Assembly: GCF_947496485.1 (NCBI RefSeq)
Contig: NZ_CANMCZ010000002.1
Location: 124,001 to 188,000, forward strand
DNA length: 64,000 nucleotides
Direction of reading: 5' to 3'
From: an uncultured Winogradskyella sp.
GTDB lineage: Bacteria; Bacteroidota; Bacteroidia; Flavobacteriales; Flavobacteriaceae
Below are positions 1 to 64,000 of this stretch, piece after piece (the stretch's first letter is position 1; each line of letters starts with the position of its first letter). The position numbers were made by a program, and so were the translations under genes. The notes under the pieces are model-generated. The model saw nothing but the letters and a program-made list of their open reading frames with translations, was not told the origin of the DNA and made no database searches.

Positions 1-324
1 ACGCTCAAATGAAATAGGTTTCAAGACATAATCTACAGCTTGTAATTCAAAGCCTTCTACAGCATAATCTCTGTATGCTGTTGTAAAAATAACCTTGATG
101 TTTTTATTGATAGATTTTGCAAAAGCAATACCCGAAATTTCAGGCATGTTAATATCTAAGAAGACTAAATCTATATCATTATTGGTAATTGTGTTAAATG
201 CTTCAACGGCATTGCAGCATTGAGCTACAACATCAATTTTTTTAATTTTTGAAAGATGCATGGCAATAATTTCCCTTGCCATAGCTTCGTCATCTACAAT
301 TACACAAGACACATTTTTAGTCAT
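1..324 (-). CDS. LytTR-type response regulator, receiver domain (3' part outside window)
   Basis: The 108 visible codons encode an N-terminal receiver domain: acidic pocket at D11-D12, phospho-acceptor D57 in VFLDINMPEISG, the Thr of the TTAYRDYAVE segment and the conserved Lys in DYVLKPI. The output domain is beyond the window; LytTR is inferred from the partner, a LytS-type kinase whose stop codon lies one base upstream of this start, so the pair forms one operon. The kinase would phosphorylate D57 and the regulator would bind DNA. The ATG (complement of 322-324) is the only sensible start. The receiver call is firm; the LytTR output domain is inference. Confidence 0.85.
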   Translation of the reverse strand, partial: MTKNVSCVIVDDEAMAREIIAMHLSKIKKIDVVAQCCNAVEAFNTITNNDIDLVFLDINMPEISGIAFAKSINKNIKVIFTTAYRDYAVEGFELQAVDYVLKPISFER

Positions 325-325
325 T

Positions 326-1366
326 CTATAGGTCTAATTTTAGTTGTACGTTATAACTGTTTCTAGTTTCCGAAATTTTCAAATTGTACTGATTTTTATA
401 TAATAATTCTAATCGCTTTTTTATGTTTTCTAAACCAATTCCATGTGGTTTGGATAGTTGCTTTTCGTGCGAATTATTAATTGTAAAGTCAATACTATCT
501 GCAGTGCATTCAAACACAACAGTTATAGATAGTTTTCCTTCAATAATCTTACCATGTTTAAAGCTGTTTTCAATAAATGGTAAAAATAACATAGGGGCAA
601 CAGAAAGTGCTTCGGCACAATTAGAGTCTTTAAAACTGATATTTAGGGTATCATTAAATCGTATTTCTTCTAGACTAATATAATCTTTAATATGATTGAT
701 TTCGTCTTTTAAAGCGACCAAGGGCTTATCAACATGGTATAATAAATAATCGAGCAAATTAGATAGTTTCAGTATCATATCTGGCGTTTGTTCAGATTTT
801 TTTAATGCAAAACCATAAATGGTGTTTAAAGTATTGAACAAAAAATGAGGATGAATCTGCATCTTTAAATATTTTAACTCTTGTTCTTTTAATTTGAGCT
901 GTGCTTCTAATATTTTGGCTTCAAGCTCACCACTATACTTGGATTGCTTTAAATTCAGTTTTAATAATTTAAAAGCACTTACAATTATTACAACTAGATA
1001 AACACATGTAATAATAAATAAAGTATTACGAGATAATGATTCAACCTTTGTGAACATAAAGTTGGTCAAAAACGCAATCGCGAAAAAGACCGAAAACATA
1101 ATACTAAAAATGGAAATTATAATAGTGTATAAACTATATAGCCCAAATAAAAAGTAGCGTTTTGTAATGAGGTAATTAGGAATGAGTTTATAAATCGAAA
1201 CATAAGTGGTACCAATTGTTATTGGCATTAAAAACAGAGAAAAATTAAAGATATTACTATCAATAGTGTTATCTGCGCTAAAAGTGAGTGTGAAAAAGAA
1301 AAGAACCGCACACCAAAATAGTAGATGGAGTAGGACTCGTTTTATATAATATTGTTTTGATTTCAA
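326..1366 (-). CDS. LytS/YehU-type sensor histidine kinase
   Basis: 346-residue membrane histidine kinase of the His_kinase (PF06580) family. Residues about 10-135 form four hydrophobic segments, followed by a charged coiled linker (about 140-168). The phospho-accepting His is H174 in IHPHFLFNTLNTIYG, followed by an ATPase domain with N-box FIENSFKHG and G-box GIGLENIKKRLELLY. There is no periplasmic sensor domain of any size, so the signal is probably sensed in or near the membrane. It is immediately upstream of the response regulator at 1-324. Length and architecture are normal for the family. The ligand is unknown. Confidence 0.93.
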   Translation of the reverse strand: MKSKQYYIKRVLLHLLFWCAVLFFFTLTFSADNTIDSNIFNFSLFLMPITIGTTYVSIYKLIPNYLITKRYFLFGLYSLYTIIISIFSIMFSVFFAIAFLTNFMFTKVESLSRNTLFIITCVYLVVIIVSAFKLLKLNLKQSKYSGELEAKILEAQLKLKEQELKYLKMQIHPHFLFNTLNTIYGFALKKSEQTPDMILKLSNLLDYLLYHVDKPLVALKDEINHIKDYISLEEIRFNDTLNISFKDSNCAEALSVAPMLFLPFIENSFKHGKIIEGKLSITVVFECTADSIDFTINNSHEKQLSKPHGIGLENIKKRLELLYKNQYNLKISETRNSYNVQLKLDL

Positions 1367-1558
1367 TTTATTTCAATATTAACACAATAATAGGTCATTT
1401 TTAAATGGTATTTTTATTTAGTAGACGAATGACAGATTTAGCGCTGGTTTCAACATTGAAGTTAAATCCCGAAAGAATTTGGTAGTTGGTCGCATTCTAA
1501 TTTTTTTAATCAAACTTGAGCCTATGTTTGCTTTAAGTTTAATCAAAAAACACAATTT

Positions 1559-1948
1559 ATGTTTTCACAATTATTATTAGTTGGTCGTTTACAAGAAGGC
1601 GGACCAGGTATGTATTTTATTTTAGTAGCCTTTTTATTGTCATTAGTTTTTGTAGCAATGGCTTTTATAAAAAAGAAACAGAATCTTACAGCATCTAATA
1701 AGATGATTGGCTTAGCTGCAGAATCTAGTTTAGTAGCTCTAGTTATAGGTTGTTTAGCGTCTGTTATCGGAATTATTGAGTTATTTGACATGTTAGAAGC
1801 GATTGGTGAAGCAAGACCAGATTTAGTAGCTGCAGGTATAAAGCTATCTTTATTGACTATAACTTTTGGATTATTTGCTTTTGTAATAGCCAGAATTGGG
1901 ATTTTGGTCTATAAATGGAGTCTTAAGTCTGAAGAGAATATATCATAA
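1559..1948 (+). CDS. Small MotA/TolQ/ExbB-like membrane protein
   Basis: 129 residues with three predicted membrane segments (about 17-37, 50-78, 92-117), a short basic loop after the first (KKKQN) and GxxxG-like small residues in the second and third. The hydrophobicity pattern resembles the core helices of MotA/TolQ/ExbB proton-channel proteins as they occur in Bacteroidota, but the protein is shorter than ExbB (about 230 residues) and no ExbD/TolR partner is adjacent. A -7-like box TATGTTTG at 1523-1530 precedes it. The esterase gene follows after a short gap, so they may be cotranscribed. Membrane location is well supported; the channel family is tentative. Confidence 0.6.
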   Translation: MFSQLLLVGRLQEGGPGMYFILVAFLLSLVFVAMAFIKKKQNLTASNKMIGLAAESSLVALVIGCLASVIGIIELFDMLEAIGEARPDLVAAGIKLSLLTITFGLFAFVIARIGILVYKWSLKSEENIS

Positions 1949-1972
1949 AACTCATTTCAAAAAATGCTTCAG

Positions 1973-3196
1973 ATGAAAAATAGTAAAACAATTTTTACAG
2001 TAATCTTACTAAGCATATTTGCTAATATACACGCACAATACGCTCAAAATAAAGACAAAAAAATTGTTATTGGTACAGTGGATAGTTTGTATTCTGAAAT
2101 ATTAAAAGAGCAACGAGAAGTTTGGATACAAGTCCCAGAAGAAACAGATAGCTCAAGAAAATATCCAGTTATCTATGTGTTAGACGCATCTAAAAATTTC
2201 TATTCTATCACAGCAATGCTTAAGCAACTAATACCTTGGAAGATTCCTAACTCAATTATTGTAGGTATTACCAATACAGATAGAACAAGAGATTTTACAA
2301 CAACCAATGTTCCATTTCAACGTGGACATGAATCAAAAACTTCTGGAGGTGCTAGAAATTTCTTAAAGTTTATTGAAAAAGAATTAAAGCCTTTTATAAA
2401 TAGTAAATACCCAACAGAGAATAATAATACCATTATTGGCCACTCTACAGGTGGCTTATTTGTACTCTACACTTTTTTGAATCACGATAAAGTTTTTGAC
2501 AACTATTTGGCCATAGACCCAAGTCTTTGGTGGGATAATGAGCGCCTCGTAAAAGAAGCTGAAGAAAAAATTAATACGAAAAACCTGAAAGAGAAATCAT
2601 TATATATTGCAGTAGCTAACAGTCTTGGCAAAGCCATGGATACGGTAAAAGTAAGAAAAGACAAAACTGTGCCTACAGAGCAGATTAGAGCCAATTTAAA
2701 GTTTCATGATTTACTGGTTGAACATAGCGAAAAACTGGATTTTAAATGGGAGTACTTTAAAGATGAAGATCACGGTAGTATTGTTGTACCAGCACAATAT
2801 AATGGGTTGCGATCTATTTTTTCTTGGTTTCCATTCCATGAAATGTGGAGGTTTAATACCCCAAAAAGGTATTCTATTAAACAACTTACAGATCCTTATT
2901 ACAAGCACTACAAAAAACTGAGCAAACGAATGAAGCGTGAAATAAAACCAGATTGGAATTTAATAAATGATGTTGGTTTCTTTATGTTAGAAGGCCATAA
3001 TCTTCCTGAAAAAGCGCTTGCTTTTTTTGAAATGAATATTGATTTTTATCCAGATAAGTCAGGAAGTTATGTTGCATTAGGGGATTATTATATGTCACAA
3101 AAAGATAAATTAGTAGCTATTGCATATTATAAAAAAGCTATTGAAATAGATGGTAATGAAGATGCTCAAATGAAATTAAAAAAAATAGAAAATTAA
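1973..3196 (+). CDS. Secreted alpha/beta-hydrolase esterase with C-terminal TPR
   Basis: About 407 residues. The start at 1973 gives a clean signal peptide (MKNSKTIFTVILLSIFANIHAQ); an ATG three codons earlier is also in frame. Residues about 30-290 match the putative-esterase fold (PF00756, esterase D/IroE type): nucleophile motif GHSTGG, then DPSLWW and a late HGS giving the expected Ser-Asp-His set. Residues about 340-405 look like one or two TPR units (ALGDYYMSQKDKLVAIAYYKKAIEID). It should hydrolyse esters in the periplasm or outside; the substrate is unknown. A terminator follows at 3213-3246. Confidence 0.85.
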   Translation: MKNSKTIFTVILLSIFANIHAQYAQNKDKKIVIGTVDSLYSEILKEQREVWIQVPEETDSSRKYPVIYVLDASKNFYSITAMLKQLIPWKIPNSIIVGITNTDRTRDFTTTNVPFQRGHESKTSGGARNFLKFIEKELKPFINSKYPTENNNTIIGHSTGGLFVLYTFLNHDKVFDNYLAIDPSLWWDNERLVKEAEEKINTKNLKEKSLYIAVANSLGKAMDTVKVRKDKTVPTEQIRANLKFHDLLVEHSEKLDFKWEYFKDEDHGSIVVPAQYNGLRSIFSWFPFHEMWRFNTPKRYSIKQLTDPYYKHYKKLSKRMKREIKPDWNLINDVGFFMLEGHNLPEKALAFFEMNIDFYPDKSGSYVALGDYYMSQKDKLVAIAYYKKAIEIDGNEDAQMKLKKIEN

Positions 3197-3212
3197 TAAA
3201 ACACTAGCATGT

Positions 3213-3246
3213 AAAAAAAGCGAACTCTAAAAAGTTCGCTTTTTTG
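3213..3246 (+). terminator. Rho-independent terminator after the esterase gene
   Basis: Perfect stem AAAAAAGCGAACT / AGTTCGCTTTTTT around a short loop, ending in a run of six T. It closes the 1559-3196 transcription unit. The final T-run is shared with the presumed -33 element of the next promoter. Confidence 0.85.
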
Positions 3247-3275
3247 ATGCATAGAGTTTTTATTCTGTAATTTTG
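3243..3275 (+). promoter_or_regulatory. Bacteroidota-type promoter for the DUF2721 gene
   Basis: TTTG at 3243-3246, a 21-base spacer, and TAATTTTG at 3268-3275, a full match to the Bacteroidota housekeeping consensus TTTG-N19-21-TAnnTTTG. The start codon follows 13 bases later, so the 5' leader would be very short. Confidence 0.65.
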
Positions 3276-3288
3276 TAAAAATGACTGT

Positions 3289-3696
3289 ATGGAAGAACTA
3301 ACGCTCACAACACCAGCACTTTTATTCTCGGCAATATCCTTAATTATGCTAGCGTATACTAACCGATTTTTGGCTTATGCCGCGGTTATTAGAAACCTAA
3401 GTGAAAAATATAAGGAGACACAACAAAAGTCTTTAAAACGTCAGATTAATAATTTAAAACTGAGGTTAAACCTTACAAGATATATGCAAATCTTTGGAAT
3501 TACAAGCCTTTTGCTCTGTGTTCTAACTATGTTTTTGATTTATATATCGCAACATATTATAGCAGTTTGGGTTTTTGGAATTGCATTATTACTTCTAATT
3601 ATGTCTTTATCACTATTAATTAAAGAAATTCAAATATCAGCCAAAGCATTACAACATCACCTAAGAGATATCGAAGATCATTTAAAAGATAAATAA
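3289..3696 (+). CDS. DUF2721 family membrane protein
   Basis: 135 residues with an N-terminal membrane segment (about 7-32), a basic amphipathic stretch (KETQQKSLKRQINNLKLRLNL) and two further segments (about 65-87 and 92-110), ending in a charged tail. This segment order and the SLIMLAYTNRFL...AAVIRNL pattern are those of the DUF2721 family, whose function is unknown. It has its own promoter, and its stop lies 81 bases before the next gene, an ECF sigma factor. It is of usual length and intact. Confidence 0.8.
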   Translation: MEELTLTTPALLFSAISLIMLAYTNRFLAYAAVIRNLSEKYKETQQKSLKRQINNLKLRLNLTRYMQIFGITSLLLCVLTMFLIYISQHIIAVWVFGIALLLLIMSLSLLIKEIQISAKALQHHLRDIEDHLKDK

Positions 3697-3709
3697 TTTT
3701 TAAAATAAT

Positions 3710-3735
3710 TGTGACTTCTCTTACAATGTAGTGTC
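3710..3735 (+). promoter_or_regulatory. Possible ECF-type promoter upstream of the sigma factor gene
   Basis: TGTGACTT at 3710-3717 and GTGTC at 3731-3735 have the shape of an ECF promoter (an AC-containing -35 and a GTC-type -10) and lie 43 bases before the TTG start. ECF sigma genes are often autoregulated. There is no TAnnTTTG box in this gap. This is a pattern match only. Confidence 0.35.
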
Positions 3736-3777
3736 TTAACTTAATAAGTAACATTAATACTATACAATAAAGATTCA

Positions 3778-4371
3778 TTGACACAAGACGCTGTTCATAC
3801 CCTTACCGATGAAGCGCTAGTAGAAGCTATCGTAAAAACTAACGACACATTGTTGTTTGAGGTACTGTACGATAGATTTGCGAATATGGTGTATAATAAG
3901 TGTTATGGGTTTGCAAATGGAGTTGATGAGGCTAAAGATTTGACACAAGATGTTTTTCTTAGAGTTTTTGTAAAATTAGGAAGCTTTAAAGGAAAGTCTA
4001 AGTTCTCAACATGGTTATATGCATTTACCTATAATCATTGTGTAAATTATGTAACAAGAAATACAGCTAAAAAGTTTGAAAAAAAATCTGTAAGTTCTGA
4101 AAGCGTTGATATTGAAAATATAGGTGAAGATATAGATTCTACTCACGAGTTTCAAAACATGAGAGTAGAACAATTGAAGAAAGTGATGGAGCTAATTTCT
4201 CCTGATGAAAAGATGATATTGTTGCTGAAGTACCAAGATAATTTAACAATTAAAGAATTATCTGAAGCTTTAGATATCGGTGAGAGTGCCGTTAAAATGC
4301 GTTTAAAAAGAGCAAAAGAAAAACTAGTACAGAAGTACACTAATTATACCGAAGATGGAAAATCCATTTAA
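3778..4371 (+). CDS. ECF-type RNA polymerase sigma factor
   Basis: 197 residues. Region 2 is at about 22-90 (FEVLYDRFANMVYNKC, DLTQDVFLRVF, STWLYAFTYNHCVNYV), a variable acidic linker at 95-125, and region 4 at about 130-185 with an HTH (ISPDEKMILLLKYQDNLTI, IGESAVKMRLKRAKEKL). The start is TTG at 3778; no ATG in frame would keep region 2 whole. It overlaps a 57-codon ORF (4355-4528) by 17 bases and is followed by a mechanosensitive-channel-like gene, which suggests a membrane or osmotic stress regulon. No classical anti-sigma gene with a membrane segment is adjacent. Confidence 0.92.
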   Translation: MTQDAVHTLTDEALVEAIVKTNDTLLFEVLYDRFANMVYNKCYGFANGVDEAKDLTQDVFLRVFVKLGSFKGKSKFSTWLYAFTYNHCVNYVTRNTAKKFEKKSVSSESVDIENIGEDIDSTHEFQNMRVEQLKKVMELISPDEKMILLLKYQDNLTIKELSEALDIGESAVKMRLKRAKEKLVQKYTNYTEDGKSI

Positions 4372-4528
4372 GCAAATAAACCAACCTCTAAAGGAAGTTC
4401 CTGCTGAGCTTAAGAGCAAAGTCATGCACGACATTGCCATGGCGAAGCTATTGATGGATTTGGCTGAGCTATTTTCGTATAATTTAGGTCATGTTATTGA
4501 CACTGTAAGTAGTAGTAGAAAAAAGTAA
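4355..4528 (+). CDS. 57-residue protein overlapping the sigma gene; candidate sigma regulator
   Basis: ATG at 4355 lies inside the sigma factor gene (17-base overlap, +1 frame) and the reading frame runs to a TAA at 4526-4528. The product starts MENPFKQINQPLKEVPAEL, then predicts as helical (KSKVMHDIAMAKLLMDLAELF) and ends in a Ser/Lys tail. It has no membrane segment or signal. The overlap implies translational coupling to the sigma factor, the arrangement expected of a sigma partner. I know similar small ORFs beside this sigma type in flavobacteria only from memory. A role as anti-sigma factor is inference. Confidence 0.7.
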   Translation: MENPFKQINQPLKEVPAELKSKVMHDIAMAKLLMDLAELFSYNLGHVIDTVSSSRKK

Positions 4529-4563
4529 ATACTTAATTAACCCTAACATTAAAAAATTATAGT

Positions 4564-5397
4564 ATGGATAAAGTAAGCGAATTTTCAGAAGTAGCAATGA
4601 AATCTCTGACTAATATTTGGTTCGAAATCACTAATATATTTCCTAATATCATCGGAGCATTTATTGTACTAATTATTGGTTGGATAATTACCAAGTTAGT
4701 AGTTAAGCTTATAAAAAAGGTTTTAAAATTGGTTAAGGCTAATAAGCTCGATGAGAAAATTAATGAGATTGAAATTATAGAAGGTAAGCAACTCAATTTT
4801 GATACCGTAAAAGTTGTTTCAAAAGTTGTAAAATATCTAATGTATATGATATTGCTGGTAACGGCATCAGATATTATGGGATTAGATATTATCACCAAAC
4901 AAATAAGTGACCTCATATCTTATTTACCAAAACTATTTTCTGCTTTAATTGTATTTATAGTTGGACTTTTATTTGCAAACTTTGTTAAGAATGGTTTGAA
5001 ATCACTTTTTGAATCCATGGATTTATCTGGTGGTAAAATGATAAGTCAGGTGGTATTTTTCTTAATGCTAACATTTATATCCGTTACAGCATTAAACCAA
5101 GCAGGAATTGATACTGAAATAATCACCAACAATATCAATATGATTATTGCGGCCTTTCTTTTAGCATTTGCAATTGCTTTTGGGTTAGGTGCTAGAGAAG
5201 TAGTAGGTAAGTTGCTAAAGACGTTTTACGCTCGCAAAACATTTGAAATTGGTCAGGCTATAACTTTTCAAGGTGAGAATTACACCGTAGAATCTGTTGA
5301 AAATATTTCGGTGATATTAAAAAATTCAAAAGGGAAATTAATTGTTCCTATAAACGATTTAGTAGAAAATCAAGTACAAATGCAGGATCAACTATAA
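4564..5397 (+). CDS. Mechanosensitive ion channel-like membrane protein
   Basis: 277 residues. An amphipathic N-terminus is followed by a membrane helix (about 20-42), a basic/acidic linker, then helices at about 80-100, 120-140, 158-180 and 193-218, ending with a short soluble beta segment (ENYTVESVENISVILKNSKGKLIVPINDLVE) that resembles a reduced MscS beta domain. The G/A-rich helix AFLLAFAIAFGLGAREVVGKLL fits the MscS pore-lining helix. Conserved-TM-helix (PF05552) proteins of this kind probably open under membrane tension. It belongs to the ECF sigma unit (36 bases after the small ORF). Confidence 0.8.
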   Translation: MDKVSEFSEVAMKSLTNIWFEITNIFPNIIGAFIVLIIGWIITKLVVKLIKKVLKLVKANKLDEKINEIEIIEGKQLNFDTVKVVSKVVKYLMYMILLVTASDIMGLDIITKQISDLISYLPKLFSALIVFIVGLLFANFVKNGLKSLFESMDLSGGKMISQVVFFLMLTFISVTALNQAGIDTEIITNNINMIIAAFLLAFAIAFGLGAREVVGKLLKTFYARKTFEIGQAITFQGENYTVESVENISVILKNSKGKLIVPINDLVENQVQMQDQL

Positions 5398-5411
5398 GGT
5401 TAGGGTTATAG

Positions 5412-5431
5412 ATTTTATGTTTACATAAAAT
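5412..5431. repeat. Perfect 9-bp inverted repeat with 2-base loop
   Basis: ATTTTATGT TT ACATAAAAT lies between the stop of the channel gene and its terminator. It is too AT-rich and lacks the T-run to be a terminator itself, so it could be a protein-binding site or chance in an AT-rich gap. Confidence 0.4.
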
Positions 5432-5460
5432 GCGATCCTGCACGTACTTGACGTTTAAAG

Positions 5461-5488
5461 AACCTCTTCCAAAAGAAGAGGTTTTTTT
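5461..5488 (+). terminator. Rho-independent terminator of the sigma/channel unit
   Basis: Perfect stem AACCTCTTC / GAAGAGGTT with a 5-base loop and seven T. It ends the plus-strand unit; the minus-strand helicase gene ends 45 bases further on and has no A-run on this side, so the hairpin serves the plus strand. Confidence 0.85.
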
Positions 5489-5533
5489 ATTTTTATGTTG
5501 AGTACTTAGTCTTAACCTAACAGAAAAAATAAA

Positions 5534-6886
5534 TTATTTGTTCTTGTTGCGCCGATTATAGTTTTTATCGCCTCTGGTTTTTGGCTTTTTATACTTTTTA
5601 GCAATTTCTCTTCTGTATGAGCCTCCTAAATTTTCTTTTTTGTTTTTATCCTTTTTATCATGAAATGCTGGTCCAGGCGCATCTTCATCCCTTCTTTTTA
5701 AAGGGTTATAACGTTCATTTATTTGTGGACGTTCTTCTTCTATTAATTCTTTAGAGATTTCGACACTATCAGGAAGCTCTAGTGTTTCTATGGTCATTTG
5801 CATGAGTTCTTCAAGTCTTATTCTTGATTCTTGCTCATTTTCAGTAGAAAACAATATGGCATGGCCTTCTTTTTCAGCACGACCAGTTCTACCAATTCTG
5901 TGCATATAGTTTTCAGGATAATCAGGTGTATCAAAATTAATAACATGAGACACATCATCAATGTCTAAACCTCTCGCCATTACATCTGTAGCAACTAAAA
6001 TACGATGTTCTCCTTCCCTGAACTGTTCAATACTTCGTAATCTGTAGTTTTGGGTTTTATTAGAATGGATCACACAAGTTTGACTAGGAAATAAGTCTTC
6101 AAGCATATCAAACAGACGATCTGCCATGCGTTTATAAGCTACAAAAATTAAGACTCTTGAAAACTCTTCTTTATCCTTAAGTAAATATTCCAGTAGATTT
6201 ACTTTAGTGTAGAAATTTGGAACATTATAGCGTTCTTGTTTAATATTTTCTAATGGAGTACCAGAAACTGCGATTGATATCTTTGTAGGATTTATAAAGA
6301 AATCGGTAATTAATTCATCAACATCTTTAGTCATCGTAGCCGAAAACATAATATTTTGACGACGTGGTGGAAGAATATCAAAAATATTCATTAACTGATG
6401 CCTAAAACCTAAATCTAGCATCACATCAACTTCGTCAATCACTAATTTTTGAATAGATTTTAATTGTAAAACTCTACTTACTGCCAAATCATATAAGCGA
6501 CCAGGAGTAGCTACAATAATATCTTGACCTTGGGCAACGGCTTGTTTTTGAGTATTAATATTAGTACCGCCATAAACTCCCAATACGCGATTGTTAATGT
6601 ATTTAGATAGTTTTTCAATTTCATTGACCACTTGCACAACCAATTCTCTTGTTGGTACCAAAACCAAAACTCTGGGATTATCTTGTTTAGAATATTTTAG
6701 ATTTCTCAAGATTGGTAACATGTATGCAAAGGTTTTACCTGTACCAGTTTGCGCAATACCAACAACGTCTTTGCCAGAAGCCACAACATTAAAAGCTTCA
6801 GCTTGAATAGGTGTAGGACTTTCAAAGCCTAAATCATCTATGGCATTATATAAAGGTGTGTTTAAATTTAGATCTTGAAACGTCAC
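5534..6886 (-). CDS. DEAD-box ATP-dependent RNA helicase
   Basis: 450 residues with all helicase motifs in order: Q motif (TPIQAEA), I AQTGTGKT (45-52), Ia PTRELV, Ib TPGRL, II DEVD (151-154), III SAT (182-184), IV VLIFVAYK, V VATDVMARGLDID and VI HRIGRTGR. Motif II has Val in place of the usual Ala, which keeps both acidic residues. The basic tail (about 375-450, rich in K, R, N) is typical of RhlE-like helicases and should bind RNA. The likely role is RNA remodelling in ribosome assembly, decay or cold adaptation. The next gene upstream, the epimerase, is also on the minus strand but 40 bases apart, and a promoter-like box lies between. Confidence 0.93.
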   Translation of the reverse strand: MTFQDLNLNTPLYNAIDDLGFESPTPIQAEAFNVVASGKDVVGIAQTGTGKTFAYMLPILRNLKYSKQDNPRVLVLVPTRELVVQVVNEIEKLSKYINNRVLGVYGGTNINTQKQAVAQGQDIIVATPGRLYDLAVSRVLQLKSIQKLVIDEVDVMLDLGFRHQLMNIFDILPPRRQNIMFSATMTKDVDELITDFFINPTKISIAVSGTPLENIKQERYNVPNFYTKVNLLEYLLKDKEEFSRVLIFVAYKRMADRLFDMLEDLFPSQTCVIHSNKTQNYRLRSIEQFREGEHRILVATDVMARGLDIDDVSHVINFDTPDYPENYMHRIGRTGRAEKEGHAILFSTENEQESRIRLEELMQMTIETLELPDSVEISKELIEEERPQINERYNPLKRRDEDAPGPAFHDKKDKNKKENLGGSYRREIAKKYKKPKTRGDKNYNRRNKNK

Positions 6887-6903
6887 GGTTTGGTTTTAAG
6901 TGG

Positions 6904-6936
6904 CAAAGCTAACATTTATAATCTACTTACCCTAAA
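6904..6936 (-). promoter_or_regulatory. Promoter for the DEAD-box helicase
   Basis: On the minus strand TAGCTTTG (complement of 6904-6911) matches TAnnTTTG, with TTTA 21 bases upstream in place of TTTG. The box lies 17 bases before the helicase start and overlaps the end of the epimerase gene. Confidence 0.55.
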
Positions 6937-7817
6937 TGCCTATTGTCTATTTCAATAGAGTAACTGGCGTTAAAAACAGAACCAGATTCAAGTGAGATAA
7001 TACCTTCTTTATCTTCAATTTTTTGATTGGTAGTTTCAACATCTGCAATTCCAAGCCATGGTTCAATACAAACATAAGGTGCATTTGGTTTTGCCCAAAT
7101 TCCTAAATATGGGAAACCTTTATATTTCATAGATAAAACATCACCTTTAATTTTATGTTTTAAGGTGACTTTTCTAGATTTTAAATCCTTAAAAATAAGG
7201 GCATCCTCATTAAATAAATCTCCGTGAAGTTCAATTTTGTTACTCTCAACAATTACTGATTTTGTCTTGTTTGTTACTAGACCATTTTCCATGTTTAACA
7301 AATAAGATTTACTATTTTCTGACTTTTCAAACTCTAAATAATAATCTGTATAGCTTTCATCTTTATAAAGAGGGCAAGCAAAAGCAGGATGTCCTCCAAG
7401 AGAGAAAAATAATGTCTTAGAATCAATGTTTTTAACACTGTGGCTGACAGTTAGAACATTGTTGTCTAATTGATATGAAATTTCATATTGAAATAAAAAG
7501 GGATATGTTTCATATAATTGATCGTTGGATGTTAGAATCAAAGCAATTTTTGAATTCGAGTGATTTTTTACTTTAAATTGATCACTATGTCTAACAAAAC
7601 CATGTTTTGACATTTTATAGATTTTGTTGTCATAGATATAGCTATCATTTTTCATGGAGCCAATTACTGGAAATAAATTTGGTGCAGAGCTTCCCCAAAC
7701 ATTCGGATCTGCATGCCACATAAACTCATTATTGTTTTTTACAGAAGTTATGGCCTTAAGTTCTGCACCGATAGGTTTTATATCTATTTGGAGTAAATGG
7801 TTTTTTAGGATTAACAT
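6927..7817 (-). CDS. Aldose 1-epimerase family protein (LacX-like)
   Basis: 296 residues, the usual length of the LacX branch of the aldose-epimerase fold (PF01263). Seen: an N-terminal beta-rich segment (IKPIGAELKAI), FGT-like substrate segment HGFVRHSDQF, the conserved His in SLGGHPAFACPL, and the C-terminal EPWLGIADVE with the acidic catalytic position. It should interconvert anomers of a sugar or sugar derivative in the cytoplasm; there is no signal peptide. Neighbours give no pathway clue. The family is clear, the substrate is not. Confidence 0.88.
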   Translation of the reverse strand: MLILKNHLLQIDIKPIGAELKAITSVKNNNEFMWHADPNVWGSSAPNLFPVIGSMKNDSYIYDNKIYKMSKHGFVRHSDQFKVKNHSNSKIALILTSNDQLYETYPFLFQYEISYQLDNNVLTVSHSVKNIDSKTLFFSLGGHPAFACPLYKDESYTDYYLEFEKSENSKSYLLNMENGLVTNKTKSVIVESNKIELHGDLFNEDALIFKDLKSRKVTLKHKIKGDVLSMKYKGFPYLGIWAKPNAPYVCIEPWLGIADVETTNQKIEDKEGIISLESGSVFNASYSIEIDNRHLG

Positions 7818-7881
7818 TTCAAAGTGGTAATAGAATTAAATAGTACTAATGATAGAAGTAATATTCGCAGTAAATAAAAGA

Positions 7882-10800
7882 TTAATCAATATACTCTAAT
7901 AAATCTGTAATCAATGTTTCTGCCTTATTTTCCCAATCATCATCAAAATTATCCCAATAAGTTAAACTATCAAACATTTTAAAATCGGTACTTTGAGATA
8001 GTCCTTTTATTGGTCCAACTATACCAATATAATTTGCATCTTCATCAGATTCTTCTGAGTTATAACTGAATTTAAGAACATAAAAATCTTGCTTATTCTT
8101 AGTAATTGTCTTTGTAATGTCTATTCTATCTGGATATCCATTTTCCTCACCAGCATAGTTGTAAAATGACAATTTTGCGAATGCCTTTGGCTTTAGATAT
8201 ATTTTTTCAATTTCTGAAAATCTATTTTGTTTGTGGTAGGCTTCCATTATTTCGTATTGAAAATACTTATCCTCTAAATACTTGTTTTTTATGTCTTTAG
8301 GAGTATTATAATTATTGAATATTCTCGCAATAATAGCTTGCAGTTTCATCCATTTGTCATAATCTCCATCTATAATTTTTAGGGTGAAAGTGTCACAGAT
8401 TTTACTATCACTTTTTATAGTGTTTAAGTATCTTAGATATGTATACATTAAACTGTCATAAGTTCCATCGTCTTCATTTTCGGTTTCCGATTGTTTAAAA
8501 AAGTAATCAGAATCTGTTTTTAAGAACTCAAGAATTTTGTTTTGATTATTTTGTATTACGTTTTTTGCTTCTAATTCAGAGGTAAAAATATTCTTGGAAA
8601 TATCTATTAAGTCGCCTCTGTATTGAATGTATGGCATTAATTTAAGTAGCTTATCATAGTTTTCTAAAGCATAATTTAAAGAATCATTAAATGGCTGTAA
8701 AATGTCGTAGCTGTAAGAATCTTTTTCAATTGGTGGATTGGCAAATAATAGCTTGTTATAGACTGTTAAGCTGCCAGTAGATTCAATCTCAGGAATAGCA
8801 GATAAAACAGATGCTTTTAGATTATCCGAAGTGTCAGATTTATTGTAAAACTCCTCTAAAACCTTAATAGAAGATTCATCATTAATAAGCGAAAGCTCAT
8901 ATATGATTTTTGCTTTTATTATGTCGTTTTTTTCTTGTGAAAAATCATAATCTAAGGCTTGATGTAAGTCTGCTAACTCATCCTTATTATATTCATAGTA
9001 ATCGAATGACTTTAACGCTAGGTCATAGATAATTGAATCCTTTGATTTTAAATCCTCAATAATATACTTAGCTTTAGATTCAAAAATATTGAAATCAGTC
9101 TTTGCGGTATTCATTCTTATGGAATTAAATACGCGTTCTACTATTCCGCTATTGGCTTCTTCATCACTCACAATAGCTTTTGCCAACTGAATTCTATTAT
9201 TATTCAACCAAATACGACATATTCGTTGTCTTTTTGTTTTTAAGTGTAGTCTGTTTTTTACAGAAAACTCAACAATAGAATCACCATCTTTTGTAAAAAT
9301 TCTTTCTCTAACAATGCTATCATTATATTCTACTTCACTATTTTTATATAAATCTAAAAAGGCTTTATAAGTTGGTGTTCTAAAGTATTTTCTAATATTA
9401 GAATATCCATATTGATAAACACCGCCTGTAGCAGGGTTTACAGTAGCATAATCATGAGAATCGACTACTTGAGAGTTTTCATAATCAGATGAATCAATAG
9501 ATTCGGTAACATTTTCGAATAGCTGTATATCAAAACTTTTATCTGATGGGGAATAATCCTTTAAAACAGATGCTTTATAGGGCTGCATCGTAAAACTTTT
9601 AAAAAATGGACCATCAGTAGTTGCTTTTTCGGTTGTAGATATTTTTTGTTTTAGTAATAAATAGGTTCTGTTACCTCTAAAATATACTCTCGCTATAGAA
9701 TGAAATTTATCATTAATACTTATTTCGTATTCTCTCCCTTCAATACCATCTAGGTAAATAACTTTTGGCTCCGATAATAATGTAGCTTTTTGAGTTAAAG
9801 AAGTTTTAGTGCCTTCAAAAGCAGATTCAGGTGATTCTATGAAATAACCAATCGGTTGGTCATTATATCTAAACAAATAATTATTCTTGTTTTTAGTATC
9901 CATAGCCATATAGAGATTAAGAAAATAGGGTTCTCCTTCTGGATCTAGAGGGTTTGGAGATTCTCTAGACAGGTCTTTCGGTTCTGTTGGTATTTCTATT
10001 GAAAAAGCACCTTTTTCACTTTTAAATTCTTGCCATTGAACAGTTTTGATTTTTTGTTCGACACCGTTTACTACAATTGAATTTAAAAAGCGATTTACAT
10101 AATTTTCTTCAATTTGTTCCTTGGGTGTTTCAACAGAAAAATAATAGAAATGATTATTTTTTAGAACAAATCTAGATTTCATTATTCTTTTATCAGGCAA
10201 TTCACTGGTAACATCATAAGCAACTTTATCTGTATCAGGTAATTTGTCTTTGCTTATGATTTCAGCTTCACGCTTTTCCATCATATTAGAAATCATTTTT
10301 TCCATTAACACATCAATTTGAGAATCTTCTAAATTATAACTCAGACTCAATCCCATAAAAAGATAGGTCGTGTTAGTTGTCATATCACCATAACCTTTTA
10401 CAGTGAAATTATCGTTTCCTTCTTCTATGTTTGGTGCTTTTGGAATTTCTAAATAATAGCCTAAATCATCATTAATATAATTATACCAAAAACCTTTTGA
10501 AGGATCTATTTTATAACTATCTGCTACTCCAGTAAATTTGGCTTCAACTGCAGTGACTTTATAACCTTCATTCTGTAATAATTCAATAACACTTTCTTTA
10601 CCTACTAAATGCGCAGCTCCAACTCCAGCAAATATGCTTCCTTTTTTCATAAACTTGATGATACTATTACTCATCACTTTATTTCGTGAAATCATATTGG
10701 TGTTTTCATGATCATACTTATTAATGAAAGCTTCGATTTTAGAGAGATCACCAGTTTGATAAATAGTGGTCATGAGTTCTTTACTTCTTTTAAGACTATC

Positions 10801-11415
10801 AATCTCAACATTTAAATTATCAAGTACTTGTTTTATTTTATTTTCATCTGATAAATTATCGAAATAGCTAACCTGATCGTCAATGGCTTCTAATCCTACA
10901 ATGTCTTTATTCATAGTCCTTGCATGACCTAATAGGTACATATCTACAGATGTAGATTTGTCATCTTCTTTTTCTTCCTGTGGTATAAGGAGAGATAAAA
11001 CAACATCTGGACTCATAATCTCCGAGTCTTTCAAAGAATAATCATTAATAGCTTCAAATCGTTTTAATAAACGTTTGTAATCTCTTGGTTTTAATAGTTT
11101 TTTGTAAAAATTATTTGCATTGATGTCATATTTCTTATTGGTAAAAGCAACCATGATAGAATCAGGATTTATCTCTAAGGCAAAATACTTAACACTTTCT
11201 ATTGCTGGTATTACCGCATCACTAAAATTGAATGCTCTTGCATCTTCAACATGCATGGTGCCGAATAAGTATGAAGGTGAACTTGTGTCTTTTCCTTCAA
11301 TTTTCCAAAGTAAAGAGTAATTACTTTCGTCTTGAGCAAACGATTGTTGCGACAGAAGACTTAAAAGTAAAAACCAATAAATTGAAAAACTTATTCTAAA
11401 AATTCGGTAGTGCAT
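7882..11415 (-). CDS. TraB/GumN-domain protein with a very large C-terminal extension
   Basis: 1177 residues with a signal peptide (1-27, ending QQSFA). Residues about 35-300 are a TraB/GumN (PF01963) domain: LFGTMH near its start and GVGAAHLVGKESV near its end provide the two GxxH motifs used as metal ligands in the TIKI/TraB protease-like family. The remaining roughly 870 residues carry no motif I recognise: a beta-rich middle with three similar-looking segments (each with a FxIxxP... or RVYF pattern) and an all-helical stretch (about 770-1000) resembling HEAT/TPR. TraB proteins are usually about 300 residues, so this is an unusual fusion. It is probably periplasmic. Confidence 0.85.
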   Translation of the reverse strand: MHYRIFRISFSIYWFLLLSLLSQQSFAQDESNYSLLWKIEGKDTSSPSYLFGTMHVEDARAFNFSDAVIPAIESVKYFALEINPDSIMVAFTNKKYDINANNFYKKLLKPRDYKRLLKRFEAINDYSLKDSEIMSPDVVLSLLIPQEEKEDDKSTSVDMYLLGHARTMNKDIVGLEAIDDQVSYFDNLSDENKIKQVLDNLNVEIDSLKRSKELMTTIYQTGDLSKIEAFINKYDHENTNMISRNKVMSNSIIKFMKKGSIFAGVGAAHLVGKESVIELLQNEGYKVTAVEAKFTGVADSYKIDPSKGFWYNYINDDLGYYLEIPKAPNIEEGNDNFTVKGYGDMTTNTTYLFMGLSLSYNLEDSQIDVLMEKMISNMMEKREAEIISKDKLPDTDKVAYDVTSELPDKRIMKSRFVLKNNHFYYFSVETPKEQIEENYVNRFLNSIVVNGVEQKIKTVQWQEFKSEKGAFSIEIPTEPKDLSRESPNPLDPEGEPYFLNLYMAMDTKNKNNYLFRYNDQPIGYFIESPESAFEGTKTSLTQKATLLSEPKVIYLDGIEGREYEISINDKFHSIARVYFRGNRTYLLLKQKISTTEKATTDGPFFKSFTMQPYKASVLKDYSPSDKSFDIQLFENVTESIDSSDYENSQVVDSHDYATVNPATGGVYQYGYSNIRKYFRTPTYKAFLDLYKNSEVEYNDSIVRERIFTKDGDSIVEFSVKNRLHLKTKRQRICRIWLNNNRIQLAKAIVSDEEANSGIVERVFNSIRMNTAKTDFNIFESKAKYIIEDLKSKDSIIYDLALKSFDYYEYNKDELADLHQALDYDFSQEKNDIIKAKIIYELSLINDESSIKVLEEFYNKSDTSDNLKASVLSAIPEIESTGSLTVYNKLLFANPPIEKDSYSYDILQPFNDSLNYALENYDKLLKLMPYIQYRGDLIDISKNIFTSELEAKNVIQNNQNKILEFLKTDSDYFFKQSETENEDDGTYDSLMYTYLRYLNTIKSDSKICDTFTLKIIDGDYDKWMKLQAIIARIFNNYNTPKDIKNKYLEDKYFQYEIMEAYHKQNRFSEIEKIYLKPKAFAKLSFYNYAGEENGYPDRIDITKTITKNKQDFYVLKFSYNSEESDEDANYIGIVGPIKGLSQSTDFKMFDSLTYWDNFDDDWENKAETLITDLLEYID

Positions 11416-11538
11416 TAGGCTTAATTTAGAGTTGAATATGTAAATATAAAAAGCAAATTAAAATAACTGAGATAATGAGGATATTTTACAGATATAAACG
11501 ATTATAGAATTAAATAAACGAAATCAAAGTATTCTCAT

Positions 11539-11546
11539 TAAATTTG
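11539..11546 (+). promoter_or_regulatory. -7 box of the pabB promoter
   Basis: TAAATTTG is a full match to TAnnTTTG. No clear -33 element is visible. Its last three bases form an in-frame TTG that could be mistaken for the gene's start; transcription would begin just downstream, which favours the TTG at 11565 as start. Confidence 0.5.
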
Positions 11547-11564
11547 CGATGTACAATATTTTCC

Positions 11565-12857
11565 TTGAGAACCAAGCACTACCATAATACTCGCAATATT
11601 GATAAATTTAAGCAAGATCTCTTGTGCTGGAGTCAGCAATTCGATGATGTTGTTTGGCTAGATTCCAATAGTCATAAGAGCAAATACAATTGCTATGATG
11701 CGGTCTTAGCTGTTGATGCATTTACAGCTTTAAAAACAGATTATTTTGATGCTTTTGAGAGCTTGTCAGAATATCAAAAATCAACAAAAGATTGGATTTT
11801 TGGTTATCTCACTTATGATTTAAAAAACACAACAGAGCAGTTAACATCTGAAAATTTTGATGGTTTAGATTTCCCTGAATTGTACTTTTTTCAGCCAAAA
11901 AAGTTATTCTTATTAAAAGATAATAAGGTTGAGCTACAATACTTAAAAATGGTTGATGATGAAATTGAAGATGACCTATTAGAAATAGAGAAATGCAAAA
12001 GCCCGAAAGTCCAAAAGTCTAAAAGTCCAATAAAAATAAAACTAAGAATTCATAAAGACGAGTATTTTAATAAGGTTAGCACAATGCTTGCACATATCCA
12101 AAGAGGTGATATTTACGAAGCCAATTTTTGCCAAGAGTTTTATGCAGAGGATAGTATGATTAATCCACTAGAAACATTCAATAAGCTCAATGATATTTCT
12201 CAACCACCTTTTGCAACTTTTTTAAAAGTTGAGGATAAATTTCTCTTATCGGCAACACCAGAGCGTTATATCAAAAAAGAAGGTAAGAAAGTGATTTCGC
12301 AGCCTATAAAGGGTACAGCAAGGCGTTCAGAAAATAACGAAGAAGATTTAAAACTCGCCAAAGATTTGTCTAGTGATCAAAAAGAACGAAGTGAAAACAT
12401 TATGATAGTCGATTTAGTCCGTAATGATTTATCGCACACAGCTACAAAAGGAAGTGTAAAAGTTGAAGAGTTATGTAAAGTCTATTCGTTTTTGCAAGTA
12501 CATCAAATGATTTCTACCATTTCATCTCATGTGTCTGACGATATTAATCCGGTTGAGATAATAACAACAACATTCCCAATGGGTAGTATGACAGGAGCAC
12601 CAAAAATTTCTGCTATGAAGATCATTGAAGACTTAGAAGAAACAAAACGTGGATTATACTCTGGTTCCGTGGGTTATTTTGCGCCTAATGGTGATTTCGA
12701 CTTTAATGTTATTATTAGGAGTATTCTGTATAATAAATCAAAAAAGTATATTTCTTATTCGGTTGGTAGTGCTATAACTTCAAAGAGTAACCCTCTTAAG
12801 GAATACGAAGAGTGTCTAGTTAAGGCTAAAGCGATGAGAGAAGTTTTGGAAAATTGA
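11565..12857 (+). CDS. pabB: Aminodeoxychorismate synthase component I
   Basis: About 430 residues from TTG at 11565 (MRTKHYHNTRNIDKFKQ); a TTG at 11544 would add seven residues but sits in the promoter box. The chorismate-binding domain fills residues 165-430: GDIYEANFCQEF, QPIKGTARR, KERSENIMIVDLVRNDL, FPMGSMTGAPK and GLYSGSVGYF. Lys in PIKGT marks aminodeoxychorismate synthase rather than anthranilate synthase (PIAGT). With an amidotransferase partner encoded elsewhere it makes 4-amino-4-deoxychorismate for folate. A Lys/Ser/Pro-rich linker at about 145-157 is encoded by an 8-bp repeat array (12000-12031). Confidence 0.9.
   Translation: MRTKHYHNTRNIDKFKQDLLCWSQQFDDVVWLDSNSHKSKYNCYDAVLAVDAFTALKTDYFDAFESLSEYQKSTKDWIFGYLTYDLKNTTEQLTSENFDGLDFPELYFFQPKKLFLLKDNKVELQYLKMVDDEIEDDLLEIEKCKSPKVQKSKSPIKIKLRIHKDEYFNKVSTMLAHIQRGDIYEANFCQEFYAEDSMINPLETFNKLNDISQPPFATFLKVEDKFLLSATPERYIKKEGKKVISQPIKGTARRSENNEEDLKLAKDLSSDQKERSENIMIVDLVRNDLSHTATKGSVKVEELCKVYSFLQVHQMISTISSHVSDDINPVEIITTTFPMGSMTGAPKISAMKIIEDLEETKRGLYSGSVGYFAPNGDFDFNVIIRSILYNKSKKYISYSVGSAITSKSNPLKEYEECLVKAKAMREVLEN
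12000..12031 (+). repeat. Four 8-bp AGTCTAAA-type repeats inside pabB
   Basis: Units AGCCCGAA, AGTCCAAA, AGTCTAAA and AGTCCAAT in direct tandem. They encode part of KCKSPKVQKSKSPIK between the N-terminal and chorismate-binding domains. The unit and the 8-base period match the intergenic TCTAA arrays at 41818-41855, 42214-42279 and 43709-43755. Confidence 0.75.
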
Positions 12858-12876
12858 AGAAAGTGTAAAAATTAGC

Positions 12877-12902
12877 GCAACCGTTTGACATTTTATTCAT
12901 CT
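12877..12902 (+). promoter_or_regulatory. Possible ECF-type promoter: GCAACC-N15-CATCT
   Basis: GCAACC at 12877-12882 and CATCT at 12898-12902, followed by TATAA, upstream of the lipoprotein gene at 12920. The same arrangement occurs at 28700-28724 before another lipoprotein gene. The AAC-containing -35 and the TC-containing -10 are ECF-like. This is a pattern match between two sites only. Confidence 0.4.
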
Positions 12903-12919
12903 AGTATAAAAATTGTTCT

Positions 12920-13522
12920 ATGAAAAAGAACTTAAAGTTCCTATTATTAGCACCACTTTTAATGGCAATTCTTTGTGGTGAAGAAGGAGATGATTTTCCT
13001 TGTGCTAGCGTTGCACCAGAATTTTTTTTGGAGGTTGAAAACATTTCAGAAAGTTATGATATTGATGAAACAATTTGGATAGAATCTGAAGCGACTTCTG
13101 TTTTATTAAACGGTTGTCCAGGCGAAGATGTTAGAGAGGTTCTTGGGGACGGAATATTTGTTTTAAAATTGACAAATCAATTGGAAAACCTTAATGCAGT
13201 GGTTGTTCAGAATTATAACGTAATCTATGAGTTTGGCTCAGAATACAATACTAACTTTTGTTTCGAATATATTTCATATGTTCCAGAATATTCAGAAAAC
13301 GAATTAGCCTATAAATTCAGATTAGGTATTTCAATTAATCAACCAGGTGATTACTGTTTTGTAAATGCTAGAGATAGCTATTTTAATCTAGAACAAGAAA
13401 ATAATTCTGAAATATTCGCACCATATGATGTCCTTAATAATACTATTAAATTTAATAGTTGTGCAGAAACCTTTACTAGAAATGGTACTCAGACTCATTA
13501 TTTTTTTAGAGTGAACCCTTAG
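12920..13522 (+). CDS. Hypothetical lipoprotein
   Basis: 200 residues. MKKNLKFLLLAPLLMAILCGEEGDD begins with a basic n-region and hydrophobic core ending at C19; the -3 to -1 residues (AIL) are a poor lipobox, so lipidation is likely but not certain. The acidic residues just after Cys fit surface-exported Bacteroidota lipoproteins. The rest is beta-rich with six further Cys and matches no family I know. It is preceded by an ECF-like promoter motif and ends 8 bases from the convergent gene at 13531. Confidence 0.65.
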   Translation: MKKNLKFLLLAPLLMAILCGEEGDDFPCASVAPEFFLEVENISESYDIDETIWIESEATSVLLNGCPGEDVREVLGDGIFVLKLTNQLENLNAVVVQNYNVIYEFGSEYNTNFCFEYISYVPEYSENELAYKFRLGISINQPGDYCFVNARDSYFNLEQENNSEIFAPYDVLNNTIKFNSCAETFTRNGTQTHYFFRVNP

Positions 13523-13530
13523 GATATCTT

Positions 13531-14220
13531 CTATTCTAAATGTCGTCTAAAACTCTTTTTTACTTTTTCAAAAATAAGTTCTACACGCGATGTTTCAATA
13601 TTTTTGATTTTAGCAATATCTCCGAAATTTAGATTTCCGAAAATGTACAAATCCACGATATTAGAAATATTAATAGGTAACCAATTATAAAAACGTCCAA
13701 AAACCTTAGGTGGTTGAGAAGCTGATAAATCCTCTAATTCAAAAGCTTTTAAAATTGATGTTTCTTTATCAGTATACAAATACAAATGATTGTTGTGATC
13801 TTGGTGATATGAAATATCACTTAAATCTGTATTTAAGACAAAATCGAAATCGGCGTCAATTGTGTAATCTTCACCTAGTTTAGAGAGTTCATCTTTTAGA
13901 ATACTGTCTGTACTAATTGTATTTTTGTGATAAGCTTCTTTTTTAAAGAGTTCGTTCATATAATTATCAACGAGCTTAAAAAGTTCCAACTTAACGGCCA
14001 TTGCTTCGGCCTCGATATTAAAACCATGACTATATAATTCTATGATACTCTCATCAATAATACCATTAGAAGAATACATATTCTTTGGTATAATGCCAGT
14101 GGACTCTGCAATATAAATTCTGTGTTTTACATAAGGATGTAAATGTTGTACTGCAGAAAGCACCTTTTTGTCGAAGGCAGTTTGTGCAGATTTTGACGAT
14201 AGTTCTGCAAATGTGCTCAT
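13531..14220 (-). CDS. Hypothetical protein with a sigma-region-4-like C-terminus
   Basis: 229 residues, no signal peptide or membrane segment. The N-terminal half is helical (AFDKKVLSAVQHLHPYVKHRIYIAE), the middle acidic, and the last 50 residues (LPINISNIVDLYIFGNLNF, GDIAKIKNIETSRVELIFEKVKKSFRRHL) have the spacing of a helix-turn-helix like sigma region 4: an initial helix, a GNLNFGDIAKI helix-turn, then a basic recognition helix. Region 2 is not recognisable. It may be a degenerate sigma factor or a DNA-binding regulator. It is convergent with 12920 and divergent from tilS. Confidence 0.6.
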   Translation of the reverse strand: MSTFAELSSKSAQTAFDKKVLSAVQHLHPYVKHRIYIAESTGIIPKNMYSSNGIIDESIIELYSHGFNIEAEAMAVKLELFKLVDNYMNELFKKEAYHKNTISTDSILKDELSKLGEDYTIDADFDFVLNTDLSDISYHQDHNNHLYLYTDKETSILKAFELEDLSASQPPKVFGRFYNWLPINISNIVDLYIFGNLNFGDIAKIKNIETSRVELIFEKVKKSFRRHLE

Positions 14221-14305
14221 AATCCTATATTTTAAAATGTTCCTATAAAGCTACCCAATAAGATAACGATTTTTTATGACAATTATCATTTTATAATAAC
14301 TAGAA

Positions 14306-14335
14306 TTGTGTGCCTTTGCCTTTATTGTATCTTTA
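14306..14335 (+). promoter_or_regulatory. Promoter of tilS
   Basis: TTG at 14306-14308, 19-base spacer, TATCTTTA at 14328-14335 (one base off TAnnTTTG). The box ends only four bases before the ATG at 14340, so the transcript would be leaderless or nearly so. Confidence 0.6.
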
Positions 14336-14339
14336 CATA

Positions 14340-15656
14340 ATGCTAAAAATCTTTAAAAAACATATAGACACTAACTTAGTATTTCTAAGAGAAACACGAT
14401 TATTAATTGCCGTTTCGGGAGGCATCGATAGTGTTGTTTTATCATATTTGTGTAAAGAATTAGAACTAGACTTTGCCTTAGCACATTGTAATTTCAATCT
14501 CAGAGGTGAAGAAAGCAATGCAGATGAAGAATTTGTATTAGAGCTTGCTGAAGAATTAGATGTAGAAGTGTTTATTCAAAATTTTGACACACAAACTTAT
14601 GCAGATGAGCATAAACGTTCTATCCAAATGGCTGCACGTGAATTGCGGTATGACTGGTTTAAGGAATTAGAAGAGCAATTAAATTATGATTATATCTTAA
14701 CTGCACATCATGCAGACGATAATCTTGAAACCTTTTTAATCAATTTTACGCGCGGAACAGGTTTAAATGGCTTAACAGGAATTCCAGAAGTTAATGATAA
14801 CATCGTAAGGCCTTTGTTACAATTTTCTAGAGAGCAGATTGAAGCTTATGCTAAAGAAAATAGCATTAAATGGCGAGAGGATAGTAGTAATTCTTCTCGA
14901 AAATACTTGAGAAATAAATTACGTCATGAAGTAGTGCCTATCTTGAAAGAAATTAATCCACAATTACTAAATAGTTTTCAAAGTACTTTAATTAATCTTA
15001 ATGATACTGCAGATATCGTTGAAGAAAGCCTCAATGCAGTTGCAAAGCGCGCTATTACTAATATTGATGATAATGGTGTGACTTATAAAGTCTCAGAATT
15101 TAAAAAAGTTAATAATCCCAAAGCGTATTTATTTGAGATGTTTAAGGATTTTGGTTTTACCGAATGGAATGATGTTGTTGATTTATTAGACGCCCAATCT
15201 GGGAAGCAAGTTTTATCTAATACACATCGCTTAATAAAGCATCGTGAGTTTTTAATTCTAACAGATTTACGTCATTCCGAGCATAGCGATGAATCTTTTT
15301 TTATAAATGACAAAGTTAGCGAGGTTAAAACACCTTTAGGTATTTTGTTTTTTGATGAAGCTGAAGCCATCGTTAATTCTTCAAAAAGTATAGTTTTTGT
15401 CGATAGAGATAAGTTGAGTTTCCCGCTAGAATTAAGACTATGGAAAGAAGGAGATGTTTTTCGCCCACTAGGAATGAAAGGCAAAAAGAAAATCAGTAAA
15501 TACCTTAAAGATGAAAAATTGTCTTTAGTTGAAAAGGAAAATACCTGGGTTTTAACTTCAGAAGGTAATATTATTTGGGTTGTTGGTATGAGAGCTGACG
15601 AATGTTTTAGAGCTAAAGATAAAACAGAGGATATTCTAAAAATTGAATTGAAATAA
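14340..15656 (+). CDS. tilS: tRNA(Ile)-lysidine synthase
   Basis: 438 residues from ATG at 14340 (MLKIFKKHIDTNLVFL). A longer GTG-initiated frame from 14310 would run through the promoter box and is rejected. The N-terminal PP-loop ATPase domain has SGGIDS at the expected place, then HCNFNLRG, LTAHHADDNLET and the RPLL segment; the C-terminal TilS domain ends with WKEGDVFRPLGMKGKKKISKYLKDEK. It attaches lysine to C34 of the AUA-reading tRNA-Ile, an essential step. Residues about 309-320 (LRHSEHSDESFFIND) are encoded by an intergenic-type repeat, a lineage-specific insertion between the two domains. Confidence 0.95.
   Translation: MLKIFKKHIDTNLVFLRETRLLIAVSGGIDSVVLSYLCKELELDFALAHCNFNLRGEESNADEEFVLELAEELDVEVFIQNFDTQTYADEHKRSIQMAARELRYDWFKELEEQLNYDYILTAHHADDNLETFLINFTRGTGLNGLTGIPEVNDNIVRPLLQFSREQIEAYAKENSIKWREDSSNSSRKYLRNKLRHEVVPILKEINPQLLNSFQSTLINLNDTADIVEESLNAVAKRAITNIDDNGVTYKVSEFKKVNNPKAYLFEMFKDFGFTEWNDVVDLLDAQSGKQVLSNTHRLIKHREFLILTDLRHSEHSDESFFINDKVSEVKTPLGILFFDEAEAIVNSSKSIVFVDRDKLSFPLELRLWKEGDVFRPLGMKGKKKISKYLKDEKLSLVEKENTWVLTSEGNIIWVVGMRADECFRAKDKTEDILKIELK
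15271..15296 (+). repeat. REP-like GTCATTCCGAG...GAATCT element inside tilS
   Basis: The 26 bases begin GTCATTCCGAGCATAGCGA and end TGAATCT, followed by a T-run. I recognise this shape from dispersed intergenic repeats of flavobacteria (from memory). Here it is read in frame within tilS. Related palindromic elements are at 47919-47944 and 49790-49815. Confidence 0.6.
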
Positions 15657-15702
15657 ATTGTCATTTTACAATAGATACAGAATCCACAAATAGATACATA
15701 AT

Positions 15703-17322
15703 TTGAAACTAAAAGGAAACATAGTAGATATACAAAATCGAAAAATCTTCAAGGGTGAAATCACCATAGAAAACGGTAAAATAAAATCCATTGAAGAAAA
15801 AGATTGTGATAGTGATTATTATATACTTCCGGGCTTTGTTGATGCGCACATACATATTGAAAGTTCAATGTTAGTACCTTCTGAATTTGCAAAGGTTGCT
15901 GTAAAACACGGAACGGTTGCAACGGTTTCTGATCCACACGAAATTGCCAATGTACTAGGTGTAAAAGGTGTTGAGTTTATGATAGAAAATGGTAAACAAA
16001 CCCCTTTTAAATTCAATTTTGGTGCTCCATCTTGTGTACCAGCTACAAATTTTGAATCTGCTGGTGCAGTAATTGATGCTGATGATATTAAAGCCTTAAT
16101 GGCAAATCCAGATATTAAGTATCTCGCAGAAATGATGAATTATCCCGGAGTTATTTATGATGACGCAGAAGTTCTCAAAAAAATAGAATGGGCAAAGTAT
16201 TATAACAAGCCAATCGATGGCCATGCACCAGGATTAAGAGGCGATGATTTAACCAAATATATTTCTGCAGGTATTTCTACTGATCACGAATGTTTCACTT
16301 ACGAAGAAGGCTTAGAAAAACTTCAAAAAGGCATGAAAGTCATTGTAAGAGAGGGTAGTGCAGCCAAAAACTTTGAAGTTTTGATTGATTTGCTAGATGA
16401 ACACTACGAAAACATGATGTTCTGTAGCGATGACAAACATCCGGACGACTTGTTATTAGGTCATATCAATCAATTGTGCGCAAGAGCAGTAGCTAAAGGA
16501 ATTGATGTATTTAAAGTTTTACAAGTAGCTTGTGTTAATCCTGTAAAGCATTATAATTTAGATGTTGGCTTATTACAAGAAAATGATGCGGCTGACATTA
16601 TTGTGGTAAACAATTTAAAGGATTTTACGGTTTTATATACTTATATTGATGGGGAACTAGTTTCAGGACAAGGACATTCATTGATTGAATCGGTCGATTT
16701 TGAAGTTGTAAATAATTTTAAGACCACTAACAAGGACATCTTAGACTTTAGGTTGCAATCTGATACAGTTAAAATAAGAGTTATTGAGTGCTTAGATGGA
16801 GAGTTAATTACTAATCAAATTATAGAGAATTCAACTAAGGATAATGGTAATTTAGTGTCTAATACAGAAACAGACGTTCTTAAAATGGTCGTGGTCAACC
16901 GTTATAAAAATGATAAGCCAGCAATAGCTTTTATCAAAAATTTTGGACTAAAAGAAGGCGCAATTGCAAGTTCTGTTGGTCATGATTCGCACAATATTAT
17001 TGCAGTTGGAGTATCTGATGAAGCCATTTATAAAGCTGTAAACCTCTTGATTGAGAATAAAGGCGGAATCTGTGCTATTAGTGATACTGAACAAAAAGTT
17101 GTAGCCTTACCAGTAGCAGGTATTATGAGTGATCAGAATGCAGAGACTATTGGAAAGCAATATTCTGAGTTAGATAAAATGGCAAAGCAATTAGGAAGTA
17201 AGCTTCATGCGCCATATATGAGTTTGTCTTTTATGGCATTATTGGTAATACCTGATTTGAAGCTTAGTGATAAGGGTTTGTTTAGTGGAAAAGATTTCAA
17301 ATTCACCTCATTAGAGGTATAG
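15703..17322 (+). CDS. ade: Adenine deaminase
   Basis: 539 residues from TTG at 15703 ([18 protein letters not shown]), the start that keeps the N-terminal beta-sandwich whole. Amidohydrolase metal motif [10 protein letters not shown] at about residue 46, then [30 protein letters not shown] and the conserved [11 protein letters not shown]; the C-terminal half is the adenine-deaminase C domain with [13 protein letters not shown] and [14 protein letters not shown]. It converts adenine to hypoxanthine plus ammonia in purine salvage. Length is normal for bacterial Ade. It stands alone; the gap after tilS is 46 bases. Confidence 0.95.
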
Positions 17323-17354
17323 TAAATTTAACATTTTCAGAAAGTTATAATTCC

Positions 17355-17362
17355 TATTTTTG
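17355..17362 (+). promoter_or_regulatory. -7 box upstream of the T9SS protein gene
   Basis: TATTTTTG matches TAnnTTTG, 17 bases before the ATG at 17380. No TTTG is found at the right distance upstream. Confidence 0.45.
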
Positions 17363-17379
17363 CTCAAAATTCATCAATC

Positions 17380-19830
17380 ATGAAAAGAATCTTTTTACTA
17401 ATAGCGTTAATCTCATGCTTATATAATTATGGGCAATTAAGATCTACTAGCTCAGTTACGGTAGGTGGTGGTGGAGATTATACCAATCAACCATTTGTTC
17501 CACAAGCCAAATTTTCGCGTACACAAACTATTTACTATCCAGAACAAATAAAATTTAATGGTGAAATAACTGGGATTCGTTTTTTTACTGCGTTTTCAAA
17601 TCCCACAACATCACCTGTACCTAATTCGAGCTTAATTTTTAGAATAGGGCATACAACTAAGGACGAGTTTGTTTCTGGCGATGGTTTTATTGCTGATGAG
17701 GATTTGACAGAAATAGGTATATCTACATATTATGCAAATGCTTATGAGTATATTTTAATTTTTGACGAATCCTTTAATTATAATGGTGTTGATAATCTGG
17801 TAATAGATGTGGAAGATATTAATCCGGGTTTTACAACGAGTGCTTTGGCAGGTTGGCAAGGAACAGAAAATTTCAATAATCCACCAACACGAAGTAGAGT
17901 TAGTATTACTGAAGAGTTTAGCGATGGTTCTACATCTACATCTGTTTTGTTACAAAATTCTTATGCCAAAACGCGTTTTGATGGAAATTTACAAGTATGT
18001 CAGACTGTATCAGTTACGAGTATGGATAATATAACCAATACTTCAGCAGACTTTACGCTTAACGAGATCCCTTTGGCAAATCATTACAGATACGTTATAA
18101 CTGAGGTAGGCGAAGATATTCCAGAAACCTATACTGTTACTAACGGTGAGACATTTTCGGTTACAGGTTTACTGCCTTCTCAAGGCTATTATATAAACGT
18201 GAAAACGGATTGTGATGCATTTGGTGTTACCTCTGGTTACAGAAGTTTTTATTTTAAGACAAGACCAGATGCATTGACATTACCACATACCATTGATTTT
18301 GAATCGGGTTTTGCACGCGATTATGCCATACCAAGTTTTGGTTCAGAAATAAATACAGAAGCAGCAAATAGCAGCACAAATGGTTTGATGTTTTTTGGTC
18401 CAGGTTATCCACAATTTCTCCAATGGGAAGATTTTGGCGATCCATTTGAGGAAAATCACGATTTTTTAAGAACGTTATCAATAGATGTAGATTTAACTCA
18501 AAATGCGATTGATCCTGTTTTAAGGTTTGATATTAGCCAAACGTCTGAAGCTTATCTGCGTGTAAAAATAAAATCTTATGCAGACGATAATGTCTATACT
18601 GGTGTAGCAGAAGATTTTATTTATAATGCAACTTTTGATGATAATGACTTTAAAACTGCTTCTATTGACTTATCTCAATTTGTTGGAGAAATCGTAACTA
18701 TAAAATTAGAACATGTAAGCAAATCTACAACTAGAAAAACATATTTGGATAATATTCAACTGATTGAAAATGATTGTGAAAAAATTACAAATATCACAAC
18801 ACAGATAACTACAGATAATATTGCATTAGATTGGGATGCAACAACTAACGATTCATATGAGGTTATCGCAGCTCAATTTGAAGACAATCTTGGTGTTGAT
18901 TATTTACCTTCTTCAAATAATAGTTATGTATTCTCAGGATTAACACCAGCGACATCGTATAAGCTTTTTGCACGTAACGTATGTGGTTCTAGTAATTCTC
19001 CATGGCAGAAAGTCTACGCATCTACTGATCCTGAATTTTTGGAGATTGGTTTTGATACCTATTTCAATGATGAAACTTCATTAGATACAAATATGTTTTC
19101 TGTATTACATAGCGAATCTTCTAAATTAGAGTTTATTAATTATTTTTCTAATGAAAGATTAATTCTTCATCAACGCGATTCTAATGCTGAATGGGTTGGA
19201 GGAGATGCAACTACAGAAGCACAAGCATGGAATGATAATACCGACTTTTTAACAGGGTTTAAATTTTTGATTGATGGCACTACACTGTCAGATGGTATAG
19301 TGGATTTGACCTTTAGACAGCTTCATCACTTTAGCTCAACACCTGCAAATTCATGGTTCAGAATTTTAATTAATGGAGTACAATATGGCCCAAGTTATAA
19401 TCCAACAACAAGATACCAAGATCCTCTTACTACTGTAAGCATAAATTTAGAACCCTATTTAGGCGATATAATTACGTTTGAGTTACAGCATGTAGGGCGT
19501 ACAAAAGATTATTTTTCATTATCTGCAGTTGGCGGAGATGGTACTGTTGTTAGAAGAATTGTGTTTACAGGTAATCAATTATCTATTAATGATGTTGAAA
19601 CGTCTACAATTTCACTATATCCTAATCCAACGTCTTCAGATCTTACTATTGAAGGTTTGGTAAGTCACAGTAAAATCTCAATATATGATGTGAATGGTAG
19701 AAAATTGAAAGCGTTTAACTCCCAAAATTCTAAAGTGTCACTAAATATTTCAGAATTTAATTCAGGTTTGTATTTTGTAGAAATTAATTCTAATGAAACA
19801 AGCCAAACATTTAAATTTATAAAAAAATAA
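17380..19830 (+). CDS. Secreted protein with fibronectin type III-like domains and a T9SS sorting signal
   Basis: 816 residues. Signal peptide 1-19 (MKRIFLLIALISCLYNYGQ). Residues about 25-205 are a beta-sandwich-like region; two FN3-like segments follow (about 207-297, SVTSMDNITNTSADFTL; and 467-548, TNITTQITTDNIALDWDA), alternating with jelly-roll-like segments (about 298-462 and 552-735). The last 75 residues are a type A T9SS C-terminal domain: LYPNPTSSDLTIEG, ISIYDVNGRKL, GLYFVEI and a basic KFIKK end. It is exported to the surface or medium. No catalytic domain is seen, so an adhesin or binding role is likely. Confidence 0.85.
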   Translation: MKRIFLLIALISCLYNYGQLRSTSSVTVGGGGDYTNQPFVPQAKFSRTQTIYYPEQIKFNGEITGIRFFTAFSNPTTSPVPNSSLIFRIGHTTKDEFVSGDGFIADEDLTEIGISTYYANAYEYILIFDESFNYNGVDNLVIDVEDINPGFTTSALAGWQGTENFNNPPTRSRVSITEEFSDGSTSTSVLLQNSYAKTRFDGNLQVCQTVSVTSMDNITNTSADFTLNEIPLANHYRYVITEVGEDIPETYTVTNGETFSVTGLLPSQGYYINVKTDCDAFGVTSGYRSFYFKTRPDALTLPHTIDFESGFARDYAIPSFGSEINTEAANSSTNGLMFFGPGYPQFLQWEDFGDPFEENHDFLRTLSIDVDLTQNAIDPVLRFDISQTSEAYLRVKIKSYADDNVYTGVAEDFIYNATFDDNDFKTASIDLSQFVGEIVTIKLEHVSKSTTRKTYLDNIQLIENDCEKITNITTQITTDNIALDWDATTNDSYEVIAAQFEDNLGVDYLPSSNNSYVFSGLTPATSYKLFARNVCGSSNSPWQKVYASTDPEFLEIGFDTYFNDETSLDTNMFSVLHSESSKLEFINYFSNERLILHQRDSNAEWVGGDATTEAQAWNDNTDFLTGFKFLIDGTTLSDGIVDLTFRQLHHFSSTPANSWFRILINGVQYGPSYNPTTRYQDPLTTVSINLEPYLGDIITFELQHVGRTKDYFSLSAVGGDGTVVRRIVFTGNQLSINDVETSTISLYPNPTSSDLTIEGLVSHSKISIYDVNGRKLKAFNSQNSKVSLNISEFNSGLYFVEINSNETSQTFKFIKK

Positions 19831-19881
19831 GGTTAATTTAAGTAGTATCTTATATAAACCATGTGATTGTAATATGAGAAA

Positions 19882-20850
19882 ATGCCAGTACTAGAGTCTA
19901 TTTACAAACCGCCTTTCTGGGCAAAGACAAGCTTCGTATCTACTGTGTTCTCTGGTTTAGCTCGAAAAGTAGAAGGATTAGAACAGAAAAGGGAAAGAAT
20001 CACATTACCTGATAGTGATTTTTTAGATTTAGATTGGAGTTATGCTCAAGAAAAATCTAACAAAGTCATTATTTTACTTCATGGACTCGAAGGTCATGCA
20101 CAACGACCGTACTTAACAGGAACAGCAAAACATTTTAACGCTAATGGTATTGATGCTATAGGTGTTAACTTTAGAGGTTGTAGTGGTGAGCCTAATTTGT
20201 TATATCGTAGTTACCACTCTGGTGCGACAGAAGATTTAGATGCTGTTGTAAAGCATGTGTTAACTAAAAATCAATATGAAGAAATTTATATTAAAGGCAT
20301 TAGTTTGGGAGCCAACATGGCCTTAAAATATGTTGGTGAAGGAAATGATTTACCAGAAGAATTAAAAGCAGTAGTCGCAATTTCTACACCATGCGATTTA
20401 AAAGGCTCTTGTGACGAATTGTTAAGTTTAAAGAATAGGCATTATGCGATTCGTTTTCTACAACATTTAAAAGATAAGTTAAAGCCAAAATTAGAGCAAT
20501 TCCCTAAAAATATATCAGTTGCAGATTTTAAGTCTATTAAAAGTTTAATAGATTTTGATCATGTTTACACCTCAAAAGCTCATGGATTTACGGATGCTTA
20601 TGACTATTATGATAAGGCTAGTTCCTTGCAATTTCTACCAAATATTAAAGTGCCTTCTTTAATTATAAATGCTCTTAATGATTCTTTTTTATCACCAGAA
20701 TGTTATCCTGTAAAAGAAGCAAAACATAATCCTAATCTTTTTTTAGAAATGCCAAAGTATGGTGGGCATGTAGGTTTTATCGATAAAAGGAATATTTATT
20801 ATAATGAACAACGTGCTTTAGAGTTTGTCAATCAAATAATTAATAGTTAA
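19882..20850 (+). CDS. Alpha/beta hydrolase, YheT family
   Basis: 322 residues, no signal peptide. LLHGLEGHAQRPYLTG (oxyanion region), GVNFRGCSGEPNLLYRSYHSGATEDLDAV, nucleophile elbow KGISLGANMALKYVGE, a late Asp (NALNDSFLSPECYP) and catalytic His in GGHVGF are the YheT/Esterase-EST (PF00561) pattern. The cytoplasmic substrate is unknown. The final 24 residues (GFIDKRNIYYNEQRALEFV...) recur in diverged form at 24487-24555 as an orphan fragment, evidence that this gene and its downstream neighbour were once duplicated together. Confidence 0.88.
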   Translation: MPVLESIYKPPFWAKTSFVSTVFSGLARKVEGLEQKRERITLPDSDFLDLDWSYAQEKSNKVIILLHGLEGHAQRPYLTGTAKHFNANGIDAIGVNFRGCSGEPNLLYRSYHSGATEDLDAVVKHVLTKNQYEEIYIKGISLGANMALKYVGEGNDLPEELKAVVAISTPCDLKGSCDELLSLKNRHYAIRFLQHLKDKLKPKLEQFPKNISVADFKSIKSLIDFDHVYTSKAHGFTDAYDYYDKASSLQFLPNIKVPSLIINALNDSFLSPECYPVKEAKHNPNLFLEMPKYGGHVGFIDKRNIYYNEQRALEFVNQIINS

Positions 20851-20874
20851 TTAGCTTGACATAAATTTTCTTAT

Positions 20875-23800
20875 ATGAGACAGGTTTACACACTTTTTAT
20901 TTTAGTTTTTTGTTTGCAATTTGGTTTTGGGCAGATTGGGTTTGAGGAAAGTGTCATTATTGGGCAAAATAGTTATCAACATGGTGTTGCCGAAGTTTAT
21001 CCAATAGATATTGATGGTGACGGTGATATGGATATAGTTTCGGCTTCCAGAAATGATGATAAAATAGTATGGTATGAAAATGTAGATGGGCTGGGTACCT
21101 TCTCAATACCTAATATCATATCAACCATAGCAAATGGTGCTTTTTCAGTTTATGCGGTAGACATTGATGGTGATGGTGATATCGATGTCGTTTCTGCGTC
21201 AGAGGCAGATGATAAAATAGCATGGTATGAAAATACAGATGGACTAGGTACTTTTGGTATACAACAAATAATATCATCCTCCATAAATAGACCAAGATCA
21301 GTATATGCAAGTGATATTGATGGTGATGGCGATGTTGATGTAGTATGTGCTACGGAGGCAGATGATAAAGTAGCATGGTTTGAAAATATGGATGGACAAG
21401 GCACTTTTGCTTTGGAACAAGTTATAACCACCTCTATAGATTCAGGATGGTCTGTTTATACAAGTGATATTGATGGTGATGGAGATATGGATGTTTTGTC
21501 TGCTTCGGTGTGGGACAACAAAATAGCATGGTACGAAAATGTTAATGGAAATGGAGAATTTGGCTTGCAGCAGATAATAACTACCGATGCAAATAATGCC
21601 AGATCAGTATATGCAACCGATATTGATGGCGATGGTGATATAGATGTACTTTCTGCATCTCGTGGTGATAATAAAATAGCATGGTATGAAAATATAGATG
21701 GGATTGGAACTTTCGGTGCACAACAAATTATAACAACTCTTGCGGGCACAGCTGAATCAGTTCATGCAGGTGATATTGATGGTGATGGTGATAGAGATGT
21801 GATATCGGCATCTGTTGATGGTAAAATAGCACTATATGAAAATATTGACGGTCTAGGTACCTTCGGTGATCAGCAAATAATATCAACTTATGCGAATAGT
21901 GCAAGTTCTGTTTATACTACAGATATTGATGGCGATGGAGATTTAGATATACTTTTTTCAACTGATGGCTTTATCATAGGCTGGTTTGAAAATACAAATG
22001 GACTTGGTTCTTTTGGCTCATTAAGATTAATATTGACTTCCGCTGTAAGAGCAAGATCGGTATATTCGGGTGACCTAGATGGTGATGGAGATATGGATGT
22101 ACTCTCAGCATCTGAGGTTGATGATAAGATTGCTTGGTATGAAAATATTGATGGACAAGGTACTTTTGTTACACAAAAATTCATTACAACTTATGCTGAT
22201 TCGGCTAAATCTGTTTACGCAAGTGATATAGATGGTGATGGTGATATAGATGTTTTATCTGCATCTTTTGGTGATGACAAAATTGCCTGGTACGAAAACA
22301 TAGATGGTTTAGGAACTTATGGTGAACAGCTTATCATTTCAACTAACGCTGATAGAGCTCAGTCTGTATATTCAGCTGATATAGATGGTGATGGAGATAT
22401 TGATGTACTGTCGGCATCAGAGTTTGATGATAAAATAGCATGGTATGAAAATGTAGATGGGCAGGGTAATTTTGGAACTGAACAAATTATTTCAACTTTA
22501 GCTGATGGTGCAAATGATGTTAAAGCATTTGATTTGGACGGTGATGGAGATATGGATGTTGTTTCCGCATCTGAAAATGATGATAAAATAGCTTGGTATG
22601 AAAACATAGATGGACAAGGCACATTTAGTTCAGAGCAAATAATATCAAATTCTGCATCTCAAGCAGATTCAGTTTATTCAGGTGATATAGATAGTGACGG
22701 TGATTTGGATGTAATTTCCGCATCTCGTAGTGATGATAAAATTGCCTGGTACGAAAATATAGATGGACAAGGCACATTTAGCTCAGAGTTAATAATAACA
22801 TCTTCGGCTAACGGAGCAAGTTCGGTGCACTTATCAGATATTGATAATGATGGTGATTTAGATGTGGTTTCTGCGATTGAATTTGAGGATAAAGTAGCTT
22901 GGTATGAAAACATAGATGGTCAAGGTACTTTTGGTGTTGAACAAATAATATCAATATTGGCTGATGGTGCTCACTCCGTATTCACCGTCGATTTAGACGG
23001 AGATGGAGACATGGATGTGCTTTCAGCTTCTCAAAATGATTCTAAAATATCTTCATATAAAAATTTGGGTGTTTTAGGAAATGAAATTAATGGAATAATT
23101 AGAATTGATGTTGATTCTGACGATTGTAACAATACTGACATAATAGCAAGTAACATTTTATTAGAGACCACAGATGGGAATAATAGTATCTCAACATTTA
23201 GTTTATCAAATGGTTACTATCAGCTATTTCCAGATGAAGGAAATTATACAACATCTATAGTTAGTGAACTACCAAATTATTATACCTCAAATCCAACTTC
23301 ACAAATTTCAAATTTTGTTGGTGTTGGAAATACAGATACTGTAGATTTTTGCATAGAGCCGGCTGGAGTTTATAATGATTTAAATATCAGTGTTTATCCA
23401 TCAATTGATAATCCAAGACCAGGTTTTGATACCACTTATCAATTGGTTTATAATAATATTGGGACAACGCAGTTAAGTGGTTCAGTGTCTTTTGAGTTTG
23501 ATGATTCTAAAATACAATTTTTGAGTGCAAGTGAAGCAATAAGTTCTCAAACAGCAAGTACACTCAACTTTGATTTTACAGACTTATACCCTTTTGAAAC
23601 CAGAACTATTGATTTAGAATTTAACGTATTTACTCCGCCAATAACAAACATAGGTGATGAGCTTGTTGCAACAGCAACAATAAATCCGGTTTCTGGAGAC
23701 GAAACAGAAGAAGACAACGTATTCACTTTAGAGCAAACTGTTGTTGGTTCTTACGACCCTAACGATATTACTTGTTTACAAGGAGAGGAAATCTTTATTG

Positions 23801-24420
23801 AGGACGCAGACAAATATCTCAATTATTTGATACGTTTTCAAAATACAGGAACTGCAAGTGCTATTAATGTAAATGTAGAACATGTATTAGATCCTAAATT
23901 AGATTGGTCTACCATGAAGTTGGAGAGTTTAAGCCATAGTGGTCGTGTAGAAATAGAAAACGAAACCGATGTAAGTTTTATATTTAATAACATCAATTTA
24001 CCAGATAGTACTAATGATGAGCCTAATTCTCATGGGTTTATAGCTTTTAAGATCAAACCAAAGTCTAATGTAGTAGTTGGTGATATTATAAGTGGAGTTG
24101 CTGATATTTATTTCGATTTTAATCCTGCAATCGTAACCAACACAGTTAATACTCAGATTGTAGAACCTTTGAGTGTGGATGAGTTTAATAAACAAACTGT
24201 TCAACTATTTCCTAATCCAACAAAAGATAACTTAGAAATAAAATCTAACCAAGTCATTGATAAAATTACTATAGTAGATATTAATGGGAGACTATTAAAG
24301 TCAATGACAATTTCTGATATGGATTACAGTATAGATGTTTCAGGTTTATCAAAAGGTGTATATTTTTTAGGGATTCAATCAAGAGCATTGAAAATGACCA
24401 AGAAGTTTATTAAAAATTAA
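20875..24420 (+). CDS. Secreted FG-GAP/VCBS repeat protein with T9SS sorting signal (14 repeats)
   Basis: 1181 residues. Signal peptide 1-19 (ends FGFGQ). Fourteen repeats of about 51 residues occupy about 22-740, each built on DIDGDGDxDVLSAS, then DDKIAWYENIDGQGTF and a linker; the D-x-D-x-D-G motifs are calcium-binding blades of FG-GAP/VCBS propellers, and fourteen units would make two seven-bladed propellers. Two further beta domains follow (about 755-950 and 955-1100, opening DPNDITCLQGEE). The C-terminus is a type A T9SS domain (LFPNPTKDNLEIKS...KGVYFLGIQ...KFIKN). It is likely a surface or released binding protein. It starts 24 bases after the YheT gene. Confidence 0.9.
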   Translation: MRQVYTLFILVFCLQFGFGQIGFEESVIIGQNSYQHGVAEVYPIDIDGDGDMDIVSASRNDDKIVWYENVDGLGTFSIPNIISTIANGAFSVYAVDIDGDGDIDVVSASEADDKIAWYENTDGLGTFGIQQIISSSINRPRSVYASDIDGDGDVDVVCATEADDKVAWFENMDGQGTFALEQVITTSIDSGWSVYTSDIDGDGDMDVLSASVWDNKIAWYENVNGNGEFGLQQIITTDANNARSVYATDIDGDGDIDVLSASRGDNKIAWYENIDGIGTFGAQQIITTLAGTAESVHAGDIDGDGDRDVISASVDGKIALYENIDGLGTFGDQQIISTYANSASSVYTTDIDGDGDLDILFSTDGFIIGWFENTNGLGSFGSLRLILTSAVRARSVYSGDLDGDGDMDVLSASEVDDKIAWYENIDGQGTFVTQKFITTYADSAKSVYASDIDGDGDIDVLSASFGDDKIAWYENIDGLGTYGEQLIISTNADRAQSVYSADIDGDGDIDVLSASEFDDKIAWYENVDGQGNFGTEQIISTLADGANDVKAFDLDGDGDMDVVSASENDDKIAWYENIDGQGTFSSEQIISNSASQADSVYSGDIDSDGDLDVISASRSDDKIAWYENIDGQGTFSSELIITSSANGASSVHLSDIDNDGDLDVVSAIEFEDKVAWYENIDGQGTFGVEQIISILADGAHSVFTVDLDGDGDMDVLSASQNDSKISSYKNLGVLGNEINGIIRIDVDSDDCNNTDIIASNILLETTDGNNSISTFSLSNGYYQLFPDEGNYTTSIVSELPNYYTSNPTSQISNFVGVGNTDTVDFCIEPAGVYNDLNISVYPSIDNPRPGFDTTYQLVYNNIGTTQLSGSVSFEFDDSKIQFLSASEAISSQTASTLNFDFTDLYPFETRTIDLEFNVFTPPITNIGDELVATATINPVSGDETEEDNVFTLEQTVVGSYDPNDITCLQGEEIFIEDADKYLNYLIRFQNTGTASAINVNVEHVLDPKLDWSTMKLESLSHSGRVEIENETDVSFIFNNINLPDSTNDEPNSHGFIAFKIKPKSNVVVGDIISGVADIYFDFNPAIVTNTVNTQIVEPLSVDEFNKQTVQLFPNPTKDNLEIKSNQVIDKITIVDINGRLLKSMTISDMDYSIDVSGLSKGVYFLGIQSRALKMTKKFIKN
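21007..23060 (+). repeat. Tandem 153-bp coding repeats (14 units)
   Basis: The DNA repeats with a 153-base period; the GAT-rich calcium-loop core (GATATTGATGGTGATGGTGA and variants) recurs at each blade. Units are similar enough that antisense frames stay open across many of them. Repeats 7, 12 and 13 are the most diverged. Such an array is prone to unit gain and loss by recombination. Confidence 0.85.
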
Positions 24421-24441
24421 ACGATTCAAATTATCAAAACA

Positions 24442-24477
24442 AAAACCTTTCAAGATCATATTTTGAAAGGTTTTTTT
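24442..24477 (+). terminator. Terminator after the first VCBS gene
   Basis: Stem AAAACCTTTCAA / TTGAAAGGTTTT with a 9-base loop and a run of seven T. The same sequence, including the 20 bases before it, follows the second VCBS gene at 27066-27101, showing that gene and terminator were duplicated as one block. Confidence 0.88.
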
Positions 24478-24480
24478 ATT

Positions 24481-24555
24481 AGTGATAGATTCATCGACAA
24501 AGAGAATGTTTACTACAACGAAAAAAGAGCTTTGGATTTTGTGAAATGCAAATAA
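24481..24555 (+). pseudogene. Orphan C-terminal fragment of a second YheT-type hydrolase
   Basis: Read in frame, 24487-24552 encode RFIDKENVYYNEKRALDFVK then CK and a TAA, against GFIDKRNIYYNEQRALEFVN at the end of the intact hydrolase (19882-20850). Fifteen of twenty residues agree, yet many codons differ synonymously, so the fragment comes from an old duplicate or a diverged homologue. Only these residues remain; the 5' side is replaced by the terminator of the first VCBS gene. Its position just before the second VCBS gene repeats the order hydrolase-VCBS. Confidence 0.75.
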
Positions 24556-24587
24556 TTCGTTTAATTACAATAAAAGAAAAATATTGC

Positions 24588-27044
24588 ATGAAACAGTTTT
24601 ACAATTTTCTCATTTTTTCATTAGTTTTTCAATGTTCTTTCGGACAAATAAGTTTTGAAGAAAGCACAATAATTAACCATTCTTATTTTATTAATGACGT
24701 GTCGCAATTAAGTTATGCGGATTTAGATGGTGATGGCGATCAGGATATTTTGGCAAGTTCTCCTTATCAGATTTCTTGGATTGAGAATAGTGATGGTTTG
24801 GGTAATTATATTAAACCAATAAAAATTACAGATGATGAAATTGATTATCCAGTAATAACACTAGATGTTGATAATGATGGCGATTTAGATGTAGTAACAG
24901 TATCTGCTCTTACATTTAAACTTATATGGTATGAAAATACTGATGGTTTTGGAAATTTTATTTCAAGCCAGATTATTTCAAATGAGAATATAAATTTTGG
25001 ACCATTAATAGCTACAGACATCGACAATGATGGCGATATGGATATTGTTAATGGAGGAAATGAGTTGGTATGGTATGAAAATATAAATGGATCAAATACT
25101 TTTATTGAGAATCAAATGCCGTATCCTTACGGGTCTTTTATATCAATAATAATAGCGAAAGACATAGATAATGATGGCGATGACGATCTCGTCCTACTTG
25201 AGAATAGTGACGATATTTTTTATCAATTAAATATAGACGGTCTCGGTAATTTTGGGCCAAAACAATATACAATAACTGACCTCAATAATGTGAGTTCAGT
25301 AAACTTAGCTGATATAGATAATGATAACGATTTAGATTTAATTGCGCTTTCAGATTTTGGGAATTCATTGTTTTGGCATGAGAATACCGATGGACTTGGC
25401 GATTTTAGTGTTCAACAAAGCATAACAACTATTACTACTGGGTTCAATTCTTTACACACATCTGATTTAGATGGTGATAATGATATTGACATTGTTTTAG
25501 CTTCAGTAGATAACAATCAAGTTATTTGGTTAGAAAATACAAATGTAGCAAGCAACTTTATTGAAAATCAATTCAGTATTTCCAATAAGTTTGGTACGTC
25601 GGTTGTTATTCCTGTCAATGTTGATTCAGATGGCGATATGGATCTAATCTCATTCAGTTTTCTTGAAAATAGGATTTCATTATATAAAAACGAATCTAAC
25701 ACTGGAAATTTTACAGAACAGGTGCTTACACCTTCTGTAGAACCCTTACTCGATATTGCTTCAGCAGATATAGATGGAAATGGTTCTATAGATATTCTTT
25801 CTGTACAAAACAGAAAAGTTGCATGGTACAAGAACAATAATGGTGAGTTTGCTTATAGGTCACAAAATATCATAACTTCAGAACTAGACAACGCATGGCA
25901 CGTCGATACTGCAGATATCGATAGTGATGGTGCAATTGATGTCGTAGCAACTTCTGCAGGTAGTGAAGATAAAGTTGTTTGGTATAAAAACATAGACGGA
26001 TTAGGTAATTTTTCTAGTGAAAACATAATAGTTGACAACCTCGGCAGTACGTTTTTAGCTAAACTAGGAGATGTTGATGGAGATGGTGATCAGGATGTTG
26101 TAGTGTTTGATAATGGAAGCGAAGAAATTCTCTGGTGTGAAAATTTAGATGGACTAGGTAATTTTAGTGCTCCGATTTTGGCAGTAAGTGGTTTTAATTT
26201 TTCTGTTGAAGGCGGAAGCCTTTTAAGGGATCTTGATAATGATGGTGATTTAGATATTATAACTTCATCTACTCAAGACGATTTACTGGTTTGGTTTAGA
26301 AACAACGATGGTCAAGGAAGTTTTAGTGGTCAGTTAGTTATTGAAGATGCTAATTTCATGCAATCAGCAATTGCAGTAGATGATATAGATATGGATGGTG
26401 ATTTGGATATTGTATCAAAAAACGCATTAAGAATTCGTTGGTATGAAAATGATGATGCAGGCAATTTTACGATTCAGCACATAGTGAATAGCGATAATAG
26501 ACAAGTTGATGCTATTGAGATTTTAGATATAGATAACGATGGAGATAATGATATAGTGGTTGGCTCTAATAATAGTGGAAATGGTTTGTCATGGTTTGAA
26601 AACACGAATAGCAATGGCGATTTTGGAGATGAACAATTAATATATGAAGGTGCATTTACCACAGGTGAGCTTACATCTTCAGATATTAATAATGATGGTG
26701 TGAAAGATTTAATTGTTTCAGGTGGTTATTTTGAATTTAACGGACCTGGGACTGGTTATATAAATTGGTTTGATAGTCAGAATAGTTTATCTATTGTTGA
26801 GTTTAACCAAGATAAAATTTCGTTATTCCCAAATCCTGCAAATGATAAAATAAACATTAAAAGTGACGTTTTGATTGAAGCGGTTTCAATTTTTGATTTT
26901 AAAGGAACATTGATAAAATCAAAAGAATTAACAAATTCTAGCTTAGATTATCAAATAGATGTAAAAGAATTGAGTATGGGCATTTATTTTATTGAAATCC
27001 AATCTGGAGAATCAAAGATTGTGAAAAAGTTTATAAAAAATTAA
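24588..27044 (+). CDS. Second secreted FG-GAP/VCBS repeat protein with T9SS sorting signal
   Basis: 818 residues from ATG at 24588, giving signal peptide MKQFYNFLIFSLVFQCSFGQ and the mature start ISFEES, like IGFEES of the upstream paralogue. An ATG at 24546 overlaps the hydrolase remnant and would bury the signal peptide. Fourteen FG-GAP/VCBS units (about 45-730) follow, more diverged than in the paralogue and about 48-51 residues each, with D-x-D-x-D-G calcium loops. The two extra beta domains of the paralogue are missing; the T9SS domain follows directly (LFPNPANDKINIKS...KFIKN). It is a tandem duplicate that has lost or never had the middle domains. Confidence 0.88.
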   Translation: MKQFYNFLIFSLVFQCSFGQISFEESTIINHSYFINDVSQLSYADLDGDGDQDILASSPYQISWIENSDGLGNYIKPIKITDDEIDYPVITLDVDNDGDLDVVTVSALTFKLIWYENTDGFGNFISSQIISNENINFGPLIATDIDNDGDMDIVNGGNELVWYENINGSNTFIENQMPYPYGSFISIIIAKDIDNDGDDDLVLLENSDDIFYQLNIDGLGNFGPKQYTITDLNNVSSVNLADIDNDNDLDLIALSDFGNSLFWHENTDGLGDFSVQQSITTITTGFNSLHTSDLDGDNDIDIVLASVDNNQVIWLENTNVASNFIENQFSISNKFGTSVVIPVNVDSDGDMDLISFSFLENRISLYKNESNTGNFTEQVLTPSVEPLLDIASADIDGNGSIDILSVQNRKVAWYKNNNGEFAYRSQNIITSELDNAWHVDTADIDSDGAIDVVATSAGSEDKVVWYKNIDGLGNFSSENIIVDNLGSTFLAKLGDVDGDGDQDVVVFDNGSEEILWCENLDGLGNFSAPILAVSGFNFSVEGGSLLRDLDNDGDLDIITSSTQDDLLVWFRNNDGQGSFSGQLVIEDANFMQSAIAVDDIDMDGDLDIVSKNALRIRWYENDDAGNFTIQHIVNSDNRQVDAIEILDIDNDGDNDIVVGSNNSGNGLSWFENTNSNGDFGDEQLIYEGAFTTGELTSSDINNDGVKDLIVSGGYFEFNGPGTGYINWFDSQNSLSIVEFNQDKISLFPNPANDKINIKSDVLIEAVSIFDFKGTLIKSKELTNSSLDYQIDVKELSMGIYFIEIQSGESKIVKKFIKN

Positions 27045-27065
27045 ACGATTCAGGTTATCAAAACA

Positions 27066-27101
27066 AAAACCTTTCGAGATAATATTTTGAAAGGTTTTTT
27101 T
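27066..27101 (+). terminator. Terminator after the second VCBS gene
   Basis: Stem AAAACCTTTCGA / TTGAAAGGTTTT (one mismatch) and a run of T. It is a near copy of the terminator at 24442-24477, as is the sequence between stop codon and stem. Confidence 0.88.
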
Positions 27102-27142
27102 ATTGTATTGGGTTTTCCTACATTTAAAAAAACTAATCATTC

Positions 27143-28681
27143 ATGCTCAAAAAAGTTTTCGCCAGTGCCGTTTTTGGTGTTGAAGCTTCAACAATTACTG
27201 TTGAAGTTAATGTAGATAAAGGTATTGGTTACCACTTAGTAGGTCTTCCAGATAATGCAATTAAAGAAAGTAATTACCGTATTGCTGCAGCACTTCAGAA
27301 TAACGGTTATAGAATTCCAGGAAAAAAGATTACCATTAACATGGCGCCAGCCGATTTGCGTAAAGAAGGATCTGCTTACGATTTAACTTTAGCGATAGGC
27401 ATTTTAACAGCTTCTGGACAAATAAAAGTTGAAAACTTAGAGGATTATCTCATCATGGGAGAATTGTCCTTAGATGGAAGCTTACAGCCCATTAAAGGAG
27501 CTTTGCCAATCGCTGTAAAAGCCAGAGAAGAAGGTTTTAAGGGTTTTATCTTGCCAAGCCAAAATGCAAAGGAAGCCGCTATTGTGGATGATTTAAAAGT
27601 GTATGGAGTGGATAACATCACGCAAGTTATCAATCACTTTGACAAAGGTGATGAACTAGAACAAACCATTATAAACACTAGAGAAGAATTTTATAAAAAT
27701 CTCGATTTCCCAGAATTCGACTTTGCAGATGTAAAAGGACAAGAAAGTATCAAGCGTTGTATGGAAATTGCAGCTGCAGGTGGTCATAATATTATATTAA
27801 TTGGTCCTCCAGGTTCTGGTAAAACCATGTTGGCAAAGCGTTTGCCTAGTATATTGCCACCAATGACATTGCACGAAGCTCTCGAAACTACCAAAATACA
27901 TTCTGTGGTAGGCAGAGTAAAAGCACATGCAGGATTGATGGCGCAACGACCGTTTAGAAGTCCTCATCATACTATAAGTAACGTTGCACTCGTTGGAGGT
28001 GGAAGTTATCCGCAACCTGGTGAAATTTCATTATCTCATAATGGTGTTTTGTTTTTAGACGAATTACCAGAATTTAAGCGTGAGGTCTTAGAAGTAATGC
28101 GTCAGCCATTAGAAGATAGAGAAGTGACCATTTCTAGAGCAAAGTTCACTGTAACGTACCCAAGTTCGTTTATGCTAGTTGCTAGTATGAATCCGAGTCC
28201 TAGCGGTTATTTTAACGATCCTGATTCGCCAATAACATCGTCTCCTGCAGAAATGCAGCGCTATATGGGTAAGATTTCTGGACCTTTATTAGATCGAATA
28301 GATATTCATATTGAAGTGACTCCTGTGCCTTTTGAAAAACTCGCAGATGAGCGAAATGGGGAATCTTCAGTAGAGATAAGAAAACGTGTTACTAAGGCTA
28401 GAGAAAACCAAACCGAACGTTTTAAGGAATTAGAGAATATTCATTACAATGCACAAATGAATACCAAGCAAATCCGTAAATATTGTAAATTAGAGGAAGC
28501 GTCTATGCAATTATTAAAATCAGCAATGGAGCGTTTAAATTTATCAGCTAGAGCTTACGATCGAATTCTTAAAGTAGCCAGAACAATCGCAGATTTAGAG
28601 GGTTCTGAAAATGTTTTGGGAGCTCATATCAGTGAAGCCATTCAATATCGTAGTTTAGACCGTGAAGGTTGGTTGGGATAA
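27143..28681 (+). CDS. comM: YifB/ComM-type Mg-chelatase-like AAA+ ATPase
   Basis: 512 residues. The N-terminal ChlI/Lon-like domain (about 20-165: GIGYHLVGLPDNAIKES, PADLRKEGSAYDLTLA) is followed by an AAA+ domain with Walker A GPPGSGKT (about 217-224), Walker B LFLDELPEF, sensor ASMNPSP, and the C-terminal Mg-chelatase domain (NLSARAYDRILKVARTIADL). ComM is a hexameric helicase that promotes branch migration during natural transformation in other bacteria; whether this organism is competent cannot be seen. Single gene, usual length, ATG start 41 bases after the VCBS terminator. Confidence 0.93.
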   Translation: MLKKVFASAVFGVEASTITVEVNVDKGIGYHLVGLPDNAIKESNYRIAAALQNNGYRIPGKKITINMAPADLRKEGSAYDLTLAIGILTASGQIKVENLEDYLIMGELSLDGSLQPIKGALPIAVKAREEGFKGFILPSQNAKEAAIVDDLKVYGVDNITQVINHFDKGDELEQTIINTREEFYKNLDFPEFDFADVKGQESIKRCMEIAAAGGHNIILIGPPGSGKTMLAKRLPSILPPMTLHEALETTKIHSVVGRVKAHAGLMAQRPFRSPHHTISNVALVGGGSYPQPGEISLSHNGVLFLDELPEFKREVLEVMRQPLEDREVTISRAKFTVTYPSSFMLVASMNPSPSGYFNDPDSPITSSPAEMQRYMGKISGPLLDRIDIHIEVTPVPFEKLADERNGESSVEIRKRVTKARENQTERFKELENIHYNAQMNTKQIRKYCKLEEASMQLLKSAMERLNLSARAYDRILKVARTIADLEGSENVLGAHISEAIQYRSLDREGWLG

Positions 28682-28699
28682 TTTTTTTTATAAATTACT

Positions 28700-28724
28700 G
28701 CAACCTTTTCTGTTTTTTTCATCT
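28700..28724 (+). promoter_or_regulatory. Possible ECF-type promoter: GCAACC-N14-CATCT
   Basis: GCAACC at 28700-28705 and CATCT at 28720-28724 followed by TATAA, 18 bases before the ATG at 28743. It matches the arrangement at 12877-12902, which also precedes a lipoprotein gene. Confidence 0.4.
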
Positions 28725-28742
28725 TATAAGAAAACAGTTATT

Positions 28743-30002
28743 ATGAAAAACAAAATTTTACCCTTAGTTATAGTTGTACTAGTGTGTTTGCAACTAACAA
28801 ATTGCGACAATGATAGTGATGGACTTGTAGACCCAGTAGCAGTAACCGTTCCTGTAATAAAATCTAAATCTGAAGTAAGAAATTCAATAGCAATAAAAGG
28901 TGCAAGAGCTACTAATTCTGATGGTAAAATATATGTATATAACGATTTGTTGTTTTATATAGCACAAAACTCTGGAATACATATTTTTAATAACCAAAAC
29001 CCTGTATCTCCTCAAAATATGGCATATATAGAATTAGAAGGTGCGCAAGATATTTCTATAAAAGACGATATTTTATATGCTGATAATTTTATGGATTTAG
29101 TGGTGTTTGATATTAGTAATATTTCTAATATACAGCTTGTTAATGTAGAAGAAGGTATGCTGACTTATTATGCGACTTTTCCAGAAGATACATTTTATTT
29201 TCAGGGCGATATATATCCTTCAAATGATGATGAATTTATTGCAAACTATACTACAGTTAATTTAGAAAGAGCTGAGGTAGAGAATAATCCAGATATTTAT
29301 TACAATCAAGAGACAATTTTTCTAAATGATGCACTAGCAGGTACTATAGGTACAGGTGGATCTTATGCTAAGTTTCAGATTTATGATAATGCATTATATA
29401 CCATAGATGATTATAAGTTAAACACATTTGATATTACTGATTATAACGCAATTTCTTTGATGTCAGAAAATTGGCTAGGAGGTTGGTTTGGTGGTGAATT
29501 AGAGACTACTTTTATTCTAAAAAATAATTTGTTTATTGGAGCAACTAATGGAATGCATATTGTTAGTTTAGAAAATGAATTTTCTCCTACTTATGCATCA
29601 TCTTTTATACACGCAACAGGTTGTGACCCAGTGGTGGTAGAAGATAATACAGCATATATAACTGTAAGAGGTGGAAATACTTGTGGTGCTATTGAAGATC
29701 AAATTAATGTGATTGATGTTTCTGATATTACTTTGCCAGTAGAATATTCTACATATTTTTTGTCTAGTCCTTATGGTTTGGGAATTAGAGATCAAGTTTT
29801 ATATGTATGCAATGATGAAGGTATACAAGTATTTGATGCTCAAAATCCGAATGAAATTGTTTTAGAAAACTCAATAGAGGCAATTTCCAAAGATGTCATC
29901 CCTTTATCATCGCATTTAATTGCAGTGGGAGAAAATGTAATTTATCAATATAATTATGCTAATGACTTTGGATTAGATCTTATCAGTACTATTCAATTTT
30001 AA
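28743..30002 (+). CDS. Lipoprotein with LVIVD-like beta-propeller repeats
   Basis: 419 residues from ATG at 28743 (MKNKILPLVIVVLVCLQLTNC); the longer in-frame start at 28662 lies inside comM and would precede the signal. Lipobox LTNC with the acidic stretch DNDSDG after Cys points to surface export. About five degenerate repeats contain hydrophobic-Val-Asp-IS units (DLVVFDISNISNIQLV, QINVIDVSDITLPVEYS, GIQVFDAQNPNEIVL) as in the LVIVD repeat family (PF08309), which forms a propeller. Ligand unknown. Confidence 0.82.
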   Translation: MKNKILPLVIVVLVCLQLTNCDNDSDGLVDPVAVTVPVIKSKSEVRNSIAIKGARATNSDGKIYVYNDLLFYIAQNSGIHIFNNQNPVSPQNMAYIELEGAQDISIKDDILYADNFMDLVVFDISNISNIQLVNVEEGMLTYYATFPEDTFYFQGDIYPSNDDEFIANYTTVNLERAEVENNPDIYYNQETIFLNDALAGTIGTGGSYAKFQIYDNALYTIDDYKLNTFDITDYNAISLMSENWLGGWFGGELETTFILKNNLFIGATNGMHIVSLENEFSPTYASSFIHATGCDPVVVEDNTAYITVRGGNTCGAIEDQINVIDVSDITLPVEYSTYFLSSPYGLGIRDQVLYVCNDEGIQVFDAQNPNEIVLENSIEAISKDVIPLSSHLIAVGENVIYQYNYANDFGLDLISTIQF

Positions 30003-30139
30003 AAATATACAATCACAAAGCCCTTTATCTTAGTGTATTAAAGAATATCTTGTTAGTAATTTTGAATACTATTGATAGTTTTAGACAGAAATATTAATAA
30101 AATCAATCATTTTAAATGAACATATAGATTAATACAAGT

Positions 30140-30694
30140 TTGGATAAAGAACTACGAATACTCATACAAAAATGTGTTAAGCAAGATAGGGAAGGGCAGC
30201 GTGAATTATACACGTTGCTTTCTCCTGTATTATATGGTATTTGTCTAAAATATATGAAAAATAAAACTGAAGCAGATGATGTCTTTCAAGATGCCTTTAT
30301 TATTCTATTTCAAAAGATTGATCAATACAATTATAAAGGAAGTTTTGAGGGATGGGCAAAGCGTATTTTCGTCAACGAAGCTTTAGAAATTTTACGAAAA
30401 AAACAACGTCGTCTTCATGTTGCAATGGAAGATGCTGAATTGTACAACAATATTGAGGATTACGCTAGTGAAAATAGTATTGAAATATCTCAAGATGAGT
30501 TATTAGAACATATACAGCAACTGCCAGATAATTACAGAATGGTTTTCAATCTTTATGTTTTTGAGGGTTTTAGTCACAAGGCCATTGCTAGTAAGCTTAA
30601 AATGGCTGTTGGTTCATCAAAATCATTACTGAGTAGAGCCAAAAGCGTATTGAGGCTAAAAATTGATGAAGAATTAAACAAAAAAGTATCATGA
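30140..30694 (+). CDS. ECF-type RNA polymerase sigma factor
   Basis: 184 residues from TTG at 30140 (MDKELRILIQKCVKQDREG). Region 2: YTLLSPVLYGICLKYMKNKTEADDVFQDAFIILFQKI and GSFEGWAKRIFVNEALEILRK; region 4: LPDNYRMVFNLYVFEGFSHK and IASKLKMAVGSSKSLLSRAKSVLR. Its stop overlaps the start of the partner membrane gene by four bases (ATGA), so the two are translationally coupled. That partner has a cytoplasmic N-terminus and is the likely regulator of the sigma factor. A -7-like TAATTTTG lies at 30057-30064, well upstream. Confidence 0.92.
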   Translation: MDKELRILIQKCVKQDREGQRELYTLLSPVLYGICLKYMKNKTEADDVFQDAFIILFQKIDQYNYKGSFEGWAKRIFVNEALEILRKKQRRLHVAMEDAELYNNIEDYASENSIEISQDELLEHIQQLPDNYRMVFNLYVFEGFSHKAIASKLKMAVGSSKSLLSRAKSVLRLKIDEELNKKVS

Positions 30695-32061
30695 AGAAGG
30701 ATAGTATTGAAGATATATACAGTGGATTAGAAGGCTTTTCAAAAGTGCCTCCTAAGGAGTTATGGGATAATATAGAAGCAAGACTGCATCCTAAGAAAAG
30801 GAAGAAAAGAGGAATCATTTTTTTATGGGGCTCGGCAGCTGCTATATTGGTTTTGCTTCTTGGATATATCATTACAGGTTCGCCAGAGTCGAGTGATAAA
30901 CCGACAAAGGAAATTACAGATATAGAATACCGTACAGATAACGATACAATAAAGGAGTCGGAGATACAGACTACTGAAATAGATAATGAGGCCAATACAA
31001 CAGAAGATTCTTTAAATTATTCACTAGAATTATTAGAGAAAATGGCTAATCAAAATAAACTCTCGGAAAAAAGTGAAAATTTGAATAAGGAAGAAGAGCG
31101 GTTGAGCTCTACTGAAAAAGGTTCTTCAAATGAAGAAAAGTTAACATTAAACATTAACTATCCTCAAAGTATAACTAAAGACAATATCGGTAAAGGGGAT
31201 GAAAGAACTAGTCTTGCTTCAAAATTGAAGAATAAAAGTATAAGGAACTTCAGTAACGAAAGAATTGTTGCAAATATTGGCTCTGTAACTAAATTTGCTG
31301 AAGTCGATTCGTTTGGCTTAGCTGAAGAACTTATAGCTATTAAAGAGGATTCTAAAGATGACATGGATATTAAAACAGATGTAAGTCCAAAATGGTCTGT
31401 TGAAGTTTTAGGGGGATTATCCAATACGGTCTCAGAATCATCTCTTCAAGGGGCATCTGTAAATACAACGCCTCAAAATGACTTTGTGTATGCTTTTAAA
31501 TTAGGGTATTCTATTTCAGATAGGCTGATTGTAAAATCTGGTATAGGTAAGAACATATTAGGTCAAGAAATAAACAATGTGCTGTACTCAAGTTCAGATA
31601 CTTCTCTGTCTGCAGATACCTCTCAAAGTATTGTAAGCGATCAAAGCGTATTTATTTTTGGTTCTCAAGAATCTTTTACTGATGTCTCTTCTTTTGAAGG
31701 CAATATCAACGAAGGGAATTTACAGCAGCAATTTGATTATATTCAATTGCCTATAGAAGTGTCGTACGATTTACTTAGTCAACCGACATATAATGTATCA
31801 CTTGGTATAGGAGGAAATATAAACTTTTTAGCTAATAATAGAGCTTTTCTAAATAATGAAGGAATAGGAGAAAGCCTTGGTGTTAATAGCACAATTTTTG
31901 GTGCTACCATAAATTCTAATGTCTCTTATAAGTTGACAAAAGAGTTGAATCTTTTTCTAGAGCCGAGTTATAATTATTTTCAAAAACCAATAGATAATAA
32001 CAATCAAAATTTTGAGAATACTCAGTTTAGGGCTTTGTTTGGATTGCGATATAGATTTTAA
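30691..32061 (+). CDS. Sigma-factor partner: cytoplasmic N-terminus, membrane helix and C-terminal outer-membrane beta-barrel
   Basis: 456 residues. Residues 1-42 are charged and cytoplasmic (DIYSGLEGFSKVPPKELWDNIEARLHPKKRKK), an anti-sigma-like start; a single membrane helix spans about 43-63. A low-complexity Ser/Glu/Asn periplasmic linker (about 65-235) follows, then beta strands of an outer-membrane barrel (about 240-456: WSVEVLGGLSNTV, FKLGYSISDRLIVKSGIG) ending in aromatic FGLRYRF. The gene overlaps the sigma gene by four bases. One polypeptide may link the outer membrane to the sigma factor; topology and anti-sigma role are inference. Confidence 0.78.
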   Translation: MKKDSIEDIYSGLEGFSKVPPKELWDNIEARLHPKKRKKRGIIFLWGSAAAILVLLLGYIITGSPESSDKPTKEITDIEYRTDNDTIKESEIQTTEIDNEANTTEDSLNYSLELLEKMANQNKLSEKSENLNKEEERLSSTEKGSSNEEKLTLNINYPQSITKDNIGKGDERTSLASKLKNKSIRNFSNERIVANIGSVTKFAEVDSFGLAEELIAIKEDSKDDMDIKTDVSPKWSVEVLGGLSNTVSESSLQGASVNTTPQNDFVYAFKLGYSISDRLIVKSGIGKNILGQEINNVLYSSSDTSLSADTSQSIVSDQSVFIFGSQESFTDVSSFEGNINEGNLQQQFDYIQLPIEVSYDLLSQPTYNVSLGIGGNINFLANNRAFLNNEGIGESLGVNSTIFGATINSNVSYKLTKELNLFLEPSYNYFQKPIDNNNQNFENTQFRALFGLRYRF

Positions 32062-32067
32062 AAAAGT

Positions 32068-34236
32068 CTAATCTTTCAAGAAATAGTTTTTTGTGGTCTC
32101 ATCGTCCACAAATTCCCACTTAAAACGTAAATCTTCTCCTATAACATAACTATAGGCTTTTGAAGCTAGTTTCCCTGATGAATCCTCTACAAATTCCATT
32201 ATAGTGCCTAATCGGGTTAAATCCATGTAGCGATTCTCAGAGATTGGTAATAATTCTACTTTTACTAATTCGCTTGATTCTCCTTTGCGTTTGTAATAAA
32301 ATCTATCGTTTTCAATCCAAAATTTTCTTGGACCGTAATCACCGGCAAATTTCTTGTTTTGCAACTGAATAGCATCAGTGTTTTTGCTTGTAATATATTT
32401 TATATGTGCTGATATATTTTTTAGGTAGCTATGTTTTGGGTTCTGTTCAATGGCTATTTTGTATAGCGAGTCAGCTGCTTTTAAGTCTTTGTTTTCAAAG
32501 GCTTGGTTTGCTTTAATTATATGGTCGTCTAATCTCCAATGAAGATGTTCGCTTGTATTGTTCCAATTAAATTGATGACTATAAAGTCCGATAACCTTAC
32601 CATTATCTTCTCTAATAAGTTTGCTATGAAAAGTTGTATTTTGTATAAAGCCACCTCCAATTGCATCTGGTCCAGCAGGTACCAAAATATCCATAGTTTG
32701 GTTTTTTACAAATCGCACTAATCTGTCCTTTTGAATCCAAAATTCTAGAAGAAGTTCATTATTCTGAGATCTATAAATCCCAGTAAATTGTTTTAAATCT
32801 TCAGTTTTTGGTTTATTATCCTTCAAATATTTGAATATAGAATCGTAAGCTCTATTTCTATTGGTGTTTTTTGGGTTAGATAATTTGTATTCTTCAAAAA
32901 CAGACCTAGCACCTTTAATATCGCCCTTTAATATTAATGGCTCTATTTTTAAAGCACCTATTGCAGGTTGTATAATTTCGTAAGTTTTAAGAGCTTCAAT
33001 AATCTGGTCTTCTTCTCCATTTACCATTGCAGCTTCTGCCAAGTTAAGACCTGAATAAGGATTAGGGTCATCATTAAATAGCTTTTCGGCAGTTACCATA
33101 AAGCTTTCTGTGTTTTTGGTTTCTCCATATATAGCGAATAATACCCTGTTGTAAAATTCGTTTGTAGGATCGACTTCTAGTTGTAATTTTACTTGTTTTT
33201 CAGCTTCATCATAGCGTTCATACGCCAAACTTCGTTGAATATAAATTTCTAGTTGTTTTTGTAATGGTAAATAGTTTTTTAGTGTAAAGGCTTTGTCTAT
33301 AATATCTTGAGTTTCAAGTTTTCCTCTATTGTAAATCGTATTTAGTTTAGCCTGTTCTAAATATGCCAAAGCAAAGCGTTTGTCTAAATCATAAGCTCGT
33401 GTGTAATCAGAATTTGCATAAGCTTCTAATGCTGGTAAAGAATTACTCATAAACTCACCTATGGGTAAGTCTATGTAATTGAGACTATTATTACTCTCAA
33501 CAAAGCCTGTCTTTGAGGTAATGAATATGCTGATGTCATCTAGTAAACTAGTAAAATTTTCACCAGTAAAAGTTTGCTTTTGTATAGATTTTCCGTTGTT
33601 AGCTTTTCTTATATGTGCAGTTATTTCGTAAGTATTTCCTTTTTTTTGATAGCTTCCATCTACATAGAAATCATAAAATAAAGAGGCTTCTCTAATTTTC
33701 GTTGTTGTATTGGTTAAATGCTCAAATTCTGGACTTAGATTTTTATTTTGTAATAAGTCTTCATACAATAGTTTTCCAATTCCATAGCGCATCCAGTCAG
33801 TAGCACTATCTTTTACAATTTGTTTGAATCCATAAATAGGTATACCAACTCTAAATTCTTCTTTAGTAATGGTTTTAGTTTCTATTTCACCAGTTTCATT
33901 CTCAAAAGAAATATTTTTGGTCGTCGCTCCAAGATCACTATTGCCAAAACCAAAGTATAACCCAATAACTAATAATACTAGATTAAGCGGAATGAAAATT
34001 TTCTCTCGTAGTTTTATCATGCGCTTGCTTAAGCGTTCTTGATGATAGAAATAAATCAGTAATGATGGGCTAATACCTATAAAGAACCAAAGCAAAATAT
34101 CTACCCAATGTGGTGAGATGTTATAACGGTTTAATACCCAATCTACAAATTGTAAAAACGTCCAAGCTGCAACTAGATATGCAGCAAAAAACTTTAAGGT
34201 ATTTAACCATTTTTTCTTTCGATTTTTTTGCTCCAT
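32068..34236 (-). CDS. Membrane protein with TPR repeats
   Basis: 722 residues. Three membrane helices at about 12-30, 42-63 and 83-100, then a soluble region with a TolB/FlgO-like N-part (KDSATDWMRYGIGKLLYEDLLQNKNL; ...EITAHIRKANNGKSIQKQTFTG), TPR-like helices (about 260-470: YTRAYDLDKRFALAYLEQAKLN, EKQVKLQLEVDPTNEFYNRVLFA) and further beta-rich segments to the end. The arrangement resembles the sensory region of adenylate-cyclase-type or pH-sensor proteins that read many TPRs, but no cyclase or HTH domain is present. Convergent with the sigma operon (6-base gap). Confidence 0.7.
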   Translation of the reverse strand: MEQKNRKKKWLNTLKFFAAYLVAAWTFLQFVDWVLNRYNISPHWVDILLWFFIGISPSLLIYFYHQERLSKRMIKLREKIFIPLNLVLLVIGLYFGFGNSDLGATTKNISFENETGEIETKTITKEEFRVGIPIYGFKQIVKDSATDWMRYGIGKLLYEDLLQNKNLSPEFEHLTNTTTKIREASLFYDFYVDGSYQKKGNTYEITAHIRKANNGKSIQKQTFTGENFTSLLDDISIFITSKTGFVESNNSLNYIDLPIGEFMSNSLPALEAYANSDYTRAYDLDKRFALAYLEQAKLNTIYNRGKLETQDIIDKAFTLKNYLPLQKQLEIYIQRSLAYERYDEAEKQVKLQLEVDPTNEFYNRVLFAIYGETKNTESFMVTAEKLFNDDPNPYSGLNLAEAAMVNGEEDQIIEALKTYEIIQPAIGALKIEPLILKGDIKGARSVFEEYKLSNPKNTNRNRAYDSIFKYLKDNKPKTEDLKQFTGIYRSQNNELLLEFWIQKDRLVRFVKNQTMDILVPAGPDAIGGGFIQNTTFHSKLIREDNGKVIGLYSHQFNWNNTSEHLHWRLDDHIIKANQAFENKDLKAADSLYKIAIEQNPKHSYLKNISAHIKYITSKNTDAIQLQNKKFAGDYGPRKFWIENDRFYYKRKGESSELVKVELLPISENRYMDLTRLGTIMEFVEDSSGKLASKAYSYVIGEDLRFKWEFVDDETTKNYFLKD

Positions 34237-34337
34237 TTATGCTTTGATGATAGATTGATGTTAGGTTTCAATAAATTCTTTTGAAAGATAAATAATTAAA
34301 ATGAAACAGTCGGTTAAGACATTTGAATTATTCCTGC

Positions 34338-34369
34338 TTGATTCTTCAATTGTAATTATTGTATTTTTG
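34338..34369 (+). promoter_or_regulatory. Promoter of the 5-oxoprolinase operon
   Basis: TTG at 34338-34340, 21-base spacer, TATTTTTG at 34362-34369, a full match to TAnnTTTG. The first gene starts 23 bases downstream. As the following genes overlap or abut, this promoter probably drives all five. Confidence 0.65.
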
Positions 34370-34392
34370 AGATACATGAAAAATCACCTCTA

Positions 34393-35499
34393 ATGAAATA
34401 TTATTATCTATTATTTTTTAGTTTATTCCTTTTTAGCTGTACTGAGACAAATAAAGGAGAAACAGAGTCTGCCATAAAAGTTGAAACAGTAAAGATTCCA
34501 GTTTTAAACCTAGAAGAAGCCAACCGCTTAGTACAATTACCCTTACATTGTATGAATACAGAATATCCTAATAAACTTCAGCAAACTTTAGGTGGTGATG
34601 AAGACTTAAAATCACCAAAAGAACTGCATCCTGCATTTTATGGCTGTTTCGATTGGCATTCTGCTGTACATGGCCATTGGAGTTTGGTGAGTCTATTAAA
34701 ACAATTTCCAGATATAGATGGAAGAGCAGAAATTGAACAAAAATTACTTCAGAATATATCAAAGGAAAACATACAGCAAGAACTCATGTATTTTGAGGGT
34801 AAACATAATAAATCCTTTGAGCGTACATATGGTTGGGCATGGTTACTAAAGCTCGCTGAAGAATTGCATACATGGGATAATGACGTGGCAAGAGAATTAG
34901 AAACTAATCTTCAGCCAATGACAGATCTAATAGTTAATAAATACCTTGAATTTTTACCTAAGCTTAATTATCCAATTAGAGTTGGTGAGCACCCAAACAC
35001 AGCCTTTGGGTTAAGTTTTGCTTACGATTATGCATCAGCTTTAGATAATGAACAACTAGCAGATTTAATTGAGGAGCGAGCAAAAGACTTTTATAATGAT
35101 GATCAAAATTGCCCAATAGAATGGGAGCCAAGTGGTTTTGATTTTCTATCACCTTGTTTAGAAGAAGCGGCTTTAATGAAGCGGGTGCTTGAAATTGAAG
35201 AGTTTAAAGTTTGGATTAACGACTTTTTACCAGAATTAATTCAAAAGGATTTTGATATCGCTGTAGGTGAAGTATCAGACCGAACAGATGGAAAATTAGT
35301 ACATCTTGATGGTGTCAACTTCTCAAGAGCATGGAGTCTCAATTATATTGCTAAAGATTTACCAGAATACGTGCATTTAAAAAACATAGCTAACCAACAT
35401 ATCAATTATTCCTTACCAAGCATTGTTGGTGATAGTTATGAAGGTGGACATTGGTTAGGAAGTTTTGCTATTTATGCATTGAATTCTATAGATAAATGA
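34393..35499 (+). CDS. DUF2891 family lipoprotein
   Basis: 368 residues. Lipobox FLFSC (C16) after a short hydrophobic core; after Cys, TETNKGETES. The rest matches the DUF2891 family: LPLHCMNTEYPNKL, ELHPAFYGCFDWHSAVHGHW, the FERTYGWAWLLKLAEEL segment, HPNTAFGLSFAYDYA, FDFLSPCLEEA and a GGHWLGSFAIYAL end. Helical and Trp/His-rich, it looks like an alpha/alpha barrel with a conserved His-rich pocket, but no function is established. It overlaps the transporter gene by four bases (ATGA) and heads the 5-oxoprolinase operon, so it may act in uptake or processing of a glutamyl substrate. Confidence 0.85.
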   Translation: MKYYYLLFFSLFLFSCTETNKGETESAIKVETVKIPVLNLEEANRLVQLPLHCMNTEYPNKLQQTLGGDEDLKSPKELHPAFYGCFDWHSAVHGHWSLVSLLKQFPDIDGRAEIEQKLLQNISKENIQQELMYFEGKHNKSFERTYGWAWLLKLAEELHTWDNDVARELETNLQPMTDLIVNKYLEFLPKLNYPIRVGEHPNTAFGLSFAYDYASALDNEQLADLIEERAKDFYNDDQNCPIEWEPSGFDFLSPCLEEAALMKRVLEIEEFKVWINDFLPELIQKDFDIAVGEVSDRTDGKLVHLDGVNFSRAWSLNYIAKDLPEYVHLKNIANQHINYSLPSIVGDSYEGGHWLGSFAIYALNSIDK

Positions 35500-36722
35500 T
35501 AAATCGTTTTTTAAAAAATATTGGTCCAGGTCCTTTAGTAGCTGCTGCCTTTATTGGTCCAGGAACTGTAACCTTATGTACACTTGCTGGTGTCAATTTT
35601 GGTTATAATTTGCTTTGGGCAATGGTATTATCGGTTTTTGCGACTATTGTTTTGCAAGAAATGGCTGCACGTTTAGGTATTGTATCTCAAAAAGGATTAT
35701 CTGAAGTTATAAGACAAGAGTTAAAAAATCCTTTTGTAAAAGGATTTGCTATTGTATTAATCTTATCTGCAATTGTTGTAGGTAACGCAGCCTACGAAGC
35801 AGGGAATATTAGTGGTGGTGCTCTGGGAATGGAAACTGTTTTTGGTCAACCAAATATTACATTTGGCTCAATTAGCTTTAATGCTTACTCAGTTTTTATT
35901 GGTATGGTAGCATTTATATTGCTATATATTGGAAATTATAAAATACTTGAACGCATATTAGTAAGCCTTGTTATTTTAATGAGTTTGGCTTTTTTAGTTA
36001 CAGCTATAATTACAAAACCGAATTTGATGGATATTTTTAAAGGAGCTTTTATTCCTAGATTTCCTGAGAAAAGTATTCTGACCATCATTGGTCTTATTGG
36101 AACTACAGTTGTGCCTTACAATTTATTTCTGCATGCCTCATTGGTTAAAACTAAATGGAAAAATAAAAGTGATCTCAGTTTTGCCAGAAAAGATACCGTT
36201 ATTGCTGTTGCACTTGGTGGTATAGTATCAATGTGTATTATCATCTCTGCATCAGCAATTCCTTTTGAAGGAATTACTAACGCCTCGGATTTAGCAAAAG
36301 GACTTGAACCTTTATTTGGTGTTTATGCAAAGTACTTTCTGTCCATTGGTTTATTTGCTGCAGGAATAACAAGTGCAATTACAGCTCCTTTAGCTGCAGC
36401 TTTTGTTGCAACTGGTTGCTTGGGCTGGAGTGGTAATATGAAGTCAAAGCAGTTTAGAGGTGTCTGGATGTTTATATTGGGCTTAGGTGTTGTTTTTTCT
36501 TCAATAGGTCTTAAATCTATTGAGATTATAAAATTTGCCCAGGTTGCTAATGGTTTACTATTACCTATTATTGCAGGCTTCTTGCTTTGGGTAATGAATA
36601 AATCTTCTGTGCTTGGTTCCTACAAAAATTCAAAGCTCCAGAATATTTTCGGAATAGTAATTTTGGTTATTACGATTTTTTTAGGAGTAAAAGGGATTTT
36701 GAGCGTGTTTAAAATAATCTAA
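35496..36722 (+). CDS. Nramp-family transporter lacking the metal-binding motifs
   Basis: 408 residues with about 11 membrane helices in the Nramp/LeuT-fold order. TM1 reads GPGPLVAAAFIGPGTVTLC: GPGT at 21-24 replaces the canonical DPGN whose Asp and Asn bind the metal. TM6 reads VPYNLFLHASLV: VPYN at 206-209 replaces MPH, whose Met is also a metal ligand. With both ligand sets gone, divalent metal transport is unlikely. The gene abuts pxpA and overlaps the DUF2891 gene; in Bacillus subtilis an Nramp homologue (ycsG) also neighbours ycsF/kipI/kipA. The likely substrate is 5-oxoproline or a related amino acid (inference). Confidence 0.85.
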   Translation: MINRFLKNIGPGPLVAAAFIGPGTVTLCTLAGVNFGYNLLWAMVLSVFATIVLQEMAARLGIVSQKGLSEVIRQELKNPFVKGFAIVLILSAIVVGNAAYEAGNISGGALGMETVFGQPNITFGSISFNAYSVFIGMVAFILLYIGNYKILERILVSLVILMSLAFLVTAIITKPNLMDIFKGAFIPRFPEKSILTIIGLIGTTVVPYNLFLHASLVKTKWKNKSDLSFARKDTVIAVALGGIVSMCIIISASAIPFEGITNASDLAKGLEPLFGVYAKYFLSIGLFAAGITSAITAPLAAAFVATGCLGWSGNMKSKQFRGVWMFILGLGVVFSSIGLKSIEIIKFAQVANGLLLPIIAGFLLWVMNKSSVLGSYKNSKLQNIFGIVILVITIFLGVKGILSVFKII

Positions 36723-37466
36723 ATGGAGCCTATTTTTCAAATAGATATTAATGCAGATGTTGGTGAGGGAATCAACAACGAATCAGCGATAATGCCTTAT
36801 TTATCATCTTGTAATATTGCTTGTGGTGGACATGCAGGTGATTTAGAGACCATGACTAAAGTTGTGCAACTAGCAAAGCAGCACAATGTAAAAGTAGGTG
36901 CGCATCCTTCATTTCCTGATAAAAAGAACTTTGGAAGATTGGATATGAAAATTTCAGCTGCAGATTTATATAGCAGCTTAAAGCAACAAATACGAATGCT
37001 TCAAAACGTATTGTATATTCAAAAAAGTCAACTGCATCATATAAAGCCACACGGAGCTTTGTATAATATAGCTGCTAAAGATGAAAAAATTGCAACTGTT
37101 ATTGTTGAAGTGATGAAAAGTATAGCGCTACCCTTAAAATTGTATGCACCTTATAATTCAATTATCGCTGAATTGGCGCATAATGAAAATATTGAAGTAA
37201 CTTTTGAAGCCTTCGCGGATAGAAATTACAATGATGACTTATCTTTAGTATCTCGCAAAAATGCTAATGCCTTATTGACTGAAAATGACGATATATTGAG
37301 TCATATTCTAAATATGATAAAGCATCAAAATGTAATAACAGCTAGTGGAATAGAAGTGCCTATAAAAGCGTCAACATTTTGTGTACATGGTGATACCAAA
37401 AATGCAATTGAAATTTTGAAATTTCTAAATCAAGAATTACCAAAACATCAAATCTCAATTCAATAA
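36723..37466 (+). CDS. pxpA: 5-oxoprolinase subunit PxpA (LamB/YcsF family)
   Basis: 247 residues. DINADVGEGINNE, SSCNIACGGHAGDLETM, VGAHPSFPDKKNFGR, HHIKPHGALYNIAAK, TFEAFADRNYNDD and STFCVHGDTKNAIEI are the conserved LamB/YcsF motifs. PxpA with PxpB and PxpC forms the bacterial ATP-dependent 5-oxoprolinase, which opens 5-oxo-L-proline to glutamate. The start ATG follows the transporter stop with no gap, and pxpB follows after 5 bases. Length normal. Confidence 0.95.
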   Translation: MEPIFQIDINADVGEGINNESAIMPYLSSCNIACGGHAGDLETMTKVVQLAKQHNVKVGAHPSFPDKKNFGRLDMKISAADLYSSLKQQIRMLQNVLYIQKSQLHHIKPHGALYNIAAKDEKIATVIVEVMKSIALPLKLYAPYNSIIAELAHNENIEVTFEAFADRNYNDDLSLVSRKNANALLTENDDILSHILNMIKHQNVITASGIEVPIKASTFCVHGDTKNAIEILKFLNQELPKHQISIQ

Positions 37467-37471
37467 AATTT

Positions 37472-38200
37472 ATGATTTATAATCTTAAGTATTCTCGCTA
37501 TAATGAGTCTTCTATTTTGATAGAATGGAAAGCTATTATTGACGAAAATATACTTCAAGACGTGTTAAGGTTCAAATTTCTTATTGAAAATAATAATATT
37601 AAACAAAAAGTTGAAGTAATTAGCACATATAATTCACTTTTAATTGTTTATGATTATGCTATTGATAGTTTCAATAGCAAGATATTTACTCTAAAATCAC
37701 TGTATCTTCAACAAAATGAATCTGAAAGCACAAAACCTTCTCATTGGAAAATCCCAGTGTGCTATGCTGATCAATTTGCAATAGATTTAGAGAATTTTTC
37801 AAACCAAAAAAAACTTTCAAAATCTGAAATAACTAAGCTGCATTCCGATACCATTTATACTGTTTTTTTTATCGGATTTTTACCTGGGTTTCTGTACTTA
37901 GGAGGATTAGACTCTAGATTATTTTTAGACCGTAAAACGACTCCAAATCTAAATGTAAAAAAAGGGTCTGTTGCCATTGGAGGACAACAAACCGGAATAT
38001 ACCCTCAAGATAGTCCTGGTGGTTGGCATATCATTGGTAATTCACCAATAGAATTATTTAATACCAATTCTAATCCACCATGCTTTATTAAAGCGGGTGA
38101 TAAAATTCAATTCCAGTCTATTAGTGTTTCAGAACATAACACTATTACTAGAAGTTTGGAAAATTCGCTGTTTAATCTAAAATCATTAAAGTGTGATTAA
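37472..38200 (+). CDS. pxpB: 5-oxoprolinase subunit PxpB (KipI family)
   Basis: 242 residues. The C-terminal half carries the family motifs: HSDTIYTVFFIGFLPGFLYL, RKTTPNLNVKKGSVAIGGQQTG and YPQDSPGGWHIIGNSPIELF. The N-terminal domain is more divergent, as usual. PxpB pairs with PxpC; in Bacillus the homologue KipI also inhibits kinase A, but no such kinase is implied here. It overlaps pxpC by 8 bases. Confidence 0.93.
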   Translation: MIYNLKYSRYNESSILIEWKAIIDENILQDVLRFKFLIENNNIKQKVEVISTYNSLLIVYDYAIDSFNSKIFTLKSLYLQQNESESTKPSHWKIPVCYADQFAIDLENFSNQKKLSKSEITKLHSDTIYTVFFIGFLPGFLYLGGLDSRLFLDRKTTPNLNVKKGSVAIGGQQTGIYPQDSPGGWHIIGNSPIELFNTNSNPPCFIKAGDKIQFQSISVSEHNTITRSLENSLFNLKSLKCD

Positions 38201-39041
38201 AGTATTAAAGTCAGGATTTTACAGTAACATTCAAGATCAAGGACGATTTGGATATAGAAATTATGGTGTTCCTATATCTGGTGCTATGGATTTGTATTCT
38301 TGTGAATTTGCTAATGCTTTATTAGGTAATTCTAAGAGATGTGCAACTTTAGAAATTACAATGGTTGGTCCAAAACTTCAATTTTTAAAACCTACAAGTA
38401 TTGCTATTTCTGGTGCACATATGAAACCTAAATTAAATGATGTACCTATTGAGGTAAATTCAGTAATAGCAATAGAAAGTAATGATATACTCAGTTTTGG
38501 TAGATTAGACAAAGGATTTAGAAGTTACTTAGCTGTTAAAGGAGGATTTATTACTGAGCAGGTTTTTAAAAGCAGAAGCATGTTTAATAATATTACCAAG
38601 ACCAAGTATCTTTCTATTGATGATAGTATTGGTTATTTAGATGTAAATCGAGAATTTAAAAATTCAAATGCGCATGTTAAATTTGACAATTCGATATTAG
38701 ACAGCAATAACCTTGAGGTTTATAAAGGACCAGAATTTGAAAGGCTTTCTAGTGACCAAAAGAATAGATTGTTTCATTCAGAATTGAAGGTTTCTAAGCT
38801 TAATAACAGAATGGCCTATCAGTTGGAGCCCTTGTTAGAAAACACATTAATGCCAATATTAACGGCTCCAGTTTTACCAGGAACAATTCAATTAACTCCA
38901 AAAGGACAATTGATTGTTTTGATGCGAGACTGTCAAACTACAGGTGGTTATCCTAGAATTCTTCAACTAACTGAAAAGGCTATAAACGTTTTAAGCCAAA
39001 AAACAACAGGTAAAAGATTAAAAATCAGTCTAAAAGACTAA
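38193..39041 (+). CDS. pxpC: 5-oxoprolinase subunit PxpC (KipA, biotin-dependent carboxyltransferase-like)
   Basis: 282 residues from GTG at 38193 (MIKVLKSGFYSNIQDQGRFG). Seen: QDQGRFGYRNYGVPISGAMD, LEITMVGPKLQFL, DKGFRSYLAVKGGF, the KLNNRMAYQLEP segment and the closing GTIQLTPKGQLIVLMRDCQTTGGYPRI. It completes the PxpABC complex. Family members are about 300-330 residues; this one is slightly short. Last gene of the operon; 89 bases separate it from the next gene. Confidence 0.93.
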   Translation: MIKVLKSGFYSNIQDQGRFGYRNYGVPISGAMDLYSCEFANALLGNSKRCATLEITMVGPKLQFLKPTSIAISGAHMKPKLNDVPIEVNSVIAIESNDILSFGRLDKGFRSYLAVKGGFITEQVFKSRSMFNNITKTKYLSIDDSIGYLDVNREFKNSNAHVKFDNSILDSNNLEVYKGPEFERLSSDQKNRLFHSELKVSKLNNRMAYQLEPLLENTLMPILTAPVLPGTIQLTPKGQLIVLMRDCQTTGGYPRILQLTEKAINVLSQKTTGKRLKISLKD

Positions 39042-39130
39042 TACTGTAAGAAAACATTTAATAAAAAATTCCGTATGTTCAATAAATTCAATAATTTAGA
39101 AGGACTATTAATTAAATAATCTAACTTATT

Positions 39131-39649
39131 ATGAAAAAATTCGGATTACTCCTCCTAGGAATTATCTTAGGAGCATTAGCTATGTATTTTTATTGTTCCA
39201 AGGATGTCGCAGACATGGAATCTGGACAACCAACAGTTGCGCCTAAAGGCATCATTACATCAAATCAAGCCATGGTTCTTGATAAAGCTTATGACATAAA
39301 GCATCGTATTATTAATGATTCACTTTTTAAAAAATCTACTGATGGAGGAGATAATAGATCATCTTGGTGGCCAATAGAAGATATTCAGAATTTTATCAAT
39401 CATGCAGAGAACCAAGCAGGTGAGTTAGGCTATACCATGGATGGTTTACGAGTTTATTTGGGAGCGTATCCCAAAGCTAATGGGCAAGAAGGTTTAACCA
39501 CCATGTTTATTGTCCCAACAGGTAAGTCAAATAAATCTAATGGCAGTATGTTTCCAATGTTACAAGGTGGTAGTGGTGATATTAAAGGTGCTGATGGATT
39601 GAATTTTGGACAAAGCGGCTATCCTCCCGGTGCAAATTATCCCCAATAA
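39131..39649 (+). CDS. Hypothetical protein with one N-terminal membrane helix
   Basis: 172 residues. MKKFGLLLLGIILGALAMYFYC is a membrane anchor or lipoprotein-like signal (Cys at 22). The outside part contains SSWWPIEDIQNFINHAENQAGELGYTM and a Gly/Asn-rich end (LQGGSGDIKGADGLNFGQSG). I do not recognise the family. It is the first of a three-gene unit with a polytopic membrane protein and a histidine kinase, so a sensory or assembly role is possible. Confidence 0.7.
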   Translation: MKKFGLLLLGIILGALAMYFYCSKDVADMESGQPTVAPKGIITSNQAMVLDKAYDIKHRIINDSLFKKSTDGGDNRSSWWPIEDIQNFINHAENQAGELGYTMDGLRVYLGAYPKANGQEGLTTMFIVPTGKSNKSNGSMFPMLQGGSGDIKGADGLNFGQSGYPPGANYPQ

Positions 39650-39663
39650 ATTTATATAAATAT

Positions 39664-40338
39664 ATGGAAGGTTTCATCATTACCTTTTTCGAATTATTAG
39701 CTGCATTTGCAGGTTTTTTCCATTTATCGAAAAAAAGTAAATCAAGATTGAGACCTTTTGTATACTTTTTAGTAATTACAGTTTTTGTAGAAGCCGTTGG
39801 TTCTTACAGAAATTTTTATGGAAAGATAGATTTTTTAGATAATTTAATTGGAACAAAATTTGAATATAATGCATGGTTATATAATGCTTTTTTAATTTTT
39901 TCACTTTTTTTTTATTTAAAATTTTATCTCTCCATAGTTTCAATCTCTATGAATAAATTAATATTAAAGAGTTTAATTTTTATTTCATTTTTAATTGTTG
40001 GTTTAGATCTATATGTTTCTGGAACAGATTATTTCGTATACAACTTGGAATATAGTTTTATTTGGACAACTTTTGTTGTTTTTGTTTGTGTTGCCTTATA
40101 TTTTTATGAGATATTAATAAGCGATAAAGTGCTTAAGTTTTATAACTCTTCATTATTCTACATTAGTATTGGTTTATTGATTTGGTGGTTAGTTTTACCT
40201 CCCATGATAGTATATATGCCCCTGTATAAAAATGTTAATCCTGGTCTTGTTACTTTGAGAACATATATTTTTTTAATATCAAATATTATTCTGTATAGTG
40301 GTTTTATAATCGGATTTTTATGGAGCAAGGAGGAGTAA
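39664..40338 (+). CDS. Polytopic membrane protein, sensor-like
   Basis: 224 residues with about seven hydrophobic helices (1-20, 31-48, 70-90, 98-115, 127-148, 162-180, 195-218), very few charged residues and no recognised motif. The layout resembles the 7TM sensory parts of kinases. It begins 14 bases after the small anchor gene, and its end overlaps the kinase gene by 19 bases, so it may be the sensory membrane half of a split receptor kinase. Confidence 0.7.
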   Translation: MEGFIITFFELLAAFAGFFHLSKKSKSRLRPFVYFLVITVFVEAVGSYRNFYGKIDFLDNLIGTKFEYNAWLYNAFLIFSLFFYLKFYLSIVSISMNKLILKSLIFISFLIVGLDLYVSGTDYFVYNLEYSFIWTTFVVFVCVALYFYEILISDKVLKFYNSSLFYISIGLLIWWLVLPPMIVYMPLYKNVNPGLVTLRTYIFLISNIILYSGFIIGFLWSKEE

Positions 40339-41120
40339 ATAAAGAGGATTTAGATTTAACGGTATTAGTTTACTCAATAGTTGTTATAGCAATTATTGCT
40401 GTAACAATTATTCTATTTTTTATCGTCTTCCAAAAACGTAAAAACAAACTTCTTTTAGATAAAATTAATCAACAAAAGGCTTTTGATGAAGAATTAATTA
40501 AAACCCAACAAGAAATACAAGAAGAAACTTTAAAGCATGTTGGTCGAGAACTTCATGATAACATCGGTCAAATGCTTGTCATGTCTACTATGCAAATGAA
40601 TGCGGCTGTAAAAGTGGTTAATGATGAAGTTAAAACTAAAGTCACCAATGCAGCAGAAACCCTAAAAAGTACTTTAGAAGAAGTAAGAGCTTTGTCTAAA
40701 TCCTTAAATAGTGATGTTATATTTAATTTAGGTTTTGATGCCACAGTTAAAAATGAAATTGAGCGCTTAAACAAATCTGGATTCATTAACGCTACCATTA
40801 ATATTTCTGGCGAAAAAGTAAATTTTGAAAATAAAAAAGATGAAATCATTTTATTCAGGATTTTGCAGGAATTTTTTTCAAATACCTTAAAATATGCTGG
40901 AGCAGAAAATTTGAAGGTCGATTTACATTATCTGGAAGATAAGTTAGAAATCAGAGTAGAAGATGATGGTGAAGGTTTCAATATTAATTCAGCAGAAAAA
41001 GGTTCTGGACTTATTAATATGGAAAAACGAGCAGAATTGATAAATGCAAAATATCAATTGACATCTCAAGCAGAAAAAGGTACTAATCTTTATTTAGATT
41101 ACCCATTTAGAACAATTTAA
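40320..41120 (+). CDS. NarL-type sensor histidine kinase (HisKA_3)
   Basis: 266 residues. One membrane helix (about 10-34), coiled segment, then HisKA_3 with phospho-His in GRELHDNIGQMLVMS and an HATPase domain (FRILQEFFSNTLKYA, VEDDGEGFN, GSGLINMEKRAELI). It has no large sensor domain, fitting a partnership with the overlapping upstream membrane protein. No response regulator is encoded nearby; NarL/FixJ-type regulators elsewhere would be its target. It converges with the RluA-family gene, their stop codons overlapping. Confidence 0.92.
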   Translation: MEQGGVNKEDLDLTVLVYSIVVIAIIAVTIILFFIVFQKRKNKLLLDKINQQKAFDEELIKTQQEIQEETLKHVGRELHDNIGQMLVMSTMQMNAAVKVVNDEVKTKVTNAAETLKSTLEEVRALSKSLNSDVIFNLGFDATVKNEIERLNKSGFINATINISGEKVNFENKKDEIILFRILQEFFSNTLKYAGAENLKVDLHYLEDKLEIRVEDDGEGFNINSAEKGSGLINMEKRAELINAKYQLTSQAEKGTNLYLDYPFRTI

Positions 41121-41815
41121 TTATTACAGGCATTCCATAAAGGATCATTAGGCAAAGGAGCAGTAACAGTTATAGCTTCTTTTTTTACAGGATGAATAAA
41201 ACGCAATGTCCTAGCGTGCAAACTTATACTTGCATCCTTATTACTGCGATCAAAACCATATTTTAAATCTCCCTTTATTGAACAACCTATGGATGCTAAT
41301 TGTACACGAATTTGGTGATGTCTTCCCGTTTCTAAGTCAATCTCTAACAAATAAAAATTATCAAGTTTTTTAATAGTTTTATAATGTAAAATCGCTTTTT
41401 TACTATTTTCAACTTCTTTTGTGTAAGCTGTAGATTTATTGTTTTTAGGATTCTTTTTTAACCAATGTATAAGTTTGTCTTCAGTTTTTGGAGGTTGATT
41501 TTTTACCAAAGCCCAATAGGTCTTTTTTGCAGATTTTTCAGCAAACAATTTGTTGAGTCTGGGTAAAGCCTTACTAGTTTTAGAGAACAATACAACACCC
41601 GTAGTTGGTCTATCGAGTCTATGCACAACCCCAAGGTAAACATTTCCCGGTTTGTTATATTTCTCAGCTATATATTCCTTTACAACCTCACTCAAAGGTT
41701 TATCCCCAGTTTTATCACCTTGTATGATATCACCTGCACGTTTGTTTACAATAATGATGTGATTGTCCTCATAAAGGACTTGAAGATTCGATTTGTGAGA
41801 TAGAGTTTTAGACAC
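41117..41815 (-). CDS. RluA-family pseudouridine synthase
   Basis: 232 residues from GTG (complement of 41813-41815). Catalytic motif HRLDRPTTGVVLFSKT with the essential Asp; also LEIDLETGRHHQIRVQL and LHARTLRFIHPV. No S4 domain, so it belongs to the RluA/RluC-like short form. It isomerises uridines in rRNA or tRNA; the site cannot be predicted from sequence. The TTAGA repeat array at 41818-41855 separates it from the S23-type gene. Confidence 0.92.
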   Translation of the reverse strand: MSKTLSHKSNLQVLYEDNHIIIVNKRAGDIIQGDKTGDKPLSEVVKEYIAEKYNKPGNVYLGVVHRLDRPTTGVVLFSKTSKALPRLNKLFAEKSAKKTYWALVKNQPPKTEDKLIHWLKKNPKNNKSTAYTKEVENSKKAILHYKTIKKLDNFYLLEIDLETGRHHQIRVQLASIGCSIKGDLKYGFDRSNKDASISLHARTLRFIHPVKKEAITVTAPLPNDPLWNACNN

Positions 41816-41817
41816 TT

Positions 41818-41855
41818 TTAGATGGTTAGATGGTTAGATAGTTAGACTGTTTAGA
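41818..41855 (+). repeat. TTAGA array A, 8-bp period
   Basis: TTAGA occurs at 41818, 41826, 41834, 41842 and 41851, spacing 8, 8, 8 and 9. Units: TTAGATGG, TTAGATGG, TTAGATAG, TTAGACTG(T), TTAGATT. The last unit contains the stop codon of the S23-type gene. On the other strand it reads TCTAA and so is inverted relative to array B. Confidence 0.85.
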
Positions 41856-42204
41856 TTAAAGTTGATTTAAACTTCGAAATCATTTTAATAATTTCTTCTA
41901 ATTCTGAAAGACTAGATTTAAGCTCTTCATCCATTATGAATTTTAAATCAGTAGAGATTATTAACTGAGTTTCTATCTCATAGGCAGAACCAATTGCTAT
42001 CTGTAAAAATCGAGCAAAATCTTTATTAGAGTTTCTAGAGGAACCTTCGGCTATATTTGAAGGAATTGAAACAGAAGCTCTTCTTAGTTGATTTGTAAGT
42101 CCAAATTTTTCTGACTCTGGAAACTTCGATGTTATATCATAAATTTGAGAACAGAATAATCTACTTCTTTTCCATATTTGTAGTTCTTTGAATTTATGAG
42201 CCAT
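41851..42204 (-). CDS. Four-helix-bundle protein (S23 / 23S rRNA intervening-sequence family)
   Basis: 117 residues. LQIWKRSRLFCSQIYDITSKFPESEKFGLTNQLRRASVSIPSNIAEGSSR and the IGSAYEIETQL motif are diagnostic of PF05635, a four-helix-bundle family found inside 23S rRNA intervening sequences, as lone genes in Bacteroidota, and related to the Avd accessory protein of diversity-generating retroelements. No reverse transcriptase, template repeat or rRNA gene is near. It lies between two inverted TCTAA arrays, which suggests that gene plus repeats may move or spread together. Function unknown. Confidence 0.9.
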   Translation of the reverse strand: MAHKFKELQIWKRSRLFCSQIYDITSKFPESEKFGLTNQLRRASVSIPSNIAEGSSRNSNKDFARFLQIAIGSAYEIETQLIISTDLKFIMDEELKSSLSELEEIIKMISKFKSTLI

Positions 42205-42213
42205 ATTTGCAAA

Positions 42214-42279
42214 TCTAAAACAATGTCTAGAAATCTAACAATCTAAAAGTCTAATGATCTAATAAGTCTAATGATCTAA
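42214..42279 (+). repeat. TCTAA array B, 8-bp period
   Basis: TCTAA/TCTAG at 42214, 42226, 42234, 42242, 42250, 42258, 42267 and 42275. It fills the gap between the start of the S23-type gene and the stop of panB, in opposite orientation to array A. Confidence 0.85.
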
Positions 42280-42280
42280 A

Positions 42281-43099
42281 CTAATATTGCTCTTTTTCAT
42301 TAGGGAAATCACCGCTTTTCACATCGTCACCATACTGAGAAATGGCCTTTGTCATTCCTTCATATAGATGCATATAGCGTCTTAAAAACCGAGGATTAAA
42401 TTCGTGTGTCATACCAAGCATATCGTGTAAAACAAGAACTTGTCCATCAACACCATTACCAGCTCCAATACCAATAACAGGAATACTAACACTTTTGGCT
42501 ACTTCTTCTGCTAACTTTGCTGGTATTTTTTCTAAAACGATACCAAAACAACCAGCTTTTTCGAGCATTAAAGCATCTTCTTTAAGTTGTTCAGCTTCTT
42601 GTTCTTCTTTTGCTCTAACTGTATAAGTACCAAATTTGTATATAGATTGTGGAGTTAGACCTAAGTGTCCCATTACTGGAATACCTGCATTCAAGATACG
42701 TTTTATAGATTCTTTCACTTCTTTACCACCTTCCATTTTTACGGCATGGCCTCCAGATTCTTTCATTATTCTTATAGCAGAGCGTAGGGCTTCTTTAGGA
42801 TCACTTTGGTAGCTTCCAAAAGGTAAATCTACTACAACCAAACAACGATCTATCGCTCTTACTACAGAAGACGCATGATATATCATTTGATCTAATGTAA
42901 TAGGTAACGTTGTTTCATGGCCTGCCATAACATTACTAGCGGAATCACCAACTAAAATCACATCAATACCTGATCCATCTACAATTTTAGCCATTGTATA
43001 ATCATATGCCGTGAGCATAGATATTTTTTCGCCTCTAGATTTCATATCTACTAACGATTTCACAGTGATTCTTTTATATTCTTTTTTAGCTACTGACAT
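42281..43099 (-). CDS. panB: 3-methyl-2-oxobutanoate hydroxymethyltransferase
   Basis: 272 residues, standard length. [37 protein letters not shown] (metal Asp), [39 protein letters not shown] and [20 protein letters not shown] are the PanB motifs. It transfers a hydroxymethyl group from methylene-THF to ketoisovalerate for pantothenate and CoA. It is alone here, without panC or panD. The downstream side is occupied by TCTAA array B. Confidence 0.97.
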
Positions 43100-43205
43100 G
43101 TTGTAAAAATTAGTTGTTTGTAAAAATAATGAGATTTGTTAAACTTTTCTTTAATTTAATCCACAAATACTGACAAATAACTAATTTGTTTAAAACTACA
43201 ATTCT

Positions 43206-43664
43206 ATGAAACGACTACCACTAATCTGTACTTTAATATTAGTATCTATAAGTAATGCTCAAAATCCTGAAACCGAAAATGTAAAGGCTACAATCATAGA
43301 ATTCTTTGACGCTTTTCATAAGCAAGATACTACTGCTCTAAAAGCTATGGCTAAAGGCAATATAAAAATGCAATCTATCTCAGTAAATAAGGAGGGTAAA
43401 ACCGTTTTAAAAGAGGATGATTTTTACCAATTTGTAAAAAATATTGCTAGCATTCCTAAGGACAGGACTTTTGAAGAAAGGTTATTAGAATTTAATATCC
43501 AAGTTGATGGTAATATGGCAAATGCTTGGACTCCTTACGAGTTTTGGTACAATGGAAATTTTAGCCATTGTGGCGTTAATTCTTTTCAGTTGATAAAAGA
43601 AGATGATAACTGGAAGATTATTTATTTAGTTGATACCAGAAGACGACAAGGGTGTCAAGAATAG
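43206..43664 (+). CDS. Secreted NTF2-like (SnoaL-type) protein
   Basis: 152 residues with a signal peptide (MKRLPLICTLILVSISNAQ). ENVKATIIEFFDAFHKQDTTALKAM, then MANAWTPYEFWYNGNFSHCGVNSFQLIKEDDNWKIIYLVDTRRR is the NTF2/SnoaL fold with the terminal beta hairpin. Proteins of this type in the periplasm often bind small ligands; no catalytic residues can be assigned. Divergent from panB and followed by TCTAA array C. Confidence 0.82.
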   Translation: MKRLPLICTLILVSISNAQNPETENVKATIIEFFDAFHKQDTTALKAMAKGNIKMQSISVNKEGKTVLKEDDFYQFVKNIASIPKDRTFEERLLEFNIQVDGNMANAWTPYEFWYNGNFSHCGVNSFQLIKEDDNWKIIYLVDTRRRQGCQE

Positions 43665-43708
43665 ATAATTAGATTTTCAGACTTTTTTAGAAAAGTATAT
43701 TCCCAAAA

Positions 43709-43755
43709 TCTAACATGTCTAATAATCTAACAAATCTAGAGGTCTAACAATCTAA
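43709..43755 (+). repeat. TCTAA array C, 8-9 bp period
   Basis: TCTAA/TCTAG at 43709, 43718, 43726, 43735, 43743 and 43751, lying between the NTF2-like gene and the stop of sdaA. Same unit and orientation as array B. Confidence 0.85.
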
Positions 43756-43756
43756 A

Positions 43757-45181
43757 TTAGCAATCCGTCAAATGTACTCCGACTGCTAAACCACCCTCAG
43801 ATGTTTCTTTATATTTTGTGTTCATATCCTTAGCGGTTTCCCACATGGTAGCAACAACTTTGTCTAGTGGAACCTTAACGTTTTTTGGATCTGTATCTAA
43901 TGCTAATTCCGCAGCACTAATGGCTTTTATAGCTCCCATAGAGTTGCGTTCTATACAAGGTATTTGCACCAATCCTCCTATAGGATCACAGGTTAAACCT
44001 AAATGATGTTCCATTGCAATTTCTGCAGCTACTAAGACTTGTTCTGGAGTGCCACCTAAAAGTTCTGTTAACGCGCCAGCAGCCATTGCAGAAGAGACTC
44101 CGATTTCTGCTTGGCAGCCTCCCATTGCAGCACTAATTGTAGCACCTTTTTTAAAGATACTGCCAATTTCACCTGCAACTAGCAAGAATTTTTTGATATG
44201 TTCAAAGTCTGCATCATGATTTTCAATAACCATATAATACATTAATACCGCAGGAATAACACCAGCACTTCCATTTGTTGGAGCTGTTACAACGCGTCCT
44301 AATGATGCATTCACTTCATTAACGGCTAAAGCAAAACAGCTTACCCATTTTAAAATTTGACGAAATTTAACTTCGGTTTTACGAATTGTTACAAGCCATT
44401 CTTGAGGATTATTGTATTTGAAGTCTCCGATAAGATTTTTGTGAATGTCATAAGAACGTCGTCTTACGTTCAATCCACCAGGTAAATTGCCTTCGGTATG
44501 GCAACCAACATACATACATTCTAACATTGTATTCCAAATACGTTTCAATTCAAAATCAATAGATTCTGAATCTCGTATGGATTTTTCATTTTCTAAGACC
44601 ACTCCAGAAATCGGTAAACTTAATTGATGACAGAATTTTAATAATTCATCACCATAAGAAATAGGATAGGGAAATGTGCAATAAAAAATTATTTTGTTGG
44701 CTTTAGAAATTTTTCGTTCCTCCTGTACCACAAATCCGCCGCCAATAGAGTAGTAGGTTGATTTATAATGTCGTCCATTTATCAATGCAGAAAATACTAA
44801 CGCATTGGCATGAAATGGTAAAAACTTTCTATTAAAGAAGATTTGCTGCTTAATATCAAAAGGAAGTTCTCTTTCATTATTAAAATGTATTGTATTGGTA
44901 TTTTTTATTTCAGCAATAATTGTATCAATATCTTCAACTGGAATACGTTCTGGGTCTGCACCAGTTAAGCCTAATAAAACTGCGTAATCTGTGGCGTGAC
45001 CTTTTCCTGTTAAAGACAATGAACCGTATAAATCTACTATGATTTTTTCAACCTTACCAAAACGATTCTTTTCTTTTAATTCTTTTATCCATCGTTCTGC
45101 TGCTCGCCAAGGTCCAAGAGTATGAGAACTCGAAGGGCCAACACCAATTTTAAGCATATCAAAAACAGAAATACATTCCAT
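43757..45181 (-). CDS. sdaA: L-serine ammonia-lyase (iron-sulfur L-serine dehydratase)
   Basis: 474 residues, the single-chain form with beta and alpha domains. N-terminal [40 protein letters not shown]; middle [10 protein letters not shown]-terminal [17 protein letters not shown], and three Cys in GGCQAE, TCDPIGG and PCIERN positioned for the [4Fe-4S] cluster. It converts serine to pyruvate and ammonia. A minus-strand -7 box TATATTTG lies at 45207-45214. No neighbour has an obvious link. Confidence 0.96.
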
Positions 45182-45206
45182 CTAATTAGGTTGATTTTGT
45201 TGTATA

Positions 45207-45214
45207 CAAATATA
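45207..45214 (-). promoter_or_regulatory. -7 box of the sdaA promoter
   Basis: On the minus strand TATATTTG matches TAnnTTTG, 25 bases before the start codon. A -33 element is not evident. Confidence 0.45.
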
Positions 45215-45237
45215 CAGTTTGTTTGAAATGAACGCAT

Positions 45238-45275
45238 AAAAAAACAGCCCTGGTTTCAATTCCAAAACTGTTTTG
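45238..45275 (-). terminator. Terminator after the collagen-like lipoprotein gene
   Basis: Minus strand: AAAACAG and CTGTTTT arms around a 20-base loop that can pair further, then a T-run. It lies between the lipoprotein gene and sdaA, so sdaA is transcribed separately. Confidence 0.65.
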
Positions 45276-45297
45276 ATTTTTTAATAAAATTGTGAAC

Positions 45298-45810
45298 TTA
45301 TCTTTTCTGAAATTCTGAAATTCCGTACATAGACATTACTGCATCCAAGTTAGTAAAATCAATTCGACCGACATTGTCAGCAGGTATAACAACTACTCTA
45401 AAAACTTGATTGTCTGTATAGGAAGGGTCTAAAGTCGAAAAGTCTGTTGTTCCGTCTAAGAAAAAACGAACATCTGTTTGTGTAAAATCAAAATTATAAA
45501 CTAAGGTTCCATCATCGAAATATTCAGTTTGTGGTAAAAGTCTCCATATATCTTGACCACCATCAACTTCCCATGATATATATACTAATGTGACATCAGA
45601 AGGAAGAACTTCAAAACCATAAGCTTCAATAAACTCATAATTGTCTTCGGCAGTAAAATCTAGAGCTATTTCAAAAGCTGACGATGCAATAATACCACCA
45701 TCTTGTCCATCTAGTCCGTTAAATCCATCAAATCCAGGAGGACCTTGTGGGCCTTCACATGCTGTTAATAATAAAGTAAATAGTGTAATAAAGGATAATA
45801 TACGTTTCAT
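45298..45810 (-). CDS. Lipoprotein with short collagen-like repeat
   Basis: 170 residues. Lipobox LLTAC (C18), then a collagen-like run of Gly-X-Y triplets (GPQGPPGFDGFNGLDGQDG) of six units, followed by a beta-rich domain (about 45-170: FEIALDFTAEDNYEFIEAY, VTLVYISWEVDGGQDIW, QVFRVVVIPADNVGRIDF). The triplets immediately after the lipidated Cys form a short stalk holding the domain off the membrane. Function unknown; proteins of this layout are common in flavobacteria. Confidence 0.8.
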   Translation of the reverse strand: MKRILSFITLFTLLLTACEGPQGPPGFDGFNGLDGQDGGIIASSAFEIALDFTAEDNYEFIEAYGFEVLPSDVTLVYISWEVDGGQDIWRLLPQTEYFDDGTLVYNFDFTQTDVRFFLDGTTDFSTLDPSYTDNQVFRVVVIPADNVGRIDFTNLDAVMSMYGISEFQKR

Positions 45811-45890
45811 AATATTTAGGTTTTCTAGTAGTATATCAAAGCCTATACCAAAGTAGGTTAAGAATTAAATAATTTGAATAAAACTGAATC

Positions 45891-45932
45891 TGACATCATG
45901 TCACATTTTTTGTCATGGCATAATCATTGACT
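45891..45932 (+). promoter_or_regulatory. dnaK regulatory region: TGACA/TGTCA sites and a sigma-54-like element
   Basis: TGACATCATGTCA (45891-45903) is a perfect palindrome; a further TGTCA is at 45911-45915. TGGCAT at 45916-45921 and TTGACT at 45927-45932 have the exact GG-GC spacing of a -24/-12 promoter (TGGCAC-N5-TTGC) with one key base different (GA for GC). It ends 75 bases before the dnaK start. There is no TAnnTTTG box in this gap, so an alternative promoter type is plausible. Confidence 0.45.
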
Positions 45933-46007
45933 TATAGATGATGAGTTTAAAAAATAATAACACACTTTTTCGTGAAAGCGAAAAACTATTAACAACATAA
46001 AAATATT

Positions 46008-47909
46008 ATGAGTAAGATTATTGGAATTGATTTAGGTACAACCAACTCTTGTGTTTCTGTAATGGAAGGTAATGAGCCAGTTGTAATCCCAAACGCTGAA
46101 GGTAAGAGAACAACACCTTCGGTTATCGCTTTCGTAGAAGGTGGTGAGATTAAAGTTGGTGATCCAGCAAAAAGACAAGCAGTAACAAACCCTATTAAAA
46201 CAGTTTATTCTATTAAACGTTTTATGGGTAACAAGTATTCTGAGTCTAAAAAAGAAGCAGAACGTGTACCATATAAAGTGGTAAAAGGCGACAATGATAC
46301 TCCTAGAGTAGATATAGATGGTCGTTTATATACACCTCAAGAATTATCAGCTATGATTCTTCAGAAAATGAAGAAAACTGCTGAAGATTATTTAGGATCA
46401 GACGTCAGCAGAGCGGTAATTACTGTGCCAGCTTATTTTAATGATGCACAACGTCAGGCTACTAAAGAAGCCGGTGAAATTGCAGGTTTAAAAGTAGAAC
46501 GTATTATCAACGAGCCTACTGCAGCAGCATTAGCTTACGGAATGGATAAAAAAGGTACTGATCAAAAAATCGTTGTATTCGATTTTGGTGGAGGTACACA
46601 TGATGTGTCTATCCTTGAATTAGGTGATGGAGTATTTGAAGTGTTATCTACAGACGGTGATACACACTTAGGTGGTGACGATGTAGATGAAAGAATCATT
46701 AATTGGTTGGCTGAAGAATTTATGGCTGACGAAGATATGGACTTGCGTAAAGATCCAATGGCTCTTCAACGTCTTAAAGAAGCCTCTGAAAAAGCGAAGA
46801 TAGAATTATCATCTTCTGCACAAACAGAGATTAATTTACCATACGTTACAGCTACAGCTAGTGGACCGAAGCACTTGGTACGTACATTAACACGTTCTAA
46901 ATTTGAGCAGTTGATTGACGATTTAATCAAGCGTACAATAGAACCATGTGAAACAGCATTAAAAGCAGCAGGCTTATCAAAGTCAGATATAGATGAAGTG
47001 ATTTTAGTAGGTGGTTCTACACGTATTCCTGCAGTACAAGAAGCTGTAGAGAAATTTTTCGGTAAAGCACCAAGTAAAGGTGTAAATCCTGATGAAGTTG
47101 TATCTCTAGGTGCTGGTATCCAGGGTGGTGTATTAACAGGTGATGTAAAAGACGTTCTTTTATTAGACGTAACTCCATTATCTCTTGGTATTGAAACTAT
47201 GGGTAATGTTATGACAAAGTTGATTGAAGCCAATACAACGATTCCGACTAAGAAATCGCAAGTATTCTCAACAGCAGCAGATAATCAGCCATCAGTAGAG
47301 ATTCACGTATTACAAGGTGAGCGTCCTATGGCAGCAGATAACAAAACGATTGGTCGTTTCCATTTAGATGGCATTCCACCAGCAAGACGAGGCACACCTC
47401 AGATTGAAGTAACATTTGATATTGATGCCAATGGTATCATAAAAGTATCTGCTGAAGATAAAGCAACAGGTAAAAAACAAGATATCAGAATCGAAGCATC
47501 ATCTGGATTAACAGAAGAAGAAATCCAAAAGATGAAGCAAGAAGCTGAAGCAAATGCTGAAGCAGATGCGAAGGCAAAAGAAACTGCTGATAAATTGAAT
47601 AGTGCTGATGCTATGATTTTCCAAACAGAGAGTCAATTGAAAGAATTTGGTGATAAATTATCTGATGATAAGAAGAAGCCAATTGAAGATGCACTTGAAG
47701 AGTTGAAGAAAGCTTATGAAACAAAAGACATCGCAGTTATAGATCCAGCTTTAGAGAAAATCAACGAAGCATGGAAAGTAGCTAGTGAAGAAATGTACAA
47801 AGCACAAGCAGAAGCGCAAGGCGGTGCTGCAGGTCCTGAAGCAGGAGCGGAGCAACCAGAAGCTGAAGGCGATAATGTGGAAGATGTAGATTTCGAAGAA
47901 GTGAAATAA
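46008..47909 (+). CDS. dnaK: Molecular chaperone DnaK (Hsp70)
   Basis: 633 residues, normal length. [17 protein letters not shown], phosphate-2 loop [17 protein letters not shown] (THDVS where TFDVS is usual), adenosine motif [12 protein letters not shown], linker [16 protein letters not shown], substrate domain, helical lid and C-terminal [14 protein letters not shown]. It folds and refolds cytosolic proteins with DnaJ and GrpE, which are not nearby. His replaces Phe in the phosphate loop, a common flavobacterial variant as far as I recall. A terminator follows at 47954-47986. Confidence 0.98.
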
Positions 47910-47918
47910 CCTTGATTT

Positions 47919-47944
47919 GTAATTCTGAACTTGTTTCAGAATCT
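47919..47944. repeat. REP-like GTAATTCTGAAC...GAATCT element
   Basis: GTAATTCTGAACTTG and TTTCAGAATCT form an imperfect palindrome downstream of dnaK. The central CTGAACTTGTTTCAG (47925-47939) recurs exactly at 57813-57827. Confidence 0.65.
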
Positions 47945-47953
47945 AAATAGATA

Positions 47954-47986
47954 AAAACGCAATCATTAATTTGATTGCGTTTTTTT
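47954..47986. terminator. Terminator hairpin between dnaK and blh (copy 1)
   Basis: AAACGCAATCA / TGATTGCGTTT stem with A-run before and T-run after, so it can work in both directions. The blh stop codon (47966-47968) lies in its loop. A copy with 32 of 33 identical bases follows the proteorhodopsin gene at 49735-49767. Confidence 0.88.
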
Positions 47987-48865
47987 GTTTGAAAACAGTT
48001 TGTTTATTACTAGAGTATGTGGAAAGGTCACAGCAGCAATAAAAGAAAAGAATATGGCGTAAAACAATTTATCATCTCTGAAAATACTATATACAATCAA
48101 AATACCTATTATTGATATTATCCAATACGGGAAGGCAGTCTTGCAATATCTTAGTAGATTTTTTTTATTAAAATTGCCATAAATGAATAATACCTGCTCG
48201 TAAAGAGAAGGAATACTGTGCCACAAAATAAAATATATAGTAAATCCCCAAATAAGACTAGAGACTTTAAAAATGATGCTAAAAATTATTAAATAAAATA
48301 ATTCAATTAAAATATAAGATTTAAAAAATTTAGATGTATTGGCAATAAATAATGCTAATAGAAACAATAGACTTCCAGAGACAATTAAAGAAATTTTAAT
48401 GGTTATTTTTTCTAATTCGAAGTTGGTGATAGATGTCACAACTTCTATAACTTCTGTAGCATTGAATATAAATAAAATATTAAGCACTACCATTCCATAG
48501 AGAAAATAGTAGATGTTTTTGATCATCACTGAAGTCTCTAATTCTTTATGCTCCCAGTGTTGCTGTCCAAAATGAAAAGCACTAAAAACAATAAATAAGA
48601 TAAGTGCTAGTAGTGGAAAAAAATAAAATATAACTACTGCTATAAAAACAGTTAATAAATATGTAATTAGGACGCGTATAAAGGGATAAGTCTTCTTATT
48701 ATTTGATATAGTATCTATAAGTAATATATCATTGGCCCCATGTAATATCCCGAACGTAAATATTAAAATGAATCCTAAAATTACTTCTATTTCTTTTGAA
48801 ACCATAGAAGTAACCCATAGACCTACAAAACTTAAGGGAATTAATATATTATAAATATTTTTCAT
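47966..48865 (-). CDS. blh: Brp/Blh family beta-carotene 15,15'-dioxygenase
   Basis: 299 residues, about eight membrane helices. Conserved metal-ligand His: H42 in FGILHGANDILLID, H98 and H103 in AFHFGQQHWE, H216 in FILWHSIPSLYEQ, and H283 in FPHTLVI. Brp/Blh enzymes cleave beta-carotene into two retinals. It is divergent from the proteorhodopsin gene and shares its 113-base control region, the usual pairing for retinal supply. Carotenoid (crt) genes are not in the window. The stop codon lies inside the shared terminator. Confidence 0.95.
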   Translation of the reverse strand: MKNIYNILIPLSFVGLWVTSMVSKEIEVILGFILIFTFGILHGANDILLIDTISNNKKTYPFIRVLITYLLTVFIAVVIFYFFPLLALILFIVFSAFHFGQQHWEHKELETSVMIKNIYYFLYGMVVLNILFIFNATEVIEVVTSITNFELEKITIKISLIVSGSLLFLLALFIANTSKFFKSYILIELFYLIIFSIIFKVSSLIWGFTIYFILWHSIPSLYEQVLFIYGNFNKKNLLRYCKTAFPYWIISIIGILIVYSIFRDDKLFYAIFFSFIAAVTFPHTLVINKLFSNKKTQSN

Positions 48866-48920
48866 AAATAATTGTAAGATTATTAATAAAAAACTAAAAA
48901 TATTGTTAAAAGTAAAATTA

Positions 48921-48956
48921 TTTTGTTTAACTAATTGTAATTTTGTTTAAACAAAA
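48921..48956. promoter_or_regulatory. Shared blh/proteorhodopsin control region with palindromic operator
   Basis: TTTTGTTTAAACAAAA (48941-48956) is a perfect 16-base palindrome. TTTTGTTTAA recurs at 48921-48930, exactly 20 bases (two helical turns) upstream. The proteorhodopsin -7 box TAATTTTG (48938-48945) overlaps the palindrome, and on the minus strand TAGTTTTG (complement of 48952-48959) could serve blh. A repressor bound here would block both genes. No regulator gene is adjacent. Confidence 0.6.
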
Positions 48957-48978
48957 CTAATTAACTAAATATATAATT

Positions 48979-49710
48979 ATGAAAACTATTTTATTTTTAT
49001 CAGACATTACGTCTAAAATGGACCCAACAGATTATGTTGGTTTTACGTTTTTTGTTGGTTGTATGGCTATGATGGCTGCATCAGCATTTTTCTTTTTATC
49101 ATTAAATCAATTTGATAAAAAATGGAGAACTTCAGTCTTAGTATCAGGACTAATTACGTTTATCGCAGCAGTACATTATTTCTATATGAGAGATTATTGG
49201 GCAGCAAACATGGAATCACCTACATTTTTTAGGTATGTAGATTGGATTTTAACTGTGCCATTAATGTGTGTTGAATTTTATCTTATTCTTAAAGTAGCTG
49301 GTGCAAAACCTTCATTAATGTGGAAGCTAATTGGATTATCTGTTGTTATGTTAGTAACAGGATATTTTGGAGAAGCTGTTTTTCCAGAACAAGCAGCACT
49401 TTGGGGCGGAATTTCAGGGCTAGCTTATTTCGTGATAGTTTATGAAATTTGGTTAGGCAGTGCTAAAAAATTGGCTGTTGCGGCTGGTGGTGAGATACTA
49501 AAAGCACACAAAATTTTGTGCTGGTTTGTACTAGTGGGATGGGCAATCTATCCATTAGGTTACATGTTAGGTACTGAAGGTTGGTATACAAGTATTTTAG
49601 GTTCTGGTAGCGTAGACGTAGCTTACAATATTGCTGATGCAATAAACAAAATTGGTTTTGGCTTAGTTATTTATGCTTTAGCAGTGAAAAAGCAGGATGC
49701 TCTGGCATAA
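48979..49710 (+). CDS. Proteorhodopsin, green-type light-driven proton pump
   Basis: 243 residues, seven helices. Helix C RYVDWILTVPLMCVEFYLIL gives the proton-pump triad D88, T92 and E99 (DTE), so not the sodium (NDQ) or chloride (NTQ) type. M96 sits at the spectral-tuning site (105 in the reference proteorhodopsin), where Met or Leu means green and Gln blue absorption. H66 (AAVHYFYMRDYW) pairs with the acceptor, and K224 in ADAINKIGFGLVIYAL binds retinal. The start ATG at 48979 fits the -7 box 33 bases upstream. The gene ends in a hairpin nearly identical to that after dnaK. Confidence 0.98.
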   Translation: MKTILFLSDITSKMDPTDYVGFTFFVGCMAMMAASAFFFLSLNQFDKKWRTSVLVSGLITFIAAVHYFYMRDYWAANMESPTFFRYVDWILTVPLMCVEFYLILKVAGAKPSLMWKLIGLSVVMLVTGYFGEAVFPEQAALWGGISGLAYFVIVYEIWLGSAKKLAVAAGGEILKAHKILCWFVLVGWAIYPLGYMLGTEGWYTSILGSGSVDVAYNIADAINKIGFGLVIYALAVKKQDALA

Positions 49711-49734
49711 TCGAAAAAGGAAAATTGTAGTATT

Positions 49735-49767
49735 AAAACGCAATCATTAATTTGGTTGCGTTTTTTT
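49735..49767 (+). terminator. Terminator hairpin after proteorhodopsin (copy 2)
   Basis: Same 33 bases as 47954-47986 except one (G for A in the 3' arm, giving a G-T pair). It ends the rhodopsin transcript. Confidence 0.88.
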
Positions 49768-49789
49768 ATGGAATTCTAATAATTATTTT

Positions 49790-49815
49790 GTCATTCTCAC
49801 AAAAGCAGGAATGAC
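49790..49815. repeat. GTCATTC...GAATGAC inverted repeat
   Basis: A 7-base inverted repeat with a 12-base centre, containing AAAAGCAG. This is the REP-like class of intergenic palindrome, related in its ends to the element in tilS (GTCATTC). Confidence 0.55.
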
Positions 49816-49857
49816 ACTACGCTTAACTTTTGTACTTTCGAAACCTAATAAATAATA

Positions 49858-51087
49858 ATGTCTTTTTTAGATAAAATAAAATCCAACGACAATCCAAAAC
49901 GCTTAGCAGTTAAGCTCAATGCGAAAGGAGAACAATTCGTTGTGAAAGGTCATCCTTGGGTATTCTCAAATAGTATCGTAAAGATTAATGATGATGCTAA
50001 AACAGGCGATTTATCTATAATTTTCAGCAAGAACAAGAACAAAGTTGTTGGTTTAGGCTTATACGATGCAAACTCTCCAATCCGAATAAAAATCATACAT
50101 AATGCTGAAACTAAAGCTGAGATTAATTCAGATTTCTTTCATCGTAAAATAGAATTGGCTTTTGATAAACGTTCAGAACTATTAAAAACTAACACAAATA
50201 GTTATCGTTTACTATTTGGTGAAAATGATGGTTTTCCAGGTTTAATCGCTGATGTATATAACAAAGTTTTAGTAGTAAAACTGTATTCAGAAATATGGTT
50301 TCCTTATTTAGAATCTATTTTAAAAAGCTTGCAGCAAATTTCTAAAGCAGAAACAGTTGTGATGCGTCTAAGTAGAGGATTACAGAATAGTGATAATCAT
50401 AATCTAAAAGATGGTGAAGTTATTTATGGAGTTTTAGAAAATGAAGTAGTTGAGTTTGTAGAACATGGTGTAAACTTCTCAGCTAATGTTATAAAAGGTC
50501 ATAAAACAGGCTATTTTTTAGATCATAGAGATAATAGAAGACGTGTAGGAGAATTTAGTAGTGGAAAGTCAGTATTAGATGTATTTTCATATGCAGGAGG
50601 ATTTTCAGTGCATGCCTTAGCTAATGGAGCAACAGAAGTCACAAGTTTAGATATAAGTAAACAGGCTTTGGATATGGCTAGTGAAAATGGAAAACTAAAT
50701 GACTATTCAGGAGTACACAAAACAATTTCTGGTGATGCATTTAAAGAAATGAAGATCTTAATAGAAAAGGGTAAAACCTTTGATGTGGTTGTTATAGATC
50801 CACCAAGTTTTGCTAAACAACAATCTGAAATTGATCTCGCAAAAAAGAAATATGCACAATTAGCAGAACTAGGTGAGAAGCTTACTGCTAAAAACGGACT
50901 TTTAGTTTTAGCATCCTGTTCATCTAGAGTTTTAGCACAATCGTTTTTCGATTTAAACAATAGAGTGCTTAATGCGCAATCTCGACTTTTTGAAACCTTA
51001 CTAAAAACAAAACACGATAGCGATCATCCTATTAGCTTTCCTGAAGGTGCTTATTTAAAATGTGGTTATTATAGATTTTTAGAATAA
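49858..51087 (+). CDS. Class I SAM-dependent rRNA methyltransferase (RlmI-like, PUA domain)
   Basis: 409 residues. N-terminal PUA-like domain (about 15-90: GEQFVVKGHPWVFSNSIVKI), middle EEHB domain (LLFGENDGFPGLIADVYNKVLVVKLYS), then the Rossmann domain with FLDHRDNRRRVGEF, VLDVFSYAGGFSVHALANGA (SAM loop) and VVIDPPSFAKQ. RlmI-type enzymes methylate C5 of a cytosine in 23S rRNA. ATG start at 49858, with a near -7 box TACTTTCG at 49833-49840. Ends in a strong hairpin. Confidence 0.92.
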   Translation: MSFLDKIKSNDNPKRLAVKLNAKGEQFVVKGHPWVFSNSIVKINDDAKTGDLSIIFSKNKNKVVGLGLYDANSPIRIKIIHNAETKAEINSDFFHRKIELAFDKRSELLKTNTNSYRLLFGENDGFPGLIADVYNKVLVVKLYSEIWFPYLESILKSLQQISKAETVVMRLSRGLQNSDNHNLKDGEVIYGVLENEVVEFVEHGVNFSANVIKGHKTGYFLDHRDNRRRVGEFSSGKSVLDVFSYAGGFSVHALANGATEVTSLDISKQALDMASENGKLNDYSGVHKTISGDAFKEMKILIEKGKTFDVVVIDPPSFAKQQSEIDLAKKKYAQLAELGEKLTAKNGLLVLASCSSRVLAQSFFDLNNRVLNAQSRLFETLLKTKHDSDHPISFPEGAYLKCGYYRFLE

Positions 51088-51120
51088 AAAGAGTCTAACA
51101 TTACTGTTAGACTCTTTTAA
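51086..51120. terminator. Terminator after the methyltransferase gene
   Basis: A 14-bp perfect stem AAAAGAGTCTAACA / TGTTAGACTCTTTT with a 4-base loop. A- and T-runs on both sides make it bidirectional for the convergent gene at 51142. Confidence 0.9.
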
Positions 51121-51141
51121 TAAAACTAATAAGTCACCAAC

Positions 51142-51642
51142 TTATTGGAAATTACCTTTTTCATCAAGTTTTACTTTCATTTTTTTGTCTCCATTTTCGA
51201 GTCTTACCTTATACTGTTTTTTTGCTGTATCATTGCTTTTATGAAAGACAACTTGGTAAACATCGCTAACCATTGACCAATTTGGAAAACGTTCAGCAAT
51301 TGCACTTGAAACTGCTTTAGGTAATTTTACGTTTTTAAATTTCTCAATCGTTCTAATTAATTTGCCGTTTTTGTCATAAGCCGCTAGTATCTTACCATCT
51401 GGTATATAGAAAGAAATATTGTAGGTACTGTATTCGTCATTATAGAACTCTGAACTTTTTATATCGTACATAGCTACTTTTTTCTCAAGTTCTTTTACCG
51501 AAATAGGGGTTTCGTCAGAATCAACTGCACTGAGATACTTGTAATTAACTGCTGTAATTTCAACTTCCTTTAATTCAATAACTTGCGAGAATACTAGGCT
51601 ACTCATAGCGAGTAGCAGTATAACTAAAATTGATTTTTTCAT
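51142..51642 (-). CDS. Secreted PepSY-like protein
   Basis: 166 residues with signal peptide 1-19 (ends SLVFSQ). The C-terminal half, LPKAVSSAIAERFPNWSMVSDVYQVV and KKQYKVRLENGDKKMKVKLDEKG, follows the PepSY-like (PF11396) pattern of Bacteroidota periplasmic proteins. Such domains are thought to inhibit or bind proteases; no evidence here. Single gene; bidirectional terminator downstream. Confidence 0.75.
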   Translation of the reverse strand: MKKSILVILLLAMSSLVFSQVIELKEVEITAVNYKYLSAVDSDETPISVKELEKKVAMYDIKSSEFYNDEYSTYNISFYIPDGKILAAYDKNGKLIRTIEKFKNVKLPKAVSSAIAERFPNWSMVSDVYQVVFHKSNDTAKKQYKVRLENGDKKMKVKLDEKGNFQ

Positions 51643-51777
51643 GATAAGTGTTTTTTAAGATTAATAATTTAAAATTAGATTTTAAGTTGCAGCCTTACAA
51701 TGATATATATCAGATGCCCTCATATTTCTGAGAATAGATAATAAACTTATATGTTATGCACGCATAATAAAATATAT

Positions 51778-51785
51778 TATATTTG
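51778..51785 (+). promoter_or_regulatory. -7 box upstream of the nitronate monooxygenase-like gene
   Basis: TATATTTG matches TAnnTTTG. Its final TTG would be an in-frame start at 51783, but a start within the box is unlikely; the ATG at 51807 lies 22 bases downstream. Confidence 0.5.
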
Positions 51786-51806
51786 TATTCTAATCATTCA
51801 AGACTT

Positions 51807-52754
51807 ATGCAAACACAACTCACCGAACTTCTAAATATTAAGTATCCAATAATTAAAGCTCCGATGTTCTTGGTATCTAATGTAGCTATGGTTACAGAAG
51901 CAATGAAGGCTGGAATAGCGGGTTGTATACCTGCATTAAATTATAGAACATTAGATGAGTTAAGGGCTGCTCTCAAAGAACTAAAGGCAAACAAAGTTGA
52001 AGGTGGTTCATTTGGATTCAATTTAATTGTAAATAAATCTAACGTTAAGTATAAAGGCCAATTAGAAGTTATTTGCGAAGAAGGCTGTGACTTTATTATC
52101 ACCTCATTAGGAAGTCCTGAAGAAACTATTAGACAAGCCCATGCTGTTGGCATTAAAGTTTTTTGTGATGTAACGGATTTAAGATTTGCAAAAAAGGTAG
52201 AACAGCTTGGAGCAGATGCAGCAATTGCCGTGAATAATGAAGCTGGAGGTCATAGAGGAAACTTGTCTCCAGAACAACTAACTAGTTTATTACATAAAGA
52301 ATTGAGTATTCCTGTAATTTCTGCTGGTGGAGTAGGATGCAAAGCAGATATCGATAGAATGCTAAGTTATGGTGCTGCAGGAGTTTCAGTTGGTAGTCCT
52401 TTTATTGCTTCAGTAGAAGCAGGAGTTACCGATGAGTACAAGCAAGCTTGTGTAGATTATGGTGCTGAAGATATTATTATGACCGAGCGTATTTCTGGCA
52501 CACCTTGTACAGTTATTAATACACCATATGTTCAGAAAATAGGAACAAAGTCTACTTGGATTGAAAACTTACTAAATAAGAATCGTAAACTTAAAAAGTG
52601 GGTGAAAATGGTACGTTTTTCAATCGGAATGAAAGCTACAGAGAATGCCGCGAAAAAAGCAACTTATAAAACCGTTTGGGTTGCTGGCCCAAGTATTGAG
52701 CATACAAAAGCCATTCTTCCTGTAAAGGAAATTATAAAAGGCTTAACTAATTAG
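51807..52754 (+). CDS. Nitronate monooxygenase-like flavin oxidoreductase
   Basis: 315 residues from ATG at 51807 (MQTQLTELLNIKYPIIKAPM). A TTG at 51783 is in frame but sits in the promoter box. FMN-binding TIM barrel of the NPD/nitronate monooxygenase family (PF03060): PIIKAPMFLVSNVAMVTEAM, FGFNLIVNKSN, IITSLGSPE, NNEAGGHRGN, PVISAGGVG and GAAGVSVGSPFIASVEAG. Members oxidise propionate 3-nitronate or similar toxins; class and substrate cannot be fixed. The end overlaps the convergent gene at 52747 by 8 bases. Confidence 0.88.
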   Translation: MQTQLTELLNIKYPIIKAPMFLVSNVAMVTEAMKAGIAGCIPALNYRTLDELRAALKELKANKVEGGSFGFNLIVNKSNVKYKGQLEVICEEGCDFIITSLGSPEETIRQAHAVGIKVFCDVTDLRFAKKVEQLGADAAIAVNNEAGGHRGNLSPEQLTSLLHKELSIPVISAGGVGCKADIDRMLSYGAAGVSVGSPFIASVEAGVTDEYKQACVDYGAEDIIMTERISGTPCTVINTPYVQKIGTKSTWIENLLNKNRKLKKWVKMVRFSIGMKATENAAKKATYKTVWVAGPSIEHTKAILPVKEIIKGLTN

Positions 52755-53097
52755 TATAAGCAAATTTCTTTTTCTTTCTATTCTTGCCAGTAAATATGTT
52801 AAAGGTATAACTCGTAGTAAGACCACCTGCAAATGTGGCAACCAGTTCTCCGGTATCAAATCTACCCGATGCGATATTGTTGTCATATAATTCTTTTGAA
52901 AGACCTGCCAAGGTTGAAAGACCTAAACTATACCAGAAGGCTTTCTTTTTATTTTTCGTTTTAGAATATACTAACGCATAGGTTGAGGCCGAAATTACGG
53001 CACCAACTCCAAAATGTAATCCGTCATCTTCAGAAATAAATTGTGCATTACAGTTACTTATAAAGCATAGAGCTAAAATTAAAAATACAGTTTTCAA
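52747..53097 (-). CDS. YfiM-like putative lipoprotein or membrane protein (DUF2279-like)
   Basis: About 116 residues from TTG (complement of 53095-53097), giving MKTVFLILALCFISNCNAQ, a signal peptide with SNC as possible lipobox or cleavage after NAQ. The TTG at 53122 is in frame but gives a poor start. Middle: GLHFGVGAVISASTYALVYSKTKNKKKAFWYSLGLSTLAGLSKELYDN, the HxxxG / SxxAGxxKExxD pattern of YfiM/DUF2279. Basic tail KNRKKKKF. Function unknown. Confidence 0.7.
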   Translation of the reverse strand: MKTVFLILALCFISNCNAQFISEDDGLHFGVGAVISASTYALVYSKTKNKKKAFWYSLGLSTLAGLSKELYDNNIASGRFDTGELVATFAGGLTTSYTFNIFTGKNRKKKKFAYTN

Positions 53098-53249
53098 GAG
53101 GTGATTTTTTGGTTGTAAGCACAATGTATCTCATTTAGAGTATAGTGCTATATAATAATCGTTTGGATTGGTATTTTTACGATTAAGTGGCTAAAATTTA
53201 AATTTATTTTTAAAAAGTTTTTAACTTCATACAGAATTTTTTCAAAAAT

Positions 53250-53277
53250 TGTCCCCTTTAATCTTTTGATATACGTC
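53250..53277 (+). promoter_or_regulatory. ECF42-type promoter
   Basis: TGTCCC at 53250-53255, 18-base spacer and CGTC at 53274-53277. ECF42 sigma factors are reported to recognise TGTCGA-type -35 and CGTC/CGA-type -10 elements, so this would be an autoregulated promoter for the YCII/sigma pair. The start codon follows 33 bases later. Confidence 0.6.
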
Positions 53278-53310
53278 TTAAGGATATAAACTATTAAATT
53301 TTTAGAAATT

Positions 53311-53658
53311 ATGAAAAATTTTATGATGATTTTCGTCGGAAAAGAGTACACAGATCTTGGATTATCTCCTGAGGATATGCAAAGCAGAATGGAAAAATGG
53401 TTTGCTTGGGGAGGCAAGATGGAACAAGCTGGGATTCTTAGAGGTGGTGAAGCATTAACTCCACAAATAAGACGTATTGTTGGTAAAAACAGAACGGTTA
53501 CAGATTTAACCTCTGCTGAGGTTAAAGAAATTGTAGGTGGCTATTATCTAATAGAAGCCAAAGACTTTGATGCTGTAGAAGAAATTGCTCAAGATTTTCC
53601 TGATTATGATTTAGGAAATACTGTAGAGATTCGGGAAATTATGGTATTTGATAAATAA
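53311..53658 (+). CDS. YCII-related (DGPF-type) protein
   Basis: 115 residues of the YciI/DGPF fold: MKNFMMIFVGKEY, WFAWGGKMEQAGILRGGEALTPQ, then EVKEIVGGYYLIEAKDFDAVEEIAQDFP and VEIREIM. Genes of this type are the standard partner of ECF42 sigma factors and sit just upstream of one here (stop and start overlap by one base, TAATG). Their reaction is unknown. Preceded by an ECF42-like promoter, so they are probably target and regulator together. Confidence 0.9.
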   Translation: MKNFMMIFVGKEYTDLGLSPEDMQSRMEKWFAWGGKMEQAGILRGGEALTPQIRRIVGKNRTVTDLTSAEVKEIVGGYYLIEAKDFDAVEEIAQDFPDYDLGNTVEIREIMVFDK

Positions 53659-54902
53659 TGGAGAATAAACTAGTAGACCATCTGTTTCGTCACCATAGCG
53701 GAAAGATGGTCTCTGTTTTAACGCGTATTTTTGGACTACAACATCTAGATATCATTGAAGATGCAGTGCAAGATACTTTTATAAAAGCCAGCCTATCTTG
53801 GAGAAAAGAACAACCAAAGCATCCTGAAGCTTGGTTGACAAAAGCGGCTAAGAATAGAGTTTTAGATATTTTTAGAACATTAAAATCTCAGAAAAACAAC
53901 CTTCCAGATATAACTCAAGGTACTGATGCTATTGCTATCAATGAGTTATTCTTAGATTCAGAAATAGAGGATGCTCAGCTTAGAATGATTTTCACAGCTT
54001 GTCATCCCAAATTAGATCCAAGAGATCGTATTTCATTTGCTTTAAAAACCGTCTCTGGTTTTAGTACTAAAGAAATCGCTTCGGCATTACTTACCAAAGA
54101 CGAGACCATTAAAAAACGCCTCATGCGAGCTCGTAAAGCTATTCATAAATCTGATATTCAATTTCATATTCCTCAGGGAAAGGATTTACCTATGCGTTTA
54201 GAAAGCGTTATGGAAGTCTTATATCTTATTTTTAATGAAGGATTTCATTCTAATAGTAAAACGCAATTAATTAGAGAAGACCTTTGTAGTGAAGCTATGC
54301 GATTATGCAAGTTATTACTAAAACATAAACAAACACGATTACCAGAGTGCTATGCTTTATTTGCTTTAATGTGTTTTCATTCTGCAAGATTAGAAGCCAA
54401 AACTAGTGTAGATAATGAAGTATTGGATCTAAAACAACAAGATAGAGCTTTATGGCATTTTCCGTTAATACAACTTGGGAATACCATGATGCATAAAGCA
54501 GTTGAAACAGATGATTTTTCATGTTATCATTACGAAGCAGCCATTGCTGCCGAACATTTAAAGGCACGTACTTTTGAGGACACCAATTGGAGTAAAATTT
54601 TAAAATGGTACGAGGCTTTACATCAATTACAGCCCATGCCATCACATTTACTTACAATGGCTGTAATTTGCATTCAGAATAAAGATTACAGTAAAGCAGA
54701 TACATATTTTAAACAATTACGACCAGAAGATTTAGAACAACGTGCTTATTTATATTACGCAGCTAAAGCAGATTATTCTATGGACACTAATGATAAAAAA
54801 AACGCAATTAAATCTATTGATAAGGCTTTGCAGACAGTTACCAATAATTTAGAAAAAGATTTTTTATTAAAAAAGAAAGCGGATTGGTTAAAAAATTTCT
54901 AA
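53658..54902 (+). CDS. ECF42-type sigma factor with DUF6596/TPR extension
   Basis: 414 residues. Sigma-2 (LTRIFGLQHLDIIEDAVQDTFIKASLSWRKEQPKHPEAWLTKAAKNRVLD), sigma-4 (IFTACHPKLDPRDRISFALKTVSGFSTKEIASAL, KDETIKKRLMRARKAI), then the extension at about 180-410: VMEVLYLIFNEGFHSNSK (the DUF6596 hallmark), LCKLLLKHKQTRLPECYALFALMCFHSARLEAK, and TPR-like helices to the end. The extension is needed for activity in studied members. The YCII gene upstream completes the unit. Confidence 0.93.
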   Translation: MENKLVDHLFRHHSGKMVSVLTRIFGLQHLDIIEDAVQDTFIKASLSWRKEQPKHPEAWLTKAAKNRVLDIFRTLKSQKNNLPDITQGTDAIAINELFLDSEIEDAQLRMIFTACHPKLDPRDRISFALKTVSGFSTKEIASALLTKDETIKKRLMRARKAIHKSDIQFHIPQGKDLPMRLESVMEVLYLIFNEGFHSNSKTQLIREDLCSEAMRLCKLLLKHKQTRLPECYALFALMCFHSARLEAKTSVDNEVLDLKQQDRALWHFPLIQLGNTMMHKAVETDDFSCYHYEAAIAAEHLKARTFEDTNWSKILKWYEALHQLQPMPSHLLTMAVICIQNKDYSKADTYFKQLRPEDLEQRAYLYYAAKADYSMDTNDKKNAIKSIDKALQTVTNNLEKDFLLKKKADWLKNF

Positions 54903-55003
54903 CGTTTTAGAATATTAAAAAAGTTTTAAAAAATTGGTTATTTTAATTGTAACTTATCGCAAGTATGAGTCGTCATACAATAAATCAATCAAAAAACTAT
55001 ATT

Positions 55004-56761
55004 ATGAAACCACAAACAAGTCATCATTTTTTTAAACCAAATGTTATAATTCTATTAGCATTATTTCTTTTTGTAAATCTCACTTTTGCACAGAGTAAAA
55101 CAGAACAAATCACTAAACTTATTGATACCTATACGGAGTATAAAACCTTTAATGGTTCTGTTTTGGTAGCCGAAAACGGAAAAGTTATTTATAAAAAAGG
55201 CTTTGGCTTTGCTAATATGGAATGGGATATTCCTAACGCACCAAATACAAAACATAGATTAGGTTCTATTACAAAACAATTTACTGGCATGCTAATTCTT
55301 CAATTATCTGAAGAAGGTAAGATAGATTTACAAGCACCAATAACTAAATATCTTCCAGATTATCCTAAAGCTAGCGGTGATATAATTACAACACATCATT
55401 TATTAACGCACACGTCTGGGATTCCTAATTACACATCATTTCCAGGTTTTTTTCAAAATGATAGTAGAGACCCTTCCACACCAACTGAATTTATAAAAAC
55501 ATTTTCTGAAATGGATTTAGATTTTAAACCAGGCGAAAAATTTAGCTATAGTAATTCTGCATATTTTCTACTTGGTGCTTTAATTGAAAAAATTTCAGGT
55601 AAAAGCTATGAGCAAATGTTGCAAGAAAAGATCTTTACTCCACTTAACATGAAGGATTCTGGATTTGATCATCATGCCACTATCTTAAAAAACAGGGCTA
55701 CAGGTTATGAAAAAAGTGGAGGTCAACTTATTAATTCGAGATATCTAGATATGTCACTTCCCTATGCAGCCGGATCTTTATATTCTACGGTAGAAGACTT
55801 ATACTTATGGGATCAGGCACTTTATACCAACAAGCTACTTTCAAAAGCGTCTATGGATTTATTTTTTGGCGAGCATGTAGAGGCATGGAATGGACATTAT
55901 GGTTATGGTTGGGGAATAGCTAGCGCACCTATAGGCAACACAGAAGAAAGTATAGCAACCATTAGTCATGGAGGTGGTATTAATGGCTTTAATACTCTAA
56001 TTACTAGAGCTCCATCGGATAAATCATTAATTGTATTATTAAATAATACAGGTGGAGCACCTCTTAACGATATGGCTAAAGCTATTCGTGGCATTTTGTA
56101 TAACAAACCTTATGATTTTCCTAAAAAATCTGTAGCTAATACCTTGTATGAGGATATATTAGCTAACGGATTAAAAGCTGCTTTGGTAAATTATAGCACT
56201 ATAAAATCATCTAGCGATTACAATTTAAATGAAAATGAGATGAATGCTATTGGCTATCAATTATTGCAATCTGAAAAAATAAATGAAGCAGCAGCCGTTT
56301 TTAAACTAAATGTTGAAGCGTTTCCAAAATCTTCTAATGTTTACGATAGTTATGCTGAAGCTTTGATGACTCAAGGCCATAATGAGCAGGCTATTGTAAA
56401 TTATAAAAAGTCGGTAGAACTGAACCCAAATAATCAAAATGGGATTGATTATTTAAAGAAATTGGGCGTTGATGTCTCTGAATTTGAAAAAGAGGTTGTA
56501 GTTCCTGACGCTATATTACAAAGCTATATTGGTAAATATCAATTGATGCCAGAATTTATAATAGAAATCACTAAAAACGGTAGTCAACTTAGTGCGAAAG
56601 CTACTGGTCAACCGATGTTAGATATCTTTCCGCAATCTGAAAATACATTCTATTTAAAGGAAGTAGATGCTAAGCTAACTTTTAATAAGAATGAAGCTGG
56701 AGATGTTGAAAGTGTTACGCTATTACAAGGTGGAAGAGAAATGACAGGTAAAAAAATGTAG
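55004..56761 (+). CDS. Secreted serine hydrolase (beta-lactamase/PBP4-like) with TPR and C-terminal beta domain
   Basis: 585 residues from ATG at 55004 (MKPQTSHHFFKPNVIILLAL...LTFAQ signal); the upstream in-frame ATG at 54965 would put 13 polar residues before it. Class C beta-lactamase fold (PF00144): LGSITKQFTG (Ser-x-x-Lys), FSYSNSAYFLLG (Tyr-x-Asn) and SHGGGINGF (His-x-Gly-like), all in order. A TPR pair (about 440-480, NVYDSYAEALMTQGHNEQAIVNYKKSVELNPNN) and a lipocalin-like C-terminal domain (about 500-585) follow. Likely a periplasmic esterase or peptidase; not a proven beta-lactamase. Bidirectional terminator downstream. Confidence 0.9.
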   Translation: MKPQTSHHFFKPNVIILLALFLFVNLTFAQSKTEQITKLIDTYTEYKTFNGSVLVAENGKVIYKKGFGFANMEWDIPNAPNTKHRLGSITKQFTGMLILQLSEEGKIDLQAPITKYLPDYPKASGDIITTHHLLTHTSGIPNYTSFPGFFQNDSRDPSTPTEFIKTFSEMDLDFKPGEKFSYSNSAYFLLGALIEKISGKSYEQMLQEKIFTPLNMKDSGFDHHATILKNRATGYEKSGGQLINSRYLDMSLPYAAGSLYSTVEDLYLWDQALYTNKLLSKASMDLFFGEHVEAWNGHYGYGWGIASAPIGNTEESIATISHGGGINGFNTLITRAPSDKSLIVLLNNTGGAPLNDMAKAIRGILYNKPYDFPKKSVANTLYEDILANGLKAALVNYSTIKSSSDYNLNENEMNAIGYQLLQSEKINEAAAVFKLNVEAFPKSSNVYDSYAEALMTQGHNEQAIVNYKKSVELNPNNQNGIDYLKKLGVDVSEFEKEVVVPDAILQSYIGKYQLMPEFIIEITKNGSQLSAKATGQPMLDIFPQSENTFYLKEVDAKLTFNKNEAGDVESVTLLQGGREMTGKKM

Positions 56762-56779
56762 TTTTATCATTATATAATA

Positions 56780-56812
56780 AAAACCCTTGAAATATAACTT
56801 CAAGGGTTTTTT
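56780..56812. terminator. Bidirectional terminator between the serine hydrolase and AraC genes
   Basis: 12-bp stem AAAACCCTTGAA / TTCAAGGGTTTT with a 7-base loop; A-run before and T-run after serve the convergent genes. Confidence 0.9.
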
Positions 56813-56819
56813 ATGAATA

Positions 56820-57680
56820 TTACTTAATAGGAATATAAAATTCGGTTTTAAGTTTAGACTCTTCGACACGTCTTGCATCGCTGATGTACTTTTCTCTACA
56901 AGGCGCATCTCTGAGTTCATAATCAGTATCGATTAACCACTCGTTAAACATATAGTCATATACTTCTGCAATATGTTTATAACTACCTTGGTATAAGAAC
57001 GAAGCAAACTTTCCGCCTTTAAGTTCTTTTACACCAACATCACCATTAGGTTTGGCATCTTTATGAATAATTAAGCACGCATCATAACGTATTTTATCGG
57101 CTTCTGTAACCTTAGGATCATCATGAGGTAAACCAATATGTCGAATCCCTTTGGTAAATAACTGTTGCGCTTTGACTTCTCCCCAAAGTTTTTCCCAAGC
57201 AGTTCCATAGTCTAAATTTTCATAAGCGCCTTGCATACTATAGTACAAACATTTTTGATCTTCTAGTTCTACGATTTTTGGTTTTTTAATGTTGAGTTCT
57301 GTTTTCATGATGTTCTGTTTTTTAATAATGAATTCTTTTTTGTTACGATGCGCACTAGGCGAAATCCCAAAATAATTTTTAAACGCTTTAGAAAGGGAAG
57401 AAGGAGTCTCAAAACCTACTTTATAGGCAATTTGTTCTATCGAATTTTCAGAATAACGTAAGAGTTTAGCCGCTGTTTCTAAACGCGCTCTTGTAATATA
57501 TGCACCGATTGGTTCACCTAGCAAGGCTCTTGTGATACGATGAAAATGATAAGGCGAAAAATGAGACAACTCAGCCAACAAAGCAATATCAATTTTACTA
57601 TCTAAATTATTATGAATAAAATCTACAATACGATTTAAGTTTTGCTGATAATAGTCTTTAGATGTTTGTTGTTCTGCCAT
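56820..57680 (-). CDS. AraC-family regulator with GyrI-like effector domain
   Basis: 286 residues. N-terminal AraC DNA-binding domain (about 12-112) with two HTHs: LAELSHFSPYHFHRITRALLGEPIGAYITRARLETA and IEQIAYKVGFETPSSLSKAFKNYFGISPSAHR. The C-terminal domain (about 128-286) is GyrI-like: ALAEVLDYM-type end, KCLYYSMQGAYENL, HIGLPHDDPKVTEADKIRYDACLIIHKD, GGKFASFLYQGSYKHIAEVYDYMFNEWL, EKYISDARRVEESKLKTEFYIPIK. Such MarA/Rob-like proteins sense small ligands. A minus-strand TAGTTTTG box is at 57701-57708. Confidence 0.92.
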   Translation of the reverse strand: MAEQQTSKDYYQQNLNRIVDFIHNNLDSKIDIALLAELSHFSPYHFHRITRALLGEPIGAYITRARLETAAKLLRYSENSIEQIAYKVGFETPSSLSKAFKNYFGISPSAHRNKKEFIIKKQNIMKTELNIKKPKIVELEDQKCLYYSMQGAYENLDYGTAWEKLWGEVKAQQLFTKGIRHIGLPHDDPKVTEADKIRYDACLIIHKDAKPNGDVGVKELKGGKFASFLYQGSYKHIAEVYDYMFNEWLIDTDYELRDAPCREKYISDARRVEESKLKTEFYIPIK

Positions 57681-57985
57681 GTATATCGTTTCTATGAAGA
57701 CAAAACTAAAGGTATCATTTGAGATTTACTTTTCCAATCTTGCTAAGTTTAAAAATACGTAGTTCTACGTATTGATTTCTCAATTATAAAAAACTAACTT
57801 CGCTTACTTGTGCTGAACTTGTTTCAGTAACAAACGATATAGTCAATACGAACTGACCATATCTAGATGTTAAGCGGAATATTCAATTTCTTCAATAAAT
57901 CCTTGGCACTAAACTTGTTTGTAACAAAACACTAAGTTTTACGACGTATAAGTAAAATGAGTTTAATTTAAAAAAAGAAAAAGAT
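57681..57985. other. 305-base non-coding region with a TACGTA palindrome and a REP-like 15-mer
   Basis: Divergent control region of the AraC and YtxH genes. It contains the inverted repeat AATACGTAG TT CTACGTATT (57754-57773), a likely operator, and CTGAACTTGTTTCAG (57813-57827), identical to a 15-mer downstream of dnaK. The remaining AT-rich sequence shows no ORF, RNA gene or further repeat that I can support. Confidence 0.6.
57754..57773. promoter_or_regulatory. Perfect palindrome AATACGTAG-TT-CTACGTATT, candidate operator
   Basis: Nine-base arms with a two-base centre. It is 74 bases upstream of the AraC gene start and 213 bases from the YtxH gene. The two TACGTA cores are themselves palindromic and ten bases apart, one helical turn, as for a dimeric regulator. 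Confidence 0.5.
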
Positions 57986-58309
57986 ATGATTCAGTTTAAA
58001 GGAGCGCTAGTTATAGGTGCATTAATAGGAGCAGCAGCAGGTGTGTTGTTAGCACCAGATAAAGGAAGTGTTACAAGAGATCACTTAAAGAAAGAAGGTA
58101 AGGATATAAAAGATCAAATCTCTAGTGATTTTACAGAAGTAAAAGACGATGTATCTAAAGCGGCTAAGTCTGGTAAAGACAAATTAAAAGAAGAAATTAA
58201 GGATATTGCATCCAAAACAAGTTACCAAACAGAAAAGGCCATTACGTTTTTAGAAAAACAATTGGCTATTCTTAAGGAAAAGAATAAAACGCTTCAACAG
58301 ACAAGCTAA
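57986..58309 (+). CDS. YtxH-domain stress protein
   Basis: 107 residues. One membrane helix (about 5-24, GALVIGALIGAAAGVLLAPDKG, the YtxH signature), then a highly charged alpha-helical tail of Lys/Asp/Glu (GKDIKDQISSDFTEVKDDVSKAAKSGKDKLKEEIKD) with heptad pattern. YtxH proteins are general stress proteins at the membrane; mechanism unknown. The large upstream region with the TACGTA palindrome suggests regulated expression. Terminator at 58325-58351. Confidence 0.88.
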   Translation: MIQFKGALVIGALIGAAAGVLLAPDKGSVTRDHLKKEGKDIKDQISSDFTEVKDDVSKAAKSGKDKLKEEIKDIASKTSYQTEKAITFLEKQLAILKEKNKTLQQTS

Positions 58310-58324
58310 AAGATATCAATTGAG

Positions 58325-58351
58325 CCGTCATTATTCAGTAATGACGGTTTT
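58325..58351 (+). terminator. Terminator after the YtxH gene
   Basis: 9-bp stem CCGTCATTA / TAATGACGG, 5-base loop, short T-run. It abuts the stop codon of the convergent hydrolase gene (58350). Confidence 0.8.
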
Positions 58352-58991
58352 ATTTTATTAGCGCATTTATGTAATTCACATTAACCACATGCTTCCCTTC
58401 AAAGGGAAGAATAGTTACGCGTTCACCAAATAATTCCTTGGCTCTTGTAGATTCTTGTTCTATTCTAGCTTCATCCAAATACTCATCTTCAGTTCCGTAA
58501 ATCAATTTTACTTTTGTGTCTTTAGATATATACTCAAAATCTTCGGCAGTTAATTCTTTAGGAATGCCACCAGAATGTAATACTAATTGCGAACATTGTA
58601 ATTTACGCTTTGCCATATAACGCATAGCTACACTAACACCTTGCGAATACCCAAAAACGATGAGATTAGCATCATTTGGAATAGTCTCAGTTTCAAAAAT
58701 CGCATCAAAGTAATTGAGAATATTATCCATTCCGGCTTTTGTATTATCTCTTGTTAGCCAATTAGCACCAACATGCATTTTTGGTTGAATGTAATATTTA
58801 CTTGGTGCTTGAGGTGCGATAATATAGTTCTCTTCAGGATTTAAATCTTTGAAATATCTGAGAAAATAACGACTCAAATAGCCCATGCCATGGCAAACAA
58901 ACCAAACCGTTTTAGTACGTTTAGTAAATGTGTTTAAAGTAGAGTAGGAGTTACTTGTTTTATATGTGATTTCTTTTTCGTGAGAATTCAT
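58350..58991 (-). CDS. Alpha/beta hydrolase, phospholipase/carboxylesterase type
   Basis: 213 residues from ATG (complement of 58989-58991, MNSHEKEITYKTSNSYS); a longer frame from 59054 would overlap the promoter and start of the thioesterase gene. VWFVCHGMGYLSRYF (oxyanion HG), VFGYSQGVSVAMRYMA (nucleophile Ser), Asp in LIYGTEDEYLDEA and His in FEGKHVVNVNYI form the triad of the Est/LYPLA family. Cytoplasmic ester hydrolase; substrate unknown. Divergent from menI. Confidence 0.85.
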   Translation of the reverse strand: MNSHEKEITYKTSNSYSTLNTFTKRTKTVWFVCHGMGYLSRYFLRYFKDLNPEENYIIAPQAPSKYYIQPKMHVGANWLTRDNTKAGMDNILNYFDAIFETETIPNDANLIVFGYSQGVSVAMRYMAKRKLQCSQLVLHSGGIPKELTAEDFEYISKDTKVKLIYGTEDEYLDEARIEQESTRAKELFGERVTILPFEGKHVVNVNYINALIK

Positions 58992-59009
58992 TATTGTTAG
59001 TAGTTTCAG

Positions 59010-59017
59010 TATTTTTG
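59010..59017 (+). promoter_or_regulatory. -7 box of the menaquinone gene cluster promoter
   Basis: TATTTTTG matches TAnnTTTG, 28 bases before the thioesterase ATG. No -33 element at the right distance. Confidence 0.5.
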
Positions 59018-59045
59018 TAATCGACTCTAAAAATAATCTATTTCT

Positions 59046-59471
59046 ATGCAACAATCTAAAGAAGAATTCTTATCCAAAGTTAATGCTGTGAGTAAAAACA
59101 CATTAATGGAAACCTTAGAAATAGAGATGGTGGATTATGGTGAGGATTTCTTGGTGGCTAGAATGCCAGTAACATCTAGAGTACATCAACCAGATGGTGT
59201 TTTGCATGGTGGTGCAACAGCGGCTTTAGCCGAAAGTGTAGGCAGTTTTGCGTCTCACATTTTTACAGATATTGATAAATATTTTGTTAGAGGTTTAGAG
59301 ATTACAGCGAACCACCTTAAAAGTATTACCGAAGGTTACGTCTATGCTAAGGCTACATTTTTACACAAAGGCCGTACAACGCAACTGTTAGATATTAGAG
59401 TGACTGACGAAGCGGATAATTTAATCTCAATTTGTCGTTTATCAACGATTTCACTTCCAAAAAATAAATAG
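59046..59471 (+). CDS. menI: Hotdog-fold thioesterase, probable 1,4-dihydroxy-2-naphthoyl-CoA hydrolase
   Basis: 141 residues. RVHQPDGVLHGGATAALAESVGSFAS is the hotdog PaaI/YdiI motif with the catalytic Glu in the ALAES helix, followed by GLEITANHLKSI and a beta sheet end. Its position three bases upstream of menF, with menD next, makes the menaquinone step (hydrolysis of DHNA-CoA) most likely. The family also contains other acyl-CoA thioesterases; the symbol rests on context. Confidence 0.8.
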   Translation: MQQSKEEFLSKVNAVSKNTLMETLEIEMVDYGEDFLVARMPVTSRVHQPDGVLHGGATAALAESVGSFASHIFTDIDKYFVRGLEITANHLKSITEGYVYAKATFLHKGRTTQLLDIRVTDEADNLISICRLSTISLPKNK

Positions 59472-59474
59472 AGA

Positions 59475-60590
59475 ATGAACGAAGCTTCATTTTTTAAAAC
59501 TTTAGAAACGCAGTATTCTAATCAATTACCTTTTGTAGTTTACAGTAGACCAATAAATTCTATTATTAAGTGTTGGTTGCAAAAAGATGATGTTTTGCAT
59601 AAAACAGATACGTTTACAGAAAGTGGATTTGTGTTTGCACCTTTCGATTTTAATCAGCAAAGTATTGTTTTACCTGAGGCTCATTGTGAACATTTTGTTT
59701 TAGAGATCGATAAATTAGAAAGTGATGAAAACACAACAAAATTTGCTGTCACAGAAACGAATAAAGATGCACATATCAATTTAGTTTCAAAAGGGATAGA
59801 AGCTATTAAAAACGGTGAACTCAAAAAGGTAGTTTTGTCGCGTTATGATGCAAAAGAGCAGACAAAAAATAATCCAATATCAATTTTCAAAAGGCTTTTT
59901 AATGCATACAAGAATGCGATGGTGTATTGTTGGTATCATCCTAAAGTAGGTCTATGGCTGGGCGCAACACCAGAATTATTGTTTAAAGTTGAAGGTAAAA
60001 AGTTAACGACTATTTCTTTAGCAGGAACACAACCTTATAATAGTTCATCTAAACCTATCTGGACTGATAAGGAAATTGAAGAGCAGCAAATAGTAACGGA
60101 TTATATTATGCATCAGATAGCACCTTACACAAAGCAAAATAGTATCTCTGAGGTTGAAACGGTCAAAGCAGGAAATTTAATGCATCTTAAGTCTAGAATT
60201 ACAAGTGTAATTGAAGAAGACTCAAGCTTAAAATCTATAATTGAAGCCTTACATCCAACACCTGCAGTTTGTGGATTTCCGAAACAAAAGTCCAAAGATT
60301 TTATTCTTCAGAATGAAAACTATAATCGCGAATACTACACAGGTTTTTTGGGAGAACTCAATTTAAAGCAATCAAAAACAAGAAATACAAATAGAAGAAA
60401 CGTTGAAAATAGTGTTTATGCTGTCGTAAGAACACAATCTAATTTCTATGTGAATTTGCGATGTATGCAACTAAAAGATAATGAAGCTTTAATCTATGTT
60501 GGTGGTGGAATTACTAAAGATTCTATTCCTGAAAAAGAATGGGAAGAAACTGTTAATAAAACGAAAACTATCGGCAACGTTCTTGATTAA
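59475..60590 (+). CDS. menF: Isochorismate synthase
   Basis: 371 residues, chorismate-binding enzyme. GELKKVVLSRYDAK carries the catalytic Lys base of isochorismate synthases; TISLAGTQPYNSS, KSRITSVIEE, HPTPAVCGFPKQKSKDFI, REYYTGFLGEL and LIYVGGGITKDSIPEKEW follow. The SLAGT motif and the single-domain length separate it from PabB/TrpE. It makes isochorismate from chorismate for menaquinone. Starts 3 bases after the thioesterase; menD has its own promoter inside the 3' end. Confidence 0.93.
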   Translation: MNEASFFKTLETQYSNQLPFVVYSRPINSIIKCWLQKDDVLHKTDTFTESGFVFAPFDFNQQSIVLPEAHCEHFVLEIDKLESDENTTKFAVTETNKDAHINLVSKGIEAIKNGELKKVVLSRYDAKEQTKNNPISIFKRLFNAYKNAMVYCWYHPKVGLWLGATPELLFKVEGKKLTTISLAGTQPYNSSSKPIWTDKEIEEQQIVTDYIMHQIAPYTKQNSISEVETVKAGNLMHLKSRITSVIEEDSSLKSIIEALHPTPAVCGFPKQKSKDFILQNENYNREYYTGFLGELNLKQSKTRNTNRRNVENSVYAVVRTQSNFYVNLRCMQLKDNEALIYVGGGITKDSIPEKEWEETVNKTKTIGNVLD

Positions 60591-60614
60591 GACTAAAGAG
60601 ATTTCTTATCTTTG
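60583..60614 (+). promoter_or_regulatory. Promoter of menD
   Basis: TTG at 60583-60585, 21-base spacer, TATCTTTG at 60607-60614, a full consensus match. It lies in the end of menF and seven bases before the ATG, so the transcript would have almost no leader. Confidence 0.65.
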
Positions 60615-60621
60615 CGAGTAG

Positions 60622-62382
60622 ATGAAGCACTCTAAAATCCCCTTGTCACAAACGGTAGTTACCTTATGCAAAACGCATAATATTAAGCACATTGTTATTT
60701 CACCAGGAAGCAGAAATGCTCCCTTAACTATCGGTTTTACTCACGATGATTTTTTTAATTGTTATAGTATTGTTGATGAACGTTGTGCTGCTTTTTTCGC
60801 CTTGGGAATTGCACAGCAAATTGAAGCACCAGTTGCCATAGTTTGTACATCTGGTAGTGCATTACTTAATTACTATCCTGCAATTGCAGAGGCGTATTAC
60901 AGTAACATACCTTTGGTTGTTTTATCTGCAGATAGGCCAAAACATTTGGTAGATGTAGGTGATGGACAAACCATAAAACAAAAGAATGTATATGGCGAAC
61001 ATGTCCTTTATAGTGCTAATTTAAAATTAGATTTAAAGGAAAGTGAAAAGACTGATAATGAAAATGAGCTGCCAATTTTTAAAAATCTTGAGAATAAGCT
61101 CGAACGTTTTTTAGGCTTGCAAAAAGATATTCAGTCGTACAATGAATCTGAAATACATGATGCACTATCACTCGCTCACCTAAAATCGGGCCCTGTGCAT
61201 ATAAATTGCCCTTTTGATGAGCCTTTATATGAAACAGTTGATGAGTTGTCAATTACTCCAAAGCCTTTTAAAATTCAAAATAGAACTGAAAGCATAGATG
61301 ATTTTGAAATTAAAAACTTATTAGATGTTTGGCATAGTGCAAAACGCAAAATGATTCTTGTTGGTGTTTTACAACCTAATTCTATTGAAGAGAGATGGAT
61401 ACAAGAAATTGCTGATGATGATAGTATTTTAGTATTTACTGAAACCACATCAAATTTACATCATCCAGATTTCCTTCCAGGAATAGATAAAATTATTGCT
61501 CCACTAAATTCAGAAGAGTTTATGACACTTCAGCCAGAAATTTTATTAACTTTTGGTGGTTTAGTGGTCTCTAAAAAGATAAAAGCATTTTTAAGAAGTT
61601 ATAGGCCAGAACATCATTGGCATGTAAGTTTAACTAGAGCTAATGATACTTTTTTCTGTTTAGATAAGCACATCAAATTACATCCTAATACATTTCTTAG
61701 TGTGTTTTTACCACAAGTTACACACCATACTAAGAGTAGCTATAAATCAAAATGGATAGAGGTTAGGCAGAAGCGTCGTAAGATGCACGAGCTGTATTTA
61801 AAAACACTTCCATTTTCAGATTTTACTGTGTTTAATTCGGTTTTGAAAAGTTTACCAAAACAAACGCAATTACAAGTCGGAAATAGTTCAGCGATTAGAT
61901 ATACGCAACTGTTTCAATTAAGAAAAGACACCAAAGTATTTTGCAATAGAGGTACTAGTGGCATAGATGGTAGTACGAGTACAGCAATCGGAGCATCAGT
62001 TGCTGTAAAAGAACAAACAACGTTTGTAACAGGTGACTTAAGCTTTTTCTATGATAGTAATGCACTTTGGAATAATTACATTCCTAACAACTTTAGAATC
62101 ATTGTAATAAATAATGAAGGTGGTGGCATTTTTAGAATTCTTCCTGGTCATAAAAATACAGATAATTTTGATCGTTTTTTTGAAACAAAACACAAATTAA
62201 ACGCAAAGCAGTTGTGCGATATGTATGACTTTGATTATGCAAAAGCAACTGATGAGGTATCATTACAGAAAGAATTAGAGGTATTTCATAATCCTTCTAA
62301 ACATCCAAAATTATTAGAGGTTTTTACGCCATCTACTATAAACGACGAAATACTTTTAGAGTATTTCGAATTCGTAAAGTAA
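60622..62382 (+). CDS. menD: 2-succinyl-5-enolpyruvyl-6-hydroxy-3-cyclohexene-1-carboxylate synthase
   Basis: 586 residues, normal length. ThDP-dependent enzyme: ISPGSRNAPLTIGFT, DERCAAFFALG (catalytic Glu), CTSGSALLNYYPAIAEAYY, LSADRP, and the C-terminal ThDP motif GDLSFFYDSNALWNN with INNEGGGIFRILPG. It adds succinic semialdehyde, from 2-oxoglutarate, to isochorismate made by MenF. ATG at 60622 matches the conserved KIPLSQTVVTLCK beginning. Confidence 0.96.
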   Translation: MKHSKIPLSQTVVTLCKTHNIKHIVISPGSRNAPLTIGFTHDDFFNCYSIVDERCAAFFALGIAQQIEAPVAIVCTSGSALLNYYPAIAEAYYSNIPLVVLSADRPKHLVDVGDGQTIKQKNVYGEHVLYSANLKLDLKESEKTDNENELPIFKNLENKLERFLGLQKDIQSYNESEIHDALSLAHLKSGPVHINCPFDEPLYETVDELSITPKPFKIQNRTESIDDFEIKNLLDVWHSAKRKMILVGVLQPNSIEERWIQEIADDDSILVFTETTSNLHHPDFLPGIDKIIAPLNSEEFMTLQPEILLTFGGLVVSKKIKAFLRSYRPEHHWHVSLTRANDTFFCLDKHIKLHPNTFLSVFLPQVTHHTKSSYKSKWIEVRQKRRKMHELYLKTLPFSDFTVFNSVLKSLPKQTQLQVGNSSAIRYTQLFQLRKDTKVFCNRGTSGIDGSTSTAIGASVAVKEQTTFVTGDLSFFYDSNALWNNYIPNNFRIIVINNEGGGIFRILPGHKNTDNFDRFFETKHKLNAKQLCDMYDFDYAKATDEVSLQKELEVFHNPSKHPKLLEVFTPSTINDEILLEYFEFVK

Positions 62383-62412
62383 AAATTACGGCTAAGAAGT
62401 GACCCATTCATT

Positions 62413-62442
62413 TTTGATGTGTCTAAAAAATACTTACCTTTA
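62413..62442 (+). promoter_or_regulatory. Promoter of the DUF2853 gene
   Basis: TTTG at 62413-62416, 18-base spacer, TACCTTTA at 62435-62442 (one base off consensus). The gene starts 36 bases downstream. Confidence 0.5.
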
Positions 62443-62478
62443 GTGAGACAATTTATTTAACTTAAAACAAATAACAAC

Positions 62479-62817
62479 ATGAGTAAAAGAGATGATTTAA
62501 TCGCTAAGTACGCAGCAGATTTAAAAGACAAATGTGGAGTAAACCCTGATATGGATTTATTAACTAAAGTTACTGTTGGTTTAGGACCTTCAATTTACAA
62601 TGCAGATTCATCAACTGTGTCTGGATCAGATGAAAAAGAATTAGCTACAGTAAAGAACAACTATTTAATCAAAAAATTAGGATTAAAGGATAGTGCTGAT
62701 TTAGATAAAGCAATTGCTTCAGTAATGGATACTTATGGACAATCTAACAGAAATAAGTATAGAGCAGTAGTTTATTATTTATTATGTACACATTTCAAAA
62801 AAGCTTCTGTTTACTAG
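62479..62817 (+). CDS. DUF2853 family protein
   Basis: 112 residues, soluble and helical: MSKRDDLIAKYAADLKDKCG, LLTKVTVGLGPSIYN, SSTVSGSDEKELATVKNNYLIKKLGL and NRNKYRAVVYYLLCTHFKK. This is the DUF2853 family, structurally a small helical protein without known function. Own promoter and terminator, so it is a single-gene unit. Confidence 0.9.
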   Translation: MSKRDDLIAKYAADLKDKCGVNPDMDLLTKVTVGLGPSIYNADSSTVSGSDEKELATVKNNYLIKKLGLKDSADLDKAIASVMDTYGQSNRNKYRAVVYYLLCTHFKKASVY

Positions 62818-62841
62818 TAGATAGAATTCGAAAAAATAAAG

Positions 62842-62876
62842 AAAGCGTTATAATTAATAATTATAGCGCTTTTTCT
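62842..62876 (+). terminator. Terminator after the DUF2853 gene
   Basis: 13-bp stem AGCGTTATAATTA / TAATTATAGCGCT (one G-T pair), then TTTTTC. Confidence 0.8.
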
Positions 62877-62890
62877 TTGTATTGAATTCA

Positions 62891-62921
62891 TTTCAGTTTC
62901 TCACTAATATCAATACCTTTG
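62891..62921 (+). promoter_or_regulatory. Promoter of cvfB
   Basis: TTTC at 62891-62894, 19-base spacer, TACCTTTG at 62914-62921 (full TAnnTTTG). The box ends four bases before the ATG at 62926, so the mRNA is probably leaderless. Confidence 0.6.
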
Positions 62922-62925
62922 CCAT

Positions 62926-63756
62926 ATGATAAAATTAGGCGAATACAATACACTCGAAATTTTAAGAGATACCGAACCAGGATTATTTTTAGGTGATGCA
63001 GAAGATAACGAAGTTTTACTGCCAAATCGTTATGTGCCAGAAATTTTTGAGATAGGTGAGAAGCTAGAGGTTTTCGTTTACTTAGATAATGAAGAACGTC
63101 CAGTTGCTACCACAGATAAGCCCTATATAAAAAATGGTGATTTTGCTCTTTTACGCTGTAATCAGGTGACTAATTTTGGTGCATTTTTAGATTGGGGTTT
63201 GGTGAAAGAATTGTTCTGTCCTTTTAAGGAGCAAGCTTTTAAAATGAAAGCTGGTGGTTGGTATTTGGTACATTGTTATTTAGATGATGAAACTGAACGG
63301 TTAGTCGCATCTAGTAAAACCAATCGTTTTTTAGACAATAAAGAGTTAACTGTTGGTCAATTTGATGAAGTTGATCTAATAGTATCTCATCCTTCCGAAT
63401 TAGGTATGAATGTCATCGTCAATAAGATTCACTTAGGTTTAGTATTCAAAGATGATATTTACAAGGATATCAGTGTCGGAGATCGACTCAAAGGTATCGT
63501 TAAAAAAGTGAGAAAAGACAATAAGTTAGATATTACATTAAGCCAAATTGGCTACAGAAATATAGAACCAAATGCAGAACATATTCTAAACGAATTGCAT
63601 GATAATAGTGGTTTTTTACCACTAAATGATAAATCTGATCCTCAAGAAATTAAAGATATGCTCCAAATGAGTAAGAAGAGTTTCAAAAAAGCCATTGGCT
63701 CTTTATATAAGGAGCGCCAAATTATTATAGATGATAAAGGGATTAGACTAGTTTAA
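62926..63756 (+). CDS. cvfB: CvfB-family S1 RNA-binding protein
   Basis: 276 residues. S1-like domains in tandem (about 1-60: LGEYNTLEILRDTEPGLFLGD; 65-130: GDFALLRCNQVTNFGAFLDWGL; 140-210: GMNVIVNKIHLGLVFKDDIYKDISVGDRLKGIVKKV) and a C-terminal winged helix (about 215-276: ILNELHDNSGFLPLNDKSDP, MSKKSFKKAIGSLYKERQIII). CvfB proteins bind RNA and affect virulence or stress gene expression in Gram-positives; the role here is unknown. The end overlaps the minus-strand gene at 63748. Confidence 0.9.
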   Translation: MIKLGEYNTLEILRDTEPGLFLGDAEDNEVLLPNRYVPEIFEIGEKLEVFVYLDNEERPVATTDKPYIKNGDFALLRCNQVTNFGAFLDWGLVKELFCPFKEQAFKMKAGGWYLVHCYLDDETERLVASSKTNRFLDNKELTVGQFDEVDLIVSHPSELGMNVIVNKIHLGLVFKDDIYKDISVGDRLKGIVKKVRKDNKLDITLSQIGYRNIEPNAEHILNELHDNSGFLPLNDKSDPQEIKDMLQMSKKSFKKAIGSLYKERQIIIDDKGIRLV

Positions 63757-64000
63757 ACTTGCAGCAAGAGTCTCTTTAACTCTATTATATACAGTATCCA
63801 GTCCTACATATAAATTATCAAAAGAAATTTCTTGCGAGGTACATAGACTACTTTCAATTTTCGCATTCATTCTCCCAGCTTCACTGTGACTTACAACACC
63901 ATAAGCAACCATATTTGGCAATACTGGTTTTATTTCATTTACATCTAATAAAGAAATAGAGTAGGAGTTGACTCTATTTGCAACAAGTCCAAAAGGTTTT
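63748..64000 (-). CDS. C-terminal part of a hypothetical protein, possibly ParA-like (5' part outside window)
   Basis: 83 codons plus TAG (complement of 63748-63750), continuing past the window end. The visible part (PFGLVANRVNSYSISLLDVN, VLPNMVAYGVVSHSEAGRMN, FDNLYVGLDTVYNRVKETLA) has the loose pattern of the last strand and helices of ParA/MinD ATPases (GLVxNRV, then a helix with SEA), but the ATP-binding motifs lie outside. Tail-to-tail with cvfB with a nine-base overlap. Confidence 0.5.
   Translation of the reverse strand, partial: KPFGLVANRVNSYSISLLDVNEIKPVLPNMVAYGVVSHSEAGRMNAKIESSLCTSQEISFDNLYVGLDTVYNRVKETLAASLN

Follow-up and report, generated by a model that had tools for sequence, protein, structure and literature searches.

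An Nramp-superfamily transporter lacking the metal ligands, encoded next to pxpABC in an uncultured Winogradskyella sp., is a probable importer of 5-oxoproline or a close cyclic amide

The window, a 64,000-nucleotide stretch of DNA from an uncultured Winogradskyella sp., contains a tight run of five genes in the order DUF2891 lipoprotein, transporter, pxpA, pxpB and pxpC (Table 1). As the sequence-only reading had noted, the transporter gene abuts pxpA and overlaps the preceding gene: the end of the DUF2891 gene and the start of the transporter gene share 4 bases (35496–35499), and the base that follows the transporter stop is the first of pxpA. The pxpA and pxpB genes are separated by 5 bases, whereas pxpB and pxpC overlap by 8 bases. 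The three adjoining pxp genes correspond to a PxpABC 5-oxoprolinase operon, with both PxpA and PxpB scoring above an NCBIfam cut-off, and the entire run is probably co-transcribed.

Table 1. Position and basis of the features described in the window.
Feature	Coordinates	Strand	Basis or remark
DUF2891 protein (PF11199)	34393..35499	+	First gene of the run; lipoprotein-like N-terminus LFLFSC, by eye; homologue of C. jejuni Cj0554 (PDB 8ieu/8iev)
Nramp-fold transporter without metal ligands; proposed 5-oxoproline (cyclic amide) importer	35496..36722	+	ORF, Pfam, alignment, structure model
TM1 segment G21-P22-G23-T24, replacing metal-binding DPGN	35556..35567	+	Alignment; helix break in the model at residues 20–21
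TM3 Asn104, replacing Glu of aligned canonical and NRMT proteins	35805..35807	+	Alignment
TM6 segment TTVVPYN (residues 203–209), replacing AxVMPHN	36102..36122	+	Alignment; helix break in the model at residues 205–206
pxpA (LamB/YcsF), 5-oxoprolinase subunit A	36723..37466	+	NF003814, 251.6 bits (cut-off 226)
pxpB, 5-oxoprolinase subunit B	37472..38200	+	TIGR00370, 160.8 bits (cut-off 145.55)
pxpC, 5-oxoprolinase subunit C	38193..39041	+	Pfam CT_A_B clear; below NCBIfam cut-offs (NF045499, TIGR00724)

The transporter ORF is open, begins with ATG and encodes 408 amino acids that match the Pfam Nramp family (PF01566) with 306 bits against a cut-off of 29.8, which places the protein in the Nramp/SLC11 superfamily. 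The best solved folds for its structure model were NRMT and Nramp structures. Residues 21–24 read GPGT and residues 203–209 TTVVPYN, where canonical rows of the alignment read DPGN and AxVMPH, and residue 104 is Asn, where Glu occurs in 21/21 canonical and 5/5 NRMT rows. G21, T24, N104, T203, V206 and Y208 were invariant in all 76 aligned clade rows; the earlier observation of GPGT in TM1 and VPYN in TM6 is confirmed for the window protein, and the loss of the Asp, Asn and Met ligands extends across the clade alignment. Only 14 of the 80 named-genome loci, which were the best of 596 confirmed stretches, entered this alignment; of the 80, 79 had GPGT and one GPGS, and all had TTVVP except one with TTVVL.

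Compared with canonical Nramp/MntH/DMT1 proteins, the window protein has the same fold and Pfam family, but the DxxN-A/CxxM site, as the signature is defined in PMC8806188, is absent, with GxxT and TxxV in 76/76 clade rows. The TM3 position, whose Glu is reported to contact Mn in a clade B Nramp (PMC12873925), likewise separates the clade (Asn, 76/76) from the canonical rows (Glu, 21/21). By fold, the nearest solved structure was NRMT (EleNRMT, 7qia/7qji; TM 0.84, 25% identity), and NRMT-type rows resemble the window clade in having Thr at the T203 position and no TM6 Met. However, NRMT retains the TM1 Asp (DxxG-TxxA/T, as described in PMC8806188) and, in the NRMT-type rows, the TM3 Glu, both of which the window clade lacks; moreover, NRMT forms a separate branch, and the five NRMT-type loci read had no pxp or hyu neighbours. 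Identity as a Mg-type NRMT was rejected on the signature and the TM3 residue despite the nearest solved fold. The Slc11 “outgroup” of Cellier 2022 is described as comprising PF01566 proteins without the Mn/H+ residues that keep the ancestral TM3 Glu (PMC9606685). Compared by description, the window protein lacks the Mn/H+ residues but has Asn in place of that Glu.

The sequence-only reading depended on GPGT/VPY homologues usually being linked to pxp genes, and among close members they are. A same-strand pxpA gene lay no more than 500 bp away in 73/80 named-genome loci (the best 80 of 596; nearly all titled flavobacteria, with L134 titled Alcanivoracaceae), a linkage far beyond chance, and pxpA adjoined the transporter gene in 26/30 high-identity survey loci. 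No pxpA was found at 5 of these best 80 of 596 loci, one of which was cut by a contig end, and for the other four survey loci (L029, L031, L033 and L034) pxpA was located elsewhere in the genome. The inserts between the transporter gene and pxpA in L042 and L117 carry opposite-strand ORFs.

Distant members showed other partners. Among 17 distant Bacteroidota members, pxpA adjoined the transporter gene in none, HyuA/HyuB genes were near (≤ 7 kb) in eight, and neither was near in nine. In haloarchaea, HyuA adjoined the transporter gene in 12 of the 13 loci read (13 of 23 records listed, two with identical transporters), and a racemase/isomerase-family gene followed HyuB in seven. Neither enzyme was near the transporter gene in Natrononativus (L147), Pseudoalteromonas (L146) or Qipengyuania (L148). 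Linkage to lactam-opening enzymes was observed at 34/47 clade loci versus 0/37 other Nramp loci from the same Bacteroidota sample, which had no pxp or hyu neighbours, with flanks differing in length (1.5 kb for high-identity survey loci, ca. 9 kb for distant clade loci, two of them ca. 5 kb, and ca. 5 kb for controls, two of them shorter). For the HyuA/HyuB partners, which could act on hydantoins or other lactams, NCBIfam gave only sub-threshold caprolactamase and acetophenone carboxylase matches. Two loci had further arrangements: in L047, DUF2891 is followed by a fused hydantoinase/oxoprolinase of 1279 amino acids, whose nearest PDB chain is labelled N-methylhydantoinase, and then by the transporter, and in L039 the transporter gene lies between the DUF2891 gene and a downstream gamma-glutamyltranspeptidase gene. 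Because close members mostly adjoin pxpA, and many distant Bacteroidota members and most of the haloarchaeal ones read adjoin HyuA/HyuB, the transporter appears to have been kept while the ring-opening enzyme was exchanged. PxpABC and HyuA/HyuB are unrelated lactamases; the partner has been swapped, and the lactam chemistry is constant. No relative was found among 101 pattern matches on viral contigs, and six distant Nramp matches on Rhizobium, Sinorhizobium, Mesorhizobium, Pantoea and Ketogulonicigenium plasmids had no annotated pxp or hyu product beside them in gene tables that are incomplete.

The same association was observed across whole genomes. Among the matches listed, the transporter clade was recognised in 49 of 198 Bacteroidota genomes (47 from their motifs, G008 from 39% identity and G128 from a fragment at 53%), and PxpA or hydantoinase/oxoprolinase A (Hyu_A) was encoded in 49/49 of these versus 33/149 others (Fisher 1e-24, uncorrected for kinship; 25 genera). 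The enzyme counts comprised 47 pxpA genomes, after the sub-threshold G106 was dropped, and 35 Hyu_A genomes. The latter were reduced from 37 above the cut-off by dropping G130 and G182, both pxpA genomes with partial matches of 71–74 residues that barely reached it; a 94-residue match with a stop was kept in G005. With these two partial matches dropped, no genome encoded both enzymes.

The DUF2891 gene was a same-strand neighbour within 250 bp of the transporter gene in 50 of the named-genome loci (best 80 of 596), and the clade, among the matches listed, was present in 9 of 19 DUF2891 genomes (Fisher 0.02). None of 11 DUF2891 loci away from the transporter showed a pxp, hyu or Nramp gene, and the few neighbours scanned had nothing in common, indicating that the tie between DUF2891 and 5-oxoproline does not extend to every genome. 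A literature search by the PDB codes of the DUF2891 structure yielded no paper on it. In C. jejuni, DUF969/DUF979 (cj0552-0553) has been proposed as a 5-oxoproline transporter, and the DUF2891 gene belongs to the same mutant locus in the account given in PMC12795558. The proposed substrate is thus shared, but these protein families are unrelated to the window transporter, and no DUF969/DUF979 match above the cut-off was found in the 198 Bacteroidota genomes.

Uptake of 5-oxoproline by Nramp-family proteins has already been published for YcsG of B. subtilis and PxpT of C. glutamicum; deletion of pxpT is reported to abolish growth on 5-oxoproline, with complementation, and PxpT groups with YcsG going by the identities given there (PMC13274462). 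A YcsG-type protein belongs to the same Pfam family as the window protein, and the type is likewise encoded alongside pxp genes; in 11/11 YcsG-type rows the metal ligands are gone, Asn replaces the TM3 Glu, and Y208 and N352 are shared with the window clade. However, their signature is GPGF/GGTVGGY (11/11 rows) rather than GPGT/TTVVPYN, and they form a separate branch (support 100/100; window clade 99/94). Identity with YcsG was rejected: the YcsG-type protein of a Bacillus badius plasmid pxp locus, encoded beside pxpA and a hydro-lyase/YcsI-like gene, is 25.6% identical to the window protein, and the YCSG chain of 9a52, of the same fold, aligns at 21%. With the YcsG branch represented by these YcsG-type sequences and the 9a52 chain, neither high identity, nor a shared signature, nor a shared branch was found. 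The parallel with YcsG drawn earlier therefore stands at the superfamily level and fails as close kinship, and at these identities the YcsG data are not simply transferable. Given ca. 26% identity, another signature and separate branching, the window protein represents a variant distinct from the YcsG/PxpT type; going by the sequences, its clade appears to branch apart from both of the relatives previously linked to 5-oxoproline. The tree test neither established nor excluded a joint GPGT and YcsG clade (AU p 0.485); long branches and the midpoint root limit the deep tree. The branch containing YcsG/MntG and MumT also lacks metal ligands, and PxpA, PxpB/C and a member of the D-glutamate cyclase family are encoded at its loci; three of the four YcsG-type plasmid-collection loci read (L196, L207 and L209) carried a whole YcsI-like gene of that family.

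The loss of all metal-binding residues, together with an operon encoding the enzymes that open 5-oxoproline, makes it likely that the transporter imports 5-oxoproline or a closely related cyclic amide and feeds it to PxpABC. The loci at which neither enzyme is near, and the wider choice of substrates possible for HyuA/HyuB, weigh against this. The sequence-only reading of 5-oxoproline rather than metals is supported by the pxp/hyu linkage and the ligand loss, and the substrate itself is inferred for the window branch, for whose GPGT/TTVVPYN type no transport or growth data were found in the literature. The DUF2891 lipoprotein may contribute to the supply of 5-oxoproline at the cell surface. 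Between the breaks in TM1 and TM6, the central site has lost the TM3 Glu as well as its Asp, Asn, Met and His ligands, and would hold the conserved small or neutral polar residues G21, T24, N104, T203, V206, Y208 and N209. Such a site could suit a neutral ring, or a carboxylate gripped by backbone amides in the manner of amino acid transporters that share the fold; this binding mode, the direction of transport and the driving ion are, like the substrate, putative. Imported 5-oxoproline would be converted by the PxpABC encoded just downstream to glutamate, supplying nitrogen and carbon.

Much less probably, the substrate could be a different cyclic amide, or else a compound of the gamma-glutamyl or pyroglutamyl kind (e.g., hydantoins or short pyroglutamyl peptides), from which 5-oxoproline is formed in the cell. 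The HyuA/HyuB relatives reported to open several lactams and hydantoins (PMC8453981), the racemase/isomerase-family gene of the seven haloarchaeal loci and the gamma-glutamyltranspeptidase gene of L039 are compatible with this, whereas the enzyme adjoining most close members, PxpABC, is described as a 5-oxoprolinase (PMC13274462), and the L047 enzyme has the fused-subunit layout reported for eukaryotic 5-oxoprolinases (PMC8453981). It is quite unlikely that the protein is a Mn or Mg importer merely encoded with the 5-oxoprolinase, supplying PxpA with metal or behaving in the way published for YcsG (“MntG”) and MumT. YcsG overproduction is reported to raise cell Mn in B. subtilis (PMC10448178) and MumT to help A. 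baumannii accumulate Mn (PMC5050338), and the NCBIfam model Nramp_1 (“divalent metal transporter”) scored above its cut-off for the window protein; two MntH/Nramp models scored far below theirs. Against a metal role, every ligand is gone in the 76 clade rows, including the Mn-contacting TM3 Glu, the other Nramp loci lack the lactam-enzyme linkage in flanks of differing length, and the Mn reports concern another branch at ca. 26% identity. Counting against the 5-oxoproline reading, the PF01566 matches in the genome that carries the window include no canonical DPGN protein, so that no paralogue of this kind would cover a metal role. Export of 5-oxoproline as overflow or detoxification is the least probable reading: the compound is reported to arise spontaneously in cells and to accumulate inside and outside B. 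subtilis pxp mutants, but PxpT and YcsG mutants reportedly no longer grow on 5-oxoproline supplied from outside (PMC13274462), tight packing beside the gene for a degrading enzyme fits uptake better, and a predicted lipoprotein heads the gene run.

On a wider and tentative reading, which we consider possible but somewhat doubtful, lactam-carrying transporters of organic substrates evolved from the Nramp fold in at least two deep branches (GPGT/TTVxxYN and GPGF/GGTVGGY), and the GPGT branch kept its substrate while its partner was swapped between unrelated ATP-dependent lactamases. The “Nramp” label would then hide a large non-metal class, YcsG/MntG and MumT would be 5-oxoproline carriers with indirect effects on Mn, and DUF2891 would be an extracytoplasmic partner of 5-oxoproline use. 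Automatic annotation labels such proteins metal transporters, and many of these labels would be wrong if the 5-oxoproline reading is true. The published dispute over whether YcsG carries 5-oxoproline or imports Mn would gain a residue-level argument, and the exchange of PxpABC for HyuAB beside one transporter clade offers a route to assign substrates in the poorly annotated hydantoinase/oxoprolinase family. The Nramp fold would then be one scaffold for both metals and small organic rings.

The metal site of Nramp transporters is described as DxxN in TM1 with A/CxxM in TM6, and that of the Mg-type NRMT as DxxG-TxxA/T (PMC8806188); the corresponding motifs of the window protein are GxxT and TxxV. 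Residues G21, T24, N104, T203, V206 and Y208 were invariant in all 76 rows of an alignment of its branch (the GPGT clade), whereas canonical Nramp proteins carried D, N, E, A, M and H there in all 21 aligned rows. This confirmed the sequence-only reading that the Asp, Asn and Met ligands are absent. The TM3 Glu that contacts Mn in a clade B Nramp structure (PMC12873925) was kept in five of five NRMT-type rows but is Asn in the window protein. Among the best 80 of 596 confirmed named-genome loci, only 14 of which were included in the clade alignment, GPGT was present in all but one (GPGS) and TTVVP in all but one (TTVVL). An AlphaFold2 model built with 37 sequences (mean pLDDT 86) contained helix breaks at residues 20–21 and 205–206, and its best structural matches were NRMT and Nramp structures, with LeuT-fold amino acid transporters lower in the list.

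The transporter gene overlaps the stop of the DUF2891 gene by four bases and abuts pxpA without a gap, as had been read from the sequence, within a compact run on one strand. The tight packing of these five genes suggested a single operon, DUF2891–transporter–pxpA–pxpB–pxpC.

Positions of the genes and loci discussed (L numbers, individual loci whose neighbourhoods were read)
Feature	Position	Strand	Basis
DUF2891, predicted lipoprotein; first gene of run	window 34393–35499	+	
Nramp transporter, 408 residues; second gene of run	window 35496–36722	+	ORF and Pfam (Nramp)
pxpA	window 36723–37466	+	passes NCBIfam cut-off
pxpB	window 37472–38200	+	passes NCBIfam cut-off
pxpC	window 38193–39041	+	under NCBIfam cut-off, clear in Pfam
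GTGS-type Nramp	L002:1411–2685; L174, L180, L184		
GPGS-type Nramp	L158, L171, L179		
GSGS-type Nramp	L169, L170		
DPSG-type Nramp	L173, L175, L185		
GPGT/VTYN-type Nramp	L043–L046		
Oxidoreductase-like genes and GPGT/VTYN transporter	L043:6749–9717		
DUF2891 before fused enzyme	L047:14227–15513		
gamma-Glutamyltranspeptidase	L039:9896–11629		
Match to YcsG-type protein	L203:1453–1505		tblastn
A. baumannii five-ORF run	L207:6001–12205		

With the window protein as query, relatives were found in 130 of 198 Bacteroidota genomes, and gene neighbourhoods were read around 30 loci of high identity, 17 loci of distant GPGT members and 37 loci with other Nramp proteins (21 DPGN, five DAGG and 11 further types). 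The transporter adjoined pxpA in 26 of the 30 high-identity loci; HyuA, of the unrelated hydantoinase/oxoprolinase lactamases, was encoded no more than 7 kb away in eight of the 17 distant loci, and neither pxpA nor HyuA was nearby in the other nine. No pxp, hyu or DUF2891 gene was found within the stretches read around the 37 other Nramp loci. Of the best 80 of the 596 named-genome loci, 73 had a same-strand pxpA no more than 500 bp away and two had it at 1.3 and 4.1 kb, while it was not seen in five (one cut by a contig end); DUF2891 was within 250 bp of the transporter in 50.

The GPGT clade was recognised in 49 of the 198 genomes (47 by motif, two by identity). PxpA or Hyu_A was encoded in all 49, compared with 33 of the 149 others (Fisher 1e-24; 25 genera), a value that overstates independence because the surveyed genomes are related. 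High-identity members co-occurred with PxpA in 31 of 31 genomes (one member being a fragment), and distant members with Hyu_A in 12 of 18 and PxpA in six of 18, with both in none. PxpA (47 genomes) and Hyu_A (35) were never found together among the 198, setting aside G130 and G182, two pxpA genomes whose borderline partial Hyu_A matches were left out of the Hyu_A count, as if the two enzymes replaced each other across genomes.

PxpABC is described as lacking similarity to the caprolactamase and carboxylases of the HyuA/HyuB family (PMC8453981). Thirteen loci on haloarchaeal plasmids were read; in 12 of them a clade member (44%–50% identity) directly preceded hyuA, which in one case lay at the end of the record and was recognised by tblastn. 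No hyuA was found beside the clade member of Natrononativus or in the Pseudoalteromonas and Qipengyuania plasmid loci read. Hyu-linked members occupied two places in the tree, one inside the distant Bacteroidota group and the other a haloarchaeal group beside the pxp-linked group. The transporter stays while its partner lactam enzyme is exchanged. At L047, DUF2891 is followed by a fused 1279-aa hydantoinase/oxoprolinase and then by the transporter with a 4-base overlap; at L054 and L055, the fused enzymes measure 1341 and 1331 aa and lie on the transporter's strand, with other ORFs between. Eukaryotic 5-oxoprolinases also have fused subunits of approximately 1250 residues (PMC8453981), but the nearest PDB chain of comparable length is labelled N-methylhydantoinase. 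The L039 locus has a gamma-glutamyltranspeptidase gene after DUF2891 and the transporter, with pxpA elsewhere in the genome. Metal supply accounts for none of these enzyme partners in particular, whereas a common 5-oxoproline-type substrate explains PxpABC, HyuAB, the fused enzyme and gamma-glutamyltranspeptidase alike.

Further Bacteroidota Nramp subfamilies also lacked the canonical metal signature, one of them encoded as a paralogue in the same genome as the window. At L043, the GPGT/VTYN transporter gene lies 12 bases downstream of a same-strand pair of 2-oxoacid:ferredoxin oxidoreductase-like genes, and its product may carry another substrate.

The window protein was only 25.6% identical to the YcsG-type protein of Bacillus badius, whose gene lies between pxpA and a hydro-lyase gene, and 21% identical to the YCSG chain of 9a52, probably the B. 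subtilis protein, when the structures were aligned. In the tree, 62 GPGT rows formed a branch with 99/94 support and 11 YcsG-type rows another with 100/100 support and the signature GPGF with GGTVGGY; a topology joining the two was not rejected. YcsG-type proteins occurred in seven of the 198 genomes (E 1e-20), six adjoining pxpA, and these made up six of the ten pxpA genomes without the window's clade. A tblastn match to a YcsG-type protein at L203 crosses a stop codon near its beginning, which probably lies upstream of the true start.

Growth of C. glutamicum on 5-oxoproline is reported to require PxpT, which is 50% identical to YcsG, and deletion of B. subtilis ycsG is cited as blocking 5-oxoproline use (PMC13274462). 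Another group described YcsG as a Mn importer and argued that polar effects in the earlier ycsG result were not excluded (PMC10448178). Among open-licence PMC papers, judged partly by title or abstract start, none on the GPGT branch or an Nramp–HyuAB link was found. The proposal that this Nramp branch carries 5-oxoproline gained support from pxp and hyu linkage, but its likeness to YcsG has to be amended to that of a different branch: given the published YcsG/PxpT work and the distance of the window protein, the idea was right in kind and known in another branch. 5-Oxoproline transport would be new for the GPGT branch. The assignment of the window protein as a 5-oxoproline-type carrier is supported with two corrections: the comparison with YcsG applies at superfamily level, and 5-oxoproline in place of metals is a probable cargo for the GPGT branch.

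Building on the observed ORF, gene run, ligand loss, clade and linkage, we infer that 5-oxoproline would enter through the neutral site formed by TM1 and TM6, where glycines and prolines could make backbone amides available to the carboxylate, be carried inwards by a LeuT-type rocking cycle and be opened to glutamate by PxpABC. DUF2891, which stands beside GPGT transporters with two oxoprolinase types, may supply substrate to the transporter. Its helical model matched well solely with the solved family member (8ieu), and weakly with glycoside hydrolases and epimerases. In a preliminary test, a C. jejuni mutant without DUF2891 and DUF969/DUF979, the latter another proposed 5-oxoproline transporter, could not use 5-oxoproline (PMC12795558). 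Since 11 of the loci read carry DUF2891 away from transporter, pxp and hyu genes, this role is no more than a lead.

The mumTLUHC operon of A. baumannii has been described as a manganese and urea metabolism operon (PMC5050338). At L207, equated with it by gene order and families rather than locus tags, five ORFs in mumTLUHC order encode a YcsG-type Nramp (44% identical to the B. badius protein), PxpA (LamB_YcsF), a D-glutamate cyclase-family protein (PF07286), a PxpB–PxpC fusion and a biotin carboxylase. D-Glutamate cyclase produces 5-oxo-D-proline. From these gene families, the operon looks like a 5-oxoproline-type operon. Metal ligands were absent in all 11 YcsG-type rows, including the L207 protein, and the published Mn roles of YcsG and MumT therefore deserve a recheck.
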